Below, in pieces: positions 1-64,000 of a DNA stretch of 64,000 bases. The translations under genes were made by a program, and so were the position numbers. This DNA comes from Haloferula helveola. Lineage in GTDB: Bacteria > Verrucomicrobiota > Verrucomicrobiia > Verrucomicrobiales > Akkermansiaceae. The stretch lies in NCBI RefSeq assembly GCF_037076345.1, contig NZ_AP024702.1, forward strand, positions 3,906,001 through 3,970,000, given 5' to 3'. The notes under the pieces were generated by a model. It was not told the origin of the DNA. It made no database searches and saw nothing but the letters and a program-made list of their open reading frames with translations. Every line of letters begins with the position of its first letter. The stretch's first letter is position 1.

Positions 1-231
1 TGGGTTTCTCCGCCGCAGTCAGGGAAGCGGCGGGAAGAAAGAAGGGAATGAGGAAAAGCGCGAGTCGTCGCATGTGGGAAAACATCTCGCCAGATACCCT
101 CGCGTTCCCCGGATTCTCCCGCAAGGACGGGATTTCGGGGGGAGGCAGCCCACGAATTCCCCAGATTTATGCAGAAACGTGTTTACGTTTTCATTTCTGA
201 GGTCGTAGGTGATTGGAAACCTATAAAACCC
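1..231 (+). promoter_or_regulatory. 5' region of the beta-repeat protein gene
   Basis: No gene is evident here. A 7-bp perfect stem (CCGCCGC at 10-16 with GCGGCGG at 27-33) could be the terminator of a gene lying outside the window, but no T-run follows it. A spaced dyad, AAACGT at 175-180 with ACGTTT at 185-190, lies about 42 bases before the chosen start codon at 232 and could be an operator. No confident -35/-10 pair was found. Confidence 0.3.
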
Positions 232-3200
232 ATGAAAAACCCAATCTGCTGCATTGCTGTGGCCGGAGGGCTCGTGCCGTTTTCGCACGCTGCCGACATC
301 GTCAAGGCCGGGAATACGACCAGTATGGTCAACGGAGGATCCTGGGTCGGCGGTGTCGCTCCCACCGCGTCCGATACCGCGGTCTTCGACGACACTTTCA
401 CCGCGACCGGAAGCCAGTTTACCGGAGGCCAGCTTGAGTGGGGCGGCCTGCGGGTGGAAGGGACGACCGTCACGTCGCGCATCAACCTCAACAATGGCGG
501 CACCAACTGGGTCGGCGTCGGGGCGGGGGGGATCGACATGTCGGCCGCGCCGCGGGACTTGCTGGTGGCCAGCTTCCACGTCAGCGACGACCAGGTTTGG
601 AACATTCCCAGCGGTCGCACGCTGGAGATGGGACTCCGCAGTGACAACAGCCCGAACAACCGGCGATTCGACGGTCCCGGAAACGTGATCGTGACCGGAG
701 ATGGCTTGGTCCGGATCAACGGCGATGGCTCGGATGGCATTCTCTGGCAGGGGAATCTCACCGTGCAGAGCGGAGCGACCGTGCAGATGGAAGCGCCGGA
801 GGCTTACGGGCTGACCGGCAACGGCAGCAGCGTGACGGTCGAGGCGGGTGGCACGCTGATCAACACCGCGAACATCAACGTCCGGGGCGAAGCGGTTTTC
901 CTCGCGGGTGACGGTGACGGCGGTGGTGCCTTCCAGCACACCGGTCCCAACGCCCAGCAGCTTTTCTCGGATGTCACTCTGACCGCCGACGCGTCCGTGG
1001 GTGGCACCGGCCGCTTCGACATCGGCCTCAACGGAGTGGATCCGCCCTCGACCGTGATTCTCGATTTGGCCGGATTCACCCTGACCCGAACCGGAAGCTC
1101 GCAGACGCAGATCAAGGGCGGCACCGTTTCGGCGGGGAACCTCGACATCGTTTCGGGGGTCATCGGATTGGAAGGCGGTGTCACGCTGGCCGGTGGCGGC
1201 ATGGGGACGATCACCGTTCGGAATGGAGGCGAGCTCCGCGTCTATCGTGGACTTAACGCCGTGCTCAGCACGATTGAGCGGGACATCATCTTCGAAGGAG
1301 GCGCGCTGTTCCAGTGGACCGGCGTCAATTCGGCGGAAGCGGTGGACGAGACGATCGGCGCGCCCGTTACCCTGACCGGCGATGCCGAGATTGAGATCGA
1401 TGGTGGCGCGGGCTCGGTGCTCGAGTTTTCGAACGCGATCAGCGAGAGCGGCGGGTCGTTCGGGATCCTCAAAACATCGCCCAACACGCTGCTCCTCTCG
1501 AATGCCAACACCTTTACCGGACTGACCGATGTCTCCGCAGGCACGCTGCAGGTGGATGGTTCGTTGGCCGGGCCGGCGTCGGTCGCCGTGGGTGCGGTGC
1601 TTGGCGGCAGCGGCTCCATCGATGGCCTCGTCAGTGTTGCGGGAGATCTCTACCTCGATGGAACTGCGGGTGCCACGGGAGGGCTGGCGAATTCTGCGAG
1701 CGGAGCGGTCATCGACCCGGCGGGGCCCGGCGTGATCGGGGCGATCGATACCGCCTCCCTCGATCTGAACAATGCCGACCTCTATTTCGATCTCAACGGT
1801 CTTGCCTCGACCGACACGCTGACGATTGCAGCCGACGGCGCGTTCCTGGCCAGCGGGCTAACCTTCGTCTACGTCGACGAATTCGCCGAGTGGGAAGTCG
1901 GTGACTATCCGCTGATCCAGTACTCCGGGGCCACCACGCCGCCCGATCCGGATCCGACGGTCTACCTCGACCTCCAGACCGATCTCGGCCACGCGACCGG
2001 CTCGTTGGTCGATACCGGCTCGGCGATCGTGCTGCGCATCACCGCGGTTCCGCCGTCGGTGTGGGATGGTGCGGTGGACGCGAACTGGGATCTCGCGACC
2101 CTGAACTGGCAGTCGACCGATGGCCTGTTCGTGACGGGCGACGTGGCGTTCTTCGACGACACCGCAAGCGGCACCACCGATGTGAACCTCGATTTGCTCG
2201 TCGAGCCCGGTTCGGTGACGCTTAACCACTCGACCAACGACTACACGATCACCTCCGCCGCCGGCACCGGTGATATCTCCGGCCCGCTCACGACTCTCGT
2301 GAAGAACGGCACGGGCACGGCGACGATCGCGACCAAGAACTCCTTCGGTGGCGGAACGATGATCAATGACGGCACGCTCTTCCTGAGCCGGAGTGTCGAT
2401 CTCGGCGGCGGGCCGATCATTGTCGAGGACGCCGCGCTCGGAACCGGCCCGATCGAGATCAACGCGCCCGGGGTTTTCCAGGTCGCGGTGAATGCCTCAT
2501 TGCCGAACATCATTTCCGGCGACGGCGCCGTGCTGAAGAGCCACCCGACTTCCGGGACCTACACGACCTTCGCCGGGGCCAACACCTACACCGGACTCAC
2601 GACCATTGAGAACGGCTCGCTTGCGATCGGTGATCCCACCGCGCTCGGTGACGTTTCTGCGGGAACCATCGTCGAGGACGCCGCCCGCTTGGCCATTGGC
2701 AACCCGCTGCCCAACGGCAGCACCGTCAGCGAGCCGGTGACGCTGGTGGGTGGCCCGACGACGGCACTTCCGGATTTCCATGTTCTCAACAGCCGCACCG
2801 GAATCATCTGGGATGCCACGCTCAGCGTCGAAGGCGACTCCATCCTCGCGTTTGATGCCGGCACTTCGATCGACTTCGCGGCGGCAACCGCGCTCGATTA
2901 TTCGGGAGGCGGAAGTGGTGCGAACGTGATCTTCCAAGGGGACGGCCTCGCCGGGGTTTCGGGATCGATCGACCTCGGGACGGGAAGCATTTCTCACGAA
3001 GGCACCGGGACGCTGACTCTCAGTGCTGGCTCGCACAGCTTCGTCGATACGACCGTGGTCGAGGGGACGGTCGCATTGACCGGCGACGGCCAGCTCGGCA
3101 GCGGTATCAACAGCGCCGCATCCGGGGCATTCTTCGGTTTGGAGGGCACGCTGAACGCTCCCTTGACGGCGGTTTTGACCGGTGACGGAACGCTGATCAA

Positions 3201-5106
3201 GACCGGCGGCGGAGTTGCCGAGTTGGGAGTGGCACACAATCTTGCAGGGGGCACGCAATTGGACGACGGACTGATTCTGGTCGGCAGCGACGGCCTCCTT
3301 GGCACAGGCCAGATCTTCATCAATGGCGGCAGCGTCGCGCCCGCCGATGCAACGCCGCGCACCTTCGCGAACCCGGTGCTGATCGGTGACAATCCGGCCT
3401 TCGGTGATGTGAGCGGCACCTATCCAGCGGCGATGACCTTCACCGGAGACATCGATTTCGCCGCGGCCACCCGCACGGTCCGGATCTACAATCCGACCAC
3501 GTGGACCGGCACCTCCGGCACGGCTCCGGGTCAGGGAGGGATCCAGGTGAAGAACGGTCTCGCCACCCTGACGGTTCAAGGTGATGCGAACTGGGATGGG
3601 ATTCTCGAAGTCCGCGAAGGATCGATCGTCATCGATGGTGCCTCGTTGGTCAGTGGGGATGCGATCCGTGTGATGTGCATTCTGAATGGGGGAACCTCCG
3701 AGTTCTCGGTGATCAACGGCGGCTCGGCGGAGATCACCAATGCGAACGCGAACCTGCGACTTGGTTACGGCGTCAGTGATCCGACCAGCACGAACGATGC
3801 GACCATTGCCGGCGACCTGATCCTCACCGCCGGGGGTGGCGGCGGCAAAGTCCAACTCGGAACCAACTCGGCATCGACGACCCTGAATCTCCTGAGTGGC
3901 GGCAACATCTTCTGCGCCGCGGTGCAGGATTTGGATGCAGCCGCAGCGACGACCGTGAATCTCGATGGTGGAACGTTCACTGTGATCGTGGATGGTGCGA
4001 ACAGCGCGCTGAACGGGTTCATGGAAGGACTCGATGCGGTCAATGTCCTCGATGGCGGAGTCTTCATCGACACCAACGGCAACGACGCCCGACTTAACCA
4101 GGGGATGCTTGCCGGCGGTGGCGGAACGGGAGGTCTGACCAAGCAGGGTGCCGGGAATCTCACCTTGGGCGGTGCCAACAGCTACGGCGGATCGACCGTC
4201 GTGGAAGCCGGCACGCTCACGCTGCTTTCGCCAGGGACGTCGGGCACGGGCACGGTCGACGTGCAATCGGGAGCGATCCTGGCGGGCGACGGAACCGCAT
4301 CGGGTGACGCGACGATCACCGGCACCATTTCACCCGGAACTTCGGTGGGTGCGCTCACCGTGGCCGGCGAACTGACCTTCGGTCCGGACTCGTCGTATGA
4401 CTGGGAGGTTTCCGACTGGCTGGCATTCATCGCGGGCACCGATTACGACACGATCGGTGCGGACTCGCTCAATATCACCGCGACGATGGCCAACCCGGTC
4501 ACGATCAACGTGGCGGATCTTGCGCTCGCGAATTTCAGCGAGACGACGACCACCTTCACCCTGGTGACGACCGCCTCCGGCATCACCGGCTTCAGTGCCA
4601 ACGCATTCGTTGTCGACGGCGCTGCATTCGCGGTCTCCACCGGTGCCCTCGGCACGTGGGCGGTCCAGCAGAACGGCAACGACCTCGAGCTCGTCTACAC
4701 GGCCGGCGTGGCGAACGACTACGACACCTGGGCGGGCCTCTACGGACTGGATCCCAACACCGACGGTGCTCCGGGTGAGGATCCGGACATGGATGGCCTC
4801 ACGAACGAGGAGGAGTACGCGTTCGGACTCGATCCGACTGATCCGTCGGATGTGAATCCGATCAAGGCACCGCTCACCAAGGCAGGTGGAACGTTCACCT
4901 ACACGCGTCGCGATCCGAACGAGACCGGACTGACTTACACAACGGAGACGAGCACCGATCTCGCGGGCTGGCCGGATGATCTCGGGGCGGTTGAGAACGT
5001 CGACAGTGACACCGGGGCCCCGTATCACATCCAGACGGTCACCGTCACGGTCACGCCCGCTTTGCTGGCGAACCCGGCGCTGTTCGCCCGCGTGTCGGCC
5101 GAGTAG
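232..5106 (+). CDS. Secreted autotransporter-type beta-strand repeat protein
   Basis: Very large exported surface protein of 1624 aa. I place the start at 232, where a signal peptide begins (MKNPICCIAVAGG, cleavage near SHAAD); an in-frame start at 169 would add 21 residues before it. The body is Gly/Thr/Ser/Asn-rich beta-helix sequence with several autotransporter-associated beta-strand repeats of the form LxLxGANxYxGxTxVxxGTL, seen near residues 415-440, 690-720, 770-800, 985-1020 and 1305-1340. The C-terminus has a short Asp-rich type-3-like segment (DPDMDGLTNEEEYAFG, about residue 1520) and a beta-rich tail. I see neither an autotransporter barrel nor a PEP-CTERM tail, so how it is anchored is unclear. 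The role is unknown; adhesion or polysaccharide binding is an inference from its form and the sulfatase next door. Confidence 0.85.
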   Translation: MKNPICCIAVAGGLVPFSHAADIVKAGNTTSMVNGGSWVGGVAPTASDTAVFDDTFTATGSQFTGGQLEWGGLRVEGTTVTSRINLNNGGTNWVGVGAGGIDMSAAPRDLLVASFHVSDDQVWNIPSGRTLEMGLRSDNSPNNRRFDGPGNVIVTGDGLVRINGDGSDGILWQGNLTVQSGATVQMEAPEAYGLTGNGSSVTVEAGGTLINTANINVRGEAVFLAGDGDGGGAFQHTGPNAQQLFSDVTLTADASVGGTGRFDIGLNGVDPPSTVILDLAGFTLTRTGSSQTQIKGGTVSAGNLDIVSGVIGLEGGVTLAGGGMGTITVRNGGELRVYRGLNAVLSTIERDIIFEGGALFQWTGVNSAEAVDETIGAPVTLTGDAEIEIDGGAGSVLEFSNAISESGGSFGILKTSPNTLLLSNANTFTGLTDVSAGTLQVDGSLAGPASVAVGAVLGGSGSIDGLVSVAGDLYLDGTAGATGGLANSASGAVIDPAGPGVIGAIDTASLDLNNADLYFDLNGLASTDTLTIAADGAFLASGLTFVYVDEFAEWEVGDYPLIQYSGATTPPDPDPTVYLDLQTDLGHATGSLVDTGSAIVLRITAVPPSVWDGAVDANWDLATLNWQSTDGLFVTGDVAFFDDTASGTTDVNLDLLVEPGSVTLNHSTNDYTITSAAGTGDISGPLTTLVKNGTGTATIATKNSFGGGTMINDGTLFLSRSVDLGGGPIIVEDAALGTGPIEINAPGVFQVAVNASLPNIISGDGAVLKSHPTSGTYTTFAGANTYTGLTTIENGSLAIGDPTALGDVSAGTIVEDAARLAIGNPLPNGSTVSEPVTLVGGPTTALPDFHVLNSRTGIIWDATLSVEGDSILAFDAGTSIDFAAATALDYSGGGSGANVIFQGDGLAGVSGSIDLGTGSISHEGTGTLTLSAGSHSFVDTTVVEGTVALTGDGQLGSGINSAASGAFFGLEGTLNAPLTAVLTGDGTLIKTGGGVAELGVAHNLAGGTQLDDGLILVGSDGLLGTGQIFINGGSVAPADATPRTFANPVLIGDNPAFGDVSGTYPAAMTFTGDIDFAAATRTVRIYNPTTWTGTSGTAPGQGGIQVKNGLATLTVQGDANWDGILEVREGSIVIDGASLVSGDAIRVMCILNGGTSEFSVINGGSAEITNANANLRLGYGVSDPTSTNDATIAGDLILTAGGGGGKVQLGTNSASTTLNLLSGGNIFCAAVQDLDAAAATTVNLDGGTFTVIVDGANSALNGFMEGLDAVNVLDGGVFIDTNGNDARLNQGMLAGGGGTGGLTKQGAGNLTLGGANSYGGSTVVEAGTLTLLSPGTSGTGTVDVQSGAILAGDGTASGDATITGTISPGTSVGALTVAGELTFGPDSSYDWEVSDWLAFIAGTDYDTIGADSLNITATMANPVTINVADLALANFSETTTTFTLVTTASGITGFSANAFVVDGAAFAVSTGALGTWAVQQNGNDLELVYTAGVANDYDTWAGLYGLDPNTDGAPGEDPDMDGLTNEEEYAFGLDPTDPSDVNPIKAPLTKAGGTFTYTRRDPNETGLTYTTETSTDLAGWPDDLGAVENVDSDTGAPYHIQTVTVTVTPALLANPALFARVSAE

Positions 5107-5155
5107 GACCGGACGGATGCGGCAGGAGAGGGGGCGGTTTGGCGAGCCGCTCCCC

Positions 5156-5169
5156 AATTGCCGGCAATT
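5156..5169. repeat. Perfect 14-bp palindrome AATTGCCGGCAATT
   Basis: A perfect dyad lying 75 bases before the sulfatase start, directly upstream of the conserved element at 5174-5201. It could be an operator or part of a weak hairpin. A bulged GC stem around 5130-5155 lies just before it and may be the terminator of the preceding gene, but it lacks a T-run. Confidence 0.4.
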
Positions 5170-5173
5170 CGGG

Positions 5174-5201
5174 TGTCCCAATTCCGGCGGGACCGGCTCA
5201 T
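5174..5201 (+). promoter_or_regulatory. Candidate promoter/operator element, copy 1
   Basis: A 28-bp block that starts TGTCCCAAT and ends TCAT. It matches a block at 9497-9524 at 21 of 28 positions, with the same 24-base distance between the two conserved ends. It lies 70 bases upstream of the sulfatase start, against 77 for the other copy. The ECF sigma/kinase pair is encoded between the two targets, so an ECF-dependent promoter is a reasonable guess. Confidence 0.4.
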
Positions 5202-5243
5202 CTTGGAAGGATTCGCGGTCGTTCCGCGTCCTAGTCCATTCCC

Positions 5244-6746
5244 ATGAAGGCCTTCACCCTCCCGCTTTGCGCCGCCCTGATCAGCTCGGCCCTTCCGGCT
5301 TTCGCCGGACAGAAGCCGAACATCCTCGTGCTCTACGCCGATGACCTCGGCTTCGGCGATCTCACTTGCTACAACCCGGATTCGAAGATCCCGACGCCGA
5401 ATCTCGACCGGCTCGCGTCGGAAGGCCTTTCCTTCCGCGACGGCCACTCGTCCTCGGGGATCTGCACGCCCTCGCGCTACGCGTTGCTGACGGGCCGCCA
5501 CCACTGGCGCGACTTCCATGGGATCGTCGGCGCGCTGGGTGGCACGGTTTTCAAAGAGGGACAACTCACGCTGCCCGGTATGCTCAAGGCCAACGGCTAC
5601 CGGACGGCGGCGATCGGGAAATGGCACCTCGGTTGGGACTGGGACGCCATCCGCAAACCGGGAACGCCGAAGAAGTCGGTCAAACACTCGGACTTCGATT
5701 GGTCGAAGTCCGTGCCGGAGGGACCGATGTCGATCGGCTTCGATTCTTACTTCGGCGACACGGTGATCAACTTCCCGCCCTACGCGTGGATCGAGGACGA
5801 CAAGCTGGTGAAGGCACCCGACACCCAGATGGACACCAAGGTGTGGCCGACGATCAAGGAGGGCAACTGGGAGTGCCGGCCCGGGCCGATGGTCACGGGT
5901 TGGAATCCCTACGAGAACATTCCGACGACCACCGCCAAAGGGGTCGAGACGATCAAGAGTCTGGCCGCCGAGGAGGAGCCGTTCTTCCTCTACTTCGCCT
6001 TCCCGTCGCCTCACGCGCCGATCATCCCGAACGACAAGTTCGACGGCAAATCGAAGGCGGGTCCCTACGGCGACTTCGTTTTCGAGACCGATGACTCGGT
6101 CGGCCAGTTGCTCGCCGCACTCGAGGAGTCCGGCGAGGCGGACAACACGATCGTCTTCTTCAGTGCCGACAATGGTCCGGAGCGCTACTGCTACGCCCGC
6201 GACGAGAAGTTCGACCACTGGTCGTCCCATCCCTTGCGCGGCTGCAAAAGGGACATTCATGAAGGCGGCCATCACGTGCCTTTCATCATCCGCTATCCCG
6301 GGGTGACCAAGGCGGGAACGACCACCGACGCGCTGGCGTCGCAGACGGACGTCTTCGCGACGCTGGCCGAGTCCGCCGGATGCGAGCTTCCGGAGAAGTC
6401 CGGTGCCGAGGATTCGTTCTCGTTGATGCCGGTTCTGAAAGGTGCGCCGACCAGCGGACGGGAGTCGATCGTCCACAACACCAAGGCCGGGCAGTACGCG
6501 CTGAGGCACGGCGATTACCTCCTCATCGATTCGAAAACCGGGCACCTCTCCGGAGTTCCGAAGTCGTGGCTGGAGAAGCACGACACGCCGGCCGAGAAGG
6601 GGCCGGTGCACCTTTACAATCTGAAGGACGACATCGGACAGCGGAAGGACCTGGCCGAAGCGATGCCGGAGAAGGTGGAAGAGCTTAGGAAGAAGCTCGC
6701 CAGTCTCCGGGAGAGCAAGGCGACCGCACCACGTCTTGCAGAATGA
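5244..6746 (+). CDS. Secreted arylsulfatase (S1 family)
   Basis: Formylglycine-dependent sulfatase of 500 aa that should remove sulfate esters from a carbohydrate or other organic substrate in the periplasm or outside the cell. A signal peptide covers about residues 1-21 (cleavage near AFAGQ). The metal-binding start NILVLYADDLGFGD follows, and the activation motif CTPSR has its Cys at residue 74, the residue converted to formylglycine. Further family features are KWHLG near residue 130 and SADNGPE near 303. Length is normal for a single-domain S1 sulfatase. The sigma factor gene begins only 9 bases after the stop, so co-transcription is possible. The substrate cannot be read from sequence; sulfated polysaccharide is likely from the setting. 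No modifying enzyme (FGE/anSME) is encoded in the window. Confidence 0.93.
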   Translation: MKAFTLPLCAALISSALPAFAGQKPNILVLYADDLGFGDLTCYNPDSKIPTPNLDRLASEGLSFRDGHSSSGICTPSRYALLTGRHHWRDFHGIVGALGGTVFKEGQLTLPGMLKANGYRTAAIGKWHLGWDWDAIRKPGTPKKSVKHSDFDWSKSVPEGPMSIGFDSYFGDTVINFPPYAWIEDDKLVKAPDTQMDTKVWPTIKEGNWECRPGPMVTGWNPYENIPTTTAKGVETIKSLAAEEEPFFLYFAFPSPHAPIIPNDKFDGKSKAGPYGDFVFETDDSVGQLLAALEESGEADNTIVFFSADNGPERYCYARDEKFDHWSSHPLRGCKRDIHEGGHHVPFIIRYPGVTKAGTTTDALASQTDVFATLAESAGCELPEKSGAEDSFSLMPVLKGAPTSGRESIVHNTKAGQYALRHGDYLLIDSKTGHLSGVPKSWLEKHDTPAEKGPVHLYNLKDDIGQRKDLAEAMPEKVEELRKKLASLRESKATAPRLAE

Positions 6747-6755
6747 CCCATCGGC

Positions 6756-7427
6756 ATGGGCACGACCATTCAGCATACGGTCAGCCCTGAATTTCCTCGG
6801 CAGCCCGTGGCCGTCCGACTAGAACGGCCAACGGTGGAGCCGTACGAAACACGTCACAGTCTGATCCGTCGGGCCTGCGATCCGGGCGACCAGCGGGCAT
6901 GGGTCGAGTTCGTCGAGAACTACCGGCGGTTCATCTGCTACATCCTCCACGAGATCGGAGTCGGCCGGGACGAGGTCGATGACCTAGCGCAGCAGATCCT
7001 TGTCCGCCTCACCCGCGACCTGCCGACCTACGACCGTTCCCGGGCCCGGTTCCGCTCGTGGCTCGGAGCGGTAATCCGCAATGCCGCCTTCACCCACCTC
7101 CGGACCCTGAAACGCCGCAGCGCCCACCTGAGCCGCTACGGCGAGCAGTTGCTGGCGGAAGGGCCCGACGGCGCTTCGTCCGAACTGGAGGAGTTCATCG
7201 AGAGCGAATGGAAGACCTACGTTTCCAGTCTCGCCATGGAGCGCGTGCGCTCGGTCTTCCAAGGGCAGGCGATGGAGGTTTTCGAGATGGGGCTGGACGG
7301 AAGGTCGGCCGATGAGATCTCCGAGGCGACCGGTCTGAGTATCTCGTCTGTTTACACCCTCCGGAAGCGGGTGAAGAAGCGGCTCTATCTGGAGATCCGA
7401 GCATTGACCGCCGAACTCGAGCCATGA
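6756..7427 (+). CDS. ECF-type RNA polymerase sigma factor
   Basis: Sigma-70 family factor of 223 aa. Region 2 is seen from about residue 28 (ETRHSLIRRACDPGD, then VDDLAQQILVRL and the Arg/Trp-rich stretch RARFRSWLGAVIRNAA), and region 4 near 175-215 (GRSADEISEATGLSISSVY, a helix-turn-helix). The long linker and the opening ETRHSL resemble planctomycete/verrucomicrobial ECF factors encoded with Ser/Thr kinases. The ATG at 6756 is provisional because no clear ribosome site precedes it and a GTG near 6834 would also keep region 2. It overlaps the kinase gene by 4 bases (ATGA), which implies translational coupling, so the kinase is its likely regulator. Candidate targets are the genes preceded by the elements at 5174 and 9497 (inference). 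Confidence 0.88.
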   Translation: MGTTIQHTVSPEFPRQPVAVRLERPTVEPYETRHSLIRRACDPGDQRAWVEFVENYRRFICYILHEIGVGRDEVDDLAQQILVRLTRDLPTYDRSRARFRSWLGAVIRNAAFTHLRTLKRRSAHLSRYGEQLLAEGPDGASSELEEFIESEWKTYVSSLAMERVRSVFQGQAMEVFEMGLDGRSADEISEATGLSISSVYTLRKRVKKRLYLEIRALTAELEP

Positions 7428-9481
7428 GCACGCCGGAGTCCCGCTACACGCCGGACAGGCGACTCGAACGCGCTTACGAGGAGGCGAACCTTCTCGACGA
7501 CTCGGGGCTTGAAGCACTGTGTCCGTCGTACATCGAACTCGCGGAGTCGGACGTCCGGTATCGCGACGAGACGTCGATCGGAATGGGCTCGCTGAAGGAG
7601 GTCTCGAAGTGCTGGGACTGCCGGGCACGCCGGTGGGTGGCGATGGCGCGGCTCCGCGAGGACAGGGGAGCGGAGTTCTACGATTTGTTCGTCAACGAGG
7701 CGTGGGTCAGTTCATCGCTGAACCACCCGAACATTATCAACATCTACGACGTCGGCGTGGATGGTGTGGGGCGTCCCTATTTCACAATGGACCTGAAGGG
7801 TGAGACCACCCTCGGGGACGTGATCCGCGAGCGCGGGATGAGTGGGCGGCGGGAGCTGCTCGGGATCTTCCTGAGGATCTGCGATGCGGTCTCGTATGCC
7901 CACGATCACGGGTTTCTCCATCTCGACCTGAAGCCCGGCAACATCCAGGCCGACCGTTTCGGCGAGGTGCTGGTCTGCGATTGGGGCCTTGCCAAGAAGA
8001 TTGCCGAGCCCGAGTCGGCTGATGACGGTCTTCCCTTTCCCGGCCAGAAGGAATCGGTGGGAAACATCACGTTGCACGGTGAGATCAAGGGGACGCTCGG
8101 CTACATGGCTCCCGAGCAGATCGTGCCGGCGGGGAGGAAGGACGTCCGCACGGATGTCTTCGCGCTTGGCTGCGTGCTCCACGAGATCCTGACGGGCGTG
8201 CCGCCATTCACGGGCACTTCCCAGGAGGAGCTTTTGGCGAAGACCGCCCGGGGCACCTTCCCTCCACCGCATTTGCGCCATCCGCAGCGGATGGTGCCGG
8301 AAAGTCTCAGCGCGGTGGTGCTCAAGGCCTGCACCGCGGACCCGGAGCAGCGCTATGATTCTGTCGCGGAACTCGCCTCGGAGGTGTCGAAGTATTTGGG
8401 CGGCCATGCCACCGTGGCCGAGGAGCCGGGCTTCTTCCGCGCATCCGCCCTGTTCCTGCGAAGGCACAAGCTGCCGGCATCCATCTTCTTCGGAGCGATC
8501 GCTGTGGTGATTGTGGTGTCCGGGTTGTTTCTCCAGCGGATCAGCGTCGAACGTCTGGTCACCGAGAGCGAGCGGGGCAGGGCGAGGGAACTTGAAGACG
8601 AGGCCGGTCGGCTCGCGGCGCGGGTCGACGAGTCCGCCGCGCGAATCGAGAGTCATCTGGCCGAGACCGCGCAGTCGCGTGAGGAGCTCGCCGCCAAGTT
8701 GGCGAAGTCGGCGAACAGCCTGAAGAACCTCGGCGTCTTTTCAGCTCCGGCGAAGTCCATTCCCGAAGCCCGCGGCCTCGCCAAGGTGGCGCTCTCGCTG
8801 GATCCAACGAATCAGGAAGCCAGCTTTGAGACCTTCGTGCTGTCCTGCATCCAATTGGACTTTAGATCGGCCCTGGAGGCCGGGGTTCCCAAGAAGCATG
8901 AGTTCGCAGGCGATCTCAAGCTTGCCCGGAAGTTCCGGCATTTCGACTTCAGCGGGAGCCGCCGTCCCAGTCCCGAGCAGCTCGCGGGCTTTTTTCGTAA
9001 GGCGCGAACGGTGCATCCGGGTCGCGATCCCCTGATGGAGCGGATCCTCAGCTACGACCATGCCGTTCGCAAATCGAGCGCAGGCATCGAGCCGGTCATG
9101 GGGCTGGTCGAGTACATGAACGGCGGCGGCGAGCGCGTCATCGGTCGCTACGACCCTGATCACCGCGCATTGTTCCTGTGGTCGGACCGGCCGCTGGTTC
9201 TCGCATTGCAGGAAGGTGCCGGGTCCGGGGACTGCGTGCTGAAGTATGCACCGGTGCTCGAACTCACCTTGGATCTCCGTTACCGCTTCAATCTGTCGTC
9301 GCTGAACGCGCTTCCGGTCCGCCGGCTTGATCTGCGGAAATGCGAGAATCTGGTTTTCCCGAACCGGATCGAGCTGCGTGACCTTGAGGAGGTCCGAATC
9401 CTGCCCGGGCAGATCAATCCCGCGCTTCTGCGCAGCCGCATCGACTGCAGACGCCGCTTCGAGATCGTGGTCGAGGAGTAG
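7424..9481 (+). CDS. Membrane Ser/Thr protein kinase with WNK-like lysine position
   Basis: Hanks-type kinase of 685 aa. An N-terminal kinase domain (about residues 45-330) is followed by one membrane helix (352-372), a coiled coil (about 376-435) and an unrecognised C-terminal domain with a leucine-patterned tail. Motifs: a glycine loop GMGSLKEV with Lys58 where the third Gly usually sits; VAMA at 72-75, so the usual catalytic Lys is Ala; Glu92 in helix C; HLDLKPGN with Asp168 and Asn173; DWG at 186-188 instead of DFG; APE at 230-232. This is the arrangement known from eukaryotic WNK kinases, so the enzyme is probably active rather than a pseudokinase. It overlaps the sigma factor stop by 4 bases and probably transmits a signal to it; the C-terminal part would face the periplasm. 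Confidence 0.9.
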   Translation: MSTPESRYTPDRRLERAYEEANLLDDSGLEALCPSYIELAESDVRYRDETSIGMGSLKEVSKCWDCRARRWVAMARLREDRGAEFYDLFVNEAWVSSSLNHPNIINIYDVGVDGVGRPYFTMDLKGETTLGDVIRERGMSGRRELLGIFLRICDAVSYAHDHGFLHLDLKPGNIQADRFGEVLVCDWGLAKKIAEPESADDGLPFPGQKESVGNITLHGEIKGTLGYMAPEQIVPAGRKDVRTDVFALGCVLHEILTGVPPFTGTSQEELLAKTARGTFPPPHLRHPQRMVPESLSAVVLKACTADPEQRYDSVAELASEVSKYLGGHATVAEEPGFFRASALFLRRHKLPASIFFGAIAVVIVVSGLFLQRISVERLVTESERGRARELEDEAGRLAARVDESAARIESHLAETAQSREELAAKLAKSANSLKNLGVFSAPAKSIPEARGLAKVALSLDPTNQEASFETFVLSCIQLDFRSALEAGVPKKHEFAGDLKLARKFRHFDFSGSRRPSPEQLAGFFRKARTVHPGRDPLMERILSYDHAVRKSSAGIEPVMGLVEYMNGGGERVIGRYDPDHRALFLWSDRPLVLALQEGAGSGDCVLKYAPVLELTLDLRYRFNLSSLNALPVRRLDLRKCENLVFPNRIELRDLEEVRILPGQINPALLRSRIDCRRRFEIVVEE

Positions 9482-9496
9482 TTTTTTCCATCGAGC

Positions 9497-9524
9497 TGTC
9501 CCAATGTCGGTGCGGGCGGTTCAT
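9497..9524 (+). promoter_or_regulatory. Candidate promoter/operator element, copy 2
   Basis: Second copy of the TGTCCCAAT...TCAT block found at 5174-5201 (21 of 28 positions identical, equal spacing). It begins 77 bases upstream of the ATG at 9574, in the short gap after the kinase gene. Confidence 0.4.
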
Positions 9525-9573
9525 GGAGGGGAAGAGAGGGGCTTCGCGGCTCCGAAACCCGAAAAAAGCCAAC

Positions 9574-12345
9574 ATGCTCCCGAACCCGTCCCCTTCGCGA
9601 CCCCGCGGTCGCTCCGCCAGCCCTTGTTTGCTGGCACTCCTGTCCATCGCGGCCCTTGGTCTGCCGGCCTCCGGCCAGATCGTCCTGAACTCGCTGACCG
9701 ACTCCCAGATGGTCGGGCAGAACGACTCTGATCCACTCCTCCTCCCGGCGGCACCCGGTGACGGGTGGTTCACCGGCGCCTACGCCGGGACCGTGCGCCA
9801 GAGAGCGAGCGGAAACCAGGAGCAGTTGAGAACGCAGTGGTATTTCCGCTTCGATATCGCCGCCCTCAGCGGGATCCAGCCTCACCTGATCCAGTCGGCA
9901 ACGCTCGATATTCCCCAGATCGGACGGCTGAACACGCTGACGACCAACAATGTGCTTCGGATCTTCGATCCGAACGCGGATTGGGATGACGACGGGGGGA
10001 ACTACCCGACGTGGAATCTCGGCCGGGAGGCTCCCACTGGGAGTCCGGGGGGAACCTTGCTGGCGGACTTCGGGATGAATTCGTACCAGATCTATGGAAC
10101 GACGGCTGATCAGTCCGACACCAATGTCGAGGGGGTCTTCACCGTCGATAGCGCCGCGCTGCTGGATACGGTGAAAAGCTGGGCGGCGGATCCGGGAGAT
10201 AATGAGGGCTTATTCGCCACCTTTGTGCAGGCGGCCTTGGGCGGTCTCGCTTTCGGCACCCCAACACTCACGCTTGAGGTGCTGCCCGACGGTGACAGCG
10301 ACGGGATGCCTGACGACTACGAGGACGCCACGCCGGGACTCGACAAAACCAACTCGGCGGACGGAGCCCAGGGCGCCAACGACGGCTTGTTCGACGATGA
10401 CGGACTGACCAACCTCGAAGAATACCTCGCAGGCACCGATCCCAACGTGGCCGACAGCGACAGCGACGGCATCGATGACGGGCCCGAAACCACCGGTGCG
10501 TCCAATCCCTTCGGCTCGGAGGCCACCGATCCGCTCGACGACGACTCGGACGACGACGGGTTGCTGGATGGCGAAGAATTGACAGGGCAGTTCAACCCGT
10601 GGAGCGGTGGCGTCAGCACGACGGCGCCCGGAGAGGCGACCGACCCCAACTCTGCCGACACCGACGGGGACAATCTCACCGACCTTGAGGAACTCGACGC
10701 GGGTAACGGGTCGGTGACCGATCCCAATTCCGACGATAGCGACGGCGACACGCTCTTCGATGACGAGGAGGTGTTGAACGGACTCGATCCGCTCGACGGC
10801 TCCGGAGACAACGGCCCCACAGGTGACCCGGATCTCGATACTCTCAGCAATCTCGACGAGATCGTGACCTATGGAACCAGTCCGATCAGCGATGACACCG
10901 ATGCGGACAACCTGAAGGACCAAGATGAGCTGTCGGGTGCGCTCAACCCCTATCTCGTCGGTCACATTCCGGGCGACCCTCCCGCCGGCAATCCACCTGA
11001 CGGCGAGCCGACCGATCCACTGGACCCCGACAGCGACGACGACGGCCTTCTCGATGGTGACGAGGTTTCGGGCTCCAACGGGTCCATCACCGATCCCAAC
11101 GATCCGGACACCGACCAAGACACCTTGCTCGATGGTTTCGAGGTGGAAGGCAATCTCGATCCGAACGACCCGACCGGCGACAACGGTGCCACCGGCGACC
11201 CGGACTCCGATACCCTCGACAATGCGGGAGAGCAGACCGCCGGCTCGGATCCGCAGGAAGTCGATACCGACTCCGACACGCTGAGCGATGCCGACGAGGT
11301 GTTCGTCCATGGAACGGACCCGACCCGTCAGGATACCGACCGGGATCTCATCCGGGACGACGAGGAACTTGTGGCGGGCGCCGACGGATTCGTCACGCTG
11401 CCCACCGATGGCGACAGCGATGACGACGGGCACAAAGACTACGTTGAGATCGAGGCCGGGAGCAGTCCTGTTGACGGGCTCTCCACCCCGACTTTCCCGG
11501 CCATCGCGTGGACGGTCGAGGAGATGAGCTCCGCGGCTCTGCTTTCCACCGAAGGCACGCTCCTCTTCGCGGAGAACATCGACGGCGAGGATGTAACGGT
11601 GAACGGAATCCCGTTCGTCGGAGCCGTCGATACCCTGACCGAGAAGGCATCCCCGAATCTCCAGACCTTCATGAGCAGCCAATCGCGGTCCTTGAGCGCG
11701 GGTAACGTCAACGGGTTCTATGATCTTGAGGATCCGGCGCTCACGCCGCTGGTTACCAGCTTCTGGTTCCAATCCGTCACGGTAGCCGATGCGGATTTCG
11801 TTCCCCGTCTCGCGGTCACCGGACTCACTCCCGGGAAGACTTATCTGATCCAATTCGGGCGCGTGGACGATCGCAGCGGCGGCATCATCGACCGCTTCAT
11901 GACCGCGGATGGCGTCGGCGGAAATGTCGCAACCGATCCCATCGGTCCCACGAACTCGATCTACGGTGGTCCCGACCGGCCGGCGGTGCTCTTCACCGGA
12001 ACCTTCACCGCCGCCTCCACCGTGCAGGAGTTCTTCTGGGAGCAATTCCTCGCCAACGGTGACCTGACGGGCACCCACATTCCCTTCATCCAGGTGCGGG
12101 AGATCGAGGTCGCGGCGGATCTTCGTGTCGTCGCTACCGACCAGAATGGCTCATCCTTCACCGCGACCGTCGAAGGTCTCGATCCGGCCAAGCAGTACCG
12201 AATGGTGCGTTCGCTGAACCTGCAGGATGGATTTCCCGATGTGGTGGATGGTCCCCGGCTTCCGGCCGCTGCCACCGATGACTTCACGGATTCGAGTCTT
12301 CCGGTTTCCGATCGCGCGTTTTACCGGATTGAGGAAGTACCGTAA
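9574..12345 (+). CDS. Secreted protein with thrombospondin type-3 repeats
   Basis: Exported protein of 923 aa. I chose the start at 9574 (MLPNPSPSRPRGRS) because it leads directly into a signal peptide ending ALGLPASGQ; an upstream ATG at 9523 adds 17 residues with no signal character. Residues about 35-235 form a beta-rich DNRLRE/CBM96-like module (a guess based on phrases such as RTQWYFRFDIAALSG). About 240-620 is a long run of Asp-rich calcium-binding type-3 repeats (DPNSDDSDGDTLFDDEEVLNG and similar). The C-terminal third is beta-rich and unrecognised. The N-terminal module and repeats are closely matched by the next gene, which also carries a sulfatase. The likely role is cell-surface carbohydrate binding or a scaffold; no catalytic domain is visible. 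Confidence 0.85.
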   Translation: MLPNPSPSRPRGRSASPCLLALLSIAALGLPASGQIVLNSLTDSQMVGQNDSDPLLLPAAPGDGWFTGAYAGTVRQRASGNQEQLRTQWYFRFDIAALSGIQPHLIQSATLDIPQIGRLNTLTTNNVLRIFDPNADWDDDGGNYPTWNLGREAPTGSPGGTLLADFGMNSYQIYGTTADQSDTNVEGVFTVDSAALLDTVKSWAADPGDNEGLFATFVQAALGGLAFGTPTLTLEVLPDGDSDGMPDDYEDATPGLDKTNSADGAQGANDGLFDDDGLTNLEEYLAGTDPNVADSDSDGIDDGPETTGASNPFGSEATDPLDDDSDDDGLLDGEELTGQFNPWSGGVSTTAPGEATDPNSADTDGDNLTDLEELDAGNGSVTDPNSDDSDGDTLFDDEEVLNGLDPLDGSGDNGPTGDPDLDTLSNLDEIVTYGTSPISDDTDADNLKDQDELSGALNPYLVGHIPGDPPAGNPPDGEPTDPLDPDSDDDGLLDGDEVSGSNGSITDPNDPDTDQDTLLDGFEVEGNLDPNDPTGDNGATGDPDSDTLDNAGEQTAGSDPQEVDTDSDTLSDADEVFVHGTDPTRQDTDRDLIRDDEELVAGADGFVTLPTDGDSDDDGHKDYVEIEAGSSPVDGLSTPTFPAIAWTVEEMSSAALLSTEGTLLFAENIDGEDVTVNGIPFVGAVDTLTEKASPNLQTFMSSQSRSLSAGNVNGFYDLEDPALTPLVTSFWFQSVTVADADFVPRLAVTGLTPGKTYLIQFGRVDDRSGGIIDRFMTADGVGGNVATDPIGPTNSIYGGPDRPAVLFTGTFTAASTVQEFFWEQFLANGDLTGTHIPFIQVREIEVAADLRVVATDQNGSSFTATVEGLDPAKQYRMVRSLNLQDGFPDVVDGPRLPAAATDDFTDSSLPVSDRAFYRIEEVP

Positions 12346-12377
12346 GGTGGTTGGTTCACCGTTCCCAAAGCTTCCTC

Positions 12378-12410
12378 GGGCACCCATCGGGCAGGTGGGT
12401 GCCTTCCTTT
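12378..12410 (+). terminator. Terminator-like hairpin between the paralogues
   Basis: GGCACCCA at 12379-12386 pairs with TGGGTGCC at 12396-12403, and a pyrimidine run TTCCTTT follows. It would end the transcript of the preceding gene or act as an attenuator 11 bases before the next start at 12421. Confidence 0.5.
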
Positions 12411-12420
12411 CCCAAAATCC

Positions 12421-15400
12421 ATGAGTTCAATCCGTCTCAGCTTTCCGGCAGCCCTTCTCGCGCTTGCCGGGGTCGGCCAGGTCCATGCGGACGTCACGCT
12501 CTCGACGCTCACCGACAGCCAGTTGGTCGGCCAGAACGACACCGATCCTTTGACCGCTCCCGCAGTTCCGGGCGACGGATGGTTCACGGGCCCCTACAGC
12601 GGCACGGTCCGCCAGCGGGAAAGCGGCAGCAACGAGCAGTGGAGAACGCAATGGTATCTCCGCTTCGACATCTCGGCCTTGAGTGGAGTGGATCCGGGTC
12701 TGATCACCGGCGCCACCTTCAACATTCTGCAGATCGGCCGGCTCAACACGGTCACCACCGGCAACTCGCTCAAGGTGTTCGATGTGAATAGCGACTGGGA
12801 TGACGACGGAGGAAATTACCCGACATGGAATCTCGGGCGCGAGGCTCCGACCGGGGCGGGGGGAACGGAGTTGGAGAACTTCGGAACCAACTCCTACCAG
12901 CAGTTCGGGACCACAACGGATACGTCCAACCCGGACGTGGAAGGCACCTTCGTCGTCACGGGATCGGCTTTGCTCGATACGGTGAAAAGCTGGGCAAGCG
13001 ACCCTGCTGACAACGAGGGGCTGCTGGTCACGATGATCAACGTGGGATTCGCGGGACTGGCTTTCGGACCGCCGACCTTGGAGATCACGGTCCTCGTCGA
13101 CACCGACGGAGACGGGATGCCCGACCAATGGGAGGACGACAACGGTCTCGACAAGACAAGTGGGCTCGATGCCGACCTCGACAACGATGCGGTGGGTGGT
13201 CCGGACGGGCTTACCAACCTGGAAGAGTACCAAGTCGGCACCGATCCGCAGGACTCGGACAGCGACGACGACACGCTCTCGGATGGCGATGAGGTGAATG
13301 GCACCCTCAATCCGTGGAGCGGGGGAGTGCTCGGGACTCCTCCGGGCGATCCGACCAATCCTTTGGAGGCCGATAGTGACGGGGACGGGACCAACGACGC
13401 CGACGAAATCGCGGGCGGTACCGATCCGAATGCGTTTCAACTGTTTCCGTTCGTCGACACCGATGGTGATGGCTACCGAGACGATGCCGAGACGGCCTTC
13501 GGCTCGGATCCGAACGACGCCGGAAGCCGGCCGGATCACGCCAGCAGTCCGGCCCAGCCGAACGTGGTGATCATCTACGCCGACGACATGGGTTTCGGCG
13601 ACGTCTCACGCTACGCGAACCTCTACGGCACCACCCCGCCGGCGCCGACCCCGCGCATGGACTCGATCGGCGAGCAAGGCGTCACCTTTCTCGAAGGGCA
13701 CTCGAGCAACGGCATCTGCACGCCGAGCCGCTACGCGTTGCTGACCGGCCAGTACAACTGGCGGCTCTTCAACGGTATCACCGGCTACTACTGCTACGGA
13801 GGGGCGGGCAAAGAAGAGGTTCCATTGCTCTCGGATGTCACCCTTGCGGAATACATGAAGGGGCGGGGTTACGATACCGCCGCGTTCGGGAAGTGGCACC
13901 TTGGCGGCGAGTGGTACGCTCCGGGCGGGAGCCGCATTACCACTAACCCTACCGACCCGACGACCATCGATTGGTCCCGCCTGATCGTGAACCACGCCAC
14001 GGACCACGGCTTCGACCGCTTCCACGGGATGTGCGTGACGAACAACTTCGGCCCGTACCTGTATGTAGAGGACAACCGGAACACGATCTGGCACCCCGGT
14101 GCGAACAGTGGCGCCGGCGGGTATGTTCCGATCGTTCCGGACACCGCCGAGTTTGCTTCCGCGATTGCCGCGAATCAGGCGGCCACCCAAGCGCAGGTGA
14201 CGGATGGAAGTGCCGCCAATGGAGAAGTAAGGTGGTTCAGCACCGGCGACCTGAACACCGGCGTCCAGTCACCGGGGATCGACTCGAGAGCTTCGCTAGG
14301 TGACGATCATTATTCGGCCTTCGATACCGGGCCGCGGATGATCGAGGCGTTTGAGGAATACATTGCCGACCGGGCCGGTGCTTCCGATCCCGACCCGTTC
14401 TTCTGCTACGTCCCTCTCTACTATCCCCACAAACCGTGGGTCGTGATCCCTGAGTTCCAGGACGCGGATTATGCGAACGGATACATCTACGGTCCCTTCA
14501 TGAAGCAGGTGGACTCGATGGTCGGCCGGGTTCTCGATGCACTGGATGCCAACGGCTACGGAGACAATACCGTGATCATTCTGACGGCCGACAACGGTCC
14601 GGAGAACTCCGCGATGAGCCACTCGATCGCCTATGGTCGCGATCCGAACGGTCCGCTCCGCGGCAACAAACGCGACGTGTGGGAAGGGGGAACACGGGTG
14701 CCGTTCATGGTTCGTTGGCCGGGCCGTTCGGCGGCGGGTTTGATTGTCGAGGACCCCGTCTCACAGGTGGACATCTTCGCCAGCGTGGCGGCCCATTTCG
14801 GAGATGAACTTGCCGATGGAGTCGCCACCGATGGCGAAAGTTTCCTCAACCTTCTCCACGGTCAGGCCAAACCCGGGCCCTCCCGTCCCGGCGTGATCAT
14901 GGCGGCGGGCCGTGGCGATCTGGGAATCGTGACTCCGGGCGGCTGGAAATTCATCGACGGCTCCGGTGGCGGCGACAACAACTCGTGGGACTCTTCGGAC
15001 CAGACGATTCCCAGCGCCGCGGGTACCAACCAAGGCACTCCGAAACAACTCTTCCGGCTCGATGTGGACCTCGGGGAGGACAACAACCTGATCAGCGGGG
15101 TAACATCCGATTCCACGATCCGCAGCGAGCTGACCAGCCAGACCGGCACCGACCTGCTGGGGGTGATCGACGCGCTGCGTGTCTCAGGCACCGCGACGCT
15201 CTACGAACGCAGGCCGGACAACGATGCCGACGGCATGCCGAACGAGTTCGAAACGGCCAACGGGCTCAACCTCGATGACCCGTCCGATGCTTCGGAGGAT
15301 AAGGACGGCGACGGCCAGAGCAACCTCGACGAGTTTGTTTCCGGAACGGATCCGTGCGACGCGGCATCGGCCTTCCGTGTGCTCGATCTGAACAATACCG

Positions 15401-15615
15401 AGGGCCTGTTCTCGGTCATGTGGCAAGGGCATGCGGGTCGCGACTACACCGCATCGTGGTCGATCGATGGTGAGACCTGGACGGACGCCGGAACCCAAGC
15501 CGGCGTGGATGGACCGATGCAGGCCGATCTCGACAAGGCGGCCATCGATGCGCTGGACGGTGTTCCGGGCAACCTCACCCGGCTGTTGGTTCGTGTAGCC
15601 GCCGATCTTCCGTAG
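12421..15615 (+). CDS. Multidomain secreted sulfatase with N-terminal type-3 repeat region
   Basis: Exported protein of 1064 aa. A signal peptide (cleavage near QVHAD) is followed by a beta module (about 24-225) very similar to that of the preceding gene, Asp-rich type-3 repeats (about 228-375), and a complete S1 sulfatase (about 380-925) opening NVVIIYADDMGFGD, with CTPSR and the formylglycine Cys at residue 433, KWHLGG, and LTADNGPENS. A further type-3 segment follows (DNDADGMPNEFETANG, about 940-985) and then a short beta tail. The fusion would tether a sulfatase to a calcium-dependent binding or spacer region. The gene lies 75 bases after its paralogue with a hairpin between them. Substrate unknown. 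Confidence 0.92.
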   Translation: MSSIRLSFPAALLALAGVGQVHADVTLSTLTDSQLVGQNDTDPLTAPAVPGDGWFTGPYSGTVRQRESGSNEQWRTQWYLRFDISALSGVDPGLITGATFNILQIGRLNTVTTGNSLKVFDVNSDWDDDGGNYPTWNLGREAPTGAGGTELENFGTNSYQQFGTTTDTSNPDVEGTFVVTGSALLDTVKSWASDPADNEGLLVTMINVGFAGLAFGPPTLEITVLVDTDGDGMPDQWEDDNGLDKTSGLDADLDNDAVGGPDGLTNLEEYQVGTDPQDSDSDDDTLSDGDEVNGTLNPWSGGVLGTPPGDPTNPLEADSDGDGTNDADEIAGGTDPNAFQLFPFVDTDGDGYRDDAETAFGSDPNDAGSRPDHASSPAQPNVVIIYADDMGFGDVSRYANLYGTTPPAPTPRMDSIGEQGVTFLEGHSSNGICTPSRYALLTGQYNWRLFNGITGYYCYGGAGKEEVPLLSDVTLAEYMKGRGYDTAAFGKWHLGGEWYAPGGSRITTNPTDPTTIDWSRLIVNHATDHGFDRFHGMCVTNNFGPYLYVEDNRNTIWHPGANSGAGGYVPIVPDTAEFASAIAANQAATQAQVTDGSAANGEVRWFSTGDLNTGVQSPGIDSRASLGDDHYSAFDTGPRMIEAFEEYIADRAGASDPDPFFCYVPLYYPHKPWVVIPEFQDADYANGYIYGPFMKQVDSMVGRVLDALDANGYGDNTVIILTADNGPENSAMSHSIAYGRDPNGPLRGNKRDVWEGGTRVPFMVRWPGRSAAGLIVEDPVSQVDIFASVAAHFGDELADGVATDGESFLNLLHGQAKPGPSRPGVIMAAGRGDLGIVTPGGWKFIDGSGGGDNNSWDSSDQTIPSAAGTNQGTPKQLFRLDVDLGEDNNLISGVTSDSTIRSELTSQTGTDLLGVIDALRVSGTATLYERRPDNDADGMPNEFETANGLNLDDPSDASEDKDGDGQSNLDEFVSGTDPCDAASAFRVLDLNNTEGLFSVMWQGHAGRDYTASWSIDGETWTDAGTQAGVDGPMQADLDKAAIDALDGVPGNLTRLLVRVAADLP

Positions 15616-15943
15616 CGCCGATTGGCGCTTCCTTGCGCCGCGAAGTCGGTGTTTCCGCAAGGGATGGACCGCGAGCTTCAGCTCGCCCCGGAACCCAAGC
15701 TGCCGGACCGACGGGGCCGGCTGAAGCCAGCGCTCCATGCGCGATGTCGCCCGCCCACGTTTTTGCTGCGCTGGCGCCCAGAGAAGGACTACTCGGGCTA
15801 GAACTGGGAATCAGGTGGTCGAGGTGTCAAAGAGTCAGGATGATTGACGCATAATCGAGGATGTTCGGCGGAGGAATCCGCCTTTTTTCCGGAATGCCGA
15901 AGGGATTGATACATTCGGAAAGGCACAGGCGTAGGCCGCGACT
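15616..15943. other. 328-base gap with REP-like hairpins, no gene seen
   Basis: No convincing reading frame. GCGAGC-TTCA-GCTCGC at 15671-15686 is a perfect hairpin, and GGC-TGAA-GCC at 15719-15728 is a shorter one. Their loops are reverse complements of each other, as expected for an inverted pair of REP elements (REPIN-like). The last 200 bases should hold the promoter of the haem protein gene; I could not identify its boxes. Confidence 0.45.
15671..15735. repeat. REPIN-like inverted hairpin pair
   Basis: Two small hairpins with complementary tetraloops (TTCA and TGAA), about 30 bases apart, in a gene-free gap. This is the form of mobile REP pairs. No RAYT transposase is encoded in the window, and other copies would have to be looked for elsewhere in the genome. 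Confidence 0.4.
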
Positions 15944-18400
15944 GTGACCTTGGGCTTTGTTCATCGGGAAGCGGCGGCAGTTGCGATTGTCGGCTGCCTC
16001 ATCGGCGCCGGTAGCGCGCGCGGATTCGCTCCGGATGCGGCATTCGGGGACTTGGTGAAGCCGTTCTTCGAGACCCACTGCGTCGAGTGCCACGGGCCGG
16101 ACAAGCAGAAGGCGAAGTTCACCGTTCATGACCTCGAAGGTCCCCCTGCGGAAGGCAAGGACGTCGAGCGATGGGAGAAGATTCTCGAGATGGTCAGTCT
16201 CGGTGACATGCCTCCGGAGGAGGAACCCCAGCCGGACAAGATGGTGAGGAGCCAGGTAATGTCATGGATCGGGTCGGGATTGGAAGGCATCGGCCGCGGG
16301 GTGAACGAGGACAAGCTGGCGCTCCCGAGCCAAGCGAACCGCGTCGACCACACGGAGCTCTTCAGCGGTGAGCACAAGGGGCCCGCCTATTCGCCGGCGC
16401 GGCTGTGGCGGGTGAGTCCGCAGATCTACCGCCAGTTTTCGAAAGAGGTCCGCACCGAGGTCTCACAGCCGCTGCTCGGGCTGGGCGGCAAGGGATTCCA
16501 AGACTACGCCAGCCTGCTGGCCGACGAGGCGGTTATCAAGACGATGATGCGCAACAGCGGTCTGGTTGCGGCCAGCCTGCTGGAGGGCGATCGCGCCCGG
16601 ATGGGCTACGTGCTGAAAGCCGACGATGAGAAGCGGGACGAGACCTACGAGCGGGCCATCGGCGAACTGTTCCGCATCATCTTCCAGCGCGAACCGACCG
16701 AGTCGGACCGGGCGCGCTACATCGACGGGCTCTTCCGCAAGAATCTTGAACTCGGTGGCCCGGCGATCGCGTTCAAGACGCTCATTACCGGCATGCTCAT
16801 GTCCCAGGAGTTCGTGTTCCGGATGGAGATCGGACTCGGCGAAGAGTTGCCCGACGGGCGTTGCATGCTGAGCCCGCTCGAACTCGCCTACGCGCTTTCC
16901 TACGCGATCTACGACGAACCCGATACCGATCTTCTCAAGGCGGCCAACGAGGGCCGGCTGACGACGCGGGAGGATGTCCAGCGCGAGGTGCGTGCCGTGC
17001 TTGCCCGCGAGGACGGGAAGGGGAACTACTGGCACTACCCGATGTATCACCGGTGGGGAGGGGACTACTATGACCACCAGCCACGGGTGCTGCGGTTCTT
17101 CCAGGAGTTCTTCGGTTACGATGCGGCGCCGGACGTCTTCAAGGACAAGGAGCGCAACCCCGAGCACCATGCTCTCCGTCTCCGCAAGGATGCCGACCTC
17201 TTCGTCCTCTCGGTGCTCGAGGAGGATCGCGATGTGCTCGCGACACTGCTGACCAGCAACCGCTACGCCATCGATCACTTCCGGGAGGATCGGATGGAGA
17301 AGCTTCTCAAGGGCAGCAACGAGAAGATGAAGGAGCACATGCGGAACAAGTACGGCGACGAGTTCGCGAAAATTGCCGAAGCAGGGAAGTGGCCCGGTCT
17401 CGATTCCAGTCACGTCACGGCCTACAATCTCGACCGCAAAAAGGCCGATACGATCCGTCGGGGTCCCGACGAGCTGGTCGAACTGCCGGCTGACCAGCGG
17501 TCCGGCATGCTCACCCATCCGGCATGGCTCGTGGCCCACAGCGGTAACTTCGACAATGACATCGTCCGTCGTGGAAAGTGGATCCGCGAGCACCTGCTGG
17601 CCGATATGGTTCCCGAGGTGCCCATCGGGGTGGATGCGAAGGTTCCCGAGGATCACCACCGGACGCTCCGCGAGCGCATGACCGTGGTTGAGCGGGAGGA
17701 GTGCTGGCGCTGTCACCGCAAGATGAACCCGCTGGGCAACGCCTTCGAGTACTACGACGACTTCGGGCGCTACCGTGACCGGATCGTCATCGGTGATGCC
17801 GACGCCTATTTCAAGGACCTGCGGAACTACAACAACCAGGTCGAGCGGACGACGCAGGATCTGGAGAAGTGGCTTTCGCTGGATGCCGAAGGTCGCGCCG
17901 GGAAGGTGCGCGAGGCGGAGGAGCGGATCGCGGCGTTGAAGAAGCCGACAGGCGACGAGGAATACGTCAAGGCCGCCGAGGTACGTTACGAGAAGGACAT
18001 GGCCCGCTGGACCAAGGAGCGGGAGTACTGGAAGTCGATGACCGAAGAGAAGCGGCAGGCCGAGATCGAGAAGCAGCGCAAGCGCCTCGGCAGCCTGACT
18101 CCGCCGGTCGCCGAGGAGCGTCCGGTCGATGCCTCCGGCGAACTTCGCGGAACCGGCGACGCGTCACTCGACGGGCCCTTCGATGATCCGGTCGAGCTTA
18201 CGCAGCGCCTCGCCCGATCGGAGCTCGCTCGGCAGTCCTTCGTGCGACATGCTTTCCGCTACTGGATGGGCCGTAACGAGAACCTCGATGACTCTCCGAC
18301 GCTCATGGACGCCGATCGCGCCTATGTCGAAAACGACGGCAGCTTCCGCGAACTGCTTGTTTCACTCCTCACCTCCGACTCCTTCCTCTACCGGAAATAG
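15944..18400 (+). CDS. Planctomycete-type cytochrome protein (DUF1592/DUF1588/DUF1585)
   Basis: Exported haem protein of 818 aa. An N-terminal signal segment (cleavage near GSARG) precedes a c-type haem site CVECHG near residue 46 (PSCyt1-type domain). DUF1595/DUF1592-like sequence covers about 200-500, and the DUF1588 region carries a second CxxCH site (CWRCH, about residue 587) followed by KMNPLGNAFEYYDDFGRYRD. A DUF1585-like tail closes the protein (about 735-818). Two features stand out: the usual DUF1587 part is weak, and a charged, probably coiled-coil stretch of about 100 residues (625-725, rich in Glu, Lys and Arg) is inserted between DUF1588 and DUF1585. The next gene starts 14 bases later and encodes the usual DUF1552 partner. 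The biochemical function of the family is not settled; electron transfer coupled to oxidation of a carbohydrate is speculation. Confidence 0.88.
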   Translation: MTLGFVHREAAAVAIVGCLIGAGSARGFAPDAAFGDLVKPFFETHCVECHGPDKQKAKFTVHDLEGPPAEGKDVERWEKILEMVSLGDMPPEEEPQPDKMVRSQVMSWIGSGLEGIGRGVNEDKLALPSQANRVDHTELFSGEHKGPAYSPARLWRVSPQIYRQFSKEVRTEVSQPLLGLGGKGFQDYASLLADEAVIKTMMRNSGLVAASLLEGDRARMGYVLKADDEKRDETYERAIGELFRIIFQREPTESDRARYIDGLFRKNLELGGPAIAFKTLITGMLMSQEFVFRMEIGLGEELPDGRCMLSPLELAYALSYAIYDEPDTDLLKAANEGRLTTREDVQREVRAVLAREDGKGNYWHYPMYHRWGGDYYDHQPRVLRFFQEFFGYDAAPDVFKDKERNPEHHALRLRKDADLFVLSVLEEDRDVLATLLTSNRYAIDHFREDRMEKLLKGSNEKMKEHMRNKYGDEFAKIAEAGKWPGLDSSHVTAYNLDRKKADTIRRGPDELVELPADQRSGMLTHPAWLVAHSGNFDNDIVRRGKWIREHLLADMVPEVPIGVDAKVPEDHHRTLRERMTVVEREECWRCHRKMNPLGNAFEYYDDFGRYRDRIVIGDADAYFKDLRNYNNQVERTTQDLEKWLSLDAEGRAGKVREAEERIAALKKPTGDEEYVKAAEVRYEKDMARWTKEREYWKSMTEEKRQAEIEKQRKRLGSLTPPVAEERPVDASGELRGTGDASLDGPFDDPVELTQRLARSELARQSFVRHAFRYWMGRNENLDDSPTLMDADRAYVENDGSFRELLVSLLTSDSFLYRK

Positions 18401-18414
18401 AACCTGCGACCCCG

Positions 18415-19839
18415 ATGAGAAGCACTCCTTTCGAACTCCCGCGCCGACAGTTCCTCAAGGGCATGTCCGGCACCGCGCTGGCGCTGGTTCCGTTCTTCCG
18501 GAATCTCCAGGCACAGACGGCCGGCAACCCGGCGGCGATGCCCAAGCGCTTCGTCTTCGTGATGCGGGCAAACGGCCTCCGGCCGTATGGTGTGGTTCCG
18601 CTCGGCCTCGAGCACCTCGGCACCGACAGGGACATGCGCGACAAGATGGTCGATCGCCCGCTCAAGGACCTCACGCTGAACCCGAGCATGGCCTCGCTCG
18701 AGCCGTTCAAGGACCAGCTCACGATCATTCAGGGGCTGTCGAGCAAGGTCTGCAAGGGACCGCACGGCGGTCACTTCGGAGTGCTGGGGGCCTACACGTC
18801 GGGCGATCATGCTCCGCCTCGCAGAGCCACACTCGACTACGAACTGGCGCAAAAGTTTCCGGGGATCTTCAAGCACCTCGCCTTCCACATCGGCACCGAG
18901 CCGACCGAGTTGTTCCGCTACCTGAGCATCTCCGCGATGGGTAAGAACACCCGGACGCCGGCCTACGCCTCGCCGATGCTCGCCTACAAGGACATCTTCG
19001 GCACGGTGATGAAAGGCGCCGATGCGGAGGTCGAGGCCGCCGCGAACGCCAACCTGCTCGACTTCCTCGTCGATGACGTGAAGCGCGCGAAGAAGGTGCT
19101 TGGGGGAAGTGACGAGCGGGAGAAGCTCGATCACTACCTTCACGGCTTCGAGGCGCTTCGCGAGCGTGATGTGAAACTCACCAAGATGGGGGATGTCCTT
19201 GAGGACGGAGCACCGAAGGTCACCGACAAGTACACGTCGGAGATCGAAACCCACCGGCTTGAGTCGCACTTCGACATGGCTGCCGCCTCGTTGATCACCG
19301 GGCTCACGAATGTCGTGACGATCCGGGCAGACGAACTCGAGAGCCGTTTCCAGGGTTTCCAGCACGAGCGGATGAAGCAGATCTCGCTGCACGACATCGG
19401 CCACACCGCCGACATCGAGGGCATGAATGACCGCTTCGACTCGGATTGGAAGTCGGGCCGGGAGATGCGCGGTTTGCTGCGCACGTTCCAGATGGAGTTG
19501 ATCGCCGGTCTTGCGGCGAAACTGAAGGCGGTGCCGGAAGGCAACGGGACGATGCTCGACAACACGCTCATCGTTTACATGAGCGATGCCGGAAGCGCCC
19601 ACCACACCGGCTATCAGAATATGCCGCTGCTCGTGCTCGGGAACATGAACGGAGCCTTCCGGACCGGCCGCTATCTTCACTATCCCGCTTACAACACGGC
19701 CGGTCACCGCGTGCTCGCGAATCTGCACTGCTCGCTACTGCACGCCGCGGGCTTCCCCGAGGACCGCTACGGAGACCGTGATCCGGGTCTGAGCGAGACG
19801 ATCGATCAGAACGGGCCGCTCGCTGAATTGATGGCCTGA
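18415..19839 (+). CDS. Tat-exported DUF1552 protein
   Basis: Protein of 474 aa with a twin-arginine signal (PRRQFLKGMSGTALALVP) near the N-terminus, so it is exported folded. The rest matches the DUF1552 family in pattern: FVMRANGLRPYG early, a central HFDMAAASLITGLTNVVTI, and TMLDNTLIVYMSDAGSAHHT near residue 380, which resembles the metal-site region of the alkaline phosphatase/DUF1501 superfamily (inference). It follows the haem protein by 14 bases, the standard pairing in planctomycetes and verrucomicrobia, and was presumably duplicated with it: a second pair lies at 22746-26321. Function unknown. Confidence 0.87.
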   Translation: MRSTPFELPRRQFLKGMSGTALALVPFFRNLQAQTAGNPAAMPKRFVFVMRANGLRPYGVVPLGLEHLGTDRDMRDKMVDRPLKDLTLNPSMASLEPFKDQLTIIQGLSSKVCKGPHGGHFGVLGAYTSGDHAPPRRATLDYELAQKFPGIFKHLAFHIGTEPTELFRYLSISAMGKNTRTPAYASPMLAYKDIFGTVMKGADAEVEAAANANLLDFLVDDVKRAKKVLGGSDEREKLDHYLHGFEALRERDVKLTKMGDVLEDGAPKVTDKYTSEIETHRLESHFDMAAASLITGLTNVVTIRADELESRFQGFQHERMKQISLHDIGHTADIEGMNDRFDSDWKSGREMRGLLRTFQMELIAGLAAKLKAVPEGNGTMLDNTLIVYMSDAGSAHHTGYQNMPLLVLGNMNGAFRTGRYLHYPAYNTAGHRVLANLHCSLLHAAGFPEDRYGDRDPGLSETIDQNGPLAELMA

Positions 19840-19888
19840 TCCCGGCGGGAGATCGACTCGGGCGTCTGGTCTGTCTACAGCTCGGCCC

Positions 19889-20212
19889 ATGGACGAATTG
19901 CTTGCCGACCGGGTTCGGGTGCTGCTGACGGGTTTGCCCGGGCTTTCGGAGAAGCGCATGTTCGGCGGGCTGTGTTTCCTCGTGAACGGCAACATGGCCT
20001 GCGGAGTCACCAACAAGGACGAGGTGATGCTGCGGGTCGGGCCGGAGCGCTACCGCGAGCTTCTCGCGAAACACGAGGCCCGCGAAATGGACTTCACCGG
20101 CCGGCCGATGAAGGGGTTCCTGTTCATCGATCCGGACGGGATGGATGTGGAGGAACTCGCCGCGTGGCTGGAGCCTGCGGTCGACTTCGCGTCGTCGCTG
20201 CCGGCCAAGTAG
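19889..20212 (+). CDS. TfoX N-terminal domain protein
   Basis: Small cytoplasmic protein of 107 aa with the TfoX/Sxy N-terminal fold: KRMFGGLCFLVNGNMACGV, then LMLRVGPERY-like sequence (here DEVMLRVGPERYRELL) and FTGRPMKGFLFIDPDG. It lacks the C-terminal helix-hairpin domain of true competence regulators, as is common for free-standing members, so a role in competence should not be assumed. It lies between the DUF1552 gene and the rhomboid gene on the same strand. Confidence 0.85.
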   Translation: MDELLADRVRVLLTGLPGLSEKRMFGGLCFLVNGNMACGVTNKDEVMLRVGPERYRELLAKHEAREMDFTGRPMKGFLFIDPDGMDVEELAAWLEPAVDFASSLPAK

Positions 20213-20258
20213 CGGCGTTCGGCGTTGCCATGCCGATGGATCTCGGCTTTCTAGGCCC

Positions 20259-20942
20259 GTGGATTTCCAAGTCAGGAACTTCAGGGAATTGTGGAAACTT
20301 CAGGGCCCGCTGCTGGTCCTGATCGTCCTGATGTTCCTGATCTTCTTCGTGCAGTCGCTGCCGGGGTCGGTTTTCTGGGTCGACCGCTTCATGGCGATTC
20401 CGGGCGAAGTCGTCCAAAGTTGGGACGACATCCGGTCGGGGGTCGGCCGGCCCGATGACTGGTGGGAGCTTGGAACGCTGCTGAGCTGTGTATTTCTCCA
20501 CGCCGACATCCAGCACGTCGGCATGAACATGCTGTTCATGTGGATTTTCGCGGCGCTTTTCGTCGAACTGCTCGGCTGGCGCTGGATGCTCTTGGTGTTC
20601 CTCACCACCGGAATCGCGGGCTCGCTGACGCACGTGATTCTGAATCGCGAGGACTTCATCCCGATGCTGGGGGCATCCGGGGCAGTGATGGGATTCGAAG
20701 GGGCGTATCTGGGCTTGGCGACCCGTTTTCGCCTGCCTGATCCACACGTCTGGCCGATGGCCCGCCCGATTCCACCGGCCCGGCTCGCGCTGCTGGCCTT
20801 GATCGGGGTGGGGATTGATTACTTTTCGCTGTTCAGCGGACAGCAGGAGGGAATCGCCTATGGTGCGCACATCGGTGGCTTCACCATGGGACTCCTGATT
20901 GCGGGAATTGCCGCCCCTCGTCCGAGGCTCGCGCTGAACTGA
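20259..20942 (+). CDS. Rhomboid-family intramembrane serine protease
   Basis: Membrane protein of 227 aa. I chose the GTG at 20259 because it puts the first membrane helix (about residues 15-33, LLVLIVLMFLIFFV) right at the N-terminus; frames upstream overlap the TfoX gene. Rhomboid signatures are complete: HxxxNM (HVGMNMLFMW), GASGAVMG with the nucleophile Ser140, and AHIGGF with His204, giving the Ser-His dyad. About six membrane helices. It would cleave membrane-anchored proteins within the bilayer; the substrate is unknown. Confidence 0.88.
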   Translation: MDFQVRNFRELWKLQGPLLVLIVLMFLIFFVQSLPGSVFWVDRFMAIPGEVVQSWDDIRSGVGRPDDWWELGTLLSCVFLHADIQHVGMNMLFMWIFAALFVELLGWRWMLLVFLTTGIAGSLTHVILNREDFIPMLGASGAVMGFEGAYLGLATRFRLPDPHVWPMARPIPPARLALLALIGVGIDYFSLFSGQQEGIAYGAHIGGFTMGLLIAGIAAPRPRLALN

Positions 20943-20989
20943 GCGCTGCGAGCTTGTGCGCCCTGCCGGCTTCTGGCGCAGTCGCGGAT

Positions 20990-21316
20990 ATGCTTCCGAC
21001 TGTCAAACGCCTGCCTCCCAAGCCGTCTTGCCCCGATGGCGAAGTCGCCTTTCCTCTCGTTGAGACGGCCGGACTGACGCTTGAGTGCCTCGTTTCGCAG
21101 GGTGCGGCTTCTCCGGACGGGTTTTGGTACGATCAGGGCCGCCCGGAATGGGTCATGTTACTCAAAGGATCGGCTACTCTGGTTTTCGAGGAAGGCGTGC
21201 TCGAGCTATCGACCGGCGATTCTCTGACCATACCGCCCGGCATGCGGCATCGCGTCGGCGAAGTGTCGGACGACGCCGTGTGGCTGGCGTTGCATTATGA
21301 GCCGGATTCCGCCTGA
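20990..21316 (+). CDS. Single-domain cupin protein
   Basis: Cytoplasmic beta-barrel protein of 108 aa. The start at 20990 (MLPTVKRLPPK) is preferred to an in-frame ATG at 20954, since the 12 residues before it look like non-coding sequence. Cupin motifs: PEWVMLLKGSATLVFEEG with GDSLTIPPGMRHRV, where the final His is a likely metal ligand; the first-motif His pair is poorly kept, so metal binding is uncertain. The stop lies 5 bases from the convergent gene's stop. Substrate unknown. Confidence 0.8.
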   Translation: MLPTVKRLPPKPSCPDGEVAFPLVETAGLTLECLVSQGAASPDGFWYDQGRPEWVMLLKGSATLVFEEGVLELSTGDSLTIPPGMRHRVGEVSDDAVWLALHYEPDSA

Positions 21317-21321
21317 CCCGT

Positions 21322-21909
21322 TCAGGGCAGTTGGATCGTCGGGACAACGATCACGTCGAGGATTTCGCGACGTGGTTCGTAGACCCGGACCACACGGTCG
21401 CCGTACCAGTAGAGTCCGGTGTCGGGTGCGGCATTGAGGCCGGCGAAGTCCGAATACGGAAGCGGGGTGAGGCTCGGCCACCAGTCGTCGGTGATGACCC
21501 ATCCCGGAGAGAGTTTCTTCTGCCACCCCGGCGGCAGCGGTTTGCCGCTCGCGACTTTCTTGGCAAGACCGGGAGGCAGTCCGTGAGGGTGTCCCTTGTG
21601 CTTGGAAAAGTAACCGAGCACCGCGTCACGGTCCTTGTCTTCGAACTTTTTCACGGCCTTGCGCCAATCCTTCTCCGCCTTCTTCGGGTCGATGGAAGGA
21701 ATGTCGTTCTTCTTCACCTTTCCATTGCCCTTCACGTTCGGCGGTCCGGGGATGTCCTTCTTCTTCGGGGCTTTTCCGGGCTTGGCCTTGCCGGACTGTC
21801 CGGGCGGGCCGCCGCTGTTGCCCTTTCCTTTTCCGGGCTTGGCTTCGGCGGGGCCGGAGGTCAGGGCGAGTGCCGCGGCGATGGCGATGGCGGTGGTGTG
21901 GAATTTCAT
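21322..21909 (-). CDS. Secreted basic RcnB-like protein
   Basis: Exported protein of 195 aa. The frame stays open far upstream, but the signal peptide begins at MKFHTTAIAIAAALALTSG (cleavage near AEAKP), so I place the start at 21909. The middle is a low-complexity Lys/Gly/Pro region (about 23-70). The C-terminal half holds the pattern GxxxxLPPGxxKK (GKPLPPGWQKKLSPG) and a DTGLYWYGDRVVRVYEP ending, which resembles RcnB-type periplasmic proteins. In Escherichia coli RcnB is involved in nickel/cobalt homeostasis; that role is only suggestive here. Confidence 0.68.
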   Translation of the reverse strand: MKFHTTAIAIAAALALTSGPAEAKPGKGKGNSGGPPGQSGKAKPGKAPKKKDIPGPPNVKGNGKVKKNDIPSIDPKKAEKDWRKAVKKFEDKDRDAVLGYFSKHKGHPHGLPPGLAKKVASGKPLPPGWQKKLSPGWVITDDWWPSLTPLPYSDFAGLNAAPDTGLYWYGDRVVRVYEPRREILDVIVVPTIQLP

Positions 21910-22128
21910 GCGTGAGATGGCGGGATTGAGTGGGGCGCCACCAAGATGGACGCCCGATTTCACCGTCCGCGACATTCCTACGAATGCAACCACCGATCCG
22001 GGCGGGACCGAATTTTTCAACAGGGGTGCATCCGAACTCTGCCGGGACGCGTTCCTTGATTCGGACATGGATGAAGAGGCCCGGGAGTCGGGCCGCATCC
22101 GGACCGAAACAACCAAACTGACCCCTCG

Positions 22129-22551
22129 ATGAAAAAACTGATCAACAACAAACTCCCCGCCCTCGTCGCTTCCGCCGTCGCGCTCCTCAGCCTGGCCGCA
22201 CAAGGTGCCCACGAAGCCAACAACAAGGCCGCCATGGACGGCGAAGGCACGATCGCGACCGGCAAGGCGATCGTCAACTATGTGAAAGGAAAGGACACTT
22301 GGAATGCATCGGTGCTCGTGAAGGATTTGCCGGAAGGCGTCTATTTCTTCGTCGTGCGCGCCAACACACCGGGCGGCATCGGTGAGTATCAGCCGGTCTG
22401 CATGCTGGAGTCGGACGGCAAAGGCAACGCCTCCGGCTCGGCCAGCCAGTTTGACCTCGGCGGATTCCACGAAGGGCTGATCGTCGACATGGACGGCAAT
22501 GTCCTGATTTCCGGCTTCTTCGAACGCCGCGGAGGCAATCGAGAAGGGTGA
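22129..22551 (+). CDS. Small exported protein of unknown function
   Basis: Protein of 140 aa with a lysine-rich start, a hydrophobic signal segment (ALVASAVALLSLAAQGA) and a beta-rich body (about 40-140) reminiscent of a small immunoglobulin- or CHRD-like fold, for example VLVKDLPEGVYFFVVRANTP. I do not recognise a family. It has a strong terminator about 70 bases downstream, so it is probably a single-gene unit. It is divergent from the RcnB-like gene, with about 220 bases of shared upstream DNA. Confidence 0.72.
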   Translation: MKKLINNKLPALVASAVALLSLAAQGAHEANNKAAMDGEGTIATGKAIVNYVKGKDTWNASVLVKDLPEGVYFFVVRANTPGGIGEYQPVCMLESDGKGNASGSASQFDLGGFHEGLIVDMDGNVLISGFFERRGGNREG

Positions 22552-22621
22552 TCTCTCTCCACTCGGATGCCGGCTCGTTCCTGCGAATGAGGTCGGCATT
22601 CCTGACATGAAACTTCTGCTC

Positions 22622-22657
22622 AATGGCGGCTCCGCACGACGCGGGGCCGCCATTTTT
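22622..22657 (+). terminator. Strong intrinsic terminator
   Basis: AATGGCGGC at 22622-22630 pairs perfectly with GCCGCCATT at 22646-22654, with further inner pairing (CCGC with GCGG) and a run of Ts starting inside the 3' arm. It ends the transcript of the small exported protein. Confidence 0.8.
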
Positions 22658-22745
22658 GCATCGGAAAGGCAGGCGCTTGGGGGAAAGTAAGGGTGGGCGA
22701 ACGACGTAGCGGAATGGATCGCCCGTTTTTCCGGGGTTCCTATCC

Positions 22746-24797
22746 ATGCGTATTCCTTTGTCCGTGGTCGCCACCCTCGCCGTGATTCTTCCGGCTGCCG
22801 CGGAGGATCCGTCGGCAGTGCTGCAGGTATTCGAGAAGAACTGCGTCGAGTGCCACGGCAAGGGCGAGAAGGTGAAGGGGGATGTCGATCTGATGGCGAT
22901 CCGTTCCGGCTCGGACCTGAGCCAGGACCCCGAGCTCCTCAAGTCGATCATCGATGCCATCGATTTCGAGGAGATGCCTCCCGAGGACGAGCCGCAGCTT
23001 GAACCCGATGTCCGGGCGGCGTTTCTCGCCGATCTGAAGGGCCTGCTCCGCGAGTCGCTTGCCGAGACGAAGGTTTACCCGCGGACGCCGATCCGGCGGA
23101 TGAACCGCTTCCAGTACAACAACGCGGTGGTCGACCTGTTCCGGCTGAACCGTGAGGTCTTCTCCCTGCCCGAGAAGATGATGAGGGAGCACGACGGATA
23201 CTTCCAGCCGGCGACCGGCCGGGTTCCCGACGTCGTCAAGGTCGGGAGCCGCCCGCTCGGGAAGTCGCAGTTGATCGAGCCCCGTCTCGCCGGGGTGGCG
23301 CCCTTTCCCCAGGACCTTCGGGCGGAGCACGGATTCGACAATCAGGCCGACCACCTGTCGATGTCGCCGCTTCTGATGGAGGCCTTCCTCAGGCTCGGGC
23401 AGTCGATCACGGAGAGTGACGACTTCAACCCGAAGACGGTGGGTCACTGGAAGTCGTTGTTCGCTCCTCCTGCCGGAAGCGGGAATGCCGAACAGGAGAC
23501 GCGCCGCCGCCTTCGCGTCTTCCTGACCATGGCGTTCCGGAGGCCGGTGGAGGAAGATGTTCTCGATCGCTATGCGGGCTTCCTCTCCGAGAGGCTCGAG
23601 GCGGGCGTCCGCTACGACGACGCGGTTGCGGAGCTTGCGGCGGCGGTGATTGCCTCGCCCCGGTTCCTCTATCTCTACGATCGCGGAACAGCTGGGAAAG
23701 GGACGGTGACCGTCGATCACTTCGAGCTGGCGTCGCGCATGTCGTTTTTCCTTTGGGGCAGCATTCCGGACAACGAACTGCTTGATCTCGCCGGGAAGGG
23801 TGAGTTGGGCAACCCGGACGTGCTGTCGAAGCAGATCGACCGGATGCTCGCCGACCGCAGGCTGAAGCGATTTTGCGACAGCTTCCCAACCCAGTGGTTG
23901 CAGCTGGAACGCATCGTCTCATCGACGCCGAGCCGCGAGAAGTATCCGGATTTCTACTTCTCCGCCTACCGCAACAGCATGCACATGATGATCGAGCCGC
24001 TGTTGCTCTTCGAGACGGTGCTGATCGAGAACCGCCCGATCACCGAGTTGATCGACCCGGGGTTCAGCTACCGTTCCGGACAACTCGAGAAGGCTTACGG
24101 AAAGCTTTCGATCAGCAAGGGCGGTTGGAATCTCAAGCAAGGCGGCGTGCAGGCGCTGAGCTTCACCCGCCTTCCGGTGCGGGACCGTCGCAATGGTGGC
24201 GTGATCACCAATGCCGCGGTGATGACCATGACATCCGGACCGGAGAGGTCGCAGCCGATCACGCGCGGCGCATGGGTCGCGACCGTGATCTTCAACAACC
24301 CTCCGAATCCTCCGCCCGCCGACGTCCCGCCGCTGGAGGAGAATCATGCGGAGGAAGAGAAGCCGTTGACGCTTCGCGAGCGTTTGGCCATGCACCGCGA
24401 ACGGGCCGACTGCCGCGGTTGTCACGAGAAGATCGATCCGCTCGGGTTCGCGCTCGAGAACTACAACGCGATCGGACGCTGGCGGGACGATTACGAGAAC
24501 GGCCGCGAGGTGGACGTTTCGGACACCTTGTTCCGCAAGCACCGGTTCGCCAGCGTGATTGAGTTCAAGGATGCGATCCTTGCCGAAAAGGATCGCTTCA
24601 CCCGAGGCCTCGCGGGGCATATGCTGTCCTTTGCCTTGGCGCGTGAACTGGGCGCTGCGGATCAACCCGCGCTCGACCGGATCGCGGCTGCCACGGCCGC
24701 CGACGATTACCGAATGAAGACGCTGATCCGTGAAGTGATCCTGAGTGAACCGTTCCGCAGCAAGACCCTCGTGAAAGCCGAAAACACCGAACACTGA
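22746..24797 (+). CDS. Planctomycete-type cytochrome protein, second copy
   Basis: Exported haem protein of 683 aa with the full standard domain order. After a signal peptide ending near PAAAED come the CVECHG haem site (Cys33, Cys36, His37), a DUF1587 part (PIRRMNRFQYNNAVVDLF, about 115), a DUF1595/1592 part (RRRLRVFLTMAFRRPVEED, about 255, and ELASRMSFFLWGSIPDNELL, about 325), a DUF1588 part with a second haem motif CRGCH near residue 555 and KIDPLGFALENYNAIGRWRD, and a DUF1585 tail. It lacks the coiled-coil insertion of the copy at 15944. Its DUF1552 partner is downstream, but 174 bases with an inverted repeat separate them. Function of the family unsettled. Confidence 0.9.
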   Translation: MRIPLSVVATLAVILPAAAEDPSAVLQVFEKNCVECHGKGEKVKGDVDLMAIRSGSDLSQDPELLKSIIDAIDFEEMPPEDEPQLEPDVRAAFLADLKGLLRESLAETKVYPRTPIRRMNRFQYNNAVVDLFRLNREVFSLPEKMMREHDGYFQPATGRVPDVVKVGSRPLGKSQLIEPRLAGVAPFPQDLRAEHGFDNQADHLSMSPLLMEAFLRLGQSITESDDFNPKTVGHWKSLFAPPAGSGNAEQETRRRLRVFLTMAFRRPVEEDVLDRYAGFLSERLEAGVRYDDAVAELAAAVIASPRFLYLYDRGTAGKGTVTVDHFELASRMSFFLWGSIPDNELLDLAGKGELGNPDVLSKQIDRMLADRRLKRFCDSFPTQWLQLERIVSSTPSREKYPDFYFSAYRNSMHMMIEPLLLFETVLIENRPITELIDPGFSYRSGQLEKAYGKLSISKGGWNLKQGGVQALSFTRLPVRDRRNGGVITNAAVMTMTSGPERSQPITRGAWVATVIFNNPPNPPPADVPPLEENHAEEEKPLTLRERLAMHRERADCRGCHEKIDPLGFALENYNAIGRWRDDYENGREVDVSDTLFRKHRFASVIEFKDAILAEKDRFTRGLAGHMLSFALARELGAADQPALDRIAAATAADDYRMKTLIREVILSEPFRSKTLVKAENTEH

Positions 24798-24854
24798 AAC
24801 CGACCCGAGAAGCATGATGCGATTTTCCCAAGGCTTTCTGCCCCCCGTTGTTTC

Positions 24855-24924
24855 ACCGCCAAGTCGCCAAGAACGCCAAGATCGATGGCATCGCTTTTCT
24901 TTGCGTCCTTGGCGACTTGGCGGT
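24855..24924. repeat. Long GCCAAG-type inverted repeat
   Basis: ACCGCCAAGTCGCCAAG at 24855-24871 is perfectly inverted at 24908-24924 (17 bp), and the next nine bases inward match at seven positions, giving arms of about 26 bp around an 18-base loop. The arms are themselves built of GCCAAG words. It lies between the two genes of a cytochrome/DUF1552 module; I recall similar CGCCAAG-rich intergenic palindromes from other bacterial genomes, but cannot verify that here. Confidence 0.7.
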
Positions 24925-24971
24925 TGCATCGATTGCCGTCCCAATGAGTCAGATCAATCTCCGGACTTTGT

Positions 24972-26321
24972 ATGAGACCCATTTCCAGAAGACGCTTTCT
25001 CCGCGGGATCGGCGGTGCCGCGCTCGCCTTGCCATGGCTCGAGAGCGCTGGCGCGACGCGGGCCCCGGCCGCCGTGGCCAAGCGCATGGCTCACTTCTAC
25101 GTTCCGATCGGAGTGGTGCGCCGGGGATTCTTTCCCGGTGAAGCGGACCATGTCATTCCGAAGGGGAACCTCGGCAACATCCGGCGGTCGCTCGGCAAGC
25201 AGGACCCGCTCTACAGTGTCCGTCCGCTGGATCGGTTGACTCCGACGATGGAGCCGCTGGCCGGCCTGAAGGACAAGATCAACCTGATCACCGGCATGGA
25301 CCGGACCTTCCAGCAGGGCACCGACGTGCACGCGCAGTGCGCGTCCTGCTACCTCAGCAGTGCGGAGCCGTACACGATCAAGGGCACCGCGTGGCCGCTG
25401 GACCGCACGCTGGATCACTTGGTGGCGGATCAGGTCGGCACGACCACACCGTTTCCGACGCTTGAGTTCAGCTGCAACAGCCACAAGGACAACAAGGAGT
25501 CGATCTACTTCGACAACATCTCTTGGTATGGGACGGGACACCTCGCGCCTTCGATCCGGGATCCGAGGAAGATGTACCGTCGGCTTTTCTCCACCCGGGA
25601 GATCCGGAGGTTCCGCGATGTCACCGATCTGGTGCTGGAGGACGCCGCCTCGCTGAAGCGGGAACTTGGCTATGCGGACGGGCAGAAGTTCGACGAGTAT
25701 TTCGATTCGGTACGGACCATCGAGCTCCAGATGGAGCGGTTGGAGAAGATGAAGGCGGAGCTCTCGAAGGTGACCTTCGACGAGCCTCCGGAGACCTATC
25801 TTCCCCGGGGAGAATACATCCGCCTCATGGGTGACCTGATGGTCGTGGCCCTCCAGACCGGGTTGACGAATGTCGCGACCTTCATGGTCGGCCCGGAACG
25901 TTGGGACACGCCTTACCTGTTCGAGGAGTTGTTCGACAAGCCGCGGAGCCACCACCAGATGTCGCACAACCAGACCAAGATGATCGGCGACCTGCTGAAG
26001 GTGGACCGCTTCCACATGGAGCAGTTCGCGTATCTGGCGGAAAAGATGGACTCGGTCGTCGAGGCGGACGGTACGACGATGCTCGACAACACGCTGTTCA
26101 CCTACGGATCGGGACTCGGTGACGGATCCACGCACCAGTACAACGACCTGCCGATCATCGTCGCCGGTGGCGGCCGGGGCGTGAAGGCCGGTCAGCACAT
26201 CAACATGCCGGAAGGCACGCCTCTCGCGAACCTGTGGCTCACGCAGGCACGCATGATGGGACTCGGGATGGAACGCTTCGCCGACAGCTCGGGAGAGATC
26301 TCGGCGCTCAGGGCATCGTGA
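24972..26321 (+). CDS. Tat-exported DUF1552 protein, second copy
   Basis: Protein of 449 aa with a twin-arginine signal (ISRRRFLRGIGGAALALPWL) at the N-terminus. The DUF1552 pattern follows: KRMAHFYVPIGVVRRGF, HAQCASCYLSSAEP (about 120), a central MVVALQTGLTNVATFMVGPE, and TTMLDNTLFTYGSGLGDGSTH near 365. It is a diverged paralogue of the protein at 18415 and forms a module with the haem protein upstream. It converges on the creC-like gene, with 12 bases between the stops. Function unknown. Confidence 0.87.
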   Translation: MRPISRRRFLRGIGGAALALPWLESAGATRAPAAVAKRMAHFYVPIGVVRRGFFPGEADHVIPKGNLGNIRRSLGKQDPLYSVRPLDRLTPTMEPLAGLKDKINLITGMDRTFQQGTDVHAQCASCYLSSAEPYTIKGTAWPLDRTLDHLVADQVGTTTPFPTLEFSCNSHKDNKESIYFDNISWYGTGHLAPSIRDPRKMYRRLFSTREIRRFRDVTDLVLEDAASLKRELGYADGQKFDEYFDSVRTIELQMERLEKMKAELSKVTFDEPPETYLPRGEYIRLMGDLMVVALQTGLTNVATFMVGPERWDTPYLFEELFDKPRSHHQMSHNQTKMIGDLLKVDRFHMEQFAYLAEKMDSVVEADGTTMLDNTLFTYGSGLGDGSTHQYNDLPIIVAGGGRGVKAGQHINMPEGTPLANLWLTQARMMGLGMERFADSSGEISALRAS

Positions 26322-26333
26322 CGGGCGACCGCA

Positions 26334-27776
26334 TCAGGGTTTTCCCGCGGACGGCAAGGTGAGCACCGCACGGGTGCCATTCGGATCGACGGGGTCGAGA
26401 GCGATACGGCCTCCATGGAGTTCGGCGGCTTCCTTGACCAGGGTGAGGCCGAGGCCGGTTCCCTTTCGGCCGGCCTTGAGGTGACGGAGCGAGAAGAAGC
26501 GCTCGAAGATCTTTTCGCGTGCGTAGTCGGGAATGCCCGGCCCGTGGTCTTCGATCGTGAGCACCGTTTCATCCGATCCCGAAAGACGGATCGACACGGT
26601 TTCGCCGGACGGGGAGAAATCGATGGCGTTCTCCAGCAGGTTGGTCACGGCCGCCCGCAAGATGAAGGCGTCGCCCAGCACCTCGACCGGTTCTTCCGGC
26701 AGGTCGATCGAGAGCGTGACGCCTGCCAGTTCGGCGAGGGGACGGCCTTGGTCGATGGCTCTCCGCACAACGTCCGAGAAGTCCACGGTGTCGGTGCTGT
26801 CGAGCTGCGACCGGCCCTCGAGCGCCGACAGTTCGAGCAGGCGGTTGAGTAAACGGTCGGCGCGGGCGGACTCCGCACGGATGTTGTTGAGAAAGCGCGA
26901 GCGGTCGGCAGCGGGCATGTTCTCGTCGAGCAGCTCGGCGGCTCCGCGGATCGCCGCCAGCGGGCTTTTCATCTCATGCGTGAGGGTCTGGACGTAGCGC
27001 TCGGCGTATTTCCGTCCCTCGAGTGCCTCACGCATCGACTCGAGAGCGCGTGCGAGGGTGTTGACCTCCCGCCCGGCCCCGAGTGGCGGTGATGGGGGTC
27101 GCTTGCCTTGCTCGATGGCCCGCGCGTAGTCGGTGAGCCTGCTGATCGGCCGGTATTGCCAGATGAACACCGCGCCGACGAGAAACAGGATGCCGCCGCC
27201 AATGAGTCCGGTGCCCCACCAGATCTCCGATCGCCTGCGCCTGACGATGGGAAGGACGTCGGACTGCGGCTTGTAGACGGTCAGTACGCCCCAAGGGTTC
27301 TCCGGGTCGCCGACGGGAGCAGCGATGTGGAGCACGGAGCTGGCCGGGTCGCCTTCCTCCGAGCGGCTACTGCGTGCACCGTAGTGGCCTTGGAGTGTCA
27401 GGTGGACATCGCGCATGGCCGAGAAGTCCTGGCCGACCCGCTCGGGATACTTGGAATCAAACAGGACGATGCCCTGGCGGTCGGTGACATAGGCGCCGAC
27501 CCCGACGGTTGTCTTGAGGTGGCTGTAGATCCGCGCCCGGAACTCCCTGGATTCGGAGATGTCGAAGGCCTTGGCGAAACGTTCGGGATCGAATTCGCCG
27601 CCATCCAGATCGGCCTCGACGAAGGAAGCCAGAAGGTGGGCGGTATCGACCATCGACTCCTCGGTGGCCTGAAAGGTCTGCGGCTCGACCTCGTCGAGCT
27701 GGCGCCGCACCAGCAGGTAAAAGCCGGATCCGATGATCAGGGCGATGATCAGGAGCGTGATCCGGGTGAGGCGCAT
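26334..27776 (-). CDS. creC: CreC-like sensor histidine kinase
   Basis: Inner-membrane sensor kinase of 480 aa. Two membrane helices (about residues 5-22 and 183-205) flank a periplasmic sensor with a dCache/CreC-like pattern (VGAYVTDRQGIVLFDS). A HAMP segment (RPISRLTDYARAIEQGKRP) is followed by an H-box HEMKSPLAAIRGAAELL with phospho-acceptor His267, an N-box LLENAIDFSP, a G1-box DHGPGIPDYAREKIFERFF and a GTGLGLTLVKEAAELHGG segment. Length and motifs fit CreC. The partner regulator is at 28163-28849, with a small membrane protein gene between; no creD is seen. The symbol rests on similarity of form and pairing. Confidence 0.85.
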   Translation of the reverse strand: MRLTRITLLIIALIIGSGFYLLVRRQLDEVEPQTFQATEESMVDTAHLLASFVEADLDGGEFDPERFAKAFDISESREFRARIYSHLKTTVGVGAYVTDRQGIVLFDSKYPERVGQDFSAMRDVHLTLQGHYGARSSRSEEGDPASSVLHIAAPVGDPENPWGVLTVYKPQSDVLPIVRRRRSEIWWGTGLIGGGILFLVGAVFIWQYRPISRLTDYARAIEQGKRPPSPPLGAGREVNTLARALESMREALEGRKYAERYVQTLTHEMKSPLAAIRGAAELLDENMPAADRSRFLNNIRAESARADRLLNRLLELSALEGRSQLDSTDTVDFSDVVRRAIDQGRPLAELAGVTLSIDLPEEPVEVLGDAFILRAAVTNLLENAIDFSPSGETVSIRLSGSDETVLTIEDHGPGIPDYAREKIFERFFSLRHLKAGRKGTGLGLTLVKEAAELHGGRIALDPVDPNGTRAVLTLPSAGKP

Positions 27777-27806
27777 GGGGTGGGTTTAAGTTCCAAGTTC
27801 CAAACT

Positions 27807-28127
27807 TCAAACGGAGAGTGAGGAAGTTTGACAGCTGCGACGGCGGGAGACGGAAGCGAAGATGATGCTGGCTGCGGTGGGAATGGCGATGAAGACGATG
27901 AACTCGAAGCTGTCGCTCATCCAATCCGCTTGGGCCGCTCCGGCTCCGAGTCCGATGATGAAAAGGATCGGGAGCAGAACAAGCAGCCCTGCGAAGTTGA
28001 GGGTGGCCCAAATCACCAATGGCAGTGCCCAAAGATCGGGCACGAGTTCAGCCCCAGGCCAGACCAGCAGGGCGCTGAGGATCCGCAGCACCTGAAGCCA
28101 GCGGTATCGGCGCACCTCATTGATCAT
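27807..28127 (-). CDS. Small membrane protein between creB and creC
   Basis: Hypothetical protein of 106 aa; start at 28127 (MINEVRRYRWLQVLRILS). Three hydrophobic segments are visible (about 13-30, 34-60 and 72-92), so it is probably an inner-membrane protein. Family not recognised. It lies between the response regulator and the sensor kinase genes on the same strand, 35 bases after the former and 30 before the latter, so it is likely co-transcribed and might influence signalling. It is not CreD, which is far longer. Confidence 0.65.
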   Translation of the reverse strand: MINEVRRYRWLQVLRILSALLVWPGAELVPDLWALPLVIWATLNFAGLLVLLPILFIIGLGAGAAQADWMSDSFEFIVFIAIPTAASIIFASVSRRRSCQTSSLSV

Positions 28128-28162
28128 TGGTGCTTTGAATTGGAAATTGCGGCGAAGCCGCG

Positions 28163-28849
28163 TCACGGCACGTAGGCGTAGCCGAGGCCACGGCGGGTTT
28201 GGATCAGGTCCTCGGCGCCCGGGGACATCTCGCGCAGCTTGGAGCGGATGGTCTTGATGTGGGCGTCGATGGTGCGGTCGGTGACGGCGCCCGGATCCTC
28301 CCACGCGTGATCGAGCAGTTGATCGCGGGTGTAGACGCGGCCGGGTCGGCTGAGGAAGACGAGGAGAAGCTTGTACTCGTGGGCGGTCAGGTCGAGGGCC
28401 TTGCCGGAGCAGAGGATCCGCATCGAGTTGGAGTCATGGGTGAGGGGGGAGTCGGATGCGGGTGGGGGAGGCACCTTGGAAGGAGCCTCTCCTTGGGAGC
28501 GGCGCATGATGGCGCGGACTCGGGCGACGATTTCGCGCGGGCTGAAGGGCTTGGTGACGTAGTCGTCGCCGCCGAGTTCGAGGCCGAGGATGCGGTCGAG
28601 TTCTCCGTCGCGGGCGGTGAGGAAAAGGATCGGGACCGAGGACTTCTCGCGCAGCACCTTGCAGACTTCGAGGCCGGTCATGTCCGGCAGACCGATGTCG
28701 AGGATGACGAAGTCGAAGGCGGTCTCGGCGTGGCGCGCGAGGGCGTCGGCGCCGGTCAGGGCATGCTGGATCTCGAAGCGTTCGGTTTGGAACGCGTAAA
28801 CGACGGCGTCGGCGATGGCGGGCTCGTCTTCAACAAGAAGGATGCGCAT
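28163..28849 (-). CDS. creB: CreB-like response regulator (OmpR family)
   Basis: Cytoplasmic DNA-binding regulator of 228 aa. The receiver domain (1-118) has the acidic pair Glu7/Asp8, phospho-acceptor Asp51 (VILDIGLPDMTG) and the conserved Lys in DDYVTKPFSP. A proline-rich linker (about 123-145) leads to a winged-helix domain (TAHEYKLLLVFLSRPGRVYTR and DRTIDAHIKTIRSKL, ending TRRGLGYAYVP). Gene order regulator, small membrane protein, sensor kinase on one strand supports a CreBC-type system. In enteric bacteria CreBC responds to growth in minimal medium and fermentation products; the signal here is unknown. Confidence 0.88.
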   Translation of the reverse strand: MRILLVEDEPAIADAVVYAFQTERFEIQHALTGADALARHAETAFDFVILDIGLPDMTGLEVCKVLREKSSVPILFLTARDGELDRILGLELGGDDYVTKPFSPREIVARVRAIMRRSQGEAPSKVPPPPASDSPLTHDSNSMRILCSGKALDLTAHEYKLLLVFLSRPGRVYTRDQLLDHAWEDPGAVTDRTIDAHIKTIRSKLREMSPGAEDLIQTRRGLGYAYVP

Positions 28850-28927
28850 GGGTTGATGTGTGTGGCGGGTGAATTCGCCGGGAGCTTGGCAGCCGGATGG
28901 TGAAGGGACGATGAAGCGCGGGCGAAT

Positions 28928-29656
28928 TCAAAACGAGGCGAGCAGCTGGCGGATGAGGTTCGGATCGGTCGTTCGGTGCTCGTATTCACCTGGCACGGAA
29001 CCCGCGCCCATCGGGATCTCCGGACGACGGAAAGTCATCGTGCTGTCCGTGGTGCGGCGACCGGTGAGGTGGATCTGGCCGGCGCCGGTGGCTGCGACGG
29101 TCGCGGCATTCTCGGCACGGATTCCGCCTCCCGGAAGAATCTCGATCCGTCCGGCCGCCTGACGTACCAGCTCGCCAATCACCTCCGCTCCTTCGACCGC
29201 GGTGGGGGCGCCACCGCTGGTCAGGACGCGGGTGAAACCGAGACCGGTCAGGGTTTCCAGCGAAGCGGAAAGATCGGCGCTGACGTCGAATGCCCGGTGG
29301 AAGACGACCGGCAGTCCCCCCGCGGCGGCGATCAGGGGTTCGCAGGCGGCCTCGTCGATCGATCCATCGGCCTGCAGGCAGCCGAAAACGACCGCATCGG
29401 CGCCGTGTTCGGCAGCGGCACGAATGTCGTCGGCCATCGCCGCGAGTTCGTCGGGCGAGTAGAGGAAATCGCCGCCACGAGGGCGGATCATCATCACGAT
29501 GCCTCCCGGAAAGATACGTCGGGCCTGTTTCAAGACTCCGATCGAAGGCGTCAGGCCGCCCTCGACCAATCCGGAGCACAGTTCGATGCGATGCGCGCCC
29601 GCCTCGGCGGAGGCGGCGACGGATGGCAGGGAGTCGAGGCAGATTTCAACTTTCAT
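28928..29656 (-). CDS. cutC: CutC-family copper homeostasis protein
   Basis: TIM-barrel protein of 242 aa. The frame is open further upstream, but the CutC start MKVEICLDSLPSVAASAEAG fixes the start at 29656. Family motifs: GAHRIELCSGLVEGGLTPS, MIRPRGGDFLYS, FHRAFDVS, RVLTSGGAPTAVEG, and EILPGGGIRAEN near residue 170. CutC has been linked to copper handling, though its exact activity is debated. A possible copper theme is supported by the Met-rich outer-membrane-type gene about 1 kb away. Divergent from the acetyltransferase gene. Confidence 0.9.
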   Translation of the reverse strand: MKVEICLDSLPSVAASAEAGAHRIELCSGLVEGGLTPSIGVLKQARRIFPGGIVMMIRPRGGDFLYSPDELAAMADDIRAAAEHGADAVVFGCLQADGSIDEAACEPLIAAAGGLPVVFHRAFDVSADLSASLETLTGLGFTRVLTSGGAPTAVEGAEVIGELVRQAAGRIEILPGGGIRAENAATVAATGAGQIHLTGRRTTDSTMTFRRPEIPMGAGSVPGEYEHRTTDPNLIRQLLASF

Positions 29657-29734
29657 TGGCGGGAGCCTGCGGAACGCAGGGGAGGTCGCCAAGCGTGTCG
29701 TTGAAGGATGACCGGGGTCGTGCCACTTTGTGTC

Positions 29735-30325
29735 ATGGAAGAGAAGCGCCTCGAAACCGAGCTCGCCGACGGATTGCCCGTGCAGGTGAGACCGCTGGGT
29801 CCGGATACCCGCGACGGGCTTGCCGAGGGATACCGGCGGCTTTCTCCGGATTCCCGTTACCAGCGGTTCTGGGTGCGGACCGGCGAGCTGATCGGGGAAC
29901 GGATGCTTGACCGGTTGCTGGAGGTCGATCCCGGTGATCATGCGATCTGGGCCGTGCTCGATCCCGCACGGGACTTTCCGGGAGTCGGCGCGGCGAGCTG
30001 GTGGCGGTCGGAGAAGGACCCGGACGAGGCGGAGTTCTCGTGCACGGTGCTCGATGAGGACCAGCGGAGGGGTGTGGGAAGTCTGCTGTTGGCGGTGTGC
30101 TGGCTCGATGCGATGAGCCACGGCGTCCGCAAGTTCGTCGGCTACACCATGCCCGAGAATGTTGGTGCGGTGCGCTGGATGCGTGACACCGGAGCCGAGG
30201 CCGAGTGGGATGGCTACAAGGTTATCTTCCGCTGGGATCTCGAGGACCTCGATACCATCCCCCCGGCCGGTCCGGGAATCGCCCTTGCCGAGCGACTCGC
30301 GGAGTTTTCCGGGGAGATGCTGTGA
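29735..30325 (+). CDS. GNAT-family acetyltransferase
   Basis: Cytoplasmic acetyltransferase of 196 aa. The start at 29735 (MEEKRLETELADG) is preferred; an in-frame ATG at 29708 adds nine residues. GNAT features: an N-terminal VQVRPLGPDTRDGLAEGYRRLSP, typical of a subgroup acting on small molecules or proteins, the acetyl-CoA loop DEDQRRGVGSLLLAV (about 108-122), and MPENVGAVRWMRDTGAEAE near 145. Substrate unknown. It converges on the Met-rich protein gene with 7 bases between stops. Confidence 0.83.
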   Translation: MEEKRLETELADGLPVQVRPLGPDTRDGLAEGYRRLSPDSRYQRFWVRTGELIGERMLDRLLEVDPGDHAIWAVLDPARDFPGVGAASWWRSEKDPDEAEFSCTVLDEDQRRGVGSLLLAVCWLDAMSHGVRKFVGYTMPENVGAVRWMRDTGAEAEWDGYKVIFRWDLEDLDTIPPAGPGIALAERLAEFSGEML

Positions 30326-30332
30326 CGGCTGC

Positions 30333-31382
30333 TCAGAATGCGTACTGCCAGCCGCCGGTGACGGTCAGGTCGGTGCCGAGCCGGTAGCCGTTGACGTCCT
30401 GCCAGAGTGGAAGGCGGACGTCGAAAGCGATGCGGTGGTTTTCCAGCGGTCCGCCGGGGACGAGGAAGTTCACGCCGACGATCGCCTCGATACGTTGGCC
30501 GCCGTAGTTCGTGCCGAAGGCGGTCGGCACGGTCAGGCGGGCGGGTGCGAAGGGCGGACGCAGGGAAACGTCGGATTGCAGTCCGGCGAGTTCCTCTTCC
30601 CACACGTACGACAGACCGCCGCTGAACGAGACCCAGTCGCGCGGGCACCACGACAGCCAGCCGTCGAGGTTGAAGCGGTGGCCGAGACGGTAGTCATGGG
30701 CATTCGTCTGGGTGCGGTAGATCCCGTTGGCTTGGAGGCCGACCGACCAGCAATTGCCGTGGTAGAGGTAGGTCAGCGAAGGGAGCAGGTCGACCGTGCC
30801 CGAGCCTAGCTGCATCGCGGCCGGGAGTTGTCGTGGGATCCGTCCGCCGGGTCCCGGGATCAGGTCCTTTTCCCCGATCGAGCCGGTCGGCAGGCTGACC
30901 GAAATTCCGGCGTGCATGTGGTGGTCGCCGGAGCCGAACAGGTCGAACAGGCCGCCGAGCTTAATGTCGCCGATGCCGTCGGACTCGGTGGTGAAGTAGC
31001 GGCTGCCGCCATTGAGCGCGATCAGCGGTGCGGCCATCGGGAAGATCTCGTGGGTCATCTCCATACTCGTGTAGGGGATCATGGCCATGAGCGTGAGATC
31101 GTCGGTCGGCGCGTACATCACGCCGATCATTTGCATGTCCATGGTCATGCGGCGGGGCGCGACGGTGTAGCCCGCGCCGAAGACCTGGCCGGCGGAGACG
31201 GCGTCGGAGCCGAAGTATATGCCGTCCATGTCCATGAACATGTAGCGGTAGGAGAGCATCCACTCTCCGGCGTTGTGGGTATGGTCGCCCATGATCGAGA
31301 TCGGGGCGTGGGCGTCGGCGGTGCTGCCGGCGCGTGCGATGCCGCAAAGGGCGGCGAGGGTCAGGATGGAAGTGATTTTCAA
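30333..31382 (-). CDS. Met/His-rich outer-membrane-type transporter-like protein
   Basis: Exported protein of 349 aa with a signal peptide (cleavage near IARAG). The mature protein opens with a His/Met-rich stretch (ISIMGDHTHNAGEWMLS, then MFMDMDG, RRMTMDMQMIGVMY and TSMEMTHEIFPMA within residues 28-125), a composition usual for copper-binding periplasmic or outer-membrane proteins. The rest has alternating beta-strand character and ends in Phe (GGWQYAF), as expected for a beta-barrel, and resembles the MetA-pathway phenol-degradation/transporter family. With the CxxC protein upstream and cutC nearby, copper export or sequestration is a fair inference, unproven. Confidence 0.72.
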   Translation of the reverse strand: MKITSILTLAALCGIARAGSTADAHAPISIMGDHTHNAGEWMLSYRYMFMDMDGIYFGSDAVSAGQVFGAGYTVAPRRMTMDMQMIGVMYAPTDDLTLMAMIPYTSMEMTHEIFPMAAPLIALNGGSRYFTTESDGIGDIKLGGLFDLFGSGDHHMHAGISVSLPTGSIGEKDLIPGPGGRIPRQLPAAMQLGSGTVDLLPSLTYLYHGNCWSVGLQANGIYRTQTNAHDYRLGHRFNLDGWLSWCPRDWVSFSGGLSYVWEEELAGLQSDVSLRPPFAPARLTVPTAFGTNYGGQRIEAIVGVNFLVPGGPLENHRIAFDVRLPLWQDVNGYRLGTDLTVTGGWQYAF

Positions 31383-31527
31383 AGGATCAGAATGTTGGTG
31401 GTTGGTGGGCGTGGTGATGCCACGCGTGACCGGAGCGGCTGTGTGCCGTCACGGGTCGGGTCAAACGCTGCCGGAATGGCAGTCGTGAAATCGAACGGAG
31501 CCGGATCGTGTCCGGCGGAAATGAGCC

Positions 31528-31962
31528 TCAAACGCGGCGGGGCGGAGGCGAGGGAGGGGCGTTCGATGTCTGGGTGGAAAGCCCCGTCGGCCTGGAGAAG
31601 CCGGGGTGCTTGAAATCATCGGGACGCAAAGCGTCCAACGAGATGCGTTCGGTGAGCTTGAGATCCTTGAGGGACAGCTTGTCGACTCCGGTTGGCGGAG
31701 CTTTCTCGCCATCCTGTCGATCGTGCTCCTTGGCCGCGCTGATCGCCTTGCACATGCCGCACGGGTGCTCGCCGTCGAAAGTCATGCGTGCGCCCTCCAT
31801 CAGACCGCCTTCGGCCGAGTAGCTGACGAGCATGTTCGCCCAGGCGATACACTGGAGAACGCCGTAGTGGCCTCCGCTCAGATGGAGGATAGCGCCGAGA
31901 ACGAGAATGACGCGGACGATGCGCACCGGCGCCGCGATATGGAGCGGCGCAGCCTGAGTCAA
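31528..31962 (-). CDS. Small membrane protein with CxxC motif, copper-associated
   Basis: Hypothetical protein of up to 144 aa. It appears to start at a TTG (31962), so the true start is uncertain. One hydrophobic segment (VRVILVLGAILHLSGGHYGVL, given here in part as residues about 14-34) is followed by a conserved-looking GEHPCGMCKAI (about 64-74) with a CxxC that could bind a soft metal such as copper, then a proline-rich tail. It lies 145 bases upstream of the Met-rich protein on the same strand and 17 bases after the LOG-family gene. I recall similar small proteins beside such transporters in related genomes, but cannot name a family. Confidence 0.6.
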   Translation of the reverse strand: MTQAAPLHIAAPVRIVRVILVLGAILHLSGGHYGVLQCIAWANMLVSYSAEGGLMEGARMTFDGEHPCGMCKAISAAKEHDRQDGEKAPPTGVDKLSLKDLKLTERISLDALRPDDFKHPGFSRPTGLSTQTSNAPPSPPPRRV

Positions 31963-31979
31963 GACATGCCGGGAACGAG

Positions 31980-32810
31980 CTAGACGGTCTGCTGCTTGGG
32001 CATTTCGGATTCGCCGAGGATGGACTTGGCCTTCGGAAGGCGGCGCTCGCGCAGGCCGAACTGCCGAACGGCGTGGCGTTTCAGGTGGGCCACGGCTTCC
32101 TCGGGATCATCGGTGAAGAAGATCAGTTCCGGGTCTTCCGGGCTGATCGTGCCCGCCTCGGCCATGTGATAGACGAAGTCCATCAACGGCTTCCAGTAGT
32201 CCTTGCCCATCAGGATGATCGGGAAGTTCCGGATCTTCTTCGTCTGGATGAGCGTCATCGTCTCGAACATCTCGTCCATGGTGCCGGCACCGCCGGGCAT
32301 GACGATGAAGGCGTAGGAGTACTTCACCAGGATCGTCTTGCGGGTGAAGAAGTAGTGCATGTCCACCGAGCGGTCGACGTAGGGGTTCACGTGCTGCTCG
32401 AAGGGCAGCTCGATGTTGACGCCGATCGAGCGGCCGCCGGCTTCGTGGGCACCGCGGTTGCCGGCTTCCATGATGCCGGGGCCGCCACCCGTGATGACCG
32501 TAAAGCCGAGCTTGGCGCACTCGGATCCCATGGTGCGGGCGAGCTCGTAGTAGGTCGTGCCGGGCTTGGTGCGCGCGGAGCCGAAAATCGTCACTGCCGG
32601 GCCGGCGAAATGCAGCGCGCGGAAAGCCTTCAGGAAATCCCAGGCGACGCGGCCGATCGTGCACAACTCGCCGACCCGCGAGCTCGGTCCGGAGAGGAGT
32701 GTCCTGTCGCTGTGATGCAGTTCGAATTCGAGCTGCTCCCGGATCGCGGATTCATCGATCTGGTGTTCTTCGGTGGGCTGGGGCGAGTCCGGGCAATCGG
32801 GTGCGGTCAT
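31980..32810 (-). CDS. LOG-family phosphoribohydrolase-like protein
   Basis: Cytoplasmic Rossmann-like protein of 276 aa (TIGR00730 type, often mis-annotated as lysine decarboxylase). Signature segments: VTIFGSARTKPG (about 73), GGGPGIMEAGNRGAHEAGG (about 105-122) and PGGAGTMDEMFE (about 169-180), the last being the catalytic PGGxGTxxE motif. The enzyme class removes ribose phosphate from nucleotides such as cytokinin ribotides; in most bacteria the physiological substrate is not known. It is longer than the plant LOG proteins, with an N-terminal extension of about 65 residues, as in many bacterial members. Confidence 0.88.
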   Translation of the reverse strand: MTAPDCPDSPQPTEEHQIDESAIREQLEFELHHSDRTLLSGPSSRVGELCTIGRVAWDFLKAFRALHFAGPAVTIFGSARTKPGTTYYELARTMGSECAKLGFTVITGGGPGIMEAGNRGAHEAGGRSIGVNIELPFEQHVNPYVDRSVDMHYFFTRKTILVKYSYAFIVMPGGAGTMDEMFETMTLIQTKKIRNFPIILMGKDYWKPLMDFVYHMAEAGTISPEDPELIFFTDDPEEAVAHLKRHAVRQFGLRERRLPKAKSILGESEMPKQQTV

Positions 32811-32890
32811 GGGTCAGGAACTCCTAACACGCATCCGGGGCTTTGCCAGCCCCTGCTTTCGGATCGGCTCCCTTCCGCCACGAGGAGGGC

Positions 32891-33616
32891 TTACTCGGCG
32901 GTGGTGCTGTCGAAGGCGATGTCGCGGTAGCCTTCGAGCTTCATTCTGCCGGACTTCGGGTCCTGGTAGATGATCTGGAAGACCCGCTTGCGGCCCGGGT
33001 GGGGCCACAGGCTCGATGCCACCTTGCGCCACTCGCCATCGAGGTGGGCCTGGACGACCACGCCGGTGTGGTTGTTGGCGCGGACCGGAGGGTCCTCAAC
33101 CAGCTTGCGGGCGCCAGGCGCGAGTTGGACGAGCTGTTTCTCAAGCATCATCCGCACCGGGACCGAGCTGACATTCATCGTCTGGATCGAGCCGGCGGGG
33201 AACGCGCGTGCGGAGCCGTCGAGCGGAGCGACGCGGTAATCGACGCCCTTGTCCGGGCCCGCCGGGAAGAAGACGAGGATCGCCTCGGTCATTCCCGACG
33301 GCAGCGTGACCTCGGCCGAGGCACCACCTTCGGCGAGCGCCTTTTCCGGGTCGGACTGGGTCGAGAACACCAGTTTGTCCCCACGCAGCGCGACCTTGTG
33401 CTTCTCCTCCGAAAGATACTTCGGAAGGTCGGCCGCCTCGGTGAGCAGGGCGGTTCCCGTGGCGGGGTCGAAGATTTGGAGTGACTGGACCTTGTTCTGG
33501 TAGGAGAAGGCCAGCATGCGGAGCTCGACGGTCCGGGCGGGTTTGTCTTCCGCGGTTTGCGCGGAGACCTGAAGCGCGGCCGCGACCGAGAGCAGGAGGG
33601 ACGTGAAGCGGATCAT
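32891..33616 (-). CDS. Exported protein of unknown function
   Basis: Protein of 241 aa with a signal peptide (cleavage near QVSAQ). The mature part is beta-rich with no recognised motif. It starts 13 bases after the stop of the 1172-residue cassette A-like gene on the same strand, so the two are very likely co-transcribed and this may be part of the same pseudopilus-like or surface system. Confidence 0.72.
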   Translation of the reverse strand: MIRFTSLLLSVAAALQVSAQTAEDKPARTVELRMLAFSYQNKVQSLQIFDPATGTALLTEAADLPKYLSEEKHKVALRGDKLVFSTQSDPEKALAEGGASAEVTLPSGMTEAILVFFPAGPDKGVDYRVAPLDGSARAFPAGSIQTMNVSSVPVRMMLEKQLVQLAPGARKLVEDPPVRANNHTGVVVQAHLDGEWRKVASSLWPHPGRKRVFQIIYQDPKSGRMKLEGYRDIAFDSTTAE

Positions 33617-33629
33617 GGTATCGGACAGC

Positions 33630-36600
33630 TTACTGGATCTCCTGAGGATTGAGCCAGCGGAATCCGGTCACCACGAAGCGGCGGCCGAAGCGTTGGTTGG
33701 CTTCCGAATCGAGCTTCGCGAGCTCCGTTTCTGGAGCGTCGGTCGAGTCGACGAATTCCGGCAGGCGCTGGGCGATGACCTCGCACCAAGCGGTGGCGAT
33801 CACCTTGCCCGACTTGTCGCGGCTGTCGCCGTAAGCGCGGATCTTGAAGGTGTCACCGCGCACGGTGATGAACGGAGCCAACGGACGGAGCAGGTCGCCT
33901 TGGGTCAGCATCGACGGAGCACCTTCGCCGGTGCGGCCTTCGAAGGCATCCTGGTTCACGGTGCCGCGGGTTTCCGAGTCGGGCAGGGCCGACGAGACGA
34001 TCTGCAGCGAGTCCTCGCGGTGTGACGATTCGTTCAGGCCGGCGACGTCGATCGCGGTCTGGATGATGCCGGCAAGGCGTTGCGGACCGGCGGTGCTGGC
34101 TCGGCGGTTGACGAACTCGCCGAGCGAGAGAAGCGGTGCGCTGTCGGCTTCGGTGCGGACGCGGATCTGTTCGACGATCGCGGTGGCGAGCTTCTCGATC
34201 TCCTGGTCGTCGAGCGAACGGTAGCCCGCCCAGCGGACGGCGCCGCGGAGGTCGAAGGATGCATCGGCGTCGAGCGAGTCGCCATCGGATGCGATCGGCA
34301 TCGTGCCACGCGGGAAAGCGGTGCGGTCGTCGGACTCGAACTCACGCATCGACCATGCGAGCACCGCGCGGTCGCGCATCGACATGAGCACCGCGCGCCA
34401 GGCGTCGACCGAGGCCGAGTTGACGTTGAACGGAGCGTCGATCATCAGGTTGGCGGCGAGCTTCTGGTTGAGCTCCGAGTCGGAGAGCTTGGCCAGCTTG
34501 CCGGCGAGCTGTTCGGCATCGGCCTCGGTGGAGGGAGCCATCGTCAGACGCTGGTTCGGCAGGCGCTCGTTTCGGGTGAAGAGAGCCTCAAGTTGCTTTT
34601 CGCGCGAGCGGTTCCGCTGGTCGCCATCGGGAACCACCGAGGAGAAGTAGAAGCTGTCCCACAGCGACTGGTTCAGCAGGAACGAGTGGTCCATCAGCTG
34701 CGGGTTGCGGCCGGTGGTCACCGAGTTCGCCGGGATCAGCGGGTGGGCGAAGGAGTTGCCGAAGGGCTGGGTGAAGTGCGGCATCTGGCTGCCGGCCACA
34801 AGGTTGGCGTTGATCCAGTCGCCCAGCGAGGTCGCCGGCTGGACCGGGATGCGGTGCATCGGGACGTTCGACACGCCGAGGTCGGCGGTGTTGCTGGCGC
34901 CGAAGTAGCCGCGGTTGGAAGACGGATCGATCTCGACGCCCGGGAAGCTGGTGAAGTCGCGGACTTCGCTGAAGCTCATGCCGTACGGTTGGTGGGCCCA
35001 GCCATACTCCTGCGACGACTGCCATGAGCCTTCGATGTTCGGGTTGTTGAAGAGCCATGCCTTCGAGTTGTCGCCGTCCTGGGCGGTCGTCTTGGCTCCC
35101 ATGGTCAGCACGGCGAACGGAGTCTTTCCGCCCGGATCCGGATCGGTCTGGGTTTGCAGCAGGCTGCCGGCGGTGAAGGTCCGCGAGATCACGTTGCCCG
35201 CGCCCGACTCGGAGATTTCCGAATCCACATCGCCGAACTGGAACTCGAAGCTGCGGAGCTGGTCGCGCTCGACGTCCTCGCGGGCGCCTGCGAGCAGGTC
35301 GACGCGGAACTCGGCCTTGCGGCGGCGGTCGGTTTTGGTGATTTGCGGGGCCGCCTCGACGGTGAACGTGTCGTTCAGGCGGATCGCCAGCCAGCCGGGC
35401 TTGTAGTTCCGCTGGAGCTCGAAGTCGTAGAGCGTCTTGGTCGGGCGGTCGTTGCCTTGGTAGCTGAGGTGGTCGGTCTGCAGGCCGGCGCGGGTGTCCC
35501 AGCCGGGGACGGCTTCGATGCCGCGGCGGTTGCCGGTGCGGTTGTCGGTGTTGGCGAAGTTCTCGCCGAGGTTCCAGTCGAAGAAGCTGCGCGGCTTGTA
35601 GGCGCCGCCACCGATCTCAAGACCCCAGGTCCAGTTGTCCTCAACCCATGGCGAGAACACGCGGACCTCGCCCGGCTGGAGGGTGATTTCCTCACCCGGA
35701 CGGTTGCGACGGCCCATCTCGGTGAGCATCAAAGTGAAGCTCTTCTCGGCGGTGGCGCTTTTCTCGTTCGAGATCTGGAAACGGGCGAGGCTGTGGAACT
35801 CGCCTCGTTCGAACTCGGGGCGAAGGTAGGCGTCGTTTTTCTTGAAGCGGAAGCCGACCGGCGGGTCCCAGACGCGGATGCGGAGCTGGTCGAGGTTGAG
35901 CGCGACGTCGTACGGGTTGTAGAGCGTCACGATCGGGTCGTAGACGAGGTGCGGGCAGGCGTAGCTCTGGTTGCCGCCCGGGCCACCGTAGCGGTTGTAG
36001 AAATCGATGCGATCCGGCACGTGCGAGTGGTGGGTGACGACCGAGAACATGATCTGCATCTTGGCAATGATCGGCATCAGGCGCTCGCTTGTCGGAGTCG
36101 CGTCATTGCCGCTGCTGCTCGGGCGCAGGTCGTTGCGGTCCGGCTTGGCCTTGGGCTCGCCGGTCGCGGCGTTCGAGACGGACTCGTAGCTCTTGTAGTG
36201 ATCCTTGAGGAAGTCCCAGGTCGGGCCCGAGCTCTGGCCGGAGCCGTAAGGCGCGGTGGCACCGAAGAGGGTCTTCGGTGAGCTGCTGGACTCGAGGCTG
36301 GTCGAGAGGTCGACACGAAGACCGCCGTGGGCGGCATCGGCGAGGACGCCAAGGCCGTTGGTGGTAAGATCGTGAACGCGGCCGGTGACTTCCTGGCCAC
36401 GGGCTTGTCCGATCTGGAGAGCGGCGGTTTCGAGGCTGAGAAGGCGCGAGTCGCCGCCGAGGCCTTCAAGCTCCGGAGCAAGGCGGTCCGGACGTGCGAC
36501 CGGAGCGGCCATGCGCTCGGCGAGGCGGTCGTCGGTGTTCTTGACGTTCTCGCGCTCGAGGTGGATCGGCGCCTTGAGGGACTCGTCGAAGGTCGCCCAA

Positions 36601-37148
36601 GCCATGCCGCCGCGTCCTTCGTCCGTCAGGACGAGCGGGGCCTGGATGTCGTCGGCTCCGAACTGCTGGAGCACGGTCACCGCGTTCCGGCGGAGGCCGG
36701 ACTTGGCGAAGTTCAGGTCCTTGAGCGCCGACGGATCGCCGTGCGAGCAAAGCCAGCCGAGGAAACGGTCGCTTTTCTCCGAGTAGTCCGGGCCGTCACC
36801 GGATCCCAGTTCCCATGCCCAGCTCTGCCATGCTCCGGCGAGGTGCGACTGGGCCGCGCCTTCGTCCATGGCGTCGGCTGCGGCGGAAATCCGCTGGTCG
36901 GGTCCGAGCTGGGTTTGGAGCTGACCGATCGCCAGGTTCATCGCGAGGCGGGCGTTGGCACGGGCTTCGGCCATCGCTTGTCCGCTGCGGCTGCTGCGGA
37001 CGCTGATCGATGAAAGGCTGAGGAGTCCAACCGCCAGAAGCACCATCAGGACCGACATGGTGAGCACCGCGATGAGCGCGAAGCCACGTTGGTGGGTCCT
37101 TGATGCGAAGAGACGACGGGACAGGGCTTTGGGTTGATGGGTTTGCAC
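33630..37148 (-). CDS. Verru_Chthon cassette protein A-like, pilin-type N-terminus
   Basis: Large protein of about 1172 aa. A GTG at 37148 gives a short basic leader and then HQRGFALIAVLTMSVLMVLL with an RG/F site near residue 22, the form of a type IV prepilin/PilX leader cleaved by a prepilin peptidase. A TTG at 37268 would add 40 residues and is less likely. The rest is soluble, mostly beta-rich sequence, with a late segment DHSFLLNQSLWDSFYFSS (about 830). Length, leader and that segment fit the first protein of the Verru_Chthon cassette, described as four pilin-like genes A to D. Here B, C and D are not in sight; the only close partner is the exported 241-aa protein downstream. Function unknown. 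Confidence 0.8.
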   Translation of the reverse strand: MQTHQPKALSRRLFASRTHQRGFALIAVLTMSVLMVLLAVGLLSLSSISVRSSRSGQAMAEARANARLAMNLAIGQLQTQLGPDQRISAAADAMDEGAAQSHLAGAWQSWAWELGSGDGPDYSEKSDRFLGWLCSHGDPSALKDLNFAKSGLRRNAVTVLQQFGADDIQAPLVLTDEGRGGMAWATFDESLKAPIHLERENVKNTDDRLAERMAAPVARPDRLAPELEGLGGDSRLLSLETAALQIGQARGQEVTGRVHDLTTNGLGVLADAAHGGLRVDLSTSLESSSSPKTLFGATAPYGSGQSSGPTWDFLKDHYKSYESVSNAATGEPKAKPDRNDLRPSSSGNDATPTSERLMPIIAKMQIMFSVVTHHSHVPDRIDFYNRYGGPGGNQSYACPHLVYDPIVTLYNPYDVALNLDQLRIRVWDPPVGFRFKKNDAYLRPEFERGEFHSLARFQISNEKSATAEKSFTLMLTEMGRRNRPGEEITLQPGEVRVFSPWVEDNWTWGLEIGGGAYKPRSFFDWNLGENFANTDNRTGNRRGIEAVPGWDTRAGLQTDHLSYQGNDRPTKTLYDFELQRNYKPGWLAIRLNDTFTVEAAPQITKTDRRRKAEFRVDLLAGAREDVERDQLRSFEFQFGDVDSEISESGAGNVISRTFTAGSLLQTQTDPDPGGKTPFAVLTMGAKTTAQDGDNSKAWLFNNPNIEGSWQSSQEYGWAHQPYGMSFSEVRDFTSFPGVEIDPSSNRGYFGASNTADLGVSNVPMHRIPVQPATSLGDWINANLVAGSQMPHFTQPFGNSFAHPLIPANSVTTGRNPQLMDHSFLLNQSLWDSFYFSSVVPDGDQRNRSREKQLEALFTRNERLPNQRLTMAPSTEADAEQLAGKLAKLSDSELNQKLAANLMIDAPFNVNSASVDAWRAVLMSMRDRAVLAWSMREFESDDRTAFPRGTMPIASDGDSLDADASFDLRGAVRWAGYRSLDDQEIEKLATAIVEQIRVRTEADSAPLLSLGEFVNRRASTAGPQRLAGIIQTAIDVAGLNESSHREDSLQIVSSALPDSETRGTVNQDAFEGRTGEGAPSMLTQGDLLRPLAPFITVRGDTFKIRAYGDSRDKSGKVIATAWCEVIAQRLPEFVDSTDAPETELAKLDSEANQRFGRRFVVTGFRWLNPQEIQ

Positions 37149-37543
37149 GGTGGCAAGGAGGCTTATGGGTTCAGTGGAAGGCGCGGGTTCAAAGTCGCCT
37201 TCCACAAGCGACGCTCCGTGACAGATCTGGGTTTCGCCGTTTGGCGATCTGCCGGAGCGTATGGACAAACCATAGACCGAGTGACCGCCGAATACTTGTA
37301 GGATTGAGAATACATTGTGTATGATTCCGACGGACGGATTCGGTCCGTCGGATCACCCCAATAGCTGAGCTTTCCCGCCATTGCTTGGATTCCGGGTCAC
37401 AAAGCTGTCCGACATCTGGGTTGCGGTCGCGTCGGACCCAAATATTTCCCATCCGCTTGAAACAGGCGTAAGGGCGGGTGTCGTAGAGAAGCGAATCCCT
37501 GACGGCATGCGCCGAGAGGGGAATCCCCATTCCGGACCATTCC
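37149..37543. other. 395-base divergent intergenic region
   Basis: Shared upstream region of the cassette A-like gene (minus) and the MoxR operon (plus); no supported gene. It holds a perfect 9-bp hairpin, CCGACGGAC (37327-37335) with GTCCGTCGG (37343-37351), loop GGATTCG, without a T-run, which could be an operator, an attenuator or a repeat. AT-rich patches near 37290-37325 and 37436-37450 are possible promoter positions on either strand; no boxes could be fixed. Confidence 0.4.
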
Positions 37544-38560
<1,017 letters not shown>

Positions 38561-38638
38561 ATTCCAAAGGTCAGAAGGCGGAAATCAGGGCTCAGCTTCC
38601 CGATGCCTGCTCCTGTCTCCTGACTCCCGTCTCCTGAA
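38561..38638. repeat. Short CTCCTG-rich spacer
   Basis: The gap between the MoxR and DUF58 genes holds imperfect direct repeats of TCTCCTGA/CTCCTGTC type (38611-38638), of unknown meaning. The last of these overlaps the likely ribosome-binding position, and no good purine-rich site is seen. Confidence 0.35.
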
Positions 38639-39565
38639 ATGGACCACCTGCCCGAGACGAACTACCTCGATCCCGAGATCCTCCAGCGGATCGGGGACCT
38701 TGAGCTGATCGCCCGCGAAGCGGTCGAGGGCTTGCGTGTCGGCAGCCACCGCAGCCCGCTGCGCGGCTTCAGCACCGAGTTCGCGCACCACCGGCAGTAT
38801 GTGCCCGGCGACGCGATCCGGAACATCGACTGGCGCGTCTTCGGCCGGACCGAACGCTACTACACCAAGCTCTACGAGGCGGAGACCAACTTCGATTGCC
38901 ACCTGCTGATCGATGCCAGCGCGTCGATGAACTACGCCTCCGGCAAGGTCAGCAAGCTCGAGTATGCCAAGTTCCTCAGCGCGGCGCTGGCCTACATCGT
39001 CCTCAAGCAACGCGACTCGGTCGGGCTCTCGGTCTTCGACAGCGAGGTGCGCGGCTACCTTCCGCCGCGCTCGACGATGGGGATCCTGCTGCAGATCGAC
39101 CGGATGCTGCGCGAGACGAAATCGGTGCCGCGAACCACGCTCGCCAAGCAGCTGCACGACATTGCTCTGATGATGAAGCGACGCTCGTTCGTGGTCGTGA
39201 TTTCCGACTTCTTCGCCGACGTCGAGGATGTCCTCAGCGGGCTCGATCACCTGCGCTTCGACGGCCACAACGTGGTCGTTCTGCAAACGCTCGACCCCTA
39301 CGAGCTGACCTTTCCCTTCAACGGGACATGGCGGTTCGAAGGCCTCGAACTGGAGGAGCCGGTGACGACCCAGCCCGACCGCATCCGCGAGGACTACCTC
39401 GCCTCGTTGCAGCGGCATCGAGAGGCGCTGCGTGCCGGCTGTGTCGCGGCGCACATCGACTACGCCTTGGTCGACACCTCGCGTCCGCTCGACGGCTTCC
39501 TCAGTGAGTTTTTCCATGAACGGGAGACCACCCTCGGCGGTGGCTCGGCCGAACCCCGCCAATGA
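38639..39565 (+). CDS. DUF58 protein
   Basis: Protein of 308 aa with the DUF58 signature YVPGDAIRNIDWRVFGRT (about residues 55-72) and a VWA-like metal site LIDASASMNY near residue 92. It is regularly encoded directly after MoxR, as here, and thought to work with it. Its stop overlaps the start of the next gene by 4 bases (ATGA), showing translational coupling. Confidence 0.9.
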   Translation: MDHLPETNYLDPEILQRIGDLELIAREAVEGLRVGSHRSPLRGFSTEFAHHRQYVPGDAIRNIDWRVFGRTERYYTKLYEAETNFDCHLLIDASASMNYASGKVSKLEYAKFLSAALAYIVLKQRDSVGLSVFDSEVRGYLPPRSTMGILLQIDRMLRETKSVPRTTLAKQLHDIALMMKRRSFVVVISDFFADVEDVLSGLDHLRFDGHNVVVLQTLDPYELTFPFNGTWRFEGLELEEPVTTQPDRIREDYLASLQRHREALRAGCVAAHIDYALVDTSRPLDGFLSEFFHERETTLGGGSAEPRQ

Positions 39566-41721
39566 GTTTCCTCAATCCGCTGCTGCTGCTCGCCGCCGTC
39601 GGGATCGCCCTGCCGATCCTCGCGCACCTGCTGAACCGTTTCCAGGTCCAGCACACCGACTGGGCCGCGATGCGCTTCCTCAATCGCAGTGTGCGCGTCC
39701 GTTCGCGGCAGATCAAACTCCGCGACCTGCTGCTGCTCATCCTCCGTTGCGTGGCGGTCATCTTGCTGGTGCTCGCGCTCGCGCGCCCGGCATGGACCGG
39801 TTCCTCCTGGCTGCCGGGCGAACGCCGTGCCGGCGTAGTGATCGCCATCGATTCATCGTTCAGCATGGGGAAAGGGAGCGAGGGATCGACCCGCTTCGAT
39901 GAAGCCCTCAAGCGGGTCGAGGTGATCCGCGGCAAAATGGCGCCCGGCGATCCGGTGACCTTGGTTCTTCTCGGCGATGATTCCCGAGTGGTCCTGCGGA
40001 ACATGGCATACGACCGTGACCGTTTCGCCGATGCCCTCGAGGCTGAGTCGGTGAGCCCCGGTTCGCTCAATCTCGGCACGGTGCCGAAGGAGCTCGCCGA
40101 TCTGGTGGCCGACATGGAAGCGCCACAGAAGGAGATCTATCTGATCACCGATGGTCAGGCTCGCGATTGGAAACAGCCTTCCGCCCAGTTGCGCGAGGGA
40201 CTCGCCGAACTCGGCACGCTGGCGGAGGTCTTCGTCGTGCCGGTGCCCGGCGACTCGGCGAATCTGGCGGTGACCGATCTCGAATTGGTTTCCGGCGTTC
40301 TGCGGAAAGGAACGACGGCCCGCTACCGCGCGACCGTGCGCAACTGTGGCACCTCGCCGGCATCGAACATCGCGGTGCAGTGCCGCGTCGACGACGTGCA
40401 GATCGACAGCAAGGTGATCCCGCTCATCGAACCGGGCAGCTCCGAAACCGTGTCGCTCTTCGTTCCCTTCCACAATGCCGGGGCGACCCAGATTACGGCG
40501 CAGATCGATGGCGACACGCTCCCCGAGGACAACGTGCGGCGCACCGTTGCGGTGGTGCGCGACAAGGTATCGGTGATCTGTGTCGATGGTTCTTCGGGCG
40601 ATGCCGGACGTCTGGTGGTCGCTGCCTTGATGGCGCGCGCCGACGGTGCGCAAAGCGAGGACTACTTGGTCCGCTCGGTGCCGTGGCTTTCGTTCCCCGC
40701 CGAGAATCTCGATGAAGTCGACGTGGTGGTATTCGCCGACGTCCCGGAGATCACCGAGGAGCAGTCGGCCCAGCTCGCGCGCTTCGTGCGGAACGGCAAC
40801 GGACTGATCTGGTTCGCCGGCGATAGTGTGAAGGCCGGTGCCTGGAACGAGCGTGCCGCCACCGGCGAAGGGGCGCTGCTACCCGCGAAAATCGGCACGG
40901 TGGTCGATACCAGCGACGCGCTCGGCGCGGGCAAGCCGCTGGATCCGGAGATGCCGGACCATAACGTCTGCCTGCCGCTGCTTTCCCTGCCCGAAGATCT
41001 GTTCAACGAGACTCGTTTTCTCCGTCAGGTCGAAGTCGAACCAAGTCCTGCCAGCTTCACCGTCCTTCAACTCGCCGGCAGCGGCGCTCCGGTGCTCGTC
41101 GAGCAATCGCTCGGCCGCGGGCACGTGTTCATGTTCACGACCACCGCCGAGACGGCATGGAACAACATGGCGCTGACCCCGGTCTTCCCGATGGTGATGC
41201 AGCAGATGGTGACCTACCTCGCCGGTCGCGAGTTCGAGCGTCCGCGCACGGTCGGCGACTCGCTGGCCCTGACCTACGTCGAGCAGCCGGATGCCAGCGA
41301 TGCGGTGTTCGACACGCCTTCGGGAGAAACGATCACCGTGCCGGTGAAGGAGCATCGCGGTCAGTATGTGGCGCTGCTCGAGACCGCGCCCGAGGCGGGC
41401 TACTATGAAGCCCGTGTCAGCGTCCAGGCGGCGGGTGTGCCGATCGCGGTCAATGTCGACCCGCGCGAGTCGGATGTCGCCTGTCTTCCGGAAGCCGAAC
41501 TCCGCGCCAACATCGAGGGGCTCGGTCTGAATGTCGCAGCGAGCGACGACGAGCTCGCCTCGGCGATCGAGGCCACGCGCACCGGTCGCTCCGCATGGCG
41601 TTTCTTCATGATCGCGGCCCTCGCCTTCCTCCTTTTCGAAAGCCTGTTCGCCGACCGCCTCCTCACCCGTGGTTCCGCGAAGCAGGAAGCCCCCGCCACC
41701 CCCGAGCCGCAGAATGCCTGA
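39562..41721 (+). CDS. BatA-like membrane protein with VWA domain
   Basis: Inner-membrane protein of 719 aa. The N-terminal BatA domain has two membrane helices (about 5-20 and 52-75) with LAHLLNRFQVQHTDW between. A VWA-like domain has a metal site VIAIDSSFSMGKG near residue 96, followed by a long beta-rich region and a last membrane helix (about 675-695). Metal ions and partner proteins bind such domains; in the related Bat systems of Bacteroidetes these proteins have been linked to oxygen tolerance. The function in verrucomicrobia is unknown. Confidence 0.87.
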   Translation: MSFLNPLLLLAAVGIALPILAHLLNRFQVQHTDWAAMRFLNRSVRVRSRQIKLRDLLLLILRCVAVILLVLALARPAWTGSSWLPGERRAGVVIAIDSSFSMGKGSEGSTRFDEALKRVEVIRGKMAPGDPVTLVLLGDDSRVVLRNMAYDRDRFADALEAESVSPGSLNLGTVPKELADLVADMEAPQKEIYLITDGQARDWKQPSAQLREGLAELGTLAEVFVVPVPGDSANLAVTDLELVSGVLRKGTTARYRATVRNCGTSPASNIAVQCRVDDVQIDSKVIPLIEPGSSETVSLFVPFHNAGATQITAQIDGDTLPEDNVRRTVAVVRDKVSVICVDGSSGDAGRLVVAALMARADGAQSEDYLVRSVPWLSFPAENLDEVDVVVFADVPEITEEQSAQLARFVRNGNGLIWFAGDSVKAGAWNERAATGEGALLPAKIGTVVDTSDALGAGKPLDPEMPDHNVCLPLLSLPEDLFNETRFLRQVEVEPSPASFTVLQLAGSGAPVLVEQSLGRGHVFMFTTTAETAWNNMALTPVFPMVMQQMVTYLAGREFERPRTVGDSLALTYVEQPDASDAVFDTPSGETITVPVKEHRGQYVALLETAPEAGYYEARVSVQAAGVPIAVNVDPRESDVACLPEAELRANIEGLGLNVAASDDELASAIEATRTGRSAWRFFMIAALAFLLFESLFADRLLTRGSAKQEAPATPEPQNA

Positions 41722-42087
41722 AGTGATGGTCATGCCTTTGGATCCTGCCGCCGCAATCGTAACAACCCCGACGGGGTTGCATCGTGCAGCCCGGGGTTGT
41801 GGCGAAGCCGCTACCCCGGGTTCTTCGGGCGTGAAGTTCGCAACCCCGACGGGGTTGTGTCTTTCCGACCCGCGGCGACGGACGGAACCCCGATGGGGTT
41901 CGAATTGGCTGTATGTTCGGACACCCAGGGTAGCCCCGACACGTCGGGTCAACCCTGGGCTTCGGTTTGCAACCCCTTCGGGGTTTTCTGACCCGTCGCC
42001 ACGCTGGGAGTGTGATCGCTTGCCCTCGCCATGTGATCGCTTTCGCCGGGACGAATCGGAACCCGCAACCCCGCGCACTCCTCTCCC
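41722..42087. other. 366-base gap full of palindromes, no gene seen
   Basis: It breaks the otherwise tightly packed operon. From 41763 to 41985 it holds six palindromic units, described in the repeat entry; the last hundred bases have no visible signal except the ribosome region before 42088. I found no reading frame worth reporting. The hairpins may attenuate transcription into the distal genes. Confidence 0.6.
41763..41985. repeat. Cluster of AACCCCGACGGGGTT-type palindromes
   Basis: Six units: CAACCCCGACGGGGTTG at 41763-41779 and again at 41841-41857; CCCGGGGT (41790-41797) paired with ACCCCGGG (41813-41820); AACCCCGATGGGGTT at 41886-41900; a nested hairpin CCCAGGGT (41924-41931)/CCCGAC (41935-41940)/GTCGGG (41943-41948)/ACCCTGGG (41952-41959); and AACCCCTTCGGGGTT at 41971-41985. 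Repeated family members with variable loops in one gap are the form of REP/BIME clusters. The last one is followed by TTTT and could terminate transcription. Confidence 0.8.
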
Positions 42088-44451
42088 ATGATCCTCGGAT
42101 TCGACGATTTCTTTTGGGCGCGTCCGCTGTCGACGCCGCTCATGATTGCGATCTTCGCCGCGGTGGTGCTGCTCAGCATCTTCCTCTACCGCCGGCCATG
42201 GGGACTGCCGCTGTGGTTGCGGGTCGTGCTCGGCTTGGCGCGCCTCGTCGCGCTTACGCTGGTGGTCGCCTCGCTGTTCGAGCCGACCGGTGTGGTCAAC
42301 GAGTCCCACACGCAGGCCCGCACTTTGCCGGTCCTCATCGATGTCTCGGAGAGCATGTCGATGAAGGACCCGCGCAAGAACGCGGAGGACGTCGCTGATG
42401 CCGCCGCGGCGCTCGGTATGACCGATGATGAGGATCTCGAACCCGACCGCGTCGCAATGCTGCTCAGTGCCGATCAGCGTCAGCAGATCCTTTCGGCCTC
42501 CCGCCTTGATCTTGCCCGCGGGATCGTCACGGGTGGTGCCCGACCGGTGATGGAGGACCTCGGCGAGTCGCTCGACATCAGCTACCACAGCTTCGGCGGG
42601 TCGCCGCACGTGGTGGCCGATGCCAGCACGGTCAGTGCCGATGACCTCGTCAGTCTTGCCGCCGCCGAACCGGTCACTTCCATCGCGGCCTCGCTCGAAG
42701 CCGTGGCCAAATCCGGAGTCACGCCGCCGGCCGGGATCGTCCTGCTCACTGACGGCATCGACAACTCCTCGTCGCAGCAAACCGAGTCCGTGCTGCAGGA
42801 TCTCGGAGCCCGCGGCATTCCCGTCTTTCCGGTGCCGATCGGTCTCGACGAACCCGACGACGTTTCGATCCGCAATATCGTGATGCAGGAGGTCGCTTTC
42901 TCCGGCGACCGGGTGCCGATCCAGGTGCAGTTGCTGTCGAAGGGCTACGAGAAGCGGACTGCGAAGCTCACCGTGCGCTTGAATGACCGCCAGGTCTCGC
43001 AGCGGCGGGTGCGTCTCGAAGGTGGCCTGCAGTTCGAGGACATCGATTTCAATGTCGACCTCTACGAAAAGGGCGCGGCACGGATCGTGGTCGCCATCGA
43101 GCCCTTCGACGACGAGGTTTCGGAGGCCAACAACGTCGTCGAGCGCAGCATCCGGGTGGTCAACGAGAAGGTCAACGTGCTCTACATCGAGGGCAACAAC
43201 CGCTGGGAGTTCCGCTATCTCACGGCGATCCTCAAACGCGACCCGCGGCTCAATACAACCTTCATCGCGTCGTCCGCCGGTCCCGAATTCGCGAGAAACT
43301 CCCCCGAGCACATCGAGCGCTTCCCGAGCCGTCGTGAGGACGCCTTCAAGTATGACCTGGTCATTCTCGGTGACGTCGATGCCGGCTTCTTCACCCCGGA
43401 GGAACTCGGATTGCTGGAAGAGCTGATCCGCGACCGCGGCGGATCGCTGCTGGTGCTGTGTGGTCCGATGCACACGCCTGCCTCGTTCGTCGACACGCCG
43501 GTCGAGACGATGCTGCCGGTGCGCTTCGATCCGGATGGCGAGTGGGAGCTCACCTCCGAGTCGGTCTACCCGGTGCTCACCTCCGAGGGACGTAGTAGCA
43601 TGGTGATGGTGCTTGAGAACGAGACCGAGGAAAACGACCGGATCTGGAGCCGGGTCGCGCCGCTCGATCACCTTCCGCCCCTGCTCGGACCCAAGCCCGG
43701 CGCCACGGTGCTGGCGACCCTTTCGGATGCGAGTGGAGGTTCGGAGCGCTACCCGATGGTCGCGTGGCACCGCTACGGCACCGGCAAGTGCCTGTCGCTG
43801 GCGACCGACCGTCTGTGGCGACTGCGCTTCAAGACCGGCGACAAATACCACTGGCGTGTCTGGTCGCAGTGCATCCAGTTCCTCACGCTTTCGCGCCTGA
43901 TGGGCGAGCACAAGCGGATCCGGCTCGAGACCGACCGCTCGATCTATCGCGACGGCGAACAGGCCCGCCTTTACGCCCATGTGCTCGATGAGGACTTCGA
44001 GCCGGTCGTTCAGACGTCCTTCGAAATCACCGTGAACGGTGTCGATGGCAATGCCGTGAAGGAGCGCGTGAGCCTCCAGCCGGACCGAACTTCGCCCGGT
44101 CTGTACGAAGGCTACTTCACCGCTCCGGTGCCCGGCCGCTACCGGCTCGAGGCGAACGAGGACGATCAGGAGGTTTCCAACACCACCGAGTTCCAAGTGT
44201 CCGTGGTGAATGAGGAACTGGCCGACACCAACATGCGCCTCGAAAGGCTGCAGCGGATCGCCCAACTCACGGGCGGCGAGTGTCTGAGTGTGCGCGACCT
44301 GCCGAAGCTGAAGAGCTTGGTCAATGCGGAACCGATCACTACTACGGTGCGCTCGGAGCGTCCGCTGTGGGACAACGGATGGGTCGCCGCGTTGTTGGTC
44401 GGCCTGCTGGGCATGGAGTGGATTTTGCGGAGACGACACGATTTGACCTGA
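42088..44451 (+). CDS. Large VWA-domain membrane protein
   Basis: Inner-membrane protein of 787 aa. Two N-terminal membrane helices (about 13-30 and 40-62) are followed by a VWA-like metal site LIDVSESMSMKD near residue 84, a long insertion, and a region (about 345-590) with LYIEGNNRWEFRYLTAIL and a glutamine-amidotransferase-like fold as in related proteins. A C-terminal membrane helix lies at about 763-780. The stop shares one base with the next start (TGATG). It belongs to the MoxR/DUF58 operon. Confidence 0.85.
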   Translation: MILGFDDFFWARPLSTPLMIAIFAAVVLLSIFLYRRPWGLPLWLRVVLGLARLVALTLVVASLFEPTGVVNESHTQARTLPVLIDVSESMSMKDPRKNAEDVADAAAALGMTDDEDLEPDRVAMLLSADQRQQILSASRLDLARGIVTGGARPVMEDLGESLDISYHSFGGSPHVVADASTVSADDLVSLAAAEPVTSIAASLEAVAKSGVTPPAGIVLLTDGIDNSSSQQTESVLQDLGARGIPVFPVPIGLDEPDDVSIRNIVMQEVAFSGDRVPIQVQLLSKGYEKRTAKLTVRLNDRQVSQRRVRLEGGLQFEDIDFNVDLYEKGAARIVVAIEPFDDEVSEANNVVERSIRVVNEKVNVLYIEGNNRWEFRYLTAILKRDPRLNTTFIASSAGPEFARNSPEHIERFPSRREDAFKYDLVILGDVDAGFFTPEELGLLEELIRDRGGSLLVLCGPMHTPASFVDTPVETMLPVRFDPDGEWELTSESVYPVLTSEGRSSMVMVLENETEENDRIWSRVAPLDHLPPLLGPKPGATVLATLSDASGGSERYPMVAWHRYGTGKCLSLATDRLWRLRFKTGDKYHWRVWSQCIQFLTLSRLMGEHKRIRLETDRSIYRDGEQARLYAHVLDEDFEPVVQTSFEITVNGVDGNAVKERVSLQPDRTSPGLYEGYFTAPVPGRYRLEANEDDQEVSNTTEFQVSVVNEELADTNMRLERLQRIAQLTGGECLSVRDLPKLKSLVNAEPITTTVRSERPLWDNGWVAALLVGLLGMEWILRRRHDLT

Positions 44452-47400
44452 TGAGCGAGAACACCCACAGCGCCCTGAATCGGTGCCTGCGCGCGGTCTG
44501 GCAGCGCAGGCAACGGAAGCATCTGGTCGGCGGGCTGCTGGCGTTCGCCCGTTGGTTCGTGCCGCTGTTTCTCGTCCTGATTCTCATCGACCGTTTCACC
44601 TTCCTGCCGGGCTGGGCGCGAGCCGTGATCGCGCTGGCGCTGCTTGCGGTCGCCGGCCGTCAGGCATGGCGTCACGGCTGGTCACGACTGCGCGGCTTCG
44701 ATGCCACCCGCACGGCGAAGGAGATCGAGGACGCGCAGGGCGGCATGGACAGCCTGCTGGTCACGGCGGTGCAGTTCCAGAAGAGCGGTGCGTCACCCGG
44801 AACGTCGGCCGCGATGTGGGAGCTGACGCAGCGGAAGGCGGAAGCCGCCGCCGAGGAGGTGCCACCGGAAAAGGTCGTGAACCTGCGCGATCTCAAGCAG
44901 CCGATCCGCATCGCCGCGGGGCTCGCGGTGGTACTGCTGATCCTCGCGATCCTCAATGGGCCTTTCCTCGCCGCCGGTCTCGGTCGTCTGTTCACGCCAT
45001 GGCTGGCGATTGCGTATCCGACGAAAACCCAGATCGATCCCGGCGCGGAGGAGTTAGTGGTGAAAGAAGGTGCACCCGCCAAGGTCGAGATCCGTTTGTC
45101 CGGTTCGGTGCCAACCACGGCCAAACTGGAATTGCAAACGGGAGAAGGCCGGCCGCGTGAACTGAAGCTCGACGTTGCCGATGGCGTTTGCGTTTACGAA
45201 ATCGCCTCCGCCTCCCGCGATTTCACGTATCGCGTGAAAGCCGGCGATGCCCGCAGCGACTGGCGTCAGGTCCGCGTGATCCCCGCTCCGCGCCTCGCCG
45301 AGGTGAAGGTGGATCTCGAGTATCCCGCCTACATCGGGCGCCCGACCGAAACGGTTGAGGCCCTGACGCTGACCGTGCCCGAGGAAACGACGGTCCGCTG
45401 GAAGCTCACGCTCGATACGCCGATCCAGGAAGCGACGCTTCATCGCGACGGCGCCGAGGACCTGCCGCTCGAAATTGGTGATGACGGCCGCACGCTGACC
45501 CTTTCCGAAGCCGCATCGGCATCTCGCGGCTACAGCTTTTCGTGGACCGAAGCCGGGCATGGCTTCGACTTCACCAGCCCGCGCTATTTCCTCCAGGTCG
45601 CTTCCGACCAAGCGCCTCGGGTCGAACTCACCGCACCGGAGTCGAACCTCAACGCGATGCTCGGCCGGCCACTCGAACTCGCGGTTCGGGCACAGGACGA
45701 TCACGGCATCGGAACCACCACGATCACCTACCGGGTGAACCGGCGGCCGGAGAAGACGATCACACTGGCGGAGCCGGTCCGCAGCGGCGAGGGATCGCAA
45801 GCGCTCGGCTGGGACTACCGCGAGGAGCTACCGGATCTTCAGGTCGGCGACTCGGTTTCGTTCTTGGTCGAAGTGACCGACAAATACCCGGGCGAGGGCG
45901 GACCCTACCGGGCGCGCACCGATTCGCGCCGCATCACCTTCCTTTCGCGTGACGAGTATCTCGCTGCGATCACCAAGCAGATGGAGCGTCTGCTCACCCG
46001 GGTCCGGACGCTGTATCGTCAGGAGCGCGCTGCGCACGAGCTGACGTTGGCACTCGACCCCGGGGCCGACAGCTATCTTCCGACCTGCCAGCTCGAGGCC
46101 ATCCGTCAGGAAATGGTGCGCGAGCAGCTCGTGACCACGGCGAACGAGGTTCAGGCGCTTCTCGATGATCTCGCGGCCAACCAGGTCAGCGATGCGGTCG
46201 AAAGCGAATCGCTCGCCACCCTGCGCGACGGCCTGCGCGGGATTGCCGGTGATCACGTCGCCCGTGCCGCCGACCTGCTGCGCCAGCAGGTGGGTTCCGA
46301 CACCCGCGATCCCGAGCCTGCCGTGGCGGCGGTCAACAAGGCTGCCCGCGAGCTTGCCGCGCTCGTCTTGCAGCGCGACATCGACGCTGCCCGCGAAGTC
46401 TTCGCCCGTGAGACCCGGATGTTCTCCCGCCAACTTGCTGACCTCCGTCTCCGCTTGATCACTTCCGGCCCGGATCAGGCGGAGGCATTGGCGAATGGAC
46501 ATGAAGAGGTCGCCGAGTGGACCGACACGCTCCTCGACCAGCTGACGAAGGGGATGCGCTACGACAAGCGTCCACTGGCGGTGCTTGGGCTCAGCCGTCG
46601 GATTCACGACCTGCGCACCGGAGGACTTTCCGATTCAATTCGTGAAGCCGCCAAGCTTGCGCGGGAAGGAAAGGCCGCGGAGGCGGCCGCCGCCAACTAC
46701 CCGCTCATCCGCCCGGTTCTTGAGGCCGAGTTCACGATGCGCAGCGGCTCCGAATACGCGCTCATCCGGGAGCTGCGCGAACAGCTGGATTCCCTGATCA
46801 GCGGGCAGGAAGAGTTGTTGGTAACTTGTTCGGAGTTGGAGGAACTCGGAGAGCGGAAAGCGGAACTGAAAGACCGTCAGGCCGAGTTGCGCGACATGCT
46901 GGTGCTGGCATCGCTCCCGGCCATTCCTGCACCGCGGACCCGGCTGTTCGATCTGACGATGCCACCCGCTCCGCCTACCGACGACTTGCGGCTCCGCTCC
47001 GAGAAGCTCATGACCGACGCGATCGGCCAACTTGAGGCGGGAGCGAAGGACAAGGCAGTGGCCCTGCAGGGCGAAGCGGTCGAGTCGCTGAAGGAACTTG
47101 ATACCATCCTCACCCGCTGGTCGGCGGAACTCGCCCAGCAGTCGCTCGGGGTTTCCGCACTCGTCTCCGATGCAACCAACCGAGCCGGATATCTCGACAA
47201 GCTCGAGACCCGCCAGATCGGACTCCTTGAACAGACCGAGGAAGCGGCCCTCGATGAGAAGAATCCACCCGTTCTTTTGGAGGACCAGCAAGCGCTCGCG
47301 CAGGACATCGAACAATTCCGCGAAGATCTCTCCGGAGGTGAGGCCGGTCCGGCGCAGGAAGCTCTGCCGTTGCTCGGTCGACTCGAGGCGGTTGCCGAGG

Positions 47401-48878
47401 CGATGGAGCTGGCGTCGGCCGCGCTCAAAGGAAAGTTCGCCGAGGAGGCCCTCGAACCGCAGGAGGAAGCAGCTGCCGCCCTGACTGAGGCCCGCGAGAT
47501 CGCCGAAGGACAACTGGTGCAGCTCAACCTGCTCCAGCAGCTGATCAGCTTCGAGCAGTCGGTCGGAAAGGCGAGCGATGGCATGGCCGATATCGTTGGC
47601 GGGCAGAACGATCTGATCGAAGCGACCGAAGAAGCCGACGAGGATGCGCTCGAAGCGCTGCTCGCTCCGCAGCGGAACCTCCTGCAATGCCTGACGGACA
47701 TCGCCCCGAGCCTCGATCTCGTCGCCGCCCGTCTCGATGTCGGCACGCCGCTTGTTTTCGCCGCCTCGGATGTCGAGGACGCGCTTCTCGCGATGGAGGA
47801 CGGCGATGCCGAAGACGCCGCCGAGATCCAGGATATTGCGGTCGAGTCGTTGGCCAAGGTGCAGGGGCTGGTGGCCGAGATCTCGGTCCAGACCGGATAC
47901 GTGGCCGAGATCGTCGAGTTCCTCCACGAAGCCGAGTCGGATGCCGCTCTGCTCGTCTTCCGCCAGCGTCAGCTTCGTGAGGATGCCGGTGCGGACGATG
48001 TACTTGCCAAGCAGCAGGCGCTTGCTTCGGACACTGCGAACTACGGTCGCATCCTCACCGAGGTCGCGGGCACGATCGATTTCCAGAAGTTGGACGAAAA
48101 GGTCCGGGAAAGGCTGGGGGACCTGGATCTCACCGTCGACTTCGAAGCTCCCGCCGCTTTCATGAACGAGGCGGTGAAACTCATTCAGTCCGGCCAGCCC
48201 GCCGAGGATGCGATGCTTGCCGCCGAGAAGTCGCTGGCGGCGAACTCGGGGCAGTTGCTGGTCGTCATCACCATGCTCAACGGCCTGCCGGCCATCTCGG
48301 TGACGAATGCCGACCCGCCGGAACTCCATCGCCTGATCGCGGCGCTCGATCTGGCCAGCAAACATCGCCAGCTCCTGCGCGATACCCAGGGAGCGGCCGA
48401 CAAGGATCTGCCCGGACTCGCCGCGGGGCAGACGAAGCTTGCCGACGCCGCAGCCAAACTGGAGGAAGGCGAGTTGACCCACCCGATGGTGGTTGCCGCC
48501 CATGAGCAATTGATGCCGATCGCTGATGCGCTTCGCGGCTCGCGCAAGGCGGATGCGGCGCGTGCGCAGGCGGCAGCGGACCAGACCCTGCGTCACTTCA
48601 TCATCGAGCAGGCTCTGATCCTCAACACCGCGAAGCCGCCAACCTCTGCGAGCGACGAGGACGTCCTCACCGAGTCGGAAACCGACGATCTTTACGAATC
48701 GGACACCGTGGGTTTCGTCTCGGACTTCGTCAGTGGCGAGGCGCCTAAGGACAAGAAGTCCGAGTGGGAAATCCTCGGCACCAGAAACCGCGCCGCGCTC
48801 AACCAGAACTTCGCCCGCGAGCTGCCGCTCGAGTACCGGGCCACGCTGAAGAACTACTACGAAAGGGTCGCGAAATGA
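44451..48878 (+). CDS. DUF4175-like giant membrane coiled-coil protein
   Basis: Membrane protein of 1475 aa; the start at 44451 overlaps the previous stop by one base. Two or three membrane helices (about 35-55, 60-75 and 160-180) are followed by a beta-rich periplasmic portion with DUF4175-like features (VIPAPRLAEVKVDLEYPAYI, about 277, a proline-containing stretch typical of the family), then very long Ala/Glu/Leu-rich helical sequence to the end, predicted coiled coil. It is the usual largest partner of the MoxR/BatA operon. Its stop overlaps the next start (ATGA). The role is unknown; a structural or envelope-spanning function is an inference. Confidence 0.85.
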   Translation: MSENTHSALNRCLRAVWQRRQRKHLVGGLLAFARWFVPLFLVLILIDRFTFLPGWARAVIALALLAVAGRQAWRHGWSRLRGFDATRTAKEIEDAQGGMDSLLVTAVQFQKSGASPGTSAAMWELTQRKAEAAAEEVPPEKVVNLRDLKQPIRIAAGLAVVLLILAILNGPFLAAGLGRLFTPWLAIAYPTKTQIDPGAEELVVKEGAPAKVEIRLSGSVPTTAKLELQTGEGRPRELKLDVADGVCVYEIASASRDFTYRVKAGDARSDWRQVRVIPAPRLAEVKVDLEYPAYIGRPTETVEALTLTVPEETTVRWKLTLDTPIQEATLHRDGAEDLPLEIGDDGRTLTLSEAASASRGYSFSWTEAGHGFDFTSPRYFLQVASDQAPRVELTAPESNLNAMLGRPLELAVRAQDDHGIGTTTITYRVNRRPEKTITLAEPVRSGEGSQALGWDYREELPDLQVGDSVSFLVEVTDKYPGEGGPYRARTDSRRITFLSRDEYLAAITKQMERLLTRVRTLYRQERAAHELTLALDPGADSYLPTCQLEAIRQEMVREQLVTTANEVQALLDDLAANQVSDAVESESLATLRDGLRGIAGDHVARAADLLRQQVGSDTRDPEPAVAAVNKAARELAALVLQRDIDAAREVFARETRMFSRQLADLRLRLITSGPDQAEALANGHEEVAEWTDTLLDQLTKGMRYDKRPLAVLGLSRRIHDLRTGGLSDSIREAAKLAREGKAAEAAAANYPLIRPVLEAEFTMRSGSEYALIRELREQLDSLISGQEELLVTCSELEELGERKAELKDRQAELRDMLVLASLPAIPAPRTRLFDLTMPPAPPTDDLRLRSEKLMTDAIGQLEAGAKDKAVALQGEAVESLKELDTILTRWSAELAQQSLGVSALVSDATNRAGYLDKLETRQIGLLEQTEEAALDEKNPPVLLEDQQALAQDIEQFREDLSGGEAGPAQEALPLLGRLEAVAEAMELASAALKGKFAEEALEPQEEAAAALTEAREIAEGQLVQLNLLQQLISFEQSVGKASDGMADIVGGQNDLIEATEEADEDALEALLAPQRNLLQCLTDIAPSLDLVAARLDVGTPLVFAASDVEDALLAMEDGDAEDAAEIQDIAVESLAKVQGLVAEISVQTGYVAEIVEFLHEAESDAALLVFRQRQLREDAGADDVLAKQQALASDTANYGRILTEVAGTIDFQKLDEKVRERLGDLDLTVDFEAPAAFMNEAVKLIQSGQPAEDAMLAAEKSLAANSGQLLVVITMLNGLPAISVTNADPPELHRLIAALDLASKHRQLLRDTQGAADKDLPGLAAGQTKLADAAAKLEEGELTHPMVVAAHEQLMPIADALRGSRKADAARAQAAADQTLRHFIIEQALILNTAKPPTSASDEDVLTESETDDLYESDTVGFVSDFVSGEAPKDKKSEWEILGTRNRAALNQNFARELPLEYRATLKNYYERVAK

Positions 48879-50041
48879 AATCCACCGCCATCCACCCGCT
48901 CATACCTAGGGGGCAACGACATTCCTGTCGTTGGACCTTTTCAAATCCCATGACAGGAATGTCATGGCCCCGTAAACCCCTCCTTCAACTTCTGGGAATC
49001 GCGGCAACCGTCTGCGTTTGCCTCGCCCCATCCGCATTGCTCGCGCAGGACGAGCCCGCCCCCGAGCCGGCACCCGCCTCATCCGAGGACGCTCCCGAAC
49101 TCACCGAAGTCGCCGACCTCGCAATCGAGAAGGGCCTGCAGTATCTCCTCGCCACCCAGAACCCCAACGGTTCGTGGACTTCGGGCGACGGCAACTTCGA
49201 GATCGCCGGCACTTCGCTCGGCCTCATGGCCTTCATGGTGAAGGGCGAGTTCCCCGGCTTCGGTCGTAACGGCGCGGCACTCGATCGAGCCAAGGACTTC
49301 CTGCTCAAGAAGGCCGAGGAGTCCCCCACCGGATACATGGGCGGCATGTATGAGCACGGGCTCTTCACGCTCGCGATGTCCGAACTGTGGGGCATGACCA
49401 ATAACATCGAGGACAACAAGAAGATCCAGACCGCGCTCGAGCGTGCCGTGCAGGTGATCCTGCGCGCCCAGAGTCCGCTCGGTGGATGGCGCTATCACGC
49501 ACGTCCCGATTGTGGTCAGGACACGTCGGTCACCGCGATGGTCTTCGTCTCGCTCGCCTCCGCGCGTCAGGCCGGCATCCTCGTGCCGACCGAGACGATT
49601 GATCGAGTCGTCAGCTACCTGCGCGACCAGGTTTGGAATGAGAAGAGCGGAGGATTCGGCTATCAGGGCAACGGCGGCGGCACGCTTGCCTGCACCGGTG
49701 GCGGCGCTTACGCCGCGCAGCTCTGCGGCATGCGCGACACCGAGTGGGTGCAGGCCGCCATCCGCTATCTCGAAAACAGCCCGAAGATCTTCAATCGCAA
49801 GGAGATCGGCCACTACTACTACGCCCACTACTACGCCATGCAGGCGATGGTGCAGGCCGGCGACGAGCACTACACCAAGTGGTACCCGCAGATCCGCGAC
49901 TCGTTGATTTCGCTTCAGAAACCCGACGGTTCATGGAACGAGGGCACCGAAGAGAAGCCGGAGGCCTATCCCCACAAGACGCCGATGGCCATCATCATCC
50001 TCGGCACCCCGCACCGCTACATCCCGGTGTATCAGCAGTGA
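48875..50041 (+). CDS. Exported prenyltransferase/squalene-oxidase-repeat protein
   Basis: Exported protein of 388 aa. An ATG at 48875 overlaps the stop of the preceding gene (ATGA). Reading from it, the first 28 codons cross a REPIN-like palindrome pair (48909-48971) before the hydrophobic signal segment (PLLQLLGIAATVCVCLAP). ATGs at 48950 and 48959 are alternatives, and the latter has AGGA just before it and would give a normal signal peptide. The mature protein holds alpha/alpha-barrel repeats: LQYLLATQNPNGSW (about 88), GGWRYHARPDCGQDTS, GGGGTLACTGGGAYAAQ-like Gly-rich segments and QKPDGSWNEG near the C-terminus. No DXDD catalytic motif is seen, so it is a binding rather than cyclase type. 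Confidence 0.82.
   Translation: MKSTAIHPLIPRGQRHSCRWTFSNPMTGMSWPRKPLLQLLGIAATVCVCLAPSALLAQDEPAPEPAPASSEDAPELTEVADLAIEKGLQYLLATQNPNGSWTSGDGNFEIAGTSLGLMAFMVKGEFPGFGRNGAALDRAKDFLLKKAEESPTGYMGGMYEHGLFTLAMSELWGMTNNIEDNKKIQTALERAVQVILRAQSPLGGWRYHARPDCGQDTSVTAMVFVSLASARQAGILVPTETIDRVVSYLRDQVWNEKSGGFGYQGNGGGTLACTGGGAYAAQLCGMRDTEWVQAAIRYLENSPKIFNRKEIGHYYYAHYYAMQAMVQAGDEHYTKWYPQIRDSLISLQKPDGSWNEGTEEKPEAYPHKTPMAIIILGTPHRYIPVYQQ
48909..48971. repeat. REPIN-like element within the 5' coding region
   Basis: CAACGACA-TTCC-TGTCGTTG (48914-48933) and CATGACA-GGAA-TGTCATG (48949-48966) are two perfect hairpins with complementary loops, flanked by GGGGG (48909-48913) and CCCC (48968-48971). The pair is arranged head to head, 15 bases apart. 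It is read in frame if translation starts at 48875. Confidence 0.78.
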
Positions 50042-50146
50042 ACGAACCCGCGTAGCGAGGGCTTCCCTGAAGAGTCCGAGGCGCCCGGGATGGAGCGAGA
50101 TCGCTTGACATGCCTTGGTGAGGCAAGCATCCCCGGAAGTCCGATT

Positions 50147-50689
50147 ATGGGTGCAGAGGAATACTCGCAGGGTTCCGAATCCGGCCCGGTCGCCGGTTTC
50201 AGCGATCTGCTGACGGGCGAGCAGGACTTCCTCCGTGCGCTCATCCGCACCATCGGTGTGCCTGCATCCGATGTGGCCGACGTCTTGCAGGACGCCAACC
50301 TGTATCTGGTCAGCCATCAGGGAAAGTACATCCCCGGGACGAACTTCCGGGCGTGGGCCGCTCAGGTCGTCCGGTTCCGCAGCCTGAACTACTTCCGCAG
50401 CCGGAAACGTCGTCCGATGGTCAACCTTTCCGAGCAGGCTCTCGACCTGATCGCCGGGGAGGTGGTGTTGCGTTTCGATGAAACCCACTCCCGTCTTCAG
50501 AAGCTCGGACAATGTCTTGCCCAATTGACGGAGGAACAGCGCCAGCTGCTGGCGGCAGTGTATGGCAAGGGCATCTCGCTCAAGGATCTCGCCCATGCAA
50601 GGAGGAGTAGCCATGCGGCCGTAAGAAAGACCGTTTCCCGCATCCGGCAGGCGCTCAAGGCCTGCATCGAATCCCGCCCGGAGGACTGA
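50147..50689 (+). CDS. ECF sigma factor of the verrucomicrobial/planctomycete type
   Basis: Sigma factor of 180 aa; the start at 50147 (MGAEEYSQ) is preceded by GGAAG at a fair distance, while an ATG at 50090 would add 19 unusual residues. Region 2: FLRALIRTIGVPASDVADVL followed by FRAWAAQVVRFRSLNYFRSR. Region 4: LTEEQRQLLAAVYGKGISLKDLA and AVRKTVSRIRQALKACI. This matches the small Rhodopirellula/Verrucomicrobium ECF group, typically encoded next to a FecR-domain protein as here. The FecR gene begins 39 bases later; likely targets are the LamG genes downstream. Confidence 0.88.
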   Translation: MGAEEYSQGSESGPVAGFSDLLTGEQDFLRALIRTIGVPASDVADVLQDANLYLVSHQGKYIPGTNFRAWAAQVVRFRSLNYFRSRKRRPMVNLSEQALDLIAGEVVLRFDETHSRLQKLGQCLAQLTEEQRQLLAAVYGKGISLKDLAHARRSSHAAVRKTVSRIRQALKACIESRPED

Positions 50690-50728
50690 AGGAAACCGTC
50701 ACACATTGCCGAATCCCGCTCTTTGTCC

Positions 50729-52225
50729 ATGAAGCTGCCGATGGAACCCCAGCCCGACCGAGATTTTGTCGATCTCGTCCAGCGCGTCTTGAATCACGAG
50801 GCGAGCCTGGATGATATCGCGCATCTCAATGCCCGGCTGCCGCGGGATCCGGTGGCGCTCCGCTACTTTGCCGAGATGCGGATGCTCCATGGTGCGCTGG
50901 AGGATCAGTTTGGCTCGGTGGCACGGGATCTTGCCTCCATCGAAGGCCGGCTTGTGGAGTTTCCGGGGACTTCCGCCACCCCCGCGGTGGTGGAGGCAGC
51001 ACCCCGACCGGCCCGCAGGATGCCGTGGCGCAAGCTGGGTGTCGCGGCTGCCGCGATGATCGCGATTTCGGTCGGCTATGTTGTCATCGAGCGCATCCTC
51101 CACCCGCCGGCATTCGAGGTGGTGGCCCGTCACGGAGCTGGGCTCGGGGCGGCACCTGAAATCGGCGCGTGGATTGATTGTGGAGATACGCTCCGTCTCC
51201 GGGACGGTGCCTTGGAGATCCGCTCGCCGGATGGCAACACGCTCACCTTCCAAGGTCCCGGTGAGCTGAGGATAGACACCGCTCAGCGACTCGATTTGAT
51301 CTCCGGACGCCTTTGGGCAGAGCTTGAGGGCGAACCGGTCTTGATCCAAGTACCCCGTGGAAAGGTTACGGATCTCGGCACCACCTTCGGCATCGATCAA
51401 TCGGCTCCCTCCGTCACGCGGATCGATGTCTTCGATGGTGAGGTAAGGTTCATGAAAGCGGACGATGCCACCCGTGCTGTGGACGCTGCGGAAGGCGAAT
51501 GTCTGATTTCATCAGGGACCGAGTGGACACCGGAGAAAGGGAAAGCCGACGCCTCGCGCTACACGCCCGGAATCCGGCAGCCGCTCGGATTCGCCTTTGT
51601 GTCCGACCTCGCGGAGTCCGAACGCATTGAGTCGGCGCTGGCATTCGAAGTTGCATGGACTGCGACGAGTTCGGCCTACGGCAGCACCCGGTTGCACTCG
51701 TCACCGATCCGGGTGGCTTGGGTGGGATCCAGCATTTACAGCGCCGGCCCGGCGAAGTCTGACGAAGCCGCGGTCATGCACACCCACCTCTGCGGTGCCG
51801 CCTGGACGGAAGGCGGGGGAGATCTCGGTCAGGAAGCCCGCTCACTCGGACTCCCCGATCAGGGAGGAGGGATCGTCATTCAGTTCAGGAACCTGTCCGA
51901 GTGGCTCGACGAACTCGGTGCCAGCGGTTACCGGGTCAGGCTGCTCCGAAACACCAAGGACCCCGGAATCCGGTTCCTCCCGGTCTCCGCTTACACCGGG
52001 AATCCATCAGGCGGCCGGCCCGACTCGATTCTGGAGAGCCGGAGCGAGGACGTTAGGCCGGCAGACTTTCCGGACTCGAATGACGGCGAAGGAAGCCGGA
52101 TGATTCAGGAATTCCCGAGTCCGTTTACCGCCGACCGTCTGACCCTTTCGGTTTCGGGCCACGAGCAGGGGGATTTGGAACGGAGGGGTGGTGTCTCCGG
52201 AGTGATCCTCACGCCGGTTTTCTGA
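50729..52225 (+). CDS. FecR-domain membrane protein (anti-sigma or sensor)
   Basis: Membrane protein of 498 aa; the start at 50729 (MKLPMEPQPDRD) is preferred over a TTG six bases upstream. An N-terminal cytoplasmic segment (1-95, helical, LNARLPRDPVALRYFAEMRML) could bind the sigma factor. One membrane helix lies at about 107-127, then a FecR domain (about 160-250: GDTLRLRDGALEIRSPDGNT, RLDLISGRLWAELEG, RGKVTDLGTTFGID). The periplasmic tail of about 240 residues is unrecognised. It follows the ECF sigma gene and is probably its membrane regulator. Confidence 0.87.
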   Translation: MKLPMEPQPDRDFVDLVQRVLNHEASLDDIAHLNARLPRDPVALRYFAEMRMLHGALEDQFGSVARDLASIEGRLVEFPGTSATPAVVEAAPRPARRMPWRKLGVAAAAMIAISVGYVVIERILHPPAFEVVARHGAGLGAAPEIGAWIDCGDTLRLRDGALEIRSPDGNTLTFQGPGELRIDTAQRLDLISGRLWAELEGEPVLIQVPRGKVTDLGTTFGIDQSAPSVTRIDVFDGEVRFMKADDATRAVDAAEGECLISSGTEWTPEKGKADASRYTPGIRQPLGFAFVSDLAESERIESALAFEVAWTATSSAYGSTRLHSSPIRVAWVGSSIYSAGPAKSDEAAVMHTHLCGAAWTEGGGDLGQEARSLGLPDQGGGIVIQFRNLSEWLDELGASGYRVRLLRNTKDPGIRFLPVSAYTGNPSGGRPDSILESRSEDVRPADFPDSNDGEGSRMIQEFPSPFTADRLTLSVSGHEQGDLERRGGVSGVILTPVF

Positions 52226-52320
52226 CCGTCCGGCAAAGATTTCGGATTTTCAGTCACACTTCGGGTGCCAGCGCTCTTGGGTCCTGTTCCTCAAGCAGGA
52301 TCAAGACGTCAAGAACCCCG

Positions 52321-53154
52321 ATGAAGTTCCTCCAGACTCTCTCCATCGCCCTCTCCCTCGCCGTTTCCGCAGAGGCGGCGCTCGTCGCTTACTACGAATT
52401 CGACGAAACCAGCGGCACCTCCATCGGAGATTCCTCAGGAAACGGATTTGATGGATCGGTCATTGGCAGCGGCGATCTCAATGTGTCCGGCTATGTCGGA
52501 TCGGGGTATCAGCCCGGATCGGGCGGTTCCGACTACGGCAGTGTCAGTGGTGGCGTAAGCGATTTCGGAATTGGCGGCAATGACGCCCGTACGATCGCCT
52601 TCTGGTTCAATACCTCGGGGTTCGGTGGGGCGACGGATCAGTACCGGTTGATCGGCACCGGTAGCACCGGCGCCGGCACAGCCTTCAATATCGTGGCGGA
52701 ATCCTCGACCGGAGCCAACCGCATCGGGCTTCGATACGGTAACGGCAATGTCTACTTCGATGCGGACAACAGCGGGACCGCTTTCGCGACCGGCACCTGG
52801 TATCATGTGGCGGTCGTCTACGACGGGAGCACGCTCGATCTCGAGTCCGTCGGCACCGCCTCGGATGGGACAGGACTGGTTTTCTACGTCAATGGCGTCG
52901 AGGTGGATACGGCTGCGGGTAATCTGAACAACGGCACCCAAGCCCTGAGTACCGCCCTTACCGATTTCGCTTTTGGTGCGAACGAAGACGGCACCCAGGG
53001 GTTTTACCCGGGGTTACTCGACGAGGTCCGCGTCTATGACGAGGCGCTCGGTGCGGGTGCGATTGCCACGCTGGCAGCGGTTCCCGAACCGACATTCGCG
53101 ACGCTGGCGGGGGCGTTGGGTCTCCTGCTGCTCTTGCGTCGCAGACGTTCCTGA
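52321..53154 (+). CDS. LamG-domain protein with PEP-CTERM sorting tail
   Basis: Exported protein of 277 aa. A signal peptide (cleavage near AEAAL) is followed by a concanavalin-like LamG domain (about 22-240) and a C-terminal tail with VPEPT, a hydrophobic stretch (LAGALGLLLLL) and RRRR, the hallmark of PEP-CTERM/exosortase sorting. It would be exported, processed and anchored at the surface; the LamG domain probably binds carbohydrate. The LamG sequence is about 80% identical by eye to that of the next gene. It follows the ECF/FecR pair. Confidence 0.9.
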   Translation: MKFLQTLSIALSLAVSAEAALVAYYEFDETSGTSIGDSSGNGFDGSVIGSGDLNVSGYVGSGYQPGSGGSDYGSVSGGVSDFGIGGNDARTIAFWFNTSGFGGATDQYRLIGTGSTGAGTAFNIVAESSTGANRIGLRYGNGNVYFDADNSGTAFATGTWYHVAVVYDGSTLDLESVGTASDGTGLVFYVNGVEVDTAAGNLNNGTQALSTALTDFAFGANEDGTQGFYPGLLDEVRVYDEALGAGAIATLAAVPEPTFATLAGALGLLLLLRRRRS

Positions 53155-53196
53155 AACGGACAGGCCCCGTCCGACCCAACCCGTCAACGAAATCTC

Positions 53197-55578
53197 ATGA
53201 GCGTCACGATGACGATGATCTCTCTCACCCGCGTGTCTGGCTTGTGCTTCGCTGTTCTGGCCTCGCAATCGCTGGCCGGCCTCGTTGCTCATTACGAATT
53301 CGAGGAAACCACCGGGACGGTTCTGGCGGATTCCTCCGGCAACGGGCATGACGGCACCGTGGTCGGAAGCGGCGATCTCAACGTGTCGGGCTTCGTCGGC
53401 TCGGGATATCAGCCGGGGGTTGGAGCCTCAAACTTCGGCAGTGTCGCTGCCGGTGTCAGCACCTTCGGGATCGGTGGTAACAGCGCGCGGACGATCGCAT
53501 TCTGGTTCAATACCCCGGGTTTTGGCGGCTCGACCGATCAGTTCCGGCTCATTGGAACCGGCAGCACCGGCGCCGGTACCGCGTTCAATATCGTGGCGGA
53601 ATCCGGAACAGGCGCCAATCGTGTCGGTATCCGTTATGGCAACGGCAACGTGTATTTCGATGCGGATAACAGCGGCTCCGCCTTCGCGACCGGCACTTGG
53701 TATCACGTGGCGGTTGTCTACGACGGCAGTGCGCTTGATCTCGAGTCCATCGGCACCGCATCCGACGGGACGGGGCTGGTCGTTTACGTCGACGGGGTGG
53801 AAGTGGATTCGGCGGCTGGCAACCTGAACAACGGCACCCAAGCGCTGAACACGGCGCTGACAGCCTTCGCCTTCGGTGCGAACGAAGACGGAAGCCAAGG
53901 GCTCTATCCCGGGTCGCTCGATGAGGTGCGGGTGTATGACGAGGCGCTCGACGCAGCGCAGGTGGCGGTGCTGGCAGGGCAGGATCCGGGATCGATTCCG
54001 CAGATCGCTTCGTTCGGGGCGGACGTCACCAATGTTCCCGCCGGTTCGTCGGTCACCTTGTCGTGGAGTGCTTCCAATTACGACTCTCTCACGATCGATC
54101 CGGGCGGTATCGATGCTGCCGCCCTGAGCACGGGTGGTGCGGGGAACACGATCGTGACGGTGAACGAAACGACGACCTTCGTCCTGACCGCCGACAAGGC
54201 TGGCAATCTCGCCACCAGCAGTGTGGAGATCTCCGTCCAGCCGCCACCCGATCCGTTCCCGACGGGCGCCGGTTCGCTCTGGGCCGAGTGGTACCGGCCT
54301 GTCGACCAGCCGGTCTTTTCGACCACGCACGGCAACAACCACGATGCCGTGATCTTTTTCGAACCCGAACTCGAGTATCCCTACCACCTCATCGTCAGCC
54401 ACGAGACCTCAGGTGCCTATCTCTGGCGGGCCACCAGTTTCTCTTGGGACAGCGCGGACTGGGAGTTGGTTGCGGATCCCTACGTCATTGCCGGTCATTA
54501 CGAGTATGACGACGCCGTCAAGGTGGATGGCACCTACTACCTCTATGAGAGTGGGAAGGTTTACACCTACTCCGGAGACCTGGCCGCCTCGAGCGGCAAC
54601 TGGACGCAGTCCGGCACCTTTCCCAGCGGTCAGTGCGACGACATCGGAGTGTTCTACGAGGACGGCGTTTTCCACATCTTCGGAGAGAACGGAAACTATC
54701 CTGACGGATTCGACGGCCTGAGATTGTCCCACTACACTTCCACCACGGGACTTGGAGGCTGGACGCTGGTCGATACCCATGCGGTCGACCCGAATCCGGA
54801 CGGAGGCACGACTTACGGGGTCGGGGACGCCACCATCGTCAAGGTGGACGGTATCTACTACCTCTTCTGCGATCGCGAGTCCGTCGGTGTCCCTTACCGG
54901 GTGACAGCGTGGACAACGACGGACATCAACCAGCCGTTCGAGTATCTCGGTGTTGCCCTCGCGCCCAGATCGGGTGAGACCGACGACTGGGACAACCACC
55001 GGATCCAGGATGCGGACATTCTTTATGTCCCCGAACTCAAACGCTTCATCATGGTCTGCAACATGATGGATACCGACGGGATTCCGGGTGGCAGTTTTCC
55101 GGGTGTCGGAGGGACCCGCGTCGTCGGGACCTTTTACTCGAAAGTGACGGACGGAGGTTTCGACTCTTACATGGAAGGCTTTGCCGGACTGGTCGGTCCC
55201 GATGCGGCGATGGATTCCGATCCGGACAACGACGGTGCCACCAACGAGGAGGAGTACTGTGCCGGATCGCTCCCTGATGACCCGTCGAGTTTTCCGATCC
55301 GGAAACTCGTCACCATAGAAGACGGAGGCCTGCACTATCCCGGGGTCATCTTCGACCGGATCACGGTCGACCCGATGGCGGTGCGCGAAGGTGAGACAAG
55401 TGCCTCCGGTGGCCTGACCGCGGGTTCCTTCGTCTCCGGAGCGGGCACCGAGTCCTCCACGGGCCCGAGCACGGTCGGGGCTTTCTACGAAAAGGTCGTC
55501 TACCGCTCGCTGACACCCATGGAGTCCTCGGACCGACAATTCCTGCGGATCCGGAGCACTGTCACACCGGCGCCGTAG
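53197..55578 (+). CDS. LamG protein with glycosidase-type beta-propeller
   Basis: Exported protein of 793 aa. A signal segment (cleavage near QSLAG) is followed by a LamG domain (about 28-250) nearly copied from the preceding gene, an Ig-like linker (about 265-350: VPAGSSVTLSWSASNYDSL), then a propeller-like region (about 355-650) with repeated YYLYESGKVYTY, DDIGVFYEDGVFHIFGENG and DATIVKVDGIYYLFCDRE segments, the blade pattern of GH43/GH32/GH117-type glycosidases, with acidic residues at blade starts. A short type-3-like calcium segment (DSDPDNDGATNEEEY, about 672) comes before the C-terminal tail. There is no PEP-CTERM tail. Probably a secreted polysaccharide hydrolase; the substrate is unknown. 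Confidence 0.85.
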   Translation: MSVTMTMISLTRVSGLCFAVLASQSLAGLVAHYEFEETTGTVLADSSGNGHDGTVVGSGDLNVSGFVGSGYQPGVGASNFGSVAAGVSTFGIGGNSARTIAFWFNTPGFGGSTDQFRLIGTGSTGAGTAFNIVAESGTGANRVGIRYGNGNVYFDADNSGSAFATGTWYHVAVVYDGSALDLESIGTASDGTGLVVYVDGVEVDSAAGNLNNGTQALNTALTAFAFGANEDGSQGLYPGSLDEVRVYDEALDAAQVAVLAGQDPGSIPQIASFGADVTNVPAGSSVTLSWSASNYDSLTIDPGGIDAAALSTGGAGNTIVTVNETTTFVLTADKAGNLATSSVEISVQPPPDPFPTGAGSLWAEWYRPVDQPVFSTTHGNNHDAVIFFEPELEYPYHLIVSHETSGAYLWRATSFSWDSADWELVADPYVIAGHYEYDDAVKVDGTYYLYESGKVYTYSGDLAASSGNWTQSGTFPSGQCDDIGVFYEDGVFHIFGENGNYPDGFDGLRLSHYTSTTGLGGWTLVDTHAVDPNPDGGTTYGVGDATIVKVDGIYYLFCDRESVGVPYRVTAWTTTDINQPFEYLGVALAPRSGETDDWDNHRIQDADILYVPELKRFIMVCNMMDTDGIPGGSFPGVGGTRVVGTFYSKVTDGGFDSYMEGFAGLVGPDAAMDSDPDNDGATNEEEYCAGSLPDDPSSFPIRKLVTIEDGGLHYPGVIFDRITVDPMAVREGETSASGGLTAGSFVSGAGTESSTGPSTVGAFYEKVVYRSLTPMESSDRQFLRIRSTVTPAP

Positions 55579-55600
55579 CGGAGTAATCGGTCGAAGGTCC

Positions 55601-55816
55601 TCACGCCTTGCTGTCTCGCCAGAGAACCATCAGGAACACCGCCGAGAGGAAAGCGACGCCCCACCATGCCATGGGGAATTCGTACAACGGCATCGGGTTC
55701 CAGGAGCTCCCGAATTCCGATTCGCTGTAGTTCGCTTTCCACTCGAAGCTCAGGATCGGGATTCCGACGAGAATCGGAGCGAAGATCGAGATGATGACTT
55801 TGCGTGCGGTGTTCAT
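55601..55816 (-). CDS. Small two-helix membrane protein
   Basis: Hypothetical protein of 71 aa starting at 55816 (MNTARKVIISIFAPILVG). Two hydrophobic helices (about 5-20 and 46-65). The frame extends further upstream but with a non-coding look. It converges on the propeller gene with 22 bases between stops, and follows the response regulator gene on the same strand by 76 bases. Function unknown. Confidence 0.6.
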   Translation of the reverse strand: MNTARKVIISIFAPILVGIPILSFEWKANYSESEFGSSWNPMPLYEFPMAWWGVAFLSAVFLMVLWRDSKA

Positions 55817-55892
55817 GCTGGGTTGTCGTGTGAGGATAGGGGAGAGGTGGCGGTTTTCGCCGGGGTGGAAAGGCGGTTGATGGTCCGATGGT

Positions 55893-56525
55893 TCATTCCT
55901 CGCGCAAGTAGCCACGATGGATCGCCACGGCGACGGCTTCGGTGCGGTCGGCGGCGTGGAGCTTGGTGAAGATGACTTTCAGGTGCGCCTTCACGCCGTC
56001 CTCGCTGATGCCCATTTGGTCACCGATCTCGCGGTTGGTAAGTCCCTTGGCAAGCCACCCGAGCACTTCTGACTGCCGGGCGGAAAGATCATCGGCTTTG
56101 CGGATCTCGTTCATGCGCGCCGTGATTTCTTCGGTGAAGTATTCCTCGCCACGGTGCACCGCCTGGATCGCGGCGATCAGTTCGTCGGCCGGGGTGTTTT
56201 TGACCAGATAGCCCGCCGCGCCGGCGCGGATCGCGCGGTTGATGTCCTGATCGGTGTCGAAGGCGCTCAGCAGGAGGATCCGTGCCTCCGGAGACTCGTC
56301 GCGGATCCGCTGGGTCGCCTCCACGCCGTCGATGCCGGGTAGCCGCAGATCCATCAGGACGACGTCCGGGTGGTGCTCGCGATAGGCCTCGACCACCTGC
56401 AGGCCGTCTTCGGCAAAGCCGCAGATCTCCATCGATGCCTCGAAGTCGAAGAGGGACGCGAGGCCGAGACGCACGACATGATGGTCGTCGGCGAGGAGGA
56501 TGCGGATGGGTTTTTCGGCTGTCAT
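55893..56525 (-). CDS. NarL/FixJ-type response regulator
   Basis: Cytoplasmic DNA-binding regulator of 210 aa. The receiver domain (about 7-125) has the acidic pair Asp13/Asp14, phospho-acceptor Asp59 (VLMDLRLPGIDG) and Lys in GYLVKNTP. A LuxR-type helix-turn-helix lies at the C-terminus (LSARQSEVLGWLAKGLTNRE, then GISEDGVKAHLKVIFTKLHA). It pairs with the sensor kinase encoded upstream on the same strand (14 bases between genes). It may bind the palindrome at 58789-58806 between its operon and the sulfatase gene (inference). Confidence 0.92.
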   Translation of the reverse strand: MTAEKPIRILLADDHHVVRLGLASLFDFEASMEICGFAEDGLQVVEAYREHHPDVVLMDLRLPGIDGVEATQRIRDESPEARILLLSAFDTDQDINRAIRAGAAGYLVKNTPADELIAAIQAVHRGEEYFTEEITARMNEIRKADDLSARQSEVLGWLAKGLTNREIGDQMGISEDGVKAHLKVIFTKLHAADRTEAVAVAIHRGYLREE

Positions 56526-56539
56526 GGGTAGGGTCTTTC

Positions 56540-58720
56540 TCAGAGCTCGGTTCCGTTCGAGCGGTGGTGGGGGATGGTTGCCCGGACGGTGGTTCCCTCG
56601 CCGGGTGTGCTGTTGACCTCGAATTGACCGTCGAGCCGGCGGGCGCGGCCGCGCATGCCTTGCAAGCCGAAGTGCGCCGGGTCCGCACCCGCGGCGGCGC
56701 CCGGTTTGAAACCGCAGCCATCGTCCGTGACCGTGAGGATCACTTCAGTCGCTCCGAACTCGACCGCCGCTTCGACGTTTTCCGCGGACGCGTGTTTCAC
56801 CGCGTTGCTCATCGCTTCCTGGGCGATACGCAGCACGGCATGGGCGACGCTGTCCGGGAGATCTAGTACTTCGCCGGTGCGGCGGCAGGAAATCACCGGC
56901 TTGGTCCCGGGGCAGAGGTTTTCGGCGATGGCGCGCAATGAGCCGAGGAGGTCGCCGGTGTCGAGCAGCCCCGAACGGAGGTTCCAGAGAGTGCGCCGGA
57001 CTTCGTCGCGGTGGGATGCGAGGATCTGTCCGGCCAACCCGAGGTGGCGCGACGACTCCGTCGGCCGCAGGTTGAGCGCGCGGCCGGCGGCTTCGAGTTG
57101 CAGCGAAACGCCGGTCAATCCCTGGGCAAGCGTGTCGTGCAGTTCCTCCGCCAGCCGCGTGCGCTCTTCGGCGCGCGCTTCGGCCATGCGCCGTCCGCCC
57201 ATTTCCGCGGCCAGCTCAGCTCCTTTTTCCAAAACCCGGCGTCTGAGGGTGTGAACCCATGCCAGGGCAAGGAGCAGCAGGATACCGACAATTGCCACCA
57301 CCATCCACTGCCGCTGCGGCGTCCACCACGAGGCGGACTTCACGACCGTGAGGTCGGCCGGTCCCCGTGGTAGGAGTCGCAGGCCGGACGGCAGGGTGAA
57401 GGTTTCGACCAACTCGGTGGAGGGGTACTCCAACTCGCAGATGCCCGCGACCCGGACCACGCTGCCTCGTCGGGGAATCTCCTGGATTTCCGGAGGCAGT
57501 CTCACCTGGGCGGCCACGCCGTCGCTGACGAGCGACATCCAGCGTCCGTCCGCATCCTCGCCCGACAACTCGAGCACACCTCCGAGTTCGACCAACCGGC
57601 CGTGCAGGTCCTTGAAGGGGGTTTGCTCGAAGGGCAGCCGCATCAGTTCGGGTAGTGGCGTTTCGAGCTGCAAAGGAACCGGCGCCGGGGCGCTGTCGAC
57701 TTTGCGGAGGATGGCCTGATGGATCTCCGAGAAGTGCGCGCCGGGCACGACGAAGCCGGCGGCCTCGACCTGGTCGCCGGGGTGGAACACCGTGGTGTCG
57801 GACGTGACGATCCTCACGCCGCGCCCCTCGTTCTGGATGTAAAGGTGGGAGCCCGGTCGGCAGAAGGTTACCGTGCCCCGGACCTTCTTGCGGTGCGGCA
57901 TCACCTCGTGCGGCGTGAACGGCTGCAGGTTGTCGAGCGGTGTGTCCGGGAGGGCGAACGGATCCCTTGGCGGATGTTCGAGCACGGTGATTTCCGAGGC
58001 GCCGTTCACGTGGAGGCGCGGACCGATGGATTCGCCCCGGTGGTTGAAGATGTGCAGGCACACCCCGCGGACCGCGACCACGGCATCGACCCACTGCGTG
58101 GGAGCGTCGTCCGATTCCTTCTCGAGGCGTGCGGTGAATCGGCCGTGAGGCGTGGCGATCTGAAGCAGCCAGAACCGTTTTTGATCGGGAAAGGGTTTAA
58201 CGGCTTGGACCACGCCCTCAACACGGACCCACTGGCTCGACAGCCGTCCGCTGGACATCTCGATCAGGTCCACCGTGGGGGCTTCGGGCAGGTCGCCGCT
58301 GCCGAGCCACTCGATTTTTGAAGGAACGATGAGCGGAGCGACAAAGCTTTCCTTCCCGTGGCCGGTCACCCGAAGCCGATCGCCGGGAACGATTTCACGG
58401 TCCGGCAACACACTCTCCGCTCCGTCCGGATTGCGTGTTGCATCGGCGAACAGCGCCACGCCGTCCTGCCAGAGCATGATGCGCCGGCCATCGGTCGACA
58501 AGGTGGTCAAGGCGATGCCCTCGACATCGATTGGAGGCCGCTCGGCGAGCTCCTCGGCGCCCATTTCCCGCAACTCGGCGATCGATCGGTCCGGTTTGCC
58601 GAACGCCGCGGTAACCGACGCGAGGTGTGGTGAAAGGGCAAGAAGGGAGATCAGGATAGACGATGGTGCGAGCCGGCGGCGGAAGCCGCCCGGGCCGGAA
58701 ACTGACACCATAAGTTTCAT
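56540..58720 (-). CDS. HisKA_3 sensor histidine kinase with large periplasmic domain
   Basis: Sensor kinase of 726 aa. A signal/anchor at the N-terminus (about 15-35) is followed by a large periplasmic domain (about 40-465) built of repeated OB-fold-like beta modules (VRVEGVVQAVKPFPDQ, KKVRGTVTFCRPGSHLYIQ, GDQVEAAGFVVPG). One membrane helix lies at about 471-491, then a NarL-type kinase core: H-box EERTRLAEELHDTLAQG with His528, and an HATPase_c domain (LRIAQEAMSNAVKHASAENV, TDDGCGFKPGA, FGLQGMRGRARRLDG). The signal is unknown, but the setting suggests an extracellular polysaccharide cue. Confidence 0.9.
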   Translation of the reverse strand: MKLMVSVSGPGGFRRRLAPSSILISLLALSPHLASVTAAFGKPDRSIAELREMGAEELAERPPIDVEGIALTTLSTDGRRIMLWQDGVALFADATRNPDGAESVLPDREIVPGDRLRVTGHGKESFVAPLIVPSKIEWLGSGDLPEAPTVDLIEMSSGRLSSQWVRVEGVVQAVKPFPDQKRFWLLQIATPHGRFTARLEKESDDAPTQWVDAVVAVRGVCLHIFNHRGESIGPRLHVNGASEITVLEHPPRDPFALPDTPLDNLQPFTPHEVMPHRKKVRGTVTFCRPGSHLYIQNEGRGVRIVTSDTTVFHPGDQVEAAGFVVPGAHFSEIHQAILRKVDSAPAPVPLQLETPLPELMRLPFEQTPFKDLHGRLVELGGVLELSGEDADGRWMSLVSDGVAAQVRLPPEIQEIPRRGSVVRVAGICELEYPSTELVETFTLPSGLRLLPRGPADLTVVKSASWWTPQRQWMVVAIVGILLLLALAWVHTLRRRVLEKGAELAAEMGGRRMAEARAEERTRLAEELHDTLAQGLTGVSLQLEAAGRALNLRPTESSRHLGLAGQILASHRDEVRRTLWNLRSGLLDTGDLLGSLRAIAENLCPGTKPVISCRRTGEVLDLPDSVAHAVLRIAQEAMSNAVKHASAENVEAAVEFGATEVILTVTDDGCGFKPGAAAGADPAHFGLQGMRGRARRLDGQFEVNSTPGEGTTVRATIPHHRSNGTEL

Positions 58721-58788
58721 CTTTTGACACTACGCTCCCGATCTCCCCCGGACGTCAACCCCTCGTTGGTTTCGGCCGCTGAAGATCG

Positions 58789-58806
58789 ACTACCTGATCG
58801 GGTAGT
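58789..58806. promoter_or_regulatory. Candidate operator ACTACC-N6-GGTAGT
   Basis: An 18-bp near-palindrome (16 of 18 positions self-complementary) in the 197-base divergent region between the sensor kinase and sulfatase genes. A further half-site ACTACCCG is at 58875-58882. Direct repetition of the half-site and the position fit a LuxR-type regulator site controlling both directions. Confidence 0.42.
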
Positions 58807-58917
58807 TGACCGTAATCGTGCGGTTGATCACGGTGTAAAGGTTGCGATCCATCCACTGGAACGGGTGACCAGAAACTACCCGTCCGGTCTAACCGATCGT
58901 TTTTCGAACCCATCATT

Positions 58918-60933
58918 ATGCACTCGATCAATCTCGGTTTGTTAGCCGTGGCGTTGGCCGGTTCTGTCGGCTTCACATTCGCAAAGGAGTCGCGACCGAA
59001 CATCCTTTTCATCTTCACCGACGACCAGAGTTTCAGGACCGTCAGCTGTTATCCGGGTGCGTACAACTACGCCAACACCCCGAACATCGACCGGATCGCC
59101 GAGACGGGGATCCGTTTCGATCAGGCCTACGTCGGAGCGAAGTGTGTTCCCTCGCGCGCCGGGATGCTGACCGGCCGTTTCCAGTATGCATGTGCCGAGG
59201 GGCCGGAGTACAAGTGGTGGACCACCGCGCTGCGGAAGGAGGGCTACTACACCGGCATGATCGGCAAGTGGCACTGGGGGAAGGGCGCGGAAGCCCACCA
59301 GCACGGGACCGCTTGGGATTGGTCGGTCGTCTGGGACCACGGACAGTACGCCGCTGCCGGGGGATACTACTACGACCAGAAGGTAATGATCGACGGTGGC
59401 GAACCGCAGGACCTCGAAGGCTACAGCACCGATCGATACACCGAATATACCGTGCAGTTCATCAAGGATCGCGCGAAGAAGCCGGAACAGCCGTGGTATC
59501 ACTGGCTCGCCTACGGAGCGGTGCACGGACCCTACACTCCGGCCGAACGCCACAAGGGGACCTTGGAGGACAAGCCGAAGACCGAGGTTCCTGAGGACAT
59601 CTACGGCCCCCGGACCGACAAGCCCGTGCACATGCAGGGCGGAAGTTGGAAAGCTGATGAGGACGGTGACCCGATCTACAAGGGGAAGACCCTCGACTTC
59701 TGGGCCAAGCAGCAGACGGAGGCCGTCGCGGCTATCGACGAAGGCGTCGGAAAGATCCTCAAGGCTCTCGAGGAGACCGGTCAGCTGGAAAACACGATCA
59801 TCGTCTTCACTTCGGACCAAGGCTACGTGTGGGGTCACCACGGATTGAAGGGGAAGATTTGGCCCTACTCGGCGGCGATCCGCTCGCCGCTGCTGGTTTC
59901 CTACCCGAAAGCTTACCCGTCGGGAGTGACCTGCAAGATCCCCGTCAACGGTATGGATCTCATCCGCACCTTCCATGCCGTGGCGGGTGCCGAACCGGAC
60001 CAGGTCCTGCATGGGCGCGACATGTCTCCGGTTCTCAAGGCGCCCGGATCGGCCGAGGTCGCGGCGGAGTGGAACAAGACGCCGACCATGATGACTTACA
60101 CCCGCAACACCTACACGGCCGAGGCGATGGCCGAAAAGCTCAAGGCGGAGTCGTGGGGCAGCTTCTATCTGGGTGGAAGGGCGAAGGGGGGCAATGTCGT
60201 GAACGACAAGGCCCAGCCGTGTTACTTCCTGACGCTGGACGGAGAATACAAATACATCCGCTACATTTTCCCGGGCCGGATTGAGGAACTGTACGATCTT
60301 GAGGCCGACCCGGACGAGTTGAACAACCTGTCGCTGAAGCCGGAATACCAAGCGAAGGTTTCGGAGATGCGGGGCGAGTTGGTCGCTTATCTCCGGAAGA
60401 CCGGCGGAGCGGAGTTCGTCGATCTTCTGCCGGAGCCCAAAACTCCGGAGGAATATGAATCTGGACCGAAGACCGTTGCGGAGGATGGCCCGCCAGCCGG
60501 GGTGGAGCTTCCGGGCGACACGCCCGTGTTCTATACGGAAGGGAAAGGCAGGGTGCATCTCGACGGCTGCCGAAGGCTGACCAACGACCCCGACGAGCGT
60601 GCCAAGCTCACCAAGATGACTCTGGAAGAAGCGGCGGCCAAGGAGCTGACCCCGTGTTCGCGATGCTGGACTGATGCTCCGGTGGTGCAGAAGCATGCGG
60701 GCAAGGCAGAGGCCCCCAAGGAAGAAGCGGTCAAACCATCGGGCGACACGAAGGTCTTCCGCATCGCGGACAAGAATCGTGTTCACGCGGACGGCTGCCC
60801 GCGCTTGCCGGGCGGTGCGGAAGAACGGGCGAAGATGGAGACCATGACCTTGGATGAGGCCGAGGCACAGGGGCTGCCGTTGTGCTCGCGATGTCCGGGC
60901 AGCACCACCCCCGGAAGAGAAAAGTCTGAATGA
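58918..60933 (+). CDS. Sulfatase with two C-terminal Cys-rich repeats
   Basis: Exported formylglycine sulfatase of 671 aa. A signal peptide (about 1-22, cleavage near TFAKE) is followed by the sulfatase domain (about 26-510): NILFIFTDDQSFRT, activation motif CVPSR with Cys76, KWHWGKG, FTSDQGYVWGHHG. A C-terminal region (about 530-671) absent from standard sulfatases holds two similar units, each V(F)xxxxxxRVHxDGCxRL ... EERAK(M/L)xxMTLxEAxxxxLxxCSRC, resembling the metal-binding domain of Ada. Each has one Cys after the DG and a final CxxC, so three Cys plus one His per unit, enough for one metal. It may be a binding or cell-wall module. The gene is divergent from the two-component system. 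Confidence 0.9.
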   Translation: MHSINLGLLAVALAGSVGFTFAKESRPNILFIFTDDQSFRTVSCYPGAYNYANTPNIDRIAETGIRFDQAYVGAKCVPSRAGMLTGRFQYACAEGPEYKWWTTALRKEGYYTGMIGKWHWGKGAEAHQHGTAWDWSVVWDHGQYAAAGGYYYDQKVMIDGGEPQDLEGYSTDRYTEYTVQFIKDRAKKPEQPWYHWLAYGAVHGPYTPAERHKGTLEDKPKTEVPEDIYGPRTDKPVHMQGGSWKADEDGDPIYKGKTLDFWAKQQTEAVAAIDEGVGKILKALEETGQLENTIIVFTSDQGYVWGHHGLKGKIWPYSAAIRSPLLVSYPKAYPSGVTCKIPVNGMDLIRTFHAVAGAEPDQVLHGRDMSPVLKAPGSAEVAAEWNKTPTMMTYTRNTYTAEAMAEKLKAESWGSFYLGGRAKGGNVVNDKAQPCYFLTLDGEYKYIRYIFPGRIEELYDLEADPDELNNLSLKPEYQAKVSEMRGELVAYLRKTGGAEFVDLLPEPKTPEEYESGPKTVAEDGPPAGVELPGDTPVFYTEGKGRVHLDGCRRLTNDPDERAKLTKMTLEEAAAKELTPCSRCWTDAPVVQKHAGKAEAPKEEAVKPSGDTKVFRIADKNRVHADGCPRLPGGAEERAKMETMTLDEAEAQGLPLCSRCPGSTTPGREKSE

Positions 60934-60960
60934 CAACCCATGAGCTGACTGAAAACTACC

Positions 60961-62499
60961 ATGAACCCCAAAACCCATCCCAACATCCCAACCCTCAGCG
61001 CGCTGGCATTCATGCTGGTCGTAACATCCTCGAGCGGAGCCGAATCATTCACCTTCGGCTCCAATAATGACGGCCTTGCCGGCTTCACGCAGAGCACTCC
61101 CGCCGACGCGGACGAAATCTGGACGGAACAGACCGACAGTGTGCAGTACCGGAACCAGTCCCCGGGAACGAGAAACTCCAGTTTCCTCCGGGCGTTCTCC
61201 GTCGATCGCGCGGCAGGGCGATCCTACCGGATCGAGGGCACCCTGACCCTCACCGACGGCTACACCGACGACAACAACCGGGTGGGCATCTATCTTTTCG
61301 GAGACTCTCAGGAAGTTCCCAACGAAGCGGAAGCCGGAGCATTCTCGCTGATTTTCAATACGGACGACTCGTCCTCGGCAGGCCCTCCGGGAAACAATGC
61401 CGATGACCGGATCTATCTCGCGAACGGCATCGACAACGGTGTCCTGGCGTCGCAAATCCGTACGCAGACGATCACGCCCTATGCCCAGGATCTGTTCGGC
61501 ACCACCATTACGCTGAGCGTGGACTTCACCTTCACCAGCGATGGCAACATTGATGTCGAAGGGAGGCTGACCACCGCGGATGGCGAGGTTACCACGGTAA
61601 GCACGTCGGTGGTGGCCGCGGACTACCCCGGCAACTTCTTCGGCTTCGTGACACGCGCGCGTGCCCGGAACATTCTCGTCAACCCTCCGAGCCCGGAGGA
61701 CCGCAGTCTTCCTTGGGTGATGGACTATGTGAGTTTCTCGTTCACCGGCTTGGGCCTTTCGATTGCTCCGAACGCCGGCACTCCGGGCAACTTCGACTTC
61801 GAGTGGGACAGCAAGGAGGGCAAGGTTTACGATCTCGTCAGCAGCACGGATCTGGTGGGGTCTCCGGACACGTGGCCCGTCTGGGACGGTCAATTGGAAC
61901 TGTCCGCCACTCCTCCTCTCAACACGCTCTCCGACGTTCCCGGAGGAGGTGGTGCCCGGCGCTTCTTCGCGGTGGTGGAAAAGGATCCGCCGCCGATCTT
62001 CGCGGAATCGTTTGATGCAGCCGGTCCGGGGCTTCCGGCCGGATGGGTCGCCGTCAATGCGACCACCGTTTGGGACGTGGGGGATCCGTCGCTCCTTCCC
62101 GGGTTGGCCGGCGGAGACGGGACGAATTGCGTCGGGACGAACGTGGTGACAGGCTTGTATGCCAACGAGGTGGCGACGGTTACGCTCACATCACCGTCGA
62201 TCGCCATTCCTGCCGGAGGCGCCACGCTGAACTTCCGCCAATACATCGACAGCGACGCCTTCAATGGGGACGTCGGGGCGATCCGCCTGCTTGATGGATC
62301 GGATATCGAGATCGTTGATGGAGATTTCCCGGTCACCGGAATCGATGGCGTGCAGGCGGGCTGGAGCGACGAGGCGTTCGCATTGCCTGCCTCGGCGAAC
62401 GGCCAGAACGTCAAGATCGTCTTCGAGTTCACCACGGCTGCGGATGGAACGGCCTACTACGGGTTTTATGTGGACGACGTCGCGATCAGCGCCAACTGA
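60961..62499 (+). CDS. Secreted beta-sandwich protein with adhesin-like C-terminus
   Basis: Exported protein of 512 aa. A signal segment (about 1-28, cleavage near SSGAE) is followed by a beta-sandwich (about 30-265) without a recognised name, then a short Gly-rich segment, and a C-terminal domain (about 340-512: FAESFDAAGPGLPAGWVAVN, NFRQYIDSDAFNGDVG, YGFYVDDVAISAN) matching the choice-of-anchor J/cleaved-adhesin type carbohydrate-binding fold. It follows the sulfatase by 27 bases and probably shares its transcript, so it may aid binding to the same substrate. Confidence 0.83.
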   Translation: MNPKTHPNIPTLSALAFMLVVTSSSGAESFTFGSNNDGLAGFTQSTPADADEIWTEQTDSVQYRNQSPGTRNSSFLRAFSVDRAAGRSYRIEGTLTLTDGYTDDNNRVGIYLFGDSQEVPNEAEAGAFSLIFNTDDSSSAGPPGNNADDRIYLANGIDNGVLASQIRTQTITPYAQDLFGTTITLSVDFTFTSDGNIDVEGRLTTADGEVTTVSTSVVAADYPGNFFGFVTRARARNILVNPPSPEDRSLPWVMDYVSFSFTGLGLSIAPNAGTPGNFDFEWDSKEGKVYDLVSSTDLVGSPDTWPVWDGQLELSATPPLNTLSDVPGGGGARRFFAVVEKDPPPIFAESFDAAGPGLPAGWVAVNATTVWDVGDPSLLPGLAGGDGTNCVGTNVVTGLYANEVATVTLTSPSIAIPAGGATLNFRQYIDSDAFNGDVGAIRLLDGSDIEIVDGDFPVTGIDGVQAGWSDEAFALPASANGQNVKIVFEFTTAADGTAYYGFYVDDVAISAN

Positions 62500-62544
62500 T
62501 GCTCTGAGGCGTTCGTCCTCTCCGATGCTGCGAAAACCTACACA

Positions 62545-64000
62545 ATGAACGGAAGTCACCGTGCGCTCTCTCTGTGGCGTCAGTATGCTGCCGTGCACTT
62601 CGTGCTCGCCGCTCCATTGGCGGCGCAGGTGAATTCCGACCTGTGGGGCGTCAATGGTGAGCTGTGGGATCCGGTGACGGGCCGGCTCGGGAATTTCACG
62701 AATGCCGGTTACATGAGCGGGGATGTGGCGATCCCTGACTGGCCGGTCGGGGTGAGTGTCGCGGACTACGGGGCCGTCCCTGACGACGGTGTGGACGACT
62801 CGCAGGCTTTCATCGACGCGATCGCGGCCTGCCCGGACAACCATGCGGTCTTCGTTCCGAACGGACGATACACGATTCTCCAGCAGATCGTCCCCGGTCG
62901 GGACCATTTCGTCCTTCGTGGCGAGGACATGTATGGGACCGTGCTCCATTGCCCGAAATACCTGAATGAAATCTACGTCCAGGAGATCGGGTACGAGAAT
63001 CCGGCGTATGACGATGGGGCCAACGGTGCGAGGTACACCGGAATCCCGAAAGGGTTCTTCCGCGTTTCGGGCGGAACGGAGCGGAGCATCGAGAACCTGA
63101 GCTTCGAATTCCGCGAGCAGCGGAAGATGGGGCACTGGGAGCACAAGGGAGCCGACGCGATCTATTACGGTGGCGACGTGACGGACAGTTGGGTGCGGAA
63201 CATCTACATCAAGAACAGCGACCATTCGGTGATGATGGGGCGCTCCTACCGGATCTCGTTCCTGAACATCATTCTCGATCACTACATCGGGAGGCCGGAC
63301 ATCGTCGGCAGTGGTGGGACCCGGGGCTGGGTCGGTCACATCGGAATGAGCATGTCCAACGCCCAGTATTGCCTGTTTCACAACATCGACATTCGCGGCA
63401 ACTACTTTCACGAGTTCGACAATGTCAACGTCCCCAAGAACTGCGTCGTTTCGAACGTCACCGGGACCGATGTCTCGCTCCATCATCACGGGCAGGGAGC
63501 CAGCTTCAACCTCTACACCAATGCCGCGGTCGGGACGGGTCCGGGCATCAGCAGTCTCGGCACGACCCAGAATAGCGAGACGCACTGGCGCATTTTCGGC
63601 GACGCGGTCCTCGAGGCACCGACCGATCCCGCGAACCTGGCCAACGGGCATGTGTTCGTCGGATACGACAGCACCCAAACGGAGATCGTCGACGCGTCCA
63701 ATTGGTATGAAGTGATCGATCCCGGCCTGCTCGAACCCCAGAACATCTATCTCGCACAGTTGGCGCATCCGAGCATCGGCAAACCCCTGCCTGCAGGGCC
63801 GCCTCCCGCGCCGCCGTCGCCATTCGCCGGTGAAGTGATCCGCATCAATCCGGTCGAAGACAGCTTCACCGACGAGTCGGATCCCGGCACGGTCCAGAAC
63901 CCGTCGGCCAGTGCGTTTTCGGTGGGGGACAACATGTATTTCAAGTTCGACCTGAATGATGTCAGCCTGAGTTCGATCGCGAAGGTGCGGCTGCGCGTGG
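62545..64000 (+). CDS. Pectate-lyase-fold protein, 3' end outside the window
   Basis: Exported protein, 485 complete residues visible. A signal segment (MNGSHRALSLWRQYAAVHFV, cleavage near LAAQV) is followed by VSVADYGAVPDDGVDDSQAF (about residue 70), the start of a pectate-lyase-superfamily beta-helix, continuing with repeated helix-like turns (GDVTDSWVRNIYIKNSDHSV, FHNIDIRGNYFHEFDNVNV) to about 400. A proline-rich linker (about 413-425) then leads into a DNRLRE/CBM96-like module (VEDSFTDESDPGTVQ) that is cut off. Probably a polysaccharide lyase or hydrolase; catalytic residues cannot be named safely. Confidence 0.85.
   Translation, partial: MNGSHRALSLWRQYAAVHFVLAAPLAAQVNSDLWGVNGELWDPVTGRLGNFTNAGYMSGDVAIPDWPVGVSVADYGAVPDDGVDDSQAFIDAIAACPDNHAVFVPNGRYTILQQIVPGRDHFVLRGEDMYGTVLHCPKYLNEIYVQEIGYENPAYDDGANGARYTGIPKGFFRVSGGTERSIENLSFEFREQRKMGHWEHKGADAIYYGGDVTDSWVRNIYIKNSDHSVMMGRSYRISFLNIILDHYIGRPDIVGSGGTRGWVGHIGMSMSNAQYCLFHNIDIRGNYFHEFDNVNVPKNCVVSNVTGTDVSLHHHGQGASFNLYTNAAVGTGPGISSLGTTQNSETHWRIFGDAVLEAPTDPANLANGHVFVGYDSTQTEIVDASNWYEVIDPGLLEPQNIYLAQLAHPSIGKPLPAGPPPAPPSPFAGEVIRINPVEDSFTDESDPGTVQNPSASAFSVGDNMYFKFDLNDVSLSSIAKVRLRV

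Follow-up and report, generated by a model that had tools for sequence, protein, structure and literature searches.

Among the kinases that lack the usual catalytic lysine are the WNKs, the human blood-pressure kinases; in WNK1, a lysine in the glycine loop is held to contact the phosphates of ATP and to pair with the glutamate of helix C. WNK was named in 2007, in the part of that paper available to us, as the sole functional family of ePKs to lack the beta3 lysine (PMC1821047), and the accessible text of another study states that a beta2 lysine is required in both WNK1 and POMK (PMC10211241). Bacterial kinases without the lysine are classed as pseudokinases by default, according to the portion of the review literature available, where a pseudokinase is defined by the loss of at least one of the beta3 Lys, the HRD Asp and the DFG Asp (PMC12599244); a review, also available only in part, calls the subdomain II lysine essential. 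Sources accessible in part likewise describe ECF sigma genes that adjoin genes for membrane Ser/Thr kinases, as for the ECF43 factors with PknT and PknS, and list ECF59, 61, 62 and 217 as regulated by phosphorylation, with planctomycete examples. Among the matches listed in our literature search, no description of a bacterial clade with a relocated lysine was found.

A kinase gene that overlaps an ECF sigma factor gene

The window (the whole stretch of DNA that was analysed, 64,000 nucleotides from Haloferula helveola) carries on its forward strand, as do all features given below, a gene for an ECF-type sigma-70 factor of 223 aa (6756–7427; Sigma70_r2, E 9e-13; Sigma70_r4_2, E 7e-6) that also scores above the cut-off of the NCBIfam sigma70-ECF model. 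Its stop overlaps by four bases (ATGA) the start of a 685-aa ORF with an ATG start (7424–9481), which encodes a membrane Ser/Thr kinase. The kinase domain of this protein, residues 46–312 (7559–8359), matches Pfam PF00069 (Pkinase; E 2e-36), and its AlphaFold2 model superposes on PknB (1mru) with a Z of 32.5 and an rmsd of 1.7 across 258 residues. A single transmembrane segment follows at residues 352–370 (8477–8533; top hydropathy window 2.59, at residue 352), flanked by basic residues on the kinase-domain side. Beyond it, residues 400–685 (8621–9478) are modelled by AlphaFold2 as TPR-like helices and then LRR-like strands, with a mean pLDDT of 94.5; structural matches to TPR and LRR are modest (best Z 8.9), and we presume, from an inferred topology, that this C-terminal half lies outside the cytoplasm. 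When the C-terminal halves of 37 rows were scanned with Pfam, TPR_19 was matched in 4 and LRR_4 in 3, and neither was matched in the window kinase's own row. (Rfam gave no match over 5000–13000 of the window.)

The sequence-only reading had claimed that a lysine replaces the third glycine of the loop, that the VAIK lysine is lost and that the other catalytic residues are kept, all of which can be read in the translation of 7424–9481. In particular, the glycine loop GMGSLKEV (residues 53–60; 7580–7603) puts Lys58 (codon AAG, 7595–7597) at the third-glycine site, and Ala75 (codon GCG, 7646–7648) stands at the site of the VAIK lysine, residues 72–75 being VAMA. Glu92 of helix C is encoded at 7697–7699, and Asp168 and Asn173 lie in the catalytic loop, H166-L167-D168-L-K170-P-G-N173-I-Q175 (7919–7948), whose Gln175 is presumed to be at the adenine floor. 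Asp186 belongs to C185-D186-W187-G188 (7976–7987) at the DFG motif. Two changes that this reading had not pointed out are that the HRD motif reads HLD, with Leu167 in place of Arg, and that the DFG motif reads DWG. In the AlphaFold2 model, Lys58 is the first residue of beta2, the kinase domain's second strand, and stands two residues ahead of Val60. (Note that this model contains no ligand.)

Residues 58 and 75 and the gene neighbourhood in related kinases

We compared 183 distinct kinase domains, that is, 200 rows minus 17 identical ones; any row lacking position 58 or 168 had been left out (for example L058, L126 and the fragment L065, the last of which reads Lys58/Ala75). Lys58 occurs together with Ala75 in 88 of these domains, and the VAIK lysine occurs in 94 others with Gly (84), Ala (5), Ser (4) or Val (1), and never Lys, at position 58. 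No domain has a lysine at both positions, and just one, L158, has neither; it has lost the catalytic Asn too. The 88 take in the window kinase and its near copies, and 60 are left at no more than 70% identity. Note that because the queries came from the Lys58/Ala75 clade, the lysine-keeping domains are near relatives together with kinases of the window's genome rather than a random set. In our first set (A1, defined by at least 190 bits plus Lys58, a condition that removed no locus; one member, L034, ends at a contig edge), the pair is present in 58 of 58 loci, representing 52 distinct proteins, the window's included, and Lys58 is invariant at identities to the window protein down to 27%. The presence of the pair in every one of these loci excludes chance or sequencing error.

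The catalytic residues around the pair are equally constant: Glu92, Asp168, Lys170, Asn173 and Asp186 are each found in 88/88 clade domains, as is Gly188, with Trp187 in 87 and Cys185 in 70, and Lys58 is the sole invariant lysine or arginine within residues 44–125. The Arg of the HRD motif is lost in 87/88, with Leu at 167 in 84. At the cut-offs chosen, eight positions distinguish the clade from the 43 nearest lysine-keeping rows, and six of them (58, 75, 167, 175, 185 and 226) we place within or next to the active site; on that assumed mapping, the clade-specific changes cluster at the nucleotide pocket.

In a tree built without the trait columns, one branch holds 59 of the 60 diverse members. 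The long-branched L119 lies outside it in the free quick tree, and a tree holding all 60 together is better by 88 log units. Because the members share a branch and the test favours all 60 together, the data, which for the tree consist of quick trees only, are compatible with a single origin, and the Lys58/Ala75 pair may thus have arisen once, long ago. Many separate origins are not needed, given the 88 log units by which the joined topology is better in these trees. With a single origin, the covariation amounts to one event, regardless of the number of rows that retain it. Members come mostly from Verrucomicrobiota, Lentisphaerota and Kiritimatiellota. One high-scoring copy was found in each of three bins that carry planctomycete names (G427, G428 and G429); these copies resemble those of Akkermansiaceae or Kiritimatiellales, and we infer that they may be mis-binned. 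In a plasmid collection, a single record reached E 1e-40 or better, and its residues were not read. Since only the best 3, 4 or 8 candidates per genome were scored, and only some loci read, absence from any genome or phylum is not shown.

When WNK1 is aligned to the family profile, its loop lysine falls on Lys58 and the Cys at its VAIK site on Ala75, at 71 bits for the best domain and 79 bits for the whole protein. A profile search of the PDB placed PknB at the top with 212 bits, with no WNK in the best 60 of 238 rows (the absence of WNK from the best 50 rows of the structural match list is uninformative either way). On these scores descent from WNK is rejected, and because the clade is PknB-like with no WNK kin by sequence, its lysine shift is apparently convergent with that of WNK, a separate piece of evolution as far as such comparisons can tell. 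The sequence-only reading had offered an independent route to the WNK arrangement or an old family trait: independence is supported by the gap between 212 and 71–79 bits, and the alternative of an old family trait holds true inside the bacterial clade, with 59/60 diverse members on one branch. It had also suggested testing whether GxGxxK goes with loss of the VAIK lysine, which holds among the 183 domains as one old clade without any Lys/Lys case, and would have been refuted by homologues with a normal lysine and a variable residue 58. Such homologues exist, 94 of them, but never with Lys58, and the refutation is not met in spirit.

The same reading's coupling of the kinase gene to an ECF sigma gene proves widespread. 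A Sigma70_r2 gene lies directly upstream of the kinase gene in 63/88 clade members, and one truncated piece in a further member; Haloferula rosea (L019) is among those with the sigma–kinase pair. Of the 64 pairs, 46 have overlapping genes, with an overlap of exactly four bases in 30 (taking the first ATG as the start). Another gene, or none that was found, is directly upstream in the other 24. The 19 other genes upstream include 9 that match ClpB_D2-small, interpreted as ClpX-like, and 3 that match an aminotransferase, and a second branch of the clade has no sigma gene and the ClpX-like gene upstream instead. The sigma partners retain an acidic motif in sigma2.2 (Asp/Glu73 in 61/63, Asp/Glu75 in 53/63 and Asp76 in 63/63), and near their N-terminus carry Thr32 (61/61) and Ser/Thr35 (60/61), which are possible phosphorylation targets judging from conservation alone. 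(A sulfatase match was seen in the partly cut flanks of 11 of 47 named loci, without a background for comparison.)

Possible roles of the relocated lysine

Starting from the observed residues, covariation, single clade, gene pairing and fold match, we think it probable that the protein is an active PknB-like Hanks-type Ser/Thr kinase in which Lys58 replaces the beta3 lysine, and that it is a membrane sensor acting on the upstream ECF sigma factor; activity, ATP contact, topology, signal and the action on sigma are inferred. Lys58 on beta2 would contact the ATP phosphates and pair with Glu92, as the loop lysine of WNK1 is held to do, the shift having been invented once in this clade, independently of WNK and alongside a reshaping of the nucleotide pocket. 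The one membrane segment would anchor the protein with the kinase inside and the TPR/LRR-like sensor half outside, a signal at the latter would switch the kinase, and the kinase would then act, most likely by phosphorylation, on the sigma factor encoded just upstream. Because the HRD Arg is lost in 87/88, control through the activation loop would differ from the usual.

A conserved pseudokinase, in which Lys58 keeps nucleotide binding without phosphotransfer and the protein, in the manner of an anti-sigma factor, holds or releases sigma at the membrane, would fit the usual sequence rule on beta3 lysine loss (PMC12599244, in the part available) and the missing HRD Arg. Moreover, because the genes overlap in 46/64 pairs there is no anti-sigma gene between sigma and kinase there (elsewhere none was looked for), and sigma, since it keeps its acidic motif, may have to be released instead of charged. 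We nevertheless hold this to be unlikely: Asp168, Lys170, Asn173 and Asp186 are intact in 88/88, the clade-specific changes gather at the nucleotide rather than being scattered as in decay, and L158, the lone lysine-loser without Lys58 in the set, has decayed elsewhere as well. We give hardly any credence to the idea that Lys58 is a lineage accident, inherited once, with the beta3 lysine replaced by some other residue or by none. In its favour, the cases fit a single origin, which would allow the pairing to be one event, and 84/88 clade rows have Arg70, close to where beta3 begins; against it, Lys58 is invariant in 52 proteins down to 27% identity and absent from all 94 lysine-keeping rows, and Arg70, being as common in those rows (90/94), is not a substitute specific to the clade.

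If Lys58 does make the kinase active, its main target could still be something other than the neighbouring sigma factor, with the pairing reflecting co-expression only. The whole branch without a sigma gene, with its other upstream genes, and the retained acidic motif speak for this; the sigma gene directly upstream in 63/88, the frequent overlaps and the conserved Thr32 and Ser/Thr35 speak against it, and we regard it as a minority possibility to be kept in view. Catalysis and the direction in which Lys58 points in space are inferences; activity through Lys58 remains most likely for the window kinase. A quite speculative extension, in which we place little confidence, is that the clade also repeats a consequence of the WNK shift: with only Ala75 at the beta3 site, an anion site would form at the back of the nucleotide pocket, through which chloride or another anion sets the kinase, with Gln175 and Cys185 altering nucleotide choice. 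If true, many bacteria would possess a convergent kinase that senses ions and is linked directly to a sigma factor.

If the invariant lysine of this deep bacterial clade is indeed a replacement, kinases of the PknB lineage can acquire the shift and retain it, and the shift can be recognized from sequence. The clade also offers a natural experiment: at the cut-offs chosen, its nearest sisters are set apart from it by only eight kinase-domain positions, so that the lysine swap could be run both ways.

Comparison with described kinases and sigma factors

The ECF43 pairs resemble the present ones in that a sigma gene lies beside a Ser/Thr kinase gene. ECF43 factors, however, lack the acidic DAED/DxxD motif of sigma2.2 and have uncharged residues there, whereas the clade's partners retain it. 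Because they do, the proven ECF43 mode of activation is inapplicable as such, and an ECF43-type mechanism is rejected; groups ECF59, 61, 62 and 217 may be closer, although no group was assigned. The clade also adds a kinase–sigma pair in which sigma keeps its acidic motif and the activation mechanism is open.

Among kinases, the clade has the HRD Asp, the catalytic-loop Lys and Asn, the DFG Asp and the helix-C Glu of the Hanks type in 88/88, and the beta3 lysine in 0/88, a loss by which it also meets the bacterial definition of a pseudokinase in the available part of PMC12599244. The bacterial pseudokinase families described there are ActPs1-3, GLW, CP1, DYD and DLHK; as far as that text goes, the combination of Lys58/Ala75 and an intact HxD and DxG is distinct from the changes reported for ActPs2, GLW, DYD and DLHK (no family models were compared). 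In the CAK-chloro subfamily, a positive charge is proposed to have moved from site 72 to site 55 (PMC1821047, accessible in part), but the residues there are Arg55, Met72, Phe at the helix-C Glu and Gln at the DFG Gly, and those of the bacterial clade Lys, Ala, Glu and Gly. POMK (SGK196, the vertebrate O-mannose kinase) likewise needs a migrated beta2 lysine for activity (PMC10211241, in the part available) but has lost the HRD, DFG and helix-C Glu motifs that kinases usually have, whereas the clade retains Glu92, Asp168 and Asp186 throughout.

The PknB-type bacterial Ser/Thr kinases are the closest in sequence and share the fold and the layout of a kinase domain with one membrane segment; PF00069 was matched in 52/52 A1 rows, and no PASTA model was among the Pfam matches of those 52. 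Unlike them, the clade lacks the VAIK lysine (0/88) and, in 87/88, the HRD Arg. WNK is alike in the lysine at the third-glycine site, the lost VAIK lysine and the retained helix-C Glu, catalytic Asp and Asn and metal-binding Asp. It differs in having Cys at the VAIK site, where the clade has Ala in 88/88, and WNK1 reads HRD and DLG, where the clade has Leu167 (84/88) and DWG (Trp187 in 87/88). Unlike WNK, moreover, the bacterial clade combines a PknB-like sequence and fold with a membrane anchor and a sigma-factor neighbour.

Lys58 and Ala75 in the window kinase and its relatives

The kinase gene of the window (7424-9481, + strand) encodes a 685-aa protein with a Pfam Pkinase match at residues 46-312 (E 2e-36). 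Its glycine loop reads GMGSLKEV, with Lys58 at the site of the third glycine, and its VAIK segment reads VAMA, with Ala75 in the place of the lysine; the WNK-like swap that the sequence-only reading had described is thus present. Glu92, Asp168, Lys170, Asn173, and Asp186 are all found, with HLD for the HRD motif and DWG for the DFG motif.

A scan of GTDB genome contigs gave 50 related loci, and 57 genomes of relatives were also searched. From these sources 58 loci match the kinase half of the window protein with a score of at least 190 bits, and all 58 carry both Lys58 and Ala75. They represent 52 distinct proteins, including the window's, with identities to the latter as low as 27%, and in their alignment Lys58, Ala75, Glu92, His166, Asp168, Lys170, Asn173, and Asp186 are invariant. 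The profile of this alignment was searched on 387 genomes of the window organism's phylum and 30 chosen genomes, on 4 planctomycete-named bins and 294 genomes from the phylum of one of them, and on 3 further genomes and 140 genomes of a Myxococcales bin's phylum; 20 additional stretches were extracted for the wider sample.

The sampled loci up to L205 yield 200 kinase domains that span both sites, of which 183 are distinct. Lys58 occurs with Ala75 in 88 of the 183 (the clade), Gly58 with Ala75 in one (locus L158), and lysine at both sites in none, while rows with Lys75 have Gly (84), Ala (5), Ser (4), or Val (1) at position 58. The loop lysine therefore covaries with loss of the VAIK lysine, which the sequence-only reading had proposed to check. 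The 14 loci after L205 comprise one with Lys58/Ala75 (L206) and 13 that keep the VAIK lysine and lack Lys58. All 19 new loci whose sequence was read from the 294-genome search keep the VAIK lysine and have Gly58, and no clade member was found among the 8 loci new in the 140-genome search. Organism names, available for 34 of the 88 clade rows, are those of Verrucomicrobiota (21), Lentisphaerota (7), Kiritimatiellota (5), and a planctomycete-named bin (1). (Note that one genome named Planctomycetota, G426, has 11 matches of more than 500 bits to this kinase family, a lineage-specific expansion; its loci whose sequence was read, L054, L059, L179, L181, and L184, are Lys58/Ala75.)

Origin of the shift and the appearance of decay

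We built a tree by a quick method from 143 domains sharing no more than 70% identity, leaving out columns 58, 75, and 167. In this tree 59 of the 60 Lys58/Ala75 rows share one branch (SH-aLRT 99); the remaining row, L119, has a long branch and was placed outside. Constraining all 60 together gave a likelihood 88 units better (p-AU 0.995). Because there is one branch, and because the kinases closest to it come from Verrucomicrobiota and Planctomycetota and in many cases have GGMG and VAMK, the data read as a single change from GGMG/VAMK to GGMK/VAMA, with the order of the two steps unresolved.

Glu92, His166, Asp168, Lys170, Asn173, Asp186, and Gly188 are each conserved in 88/88 clade domains, in agreement with the claim that Glu92, Asp168, Asn173, and Asp186 had been kept, and Lys58 is the clade's only invariant Lys/Arg within residues 44-125. 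Kinase activity itself is inferred. Plain decay has its appearance in the sampled set in L158 (an open frame on the - strand, from genome G336), where VAMA accompanies a normal GGMG loop and the catalytic Asn is replaced by His; its tree position is among lysine-keeping kinases, and it looks like a true pseudokinase inside that sister clade. (A sister kinase, L149 in genome G388, retains VAMK with a broken glycine loop and a DFG Asp-to-His replacement, and is probably another pseudokinase.)

The positions that set the clade apart (more than 75% of the 88 versus less than 25% of 43 lysine-keeping rows scoring at least 290) are 58, 75, 118, 167, 175, 185, 226, and 274. At the HRD Arg site, 167, the clade has Leu (84), Phe (3), or Arg (1), the sole keeper being L018:4965-7046. 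Gln175 (window 7946-7948) occurs in 73/88 clade rows versus 0/43, and Cys185 (window 7976-7978) in 70/88 versus 1/43. By motif spacing we take position 175, two after the catalytic Asn, to correspond to PKA Leu173, at the adenine-pocket floor, and position 185 to be the residue preceding the metal Asp. It is possible that nucleotide preference changed through these clade-specific residues.

Modelled fold and upstream genes

The full-length AlphaFold2 model (52 sequences, mean pLDDT 87.5) matches PknB 1mru with Z 32.5 and rmsd 1.7 over 258 residues. Its strands span residues 46-54, 58-65, and 70-77; one long helix, 349-405, runs through the membrane segment. Lys58 precedes by two residues Val60, presumably the strand residue that faces adenine in kinases, and its side chain should therefore point toward the nucleotide, an inference made without coordinates. 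The C-terminal half modelled alone (37 sequences, pLDDT 94.5) shows both TPR-like helices and strands that are LRR-like; its structure matches are modest (best Z 8.9).

The window's ECF sigma gene (6756-7427) reaches four bases into the kinase gene. We sought the same-strand ORF directly upstream of all 88 members and aligned the products in two sets, of 64 (including the window's) and 19; no such ORF lay within the limits set for the other 5 (L030, L111, L118, L122, and L128). Sigma70_r2 matches 63 of the 64, the last (L177) being a 62-residue C-terminal piece, so that the proposed coupling to an ECF sigma gene holds as gene pairing. With starts placed at the first ATG, 46 of the 64 kinase frames overlap the frame before them, 30 by exactly four bases. 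The sigma factors retain the sigma2.2 acidic motif (Asp/Glu at 73 in 61/63 and at 75 in 53/63; Asp76 in 63/63) and have Thr32 (61/61) and Ser/Thr35 (60/61). In the set of 19, 9 match the ClpB_D2-small domain, in which we read the C-terminus of ClpX; 3 are aminotransferases and 2 HAD hydrolases, and the rest are of single kinds. (Nine short members, L127 and L129-L136, with open frames of 366-418 aa holding kinase and membrane anchor, sit behind a gene whose end is a ClpX-type C-terminus.)

Other neighbours are two large proteins at window 9523-12345 and 12421-15615 with a similar N-terminal part (TDSQ.VGQND...GDGWFTG), followed in the latter by a TSP3 repeat and a sulfatase domain, and a 1645-aa protein at 169-5106, encoded upstream of the sulfatase gene, that contains three PATR (autotransporter passenger) repeats.

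Proposed signalling and known systems

In the proposed mechanism, the TPR/LRR-like half of the membrane kinase, outer by an inferred topology, would sense a signal, itself inferred; the inner kinase domain would employ Lys58 for ATP and modify the sigma factor encoded by the adjoining upstream gene, likewise an inferred target. In the ClpX-linked branch the target would differ, because those proteins are little more than a kinase and a membrane anchor. What the data themselves show is the residues, their covariation, the clade, the gene pairs, and the fold. As far as sequence can go, the interpretation in the sequence-only reading is supported, and the window protein is a bacterial Hanks-type kinase whose lysine shift is WNK-like yet independent.

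No description of a bacterial ePK-type kinase with a loop lysine was found among the matches listed in searches on lysine-less or WNK-like bacterial kinases, kinases of these phyla, and sigma control and WNK; prior description cannot be excluded, because most subscription journals lie outside the literature covered. Published papers propose a shift to R55 for CAK-chloro (PMC1821047), treat bacterial pseudokinase families (PMC12599244), and describe the beta2 lysines of WNK1 and POMK as needed (PMC10211241). The WNK1 halide site is the subject of PMC4718504, which also states that several kinases can bind nucleotide without the beta3 lysine. Planctomycetota kinases are covered by PMC11032199, and related literature includes PMC3281104, PMC7586955, and PMC8103513.

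On the family profile, the WNK1 loop lysine (GRGSFK) aligns with Lys58 and the Cys at the WNK1 VAIK position with Ala75; the likeness is a loop lysine at the same aligned site, and one difference is Cys versus Ala. According to PMC8999054 and PMC13147305, ECF43 factors have the acidic motif replaced, with a Thr phosphorylated at that site, whereas the clade-linked sigma factors retain the motif; linker sites matter too for ECF43 (PMC13147305), and in other STK-linked ECF groups, according to PMC8999054, a DAED-like motif is retained and the mechanism may be a different one.
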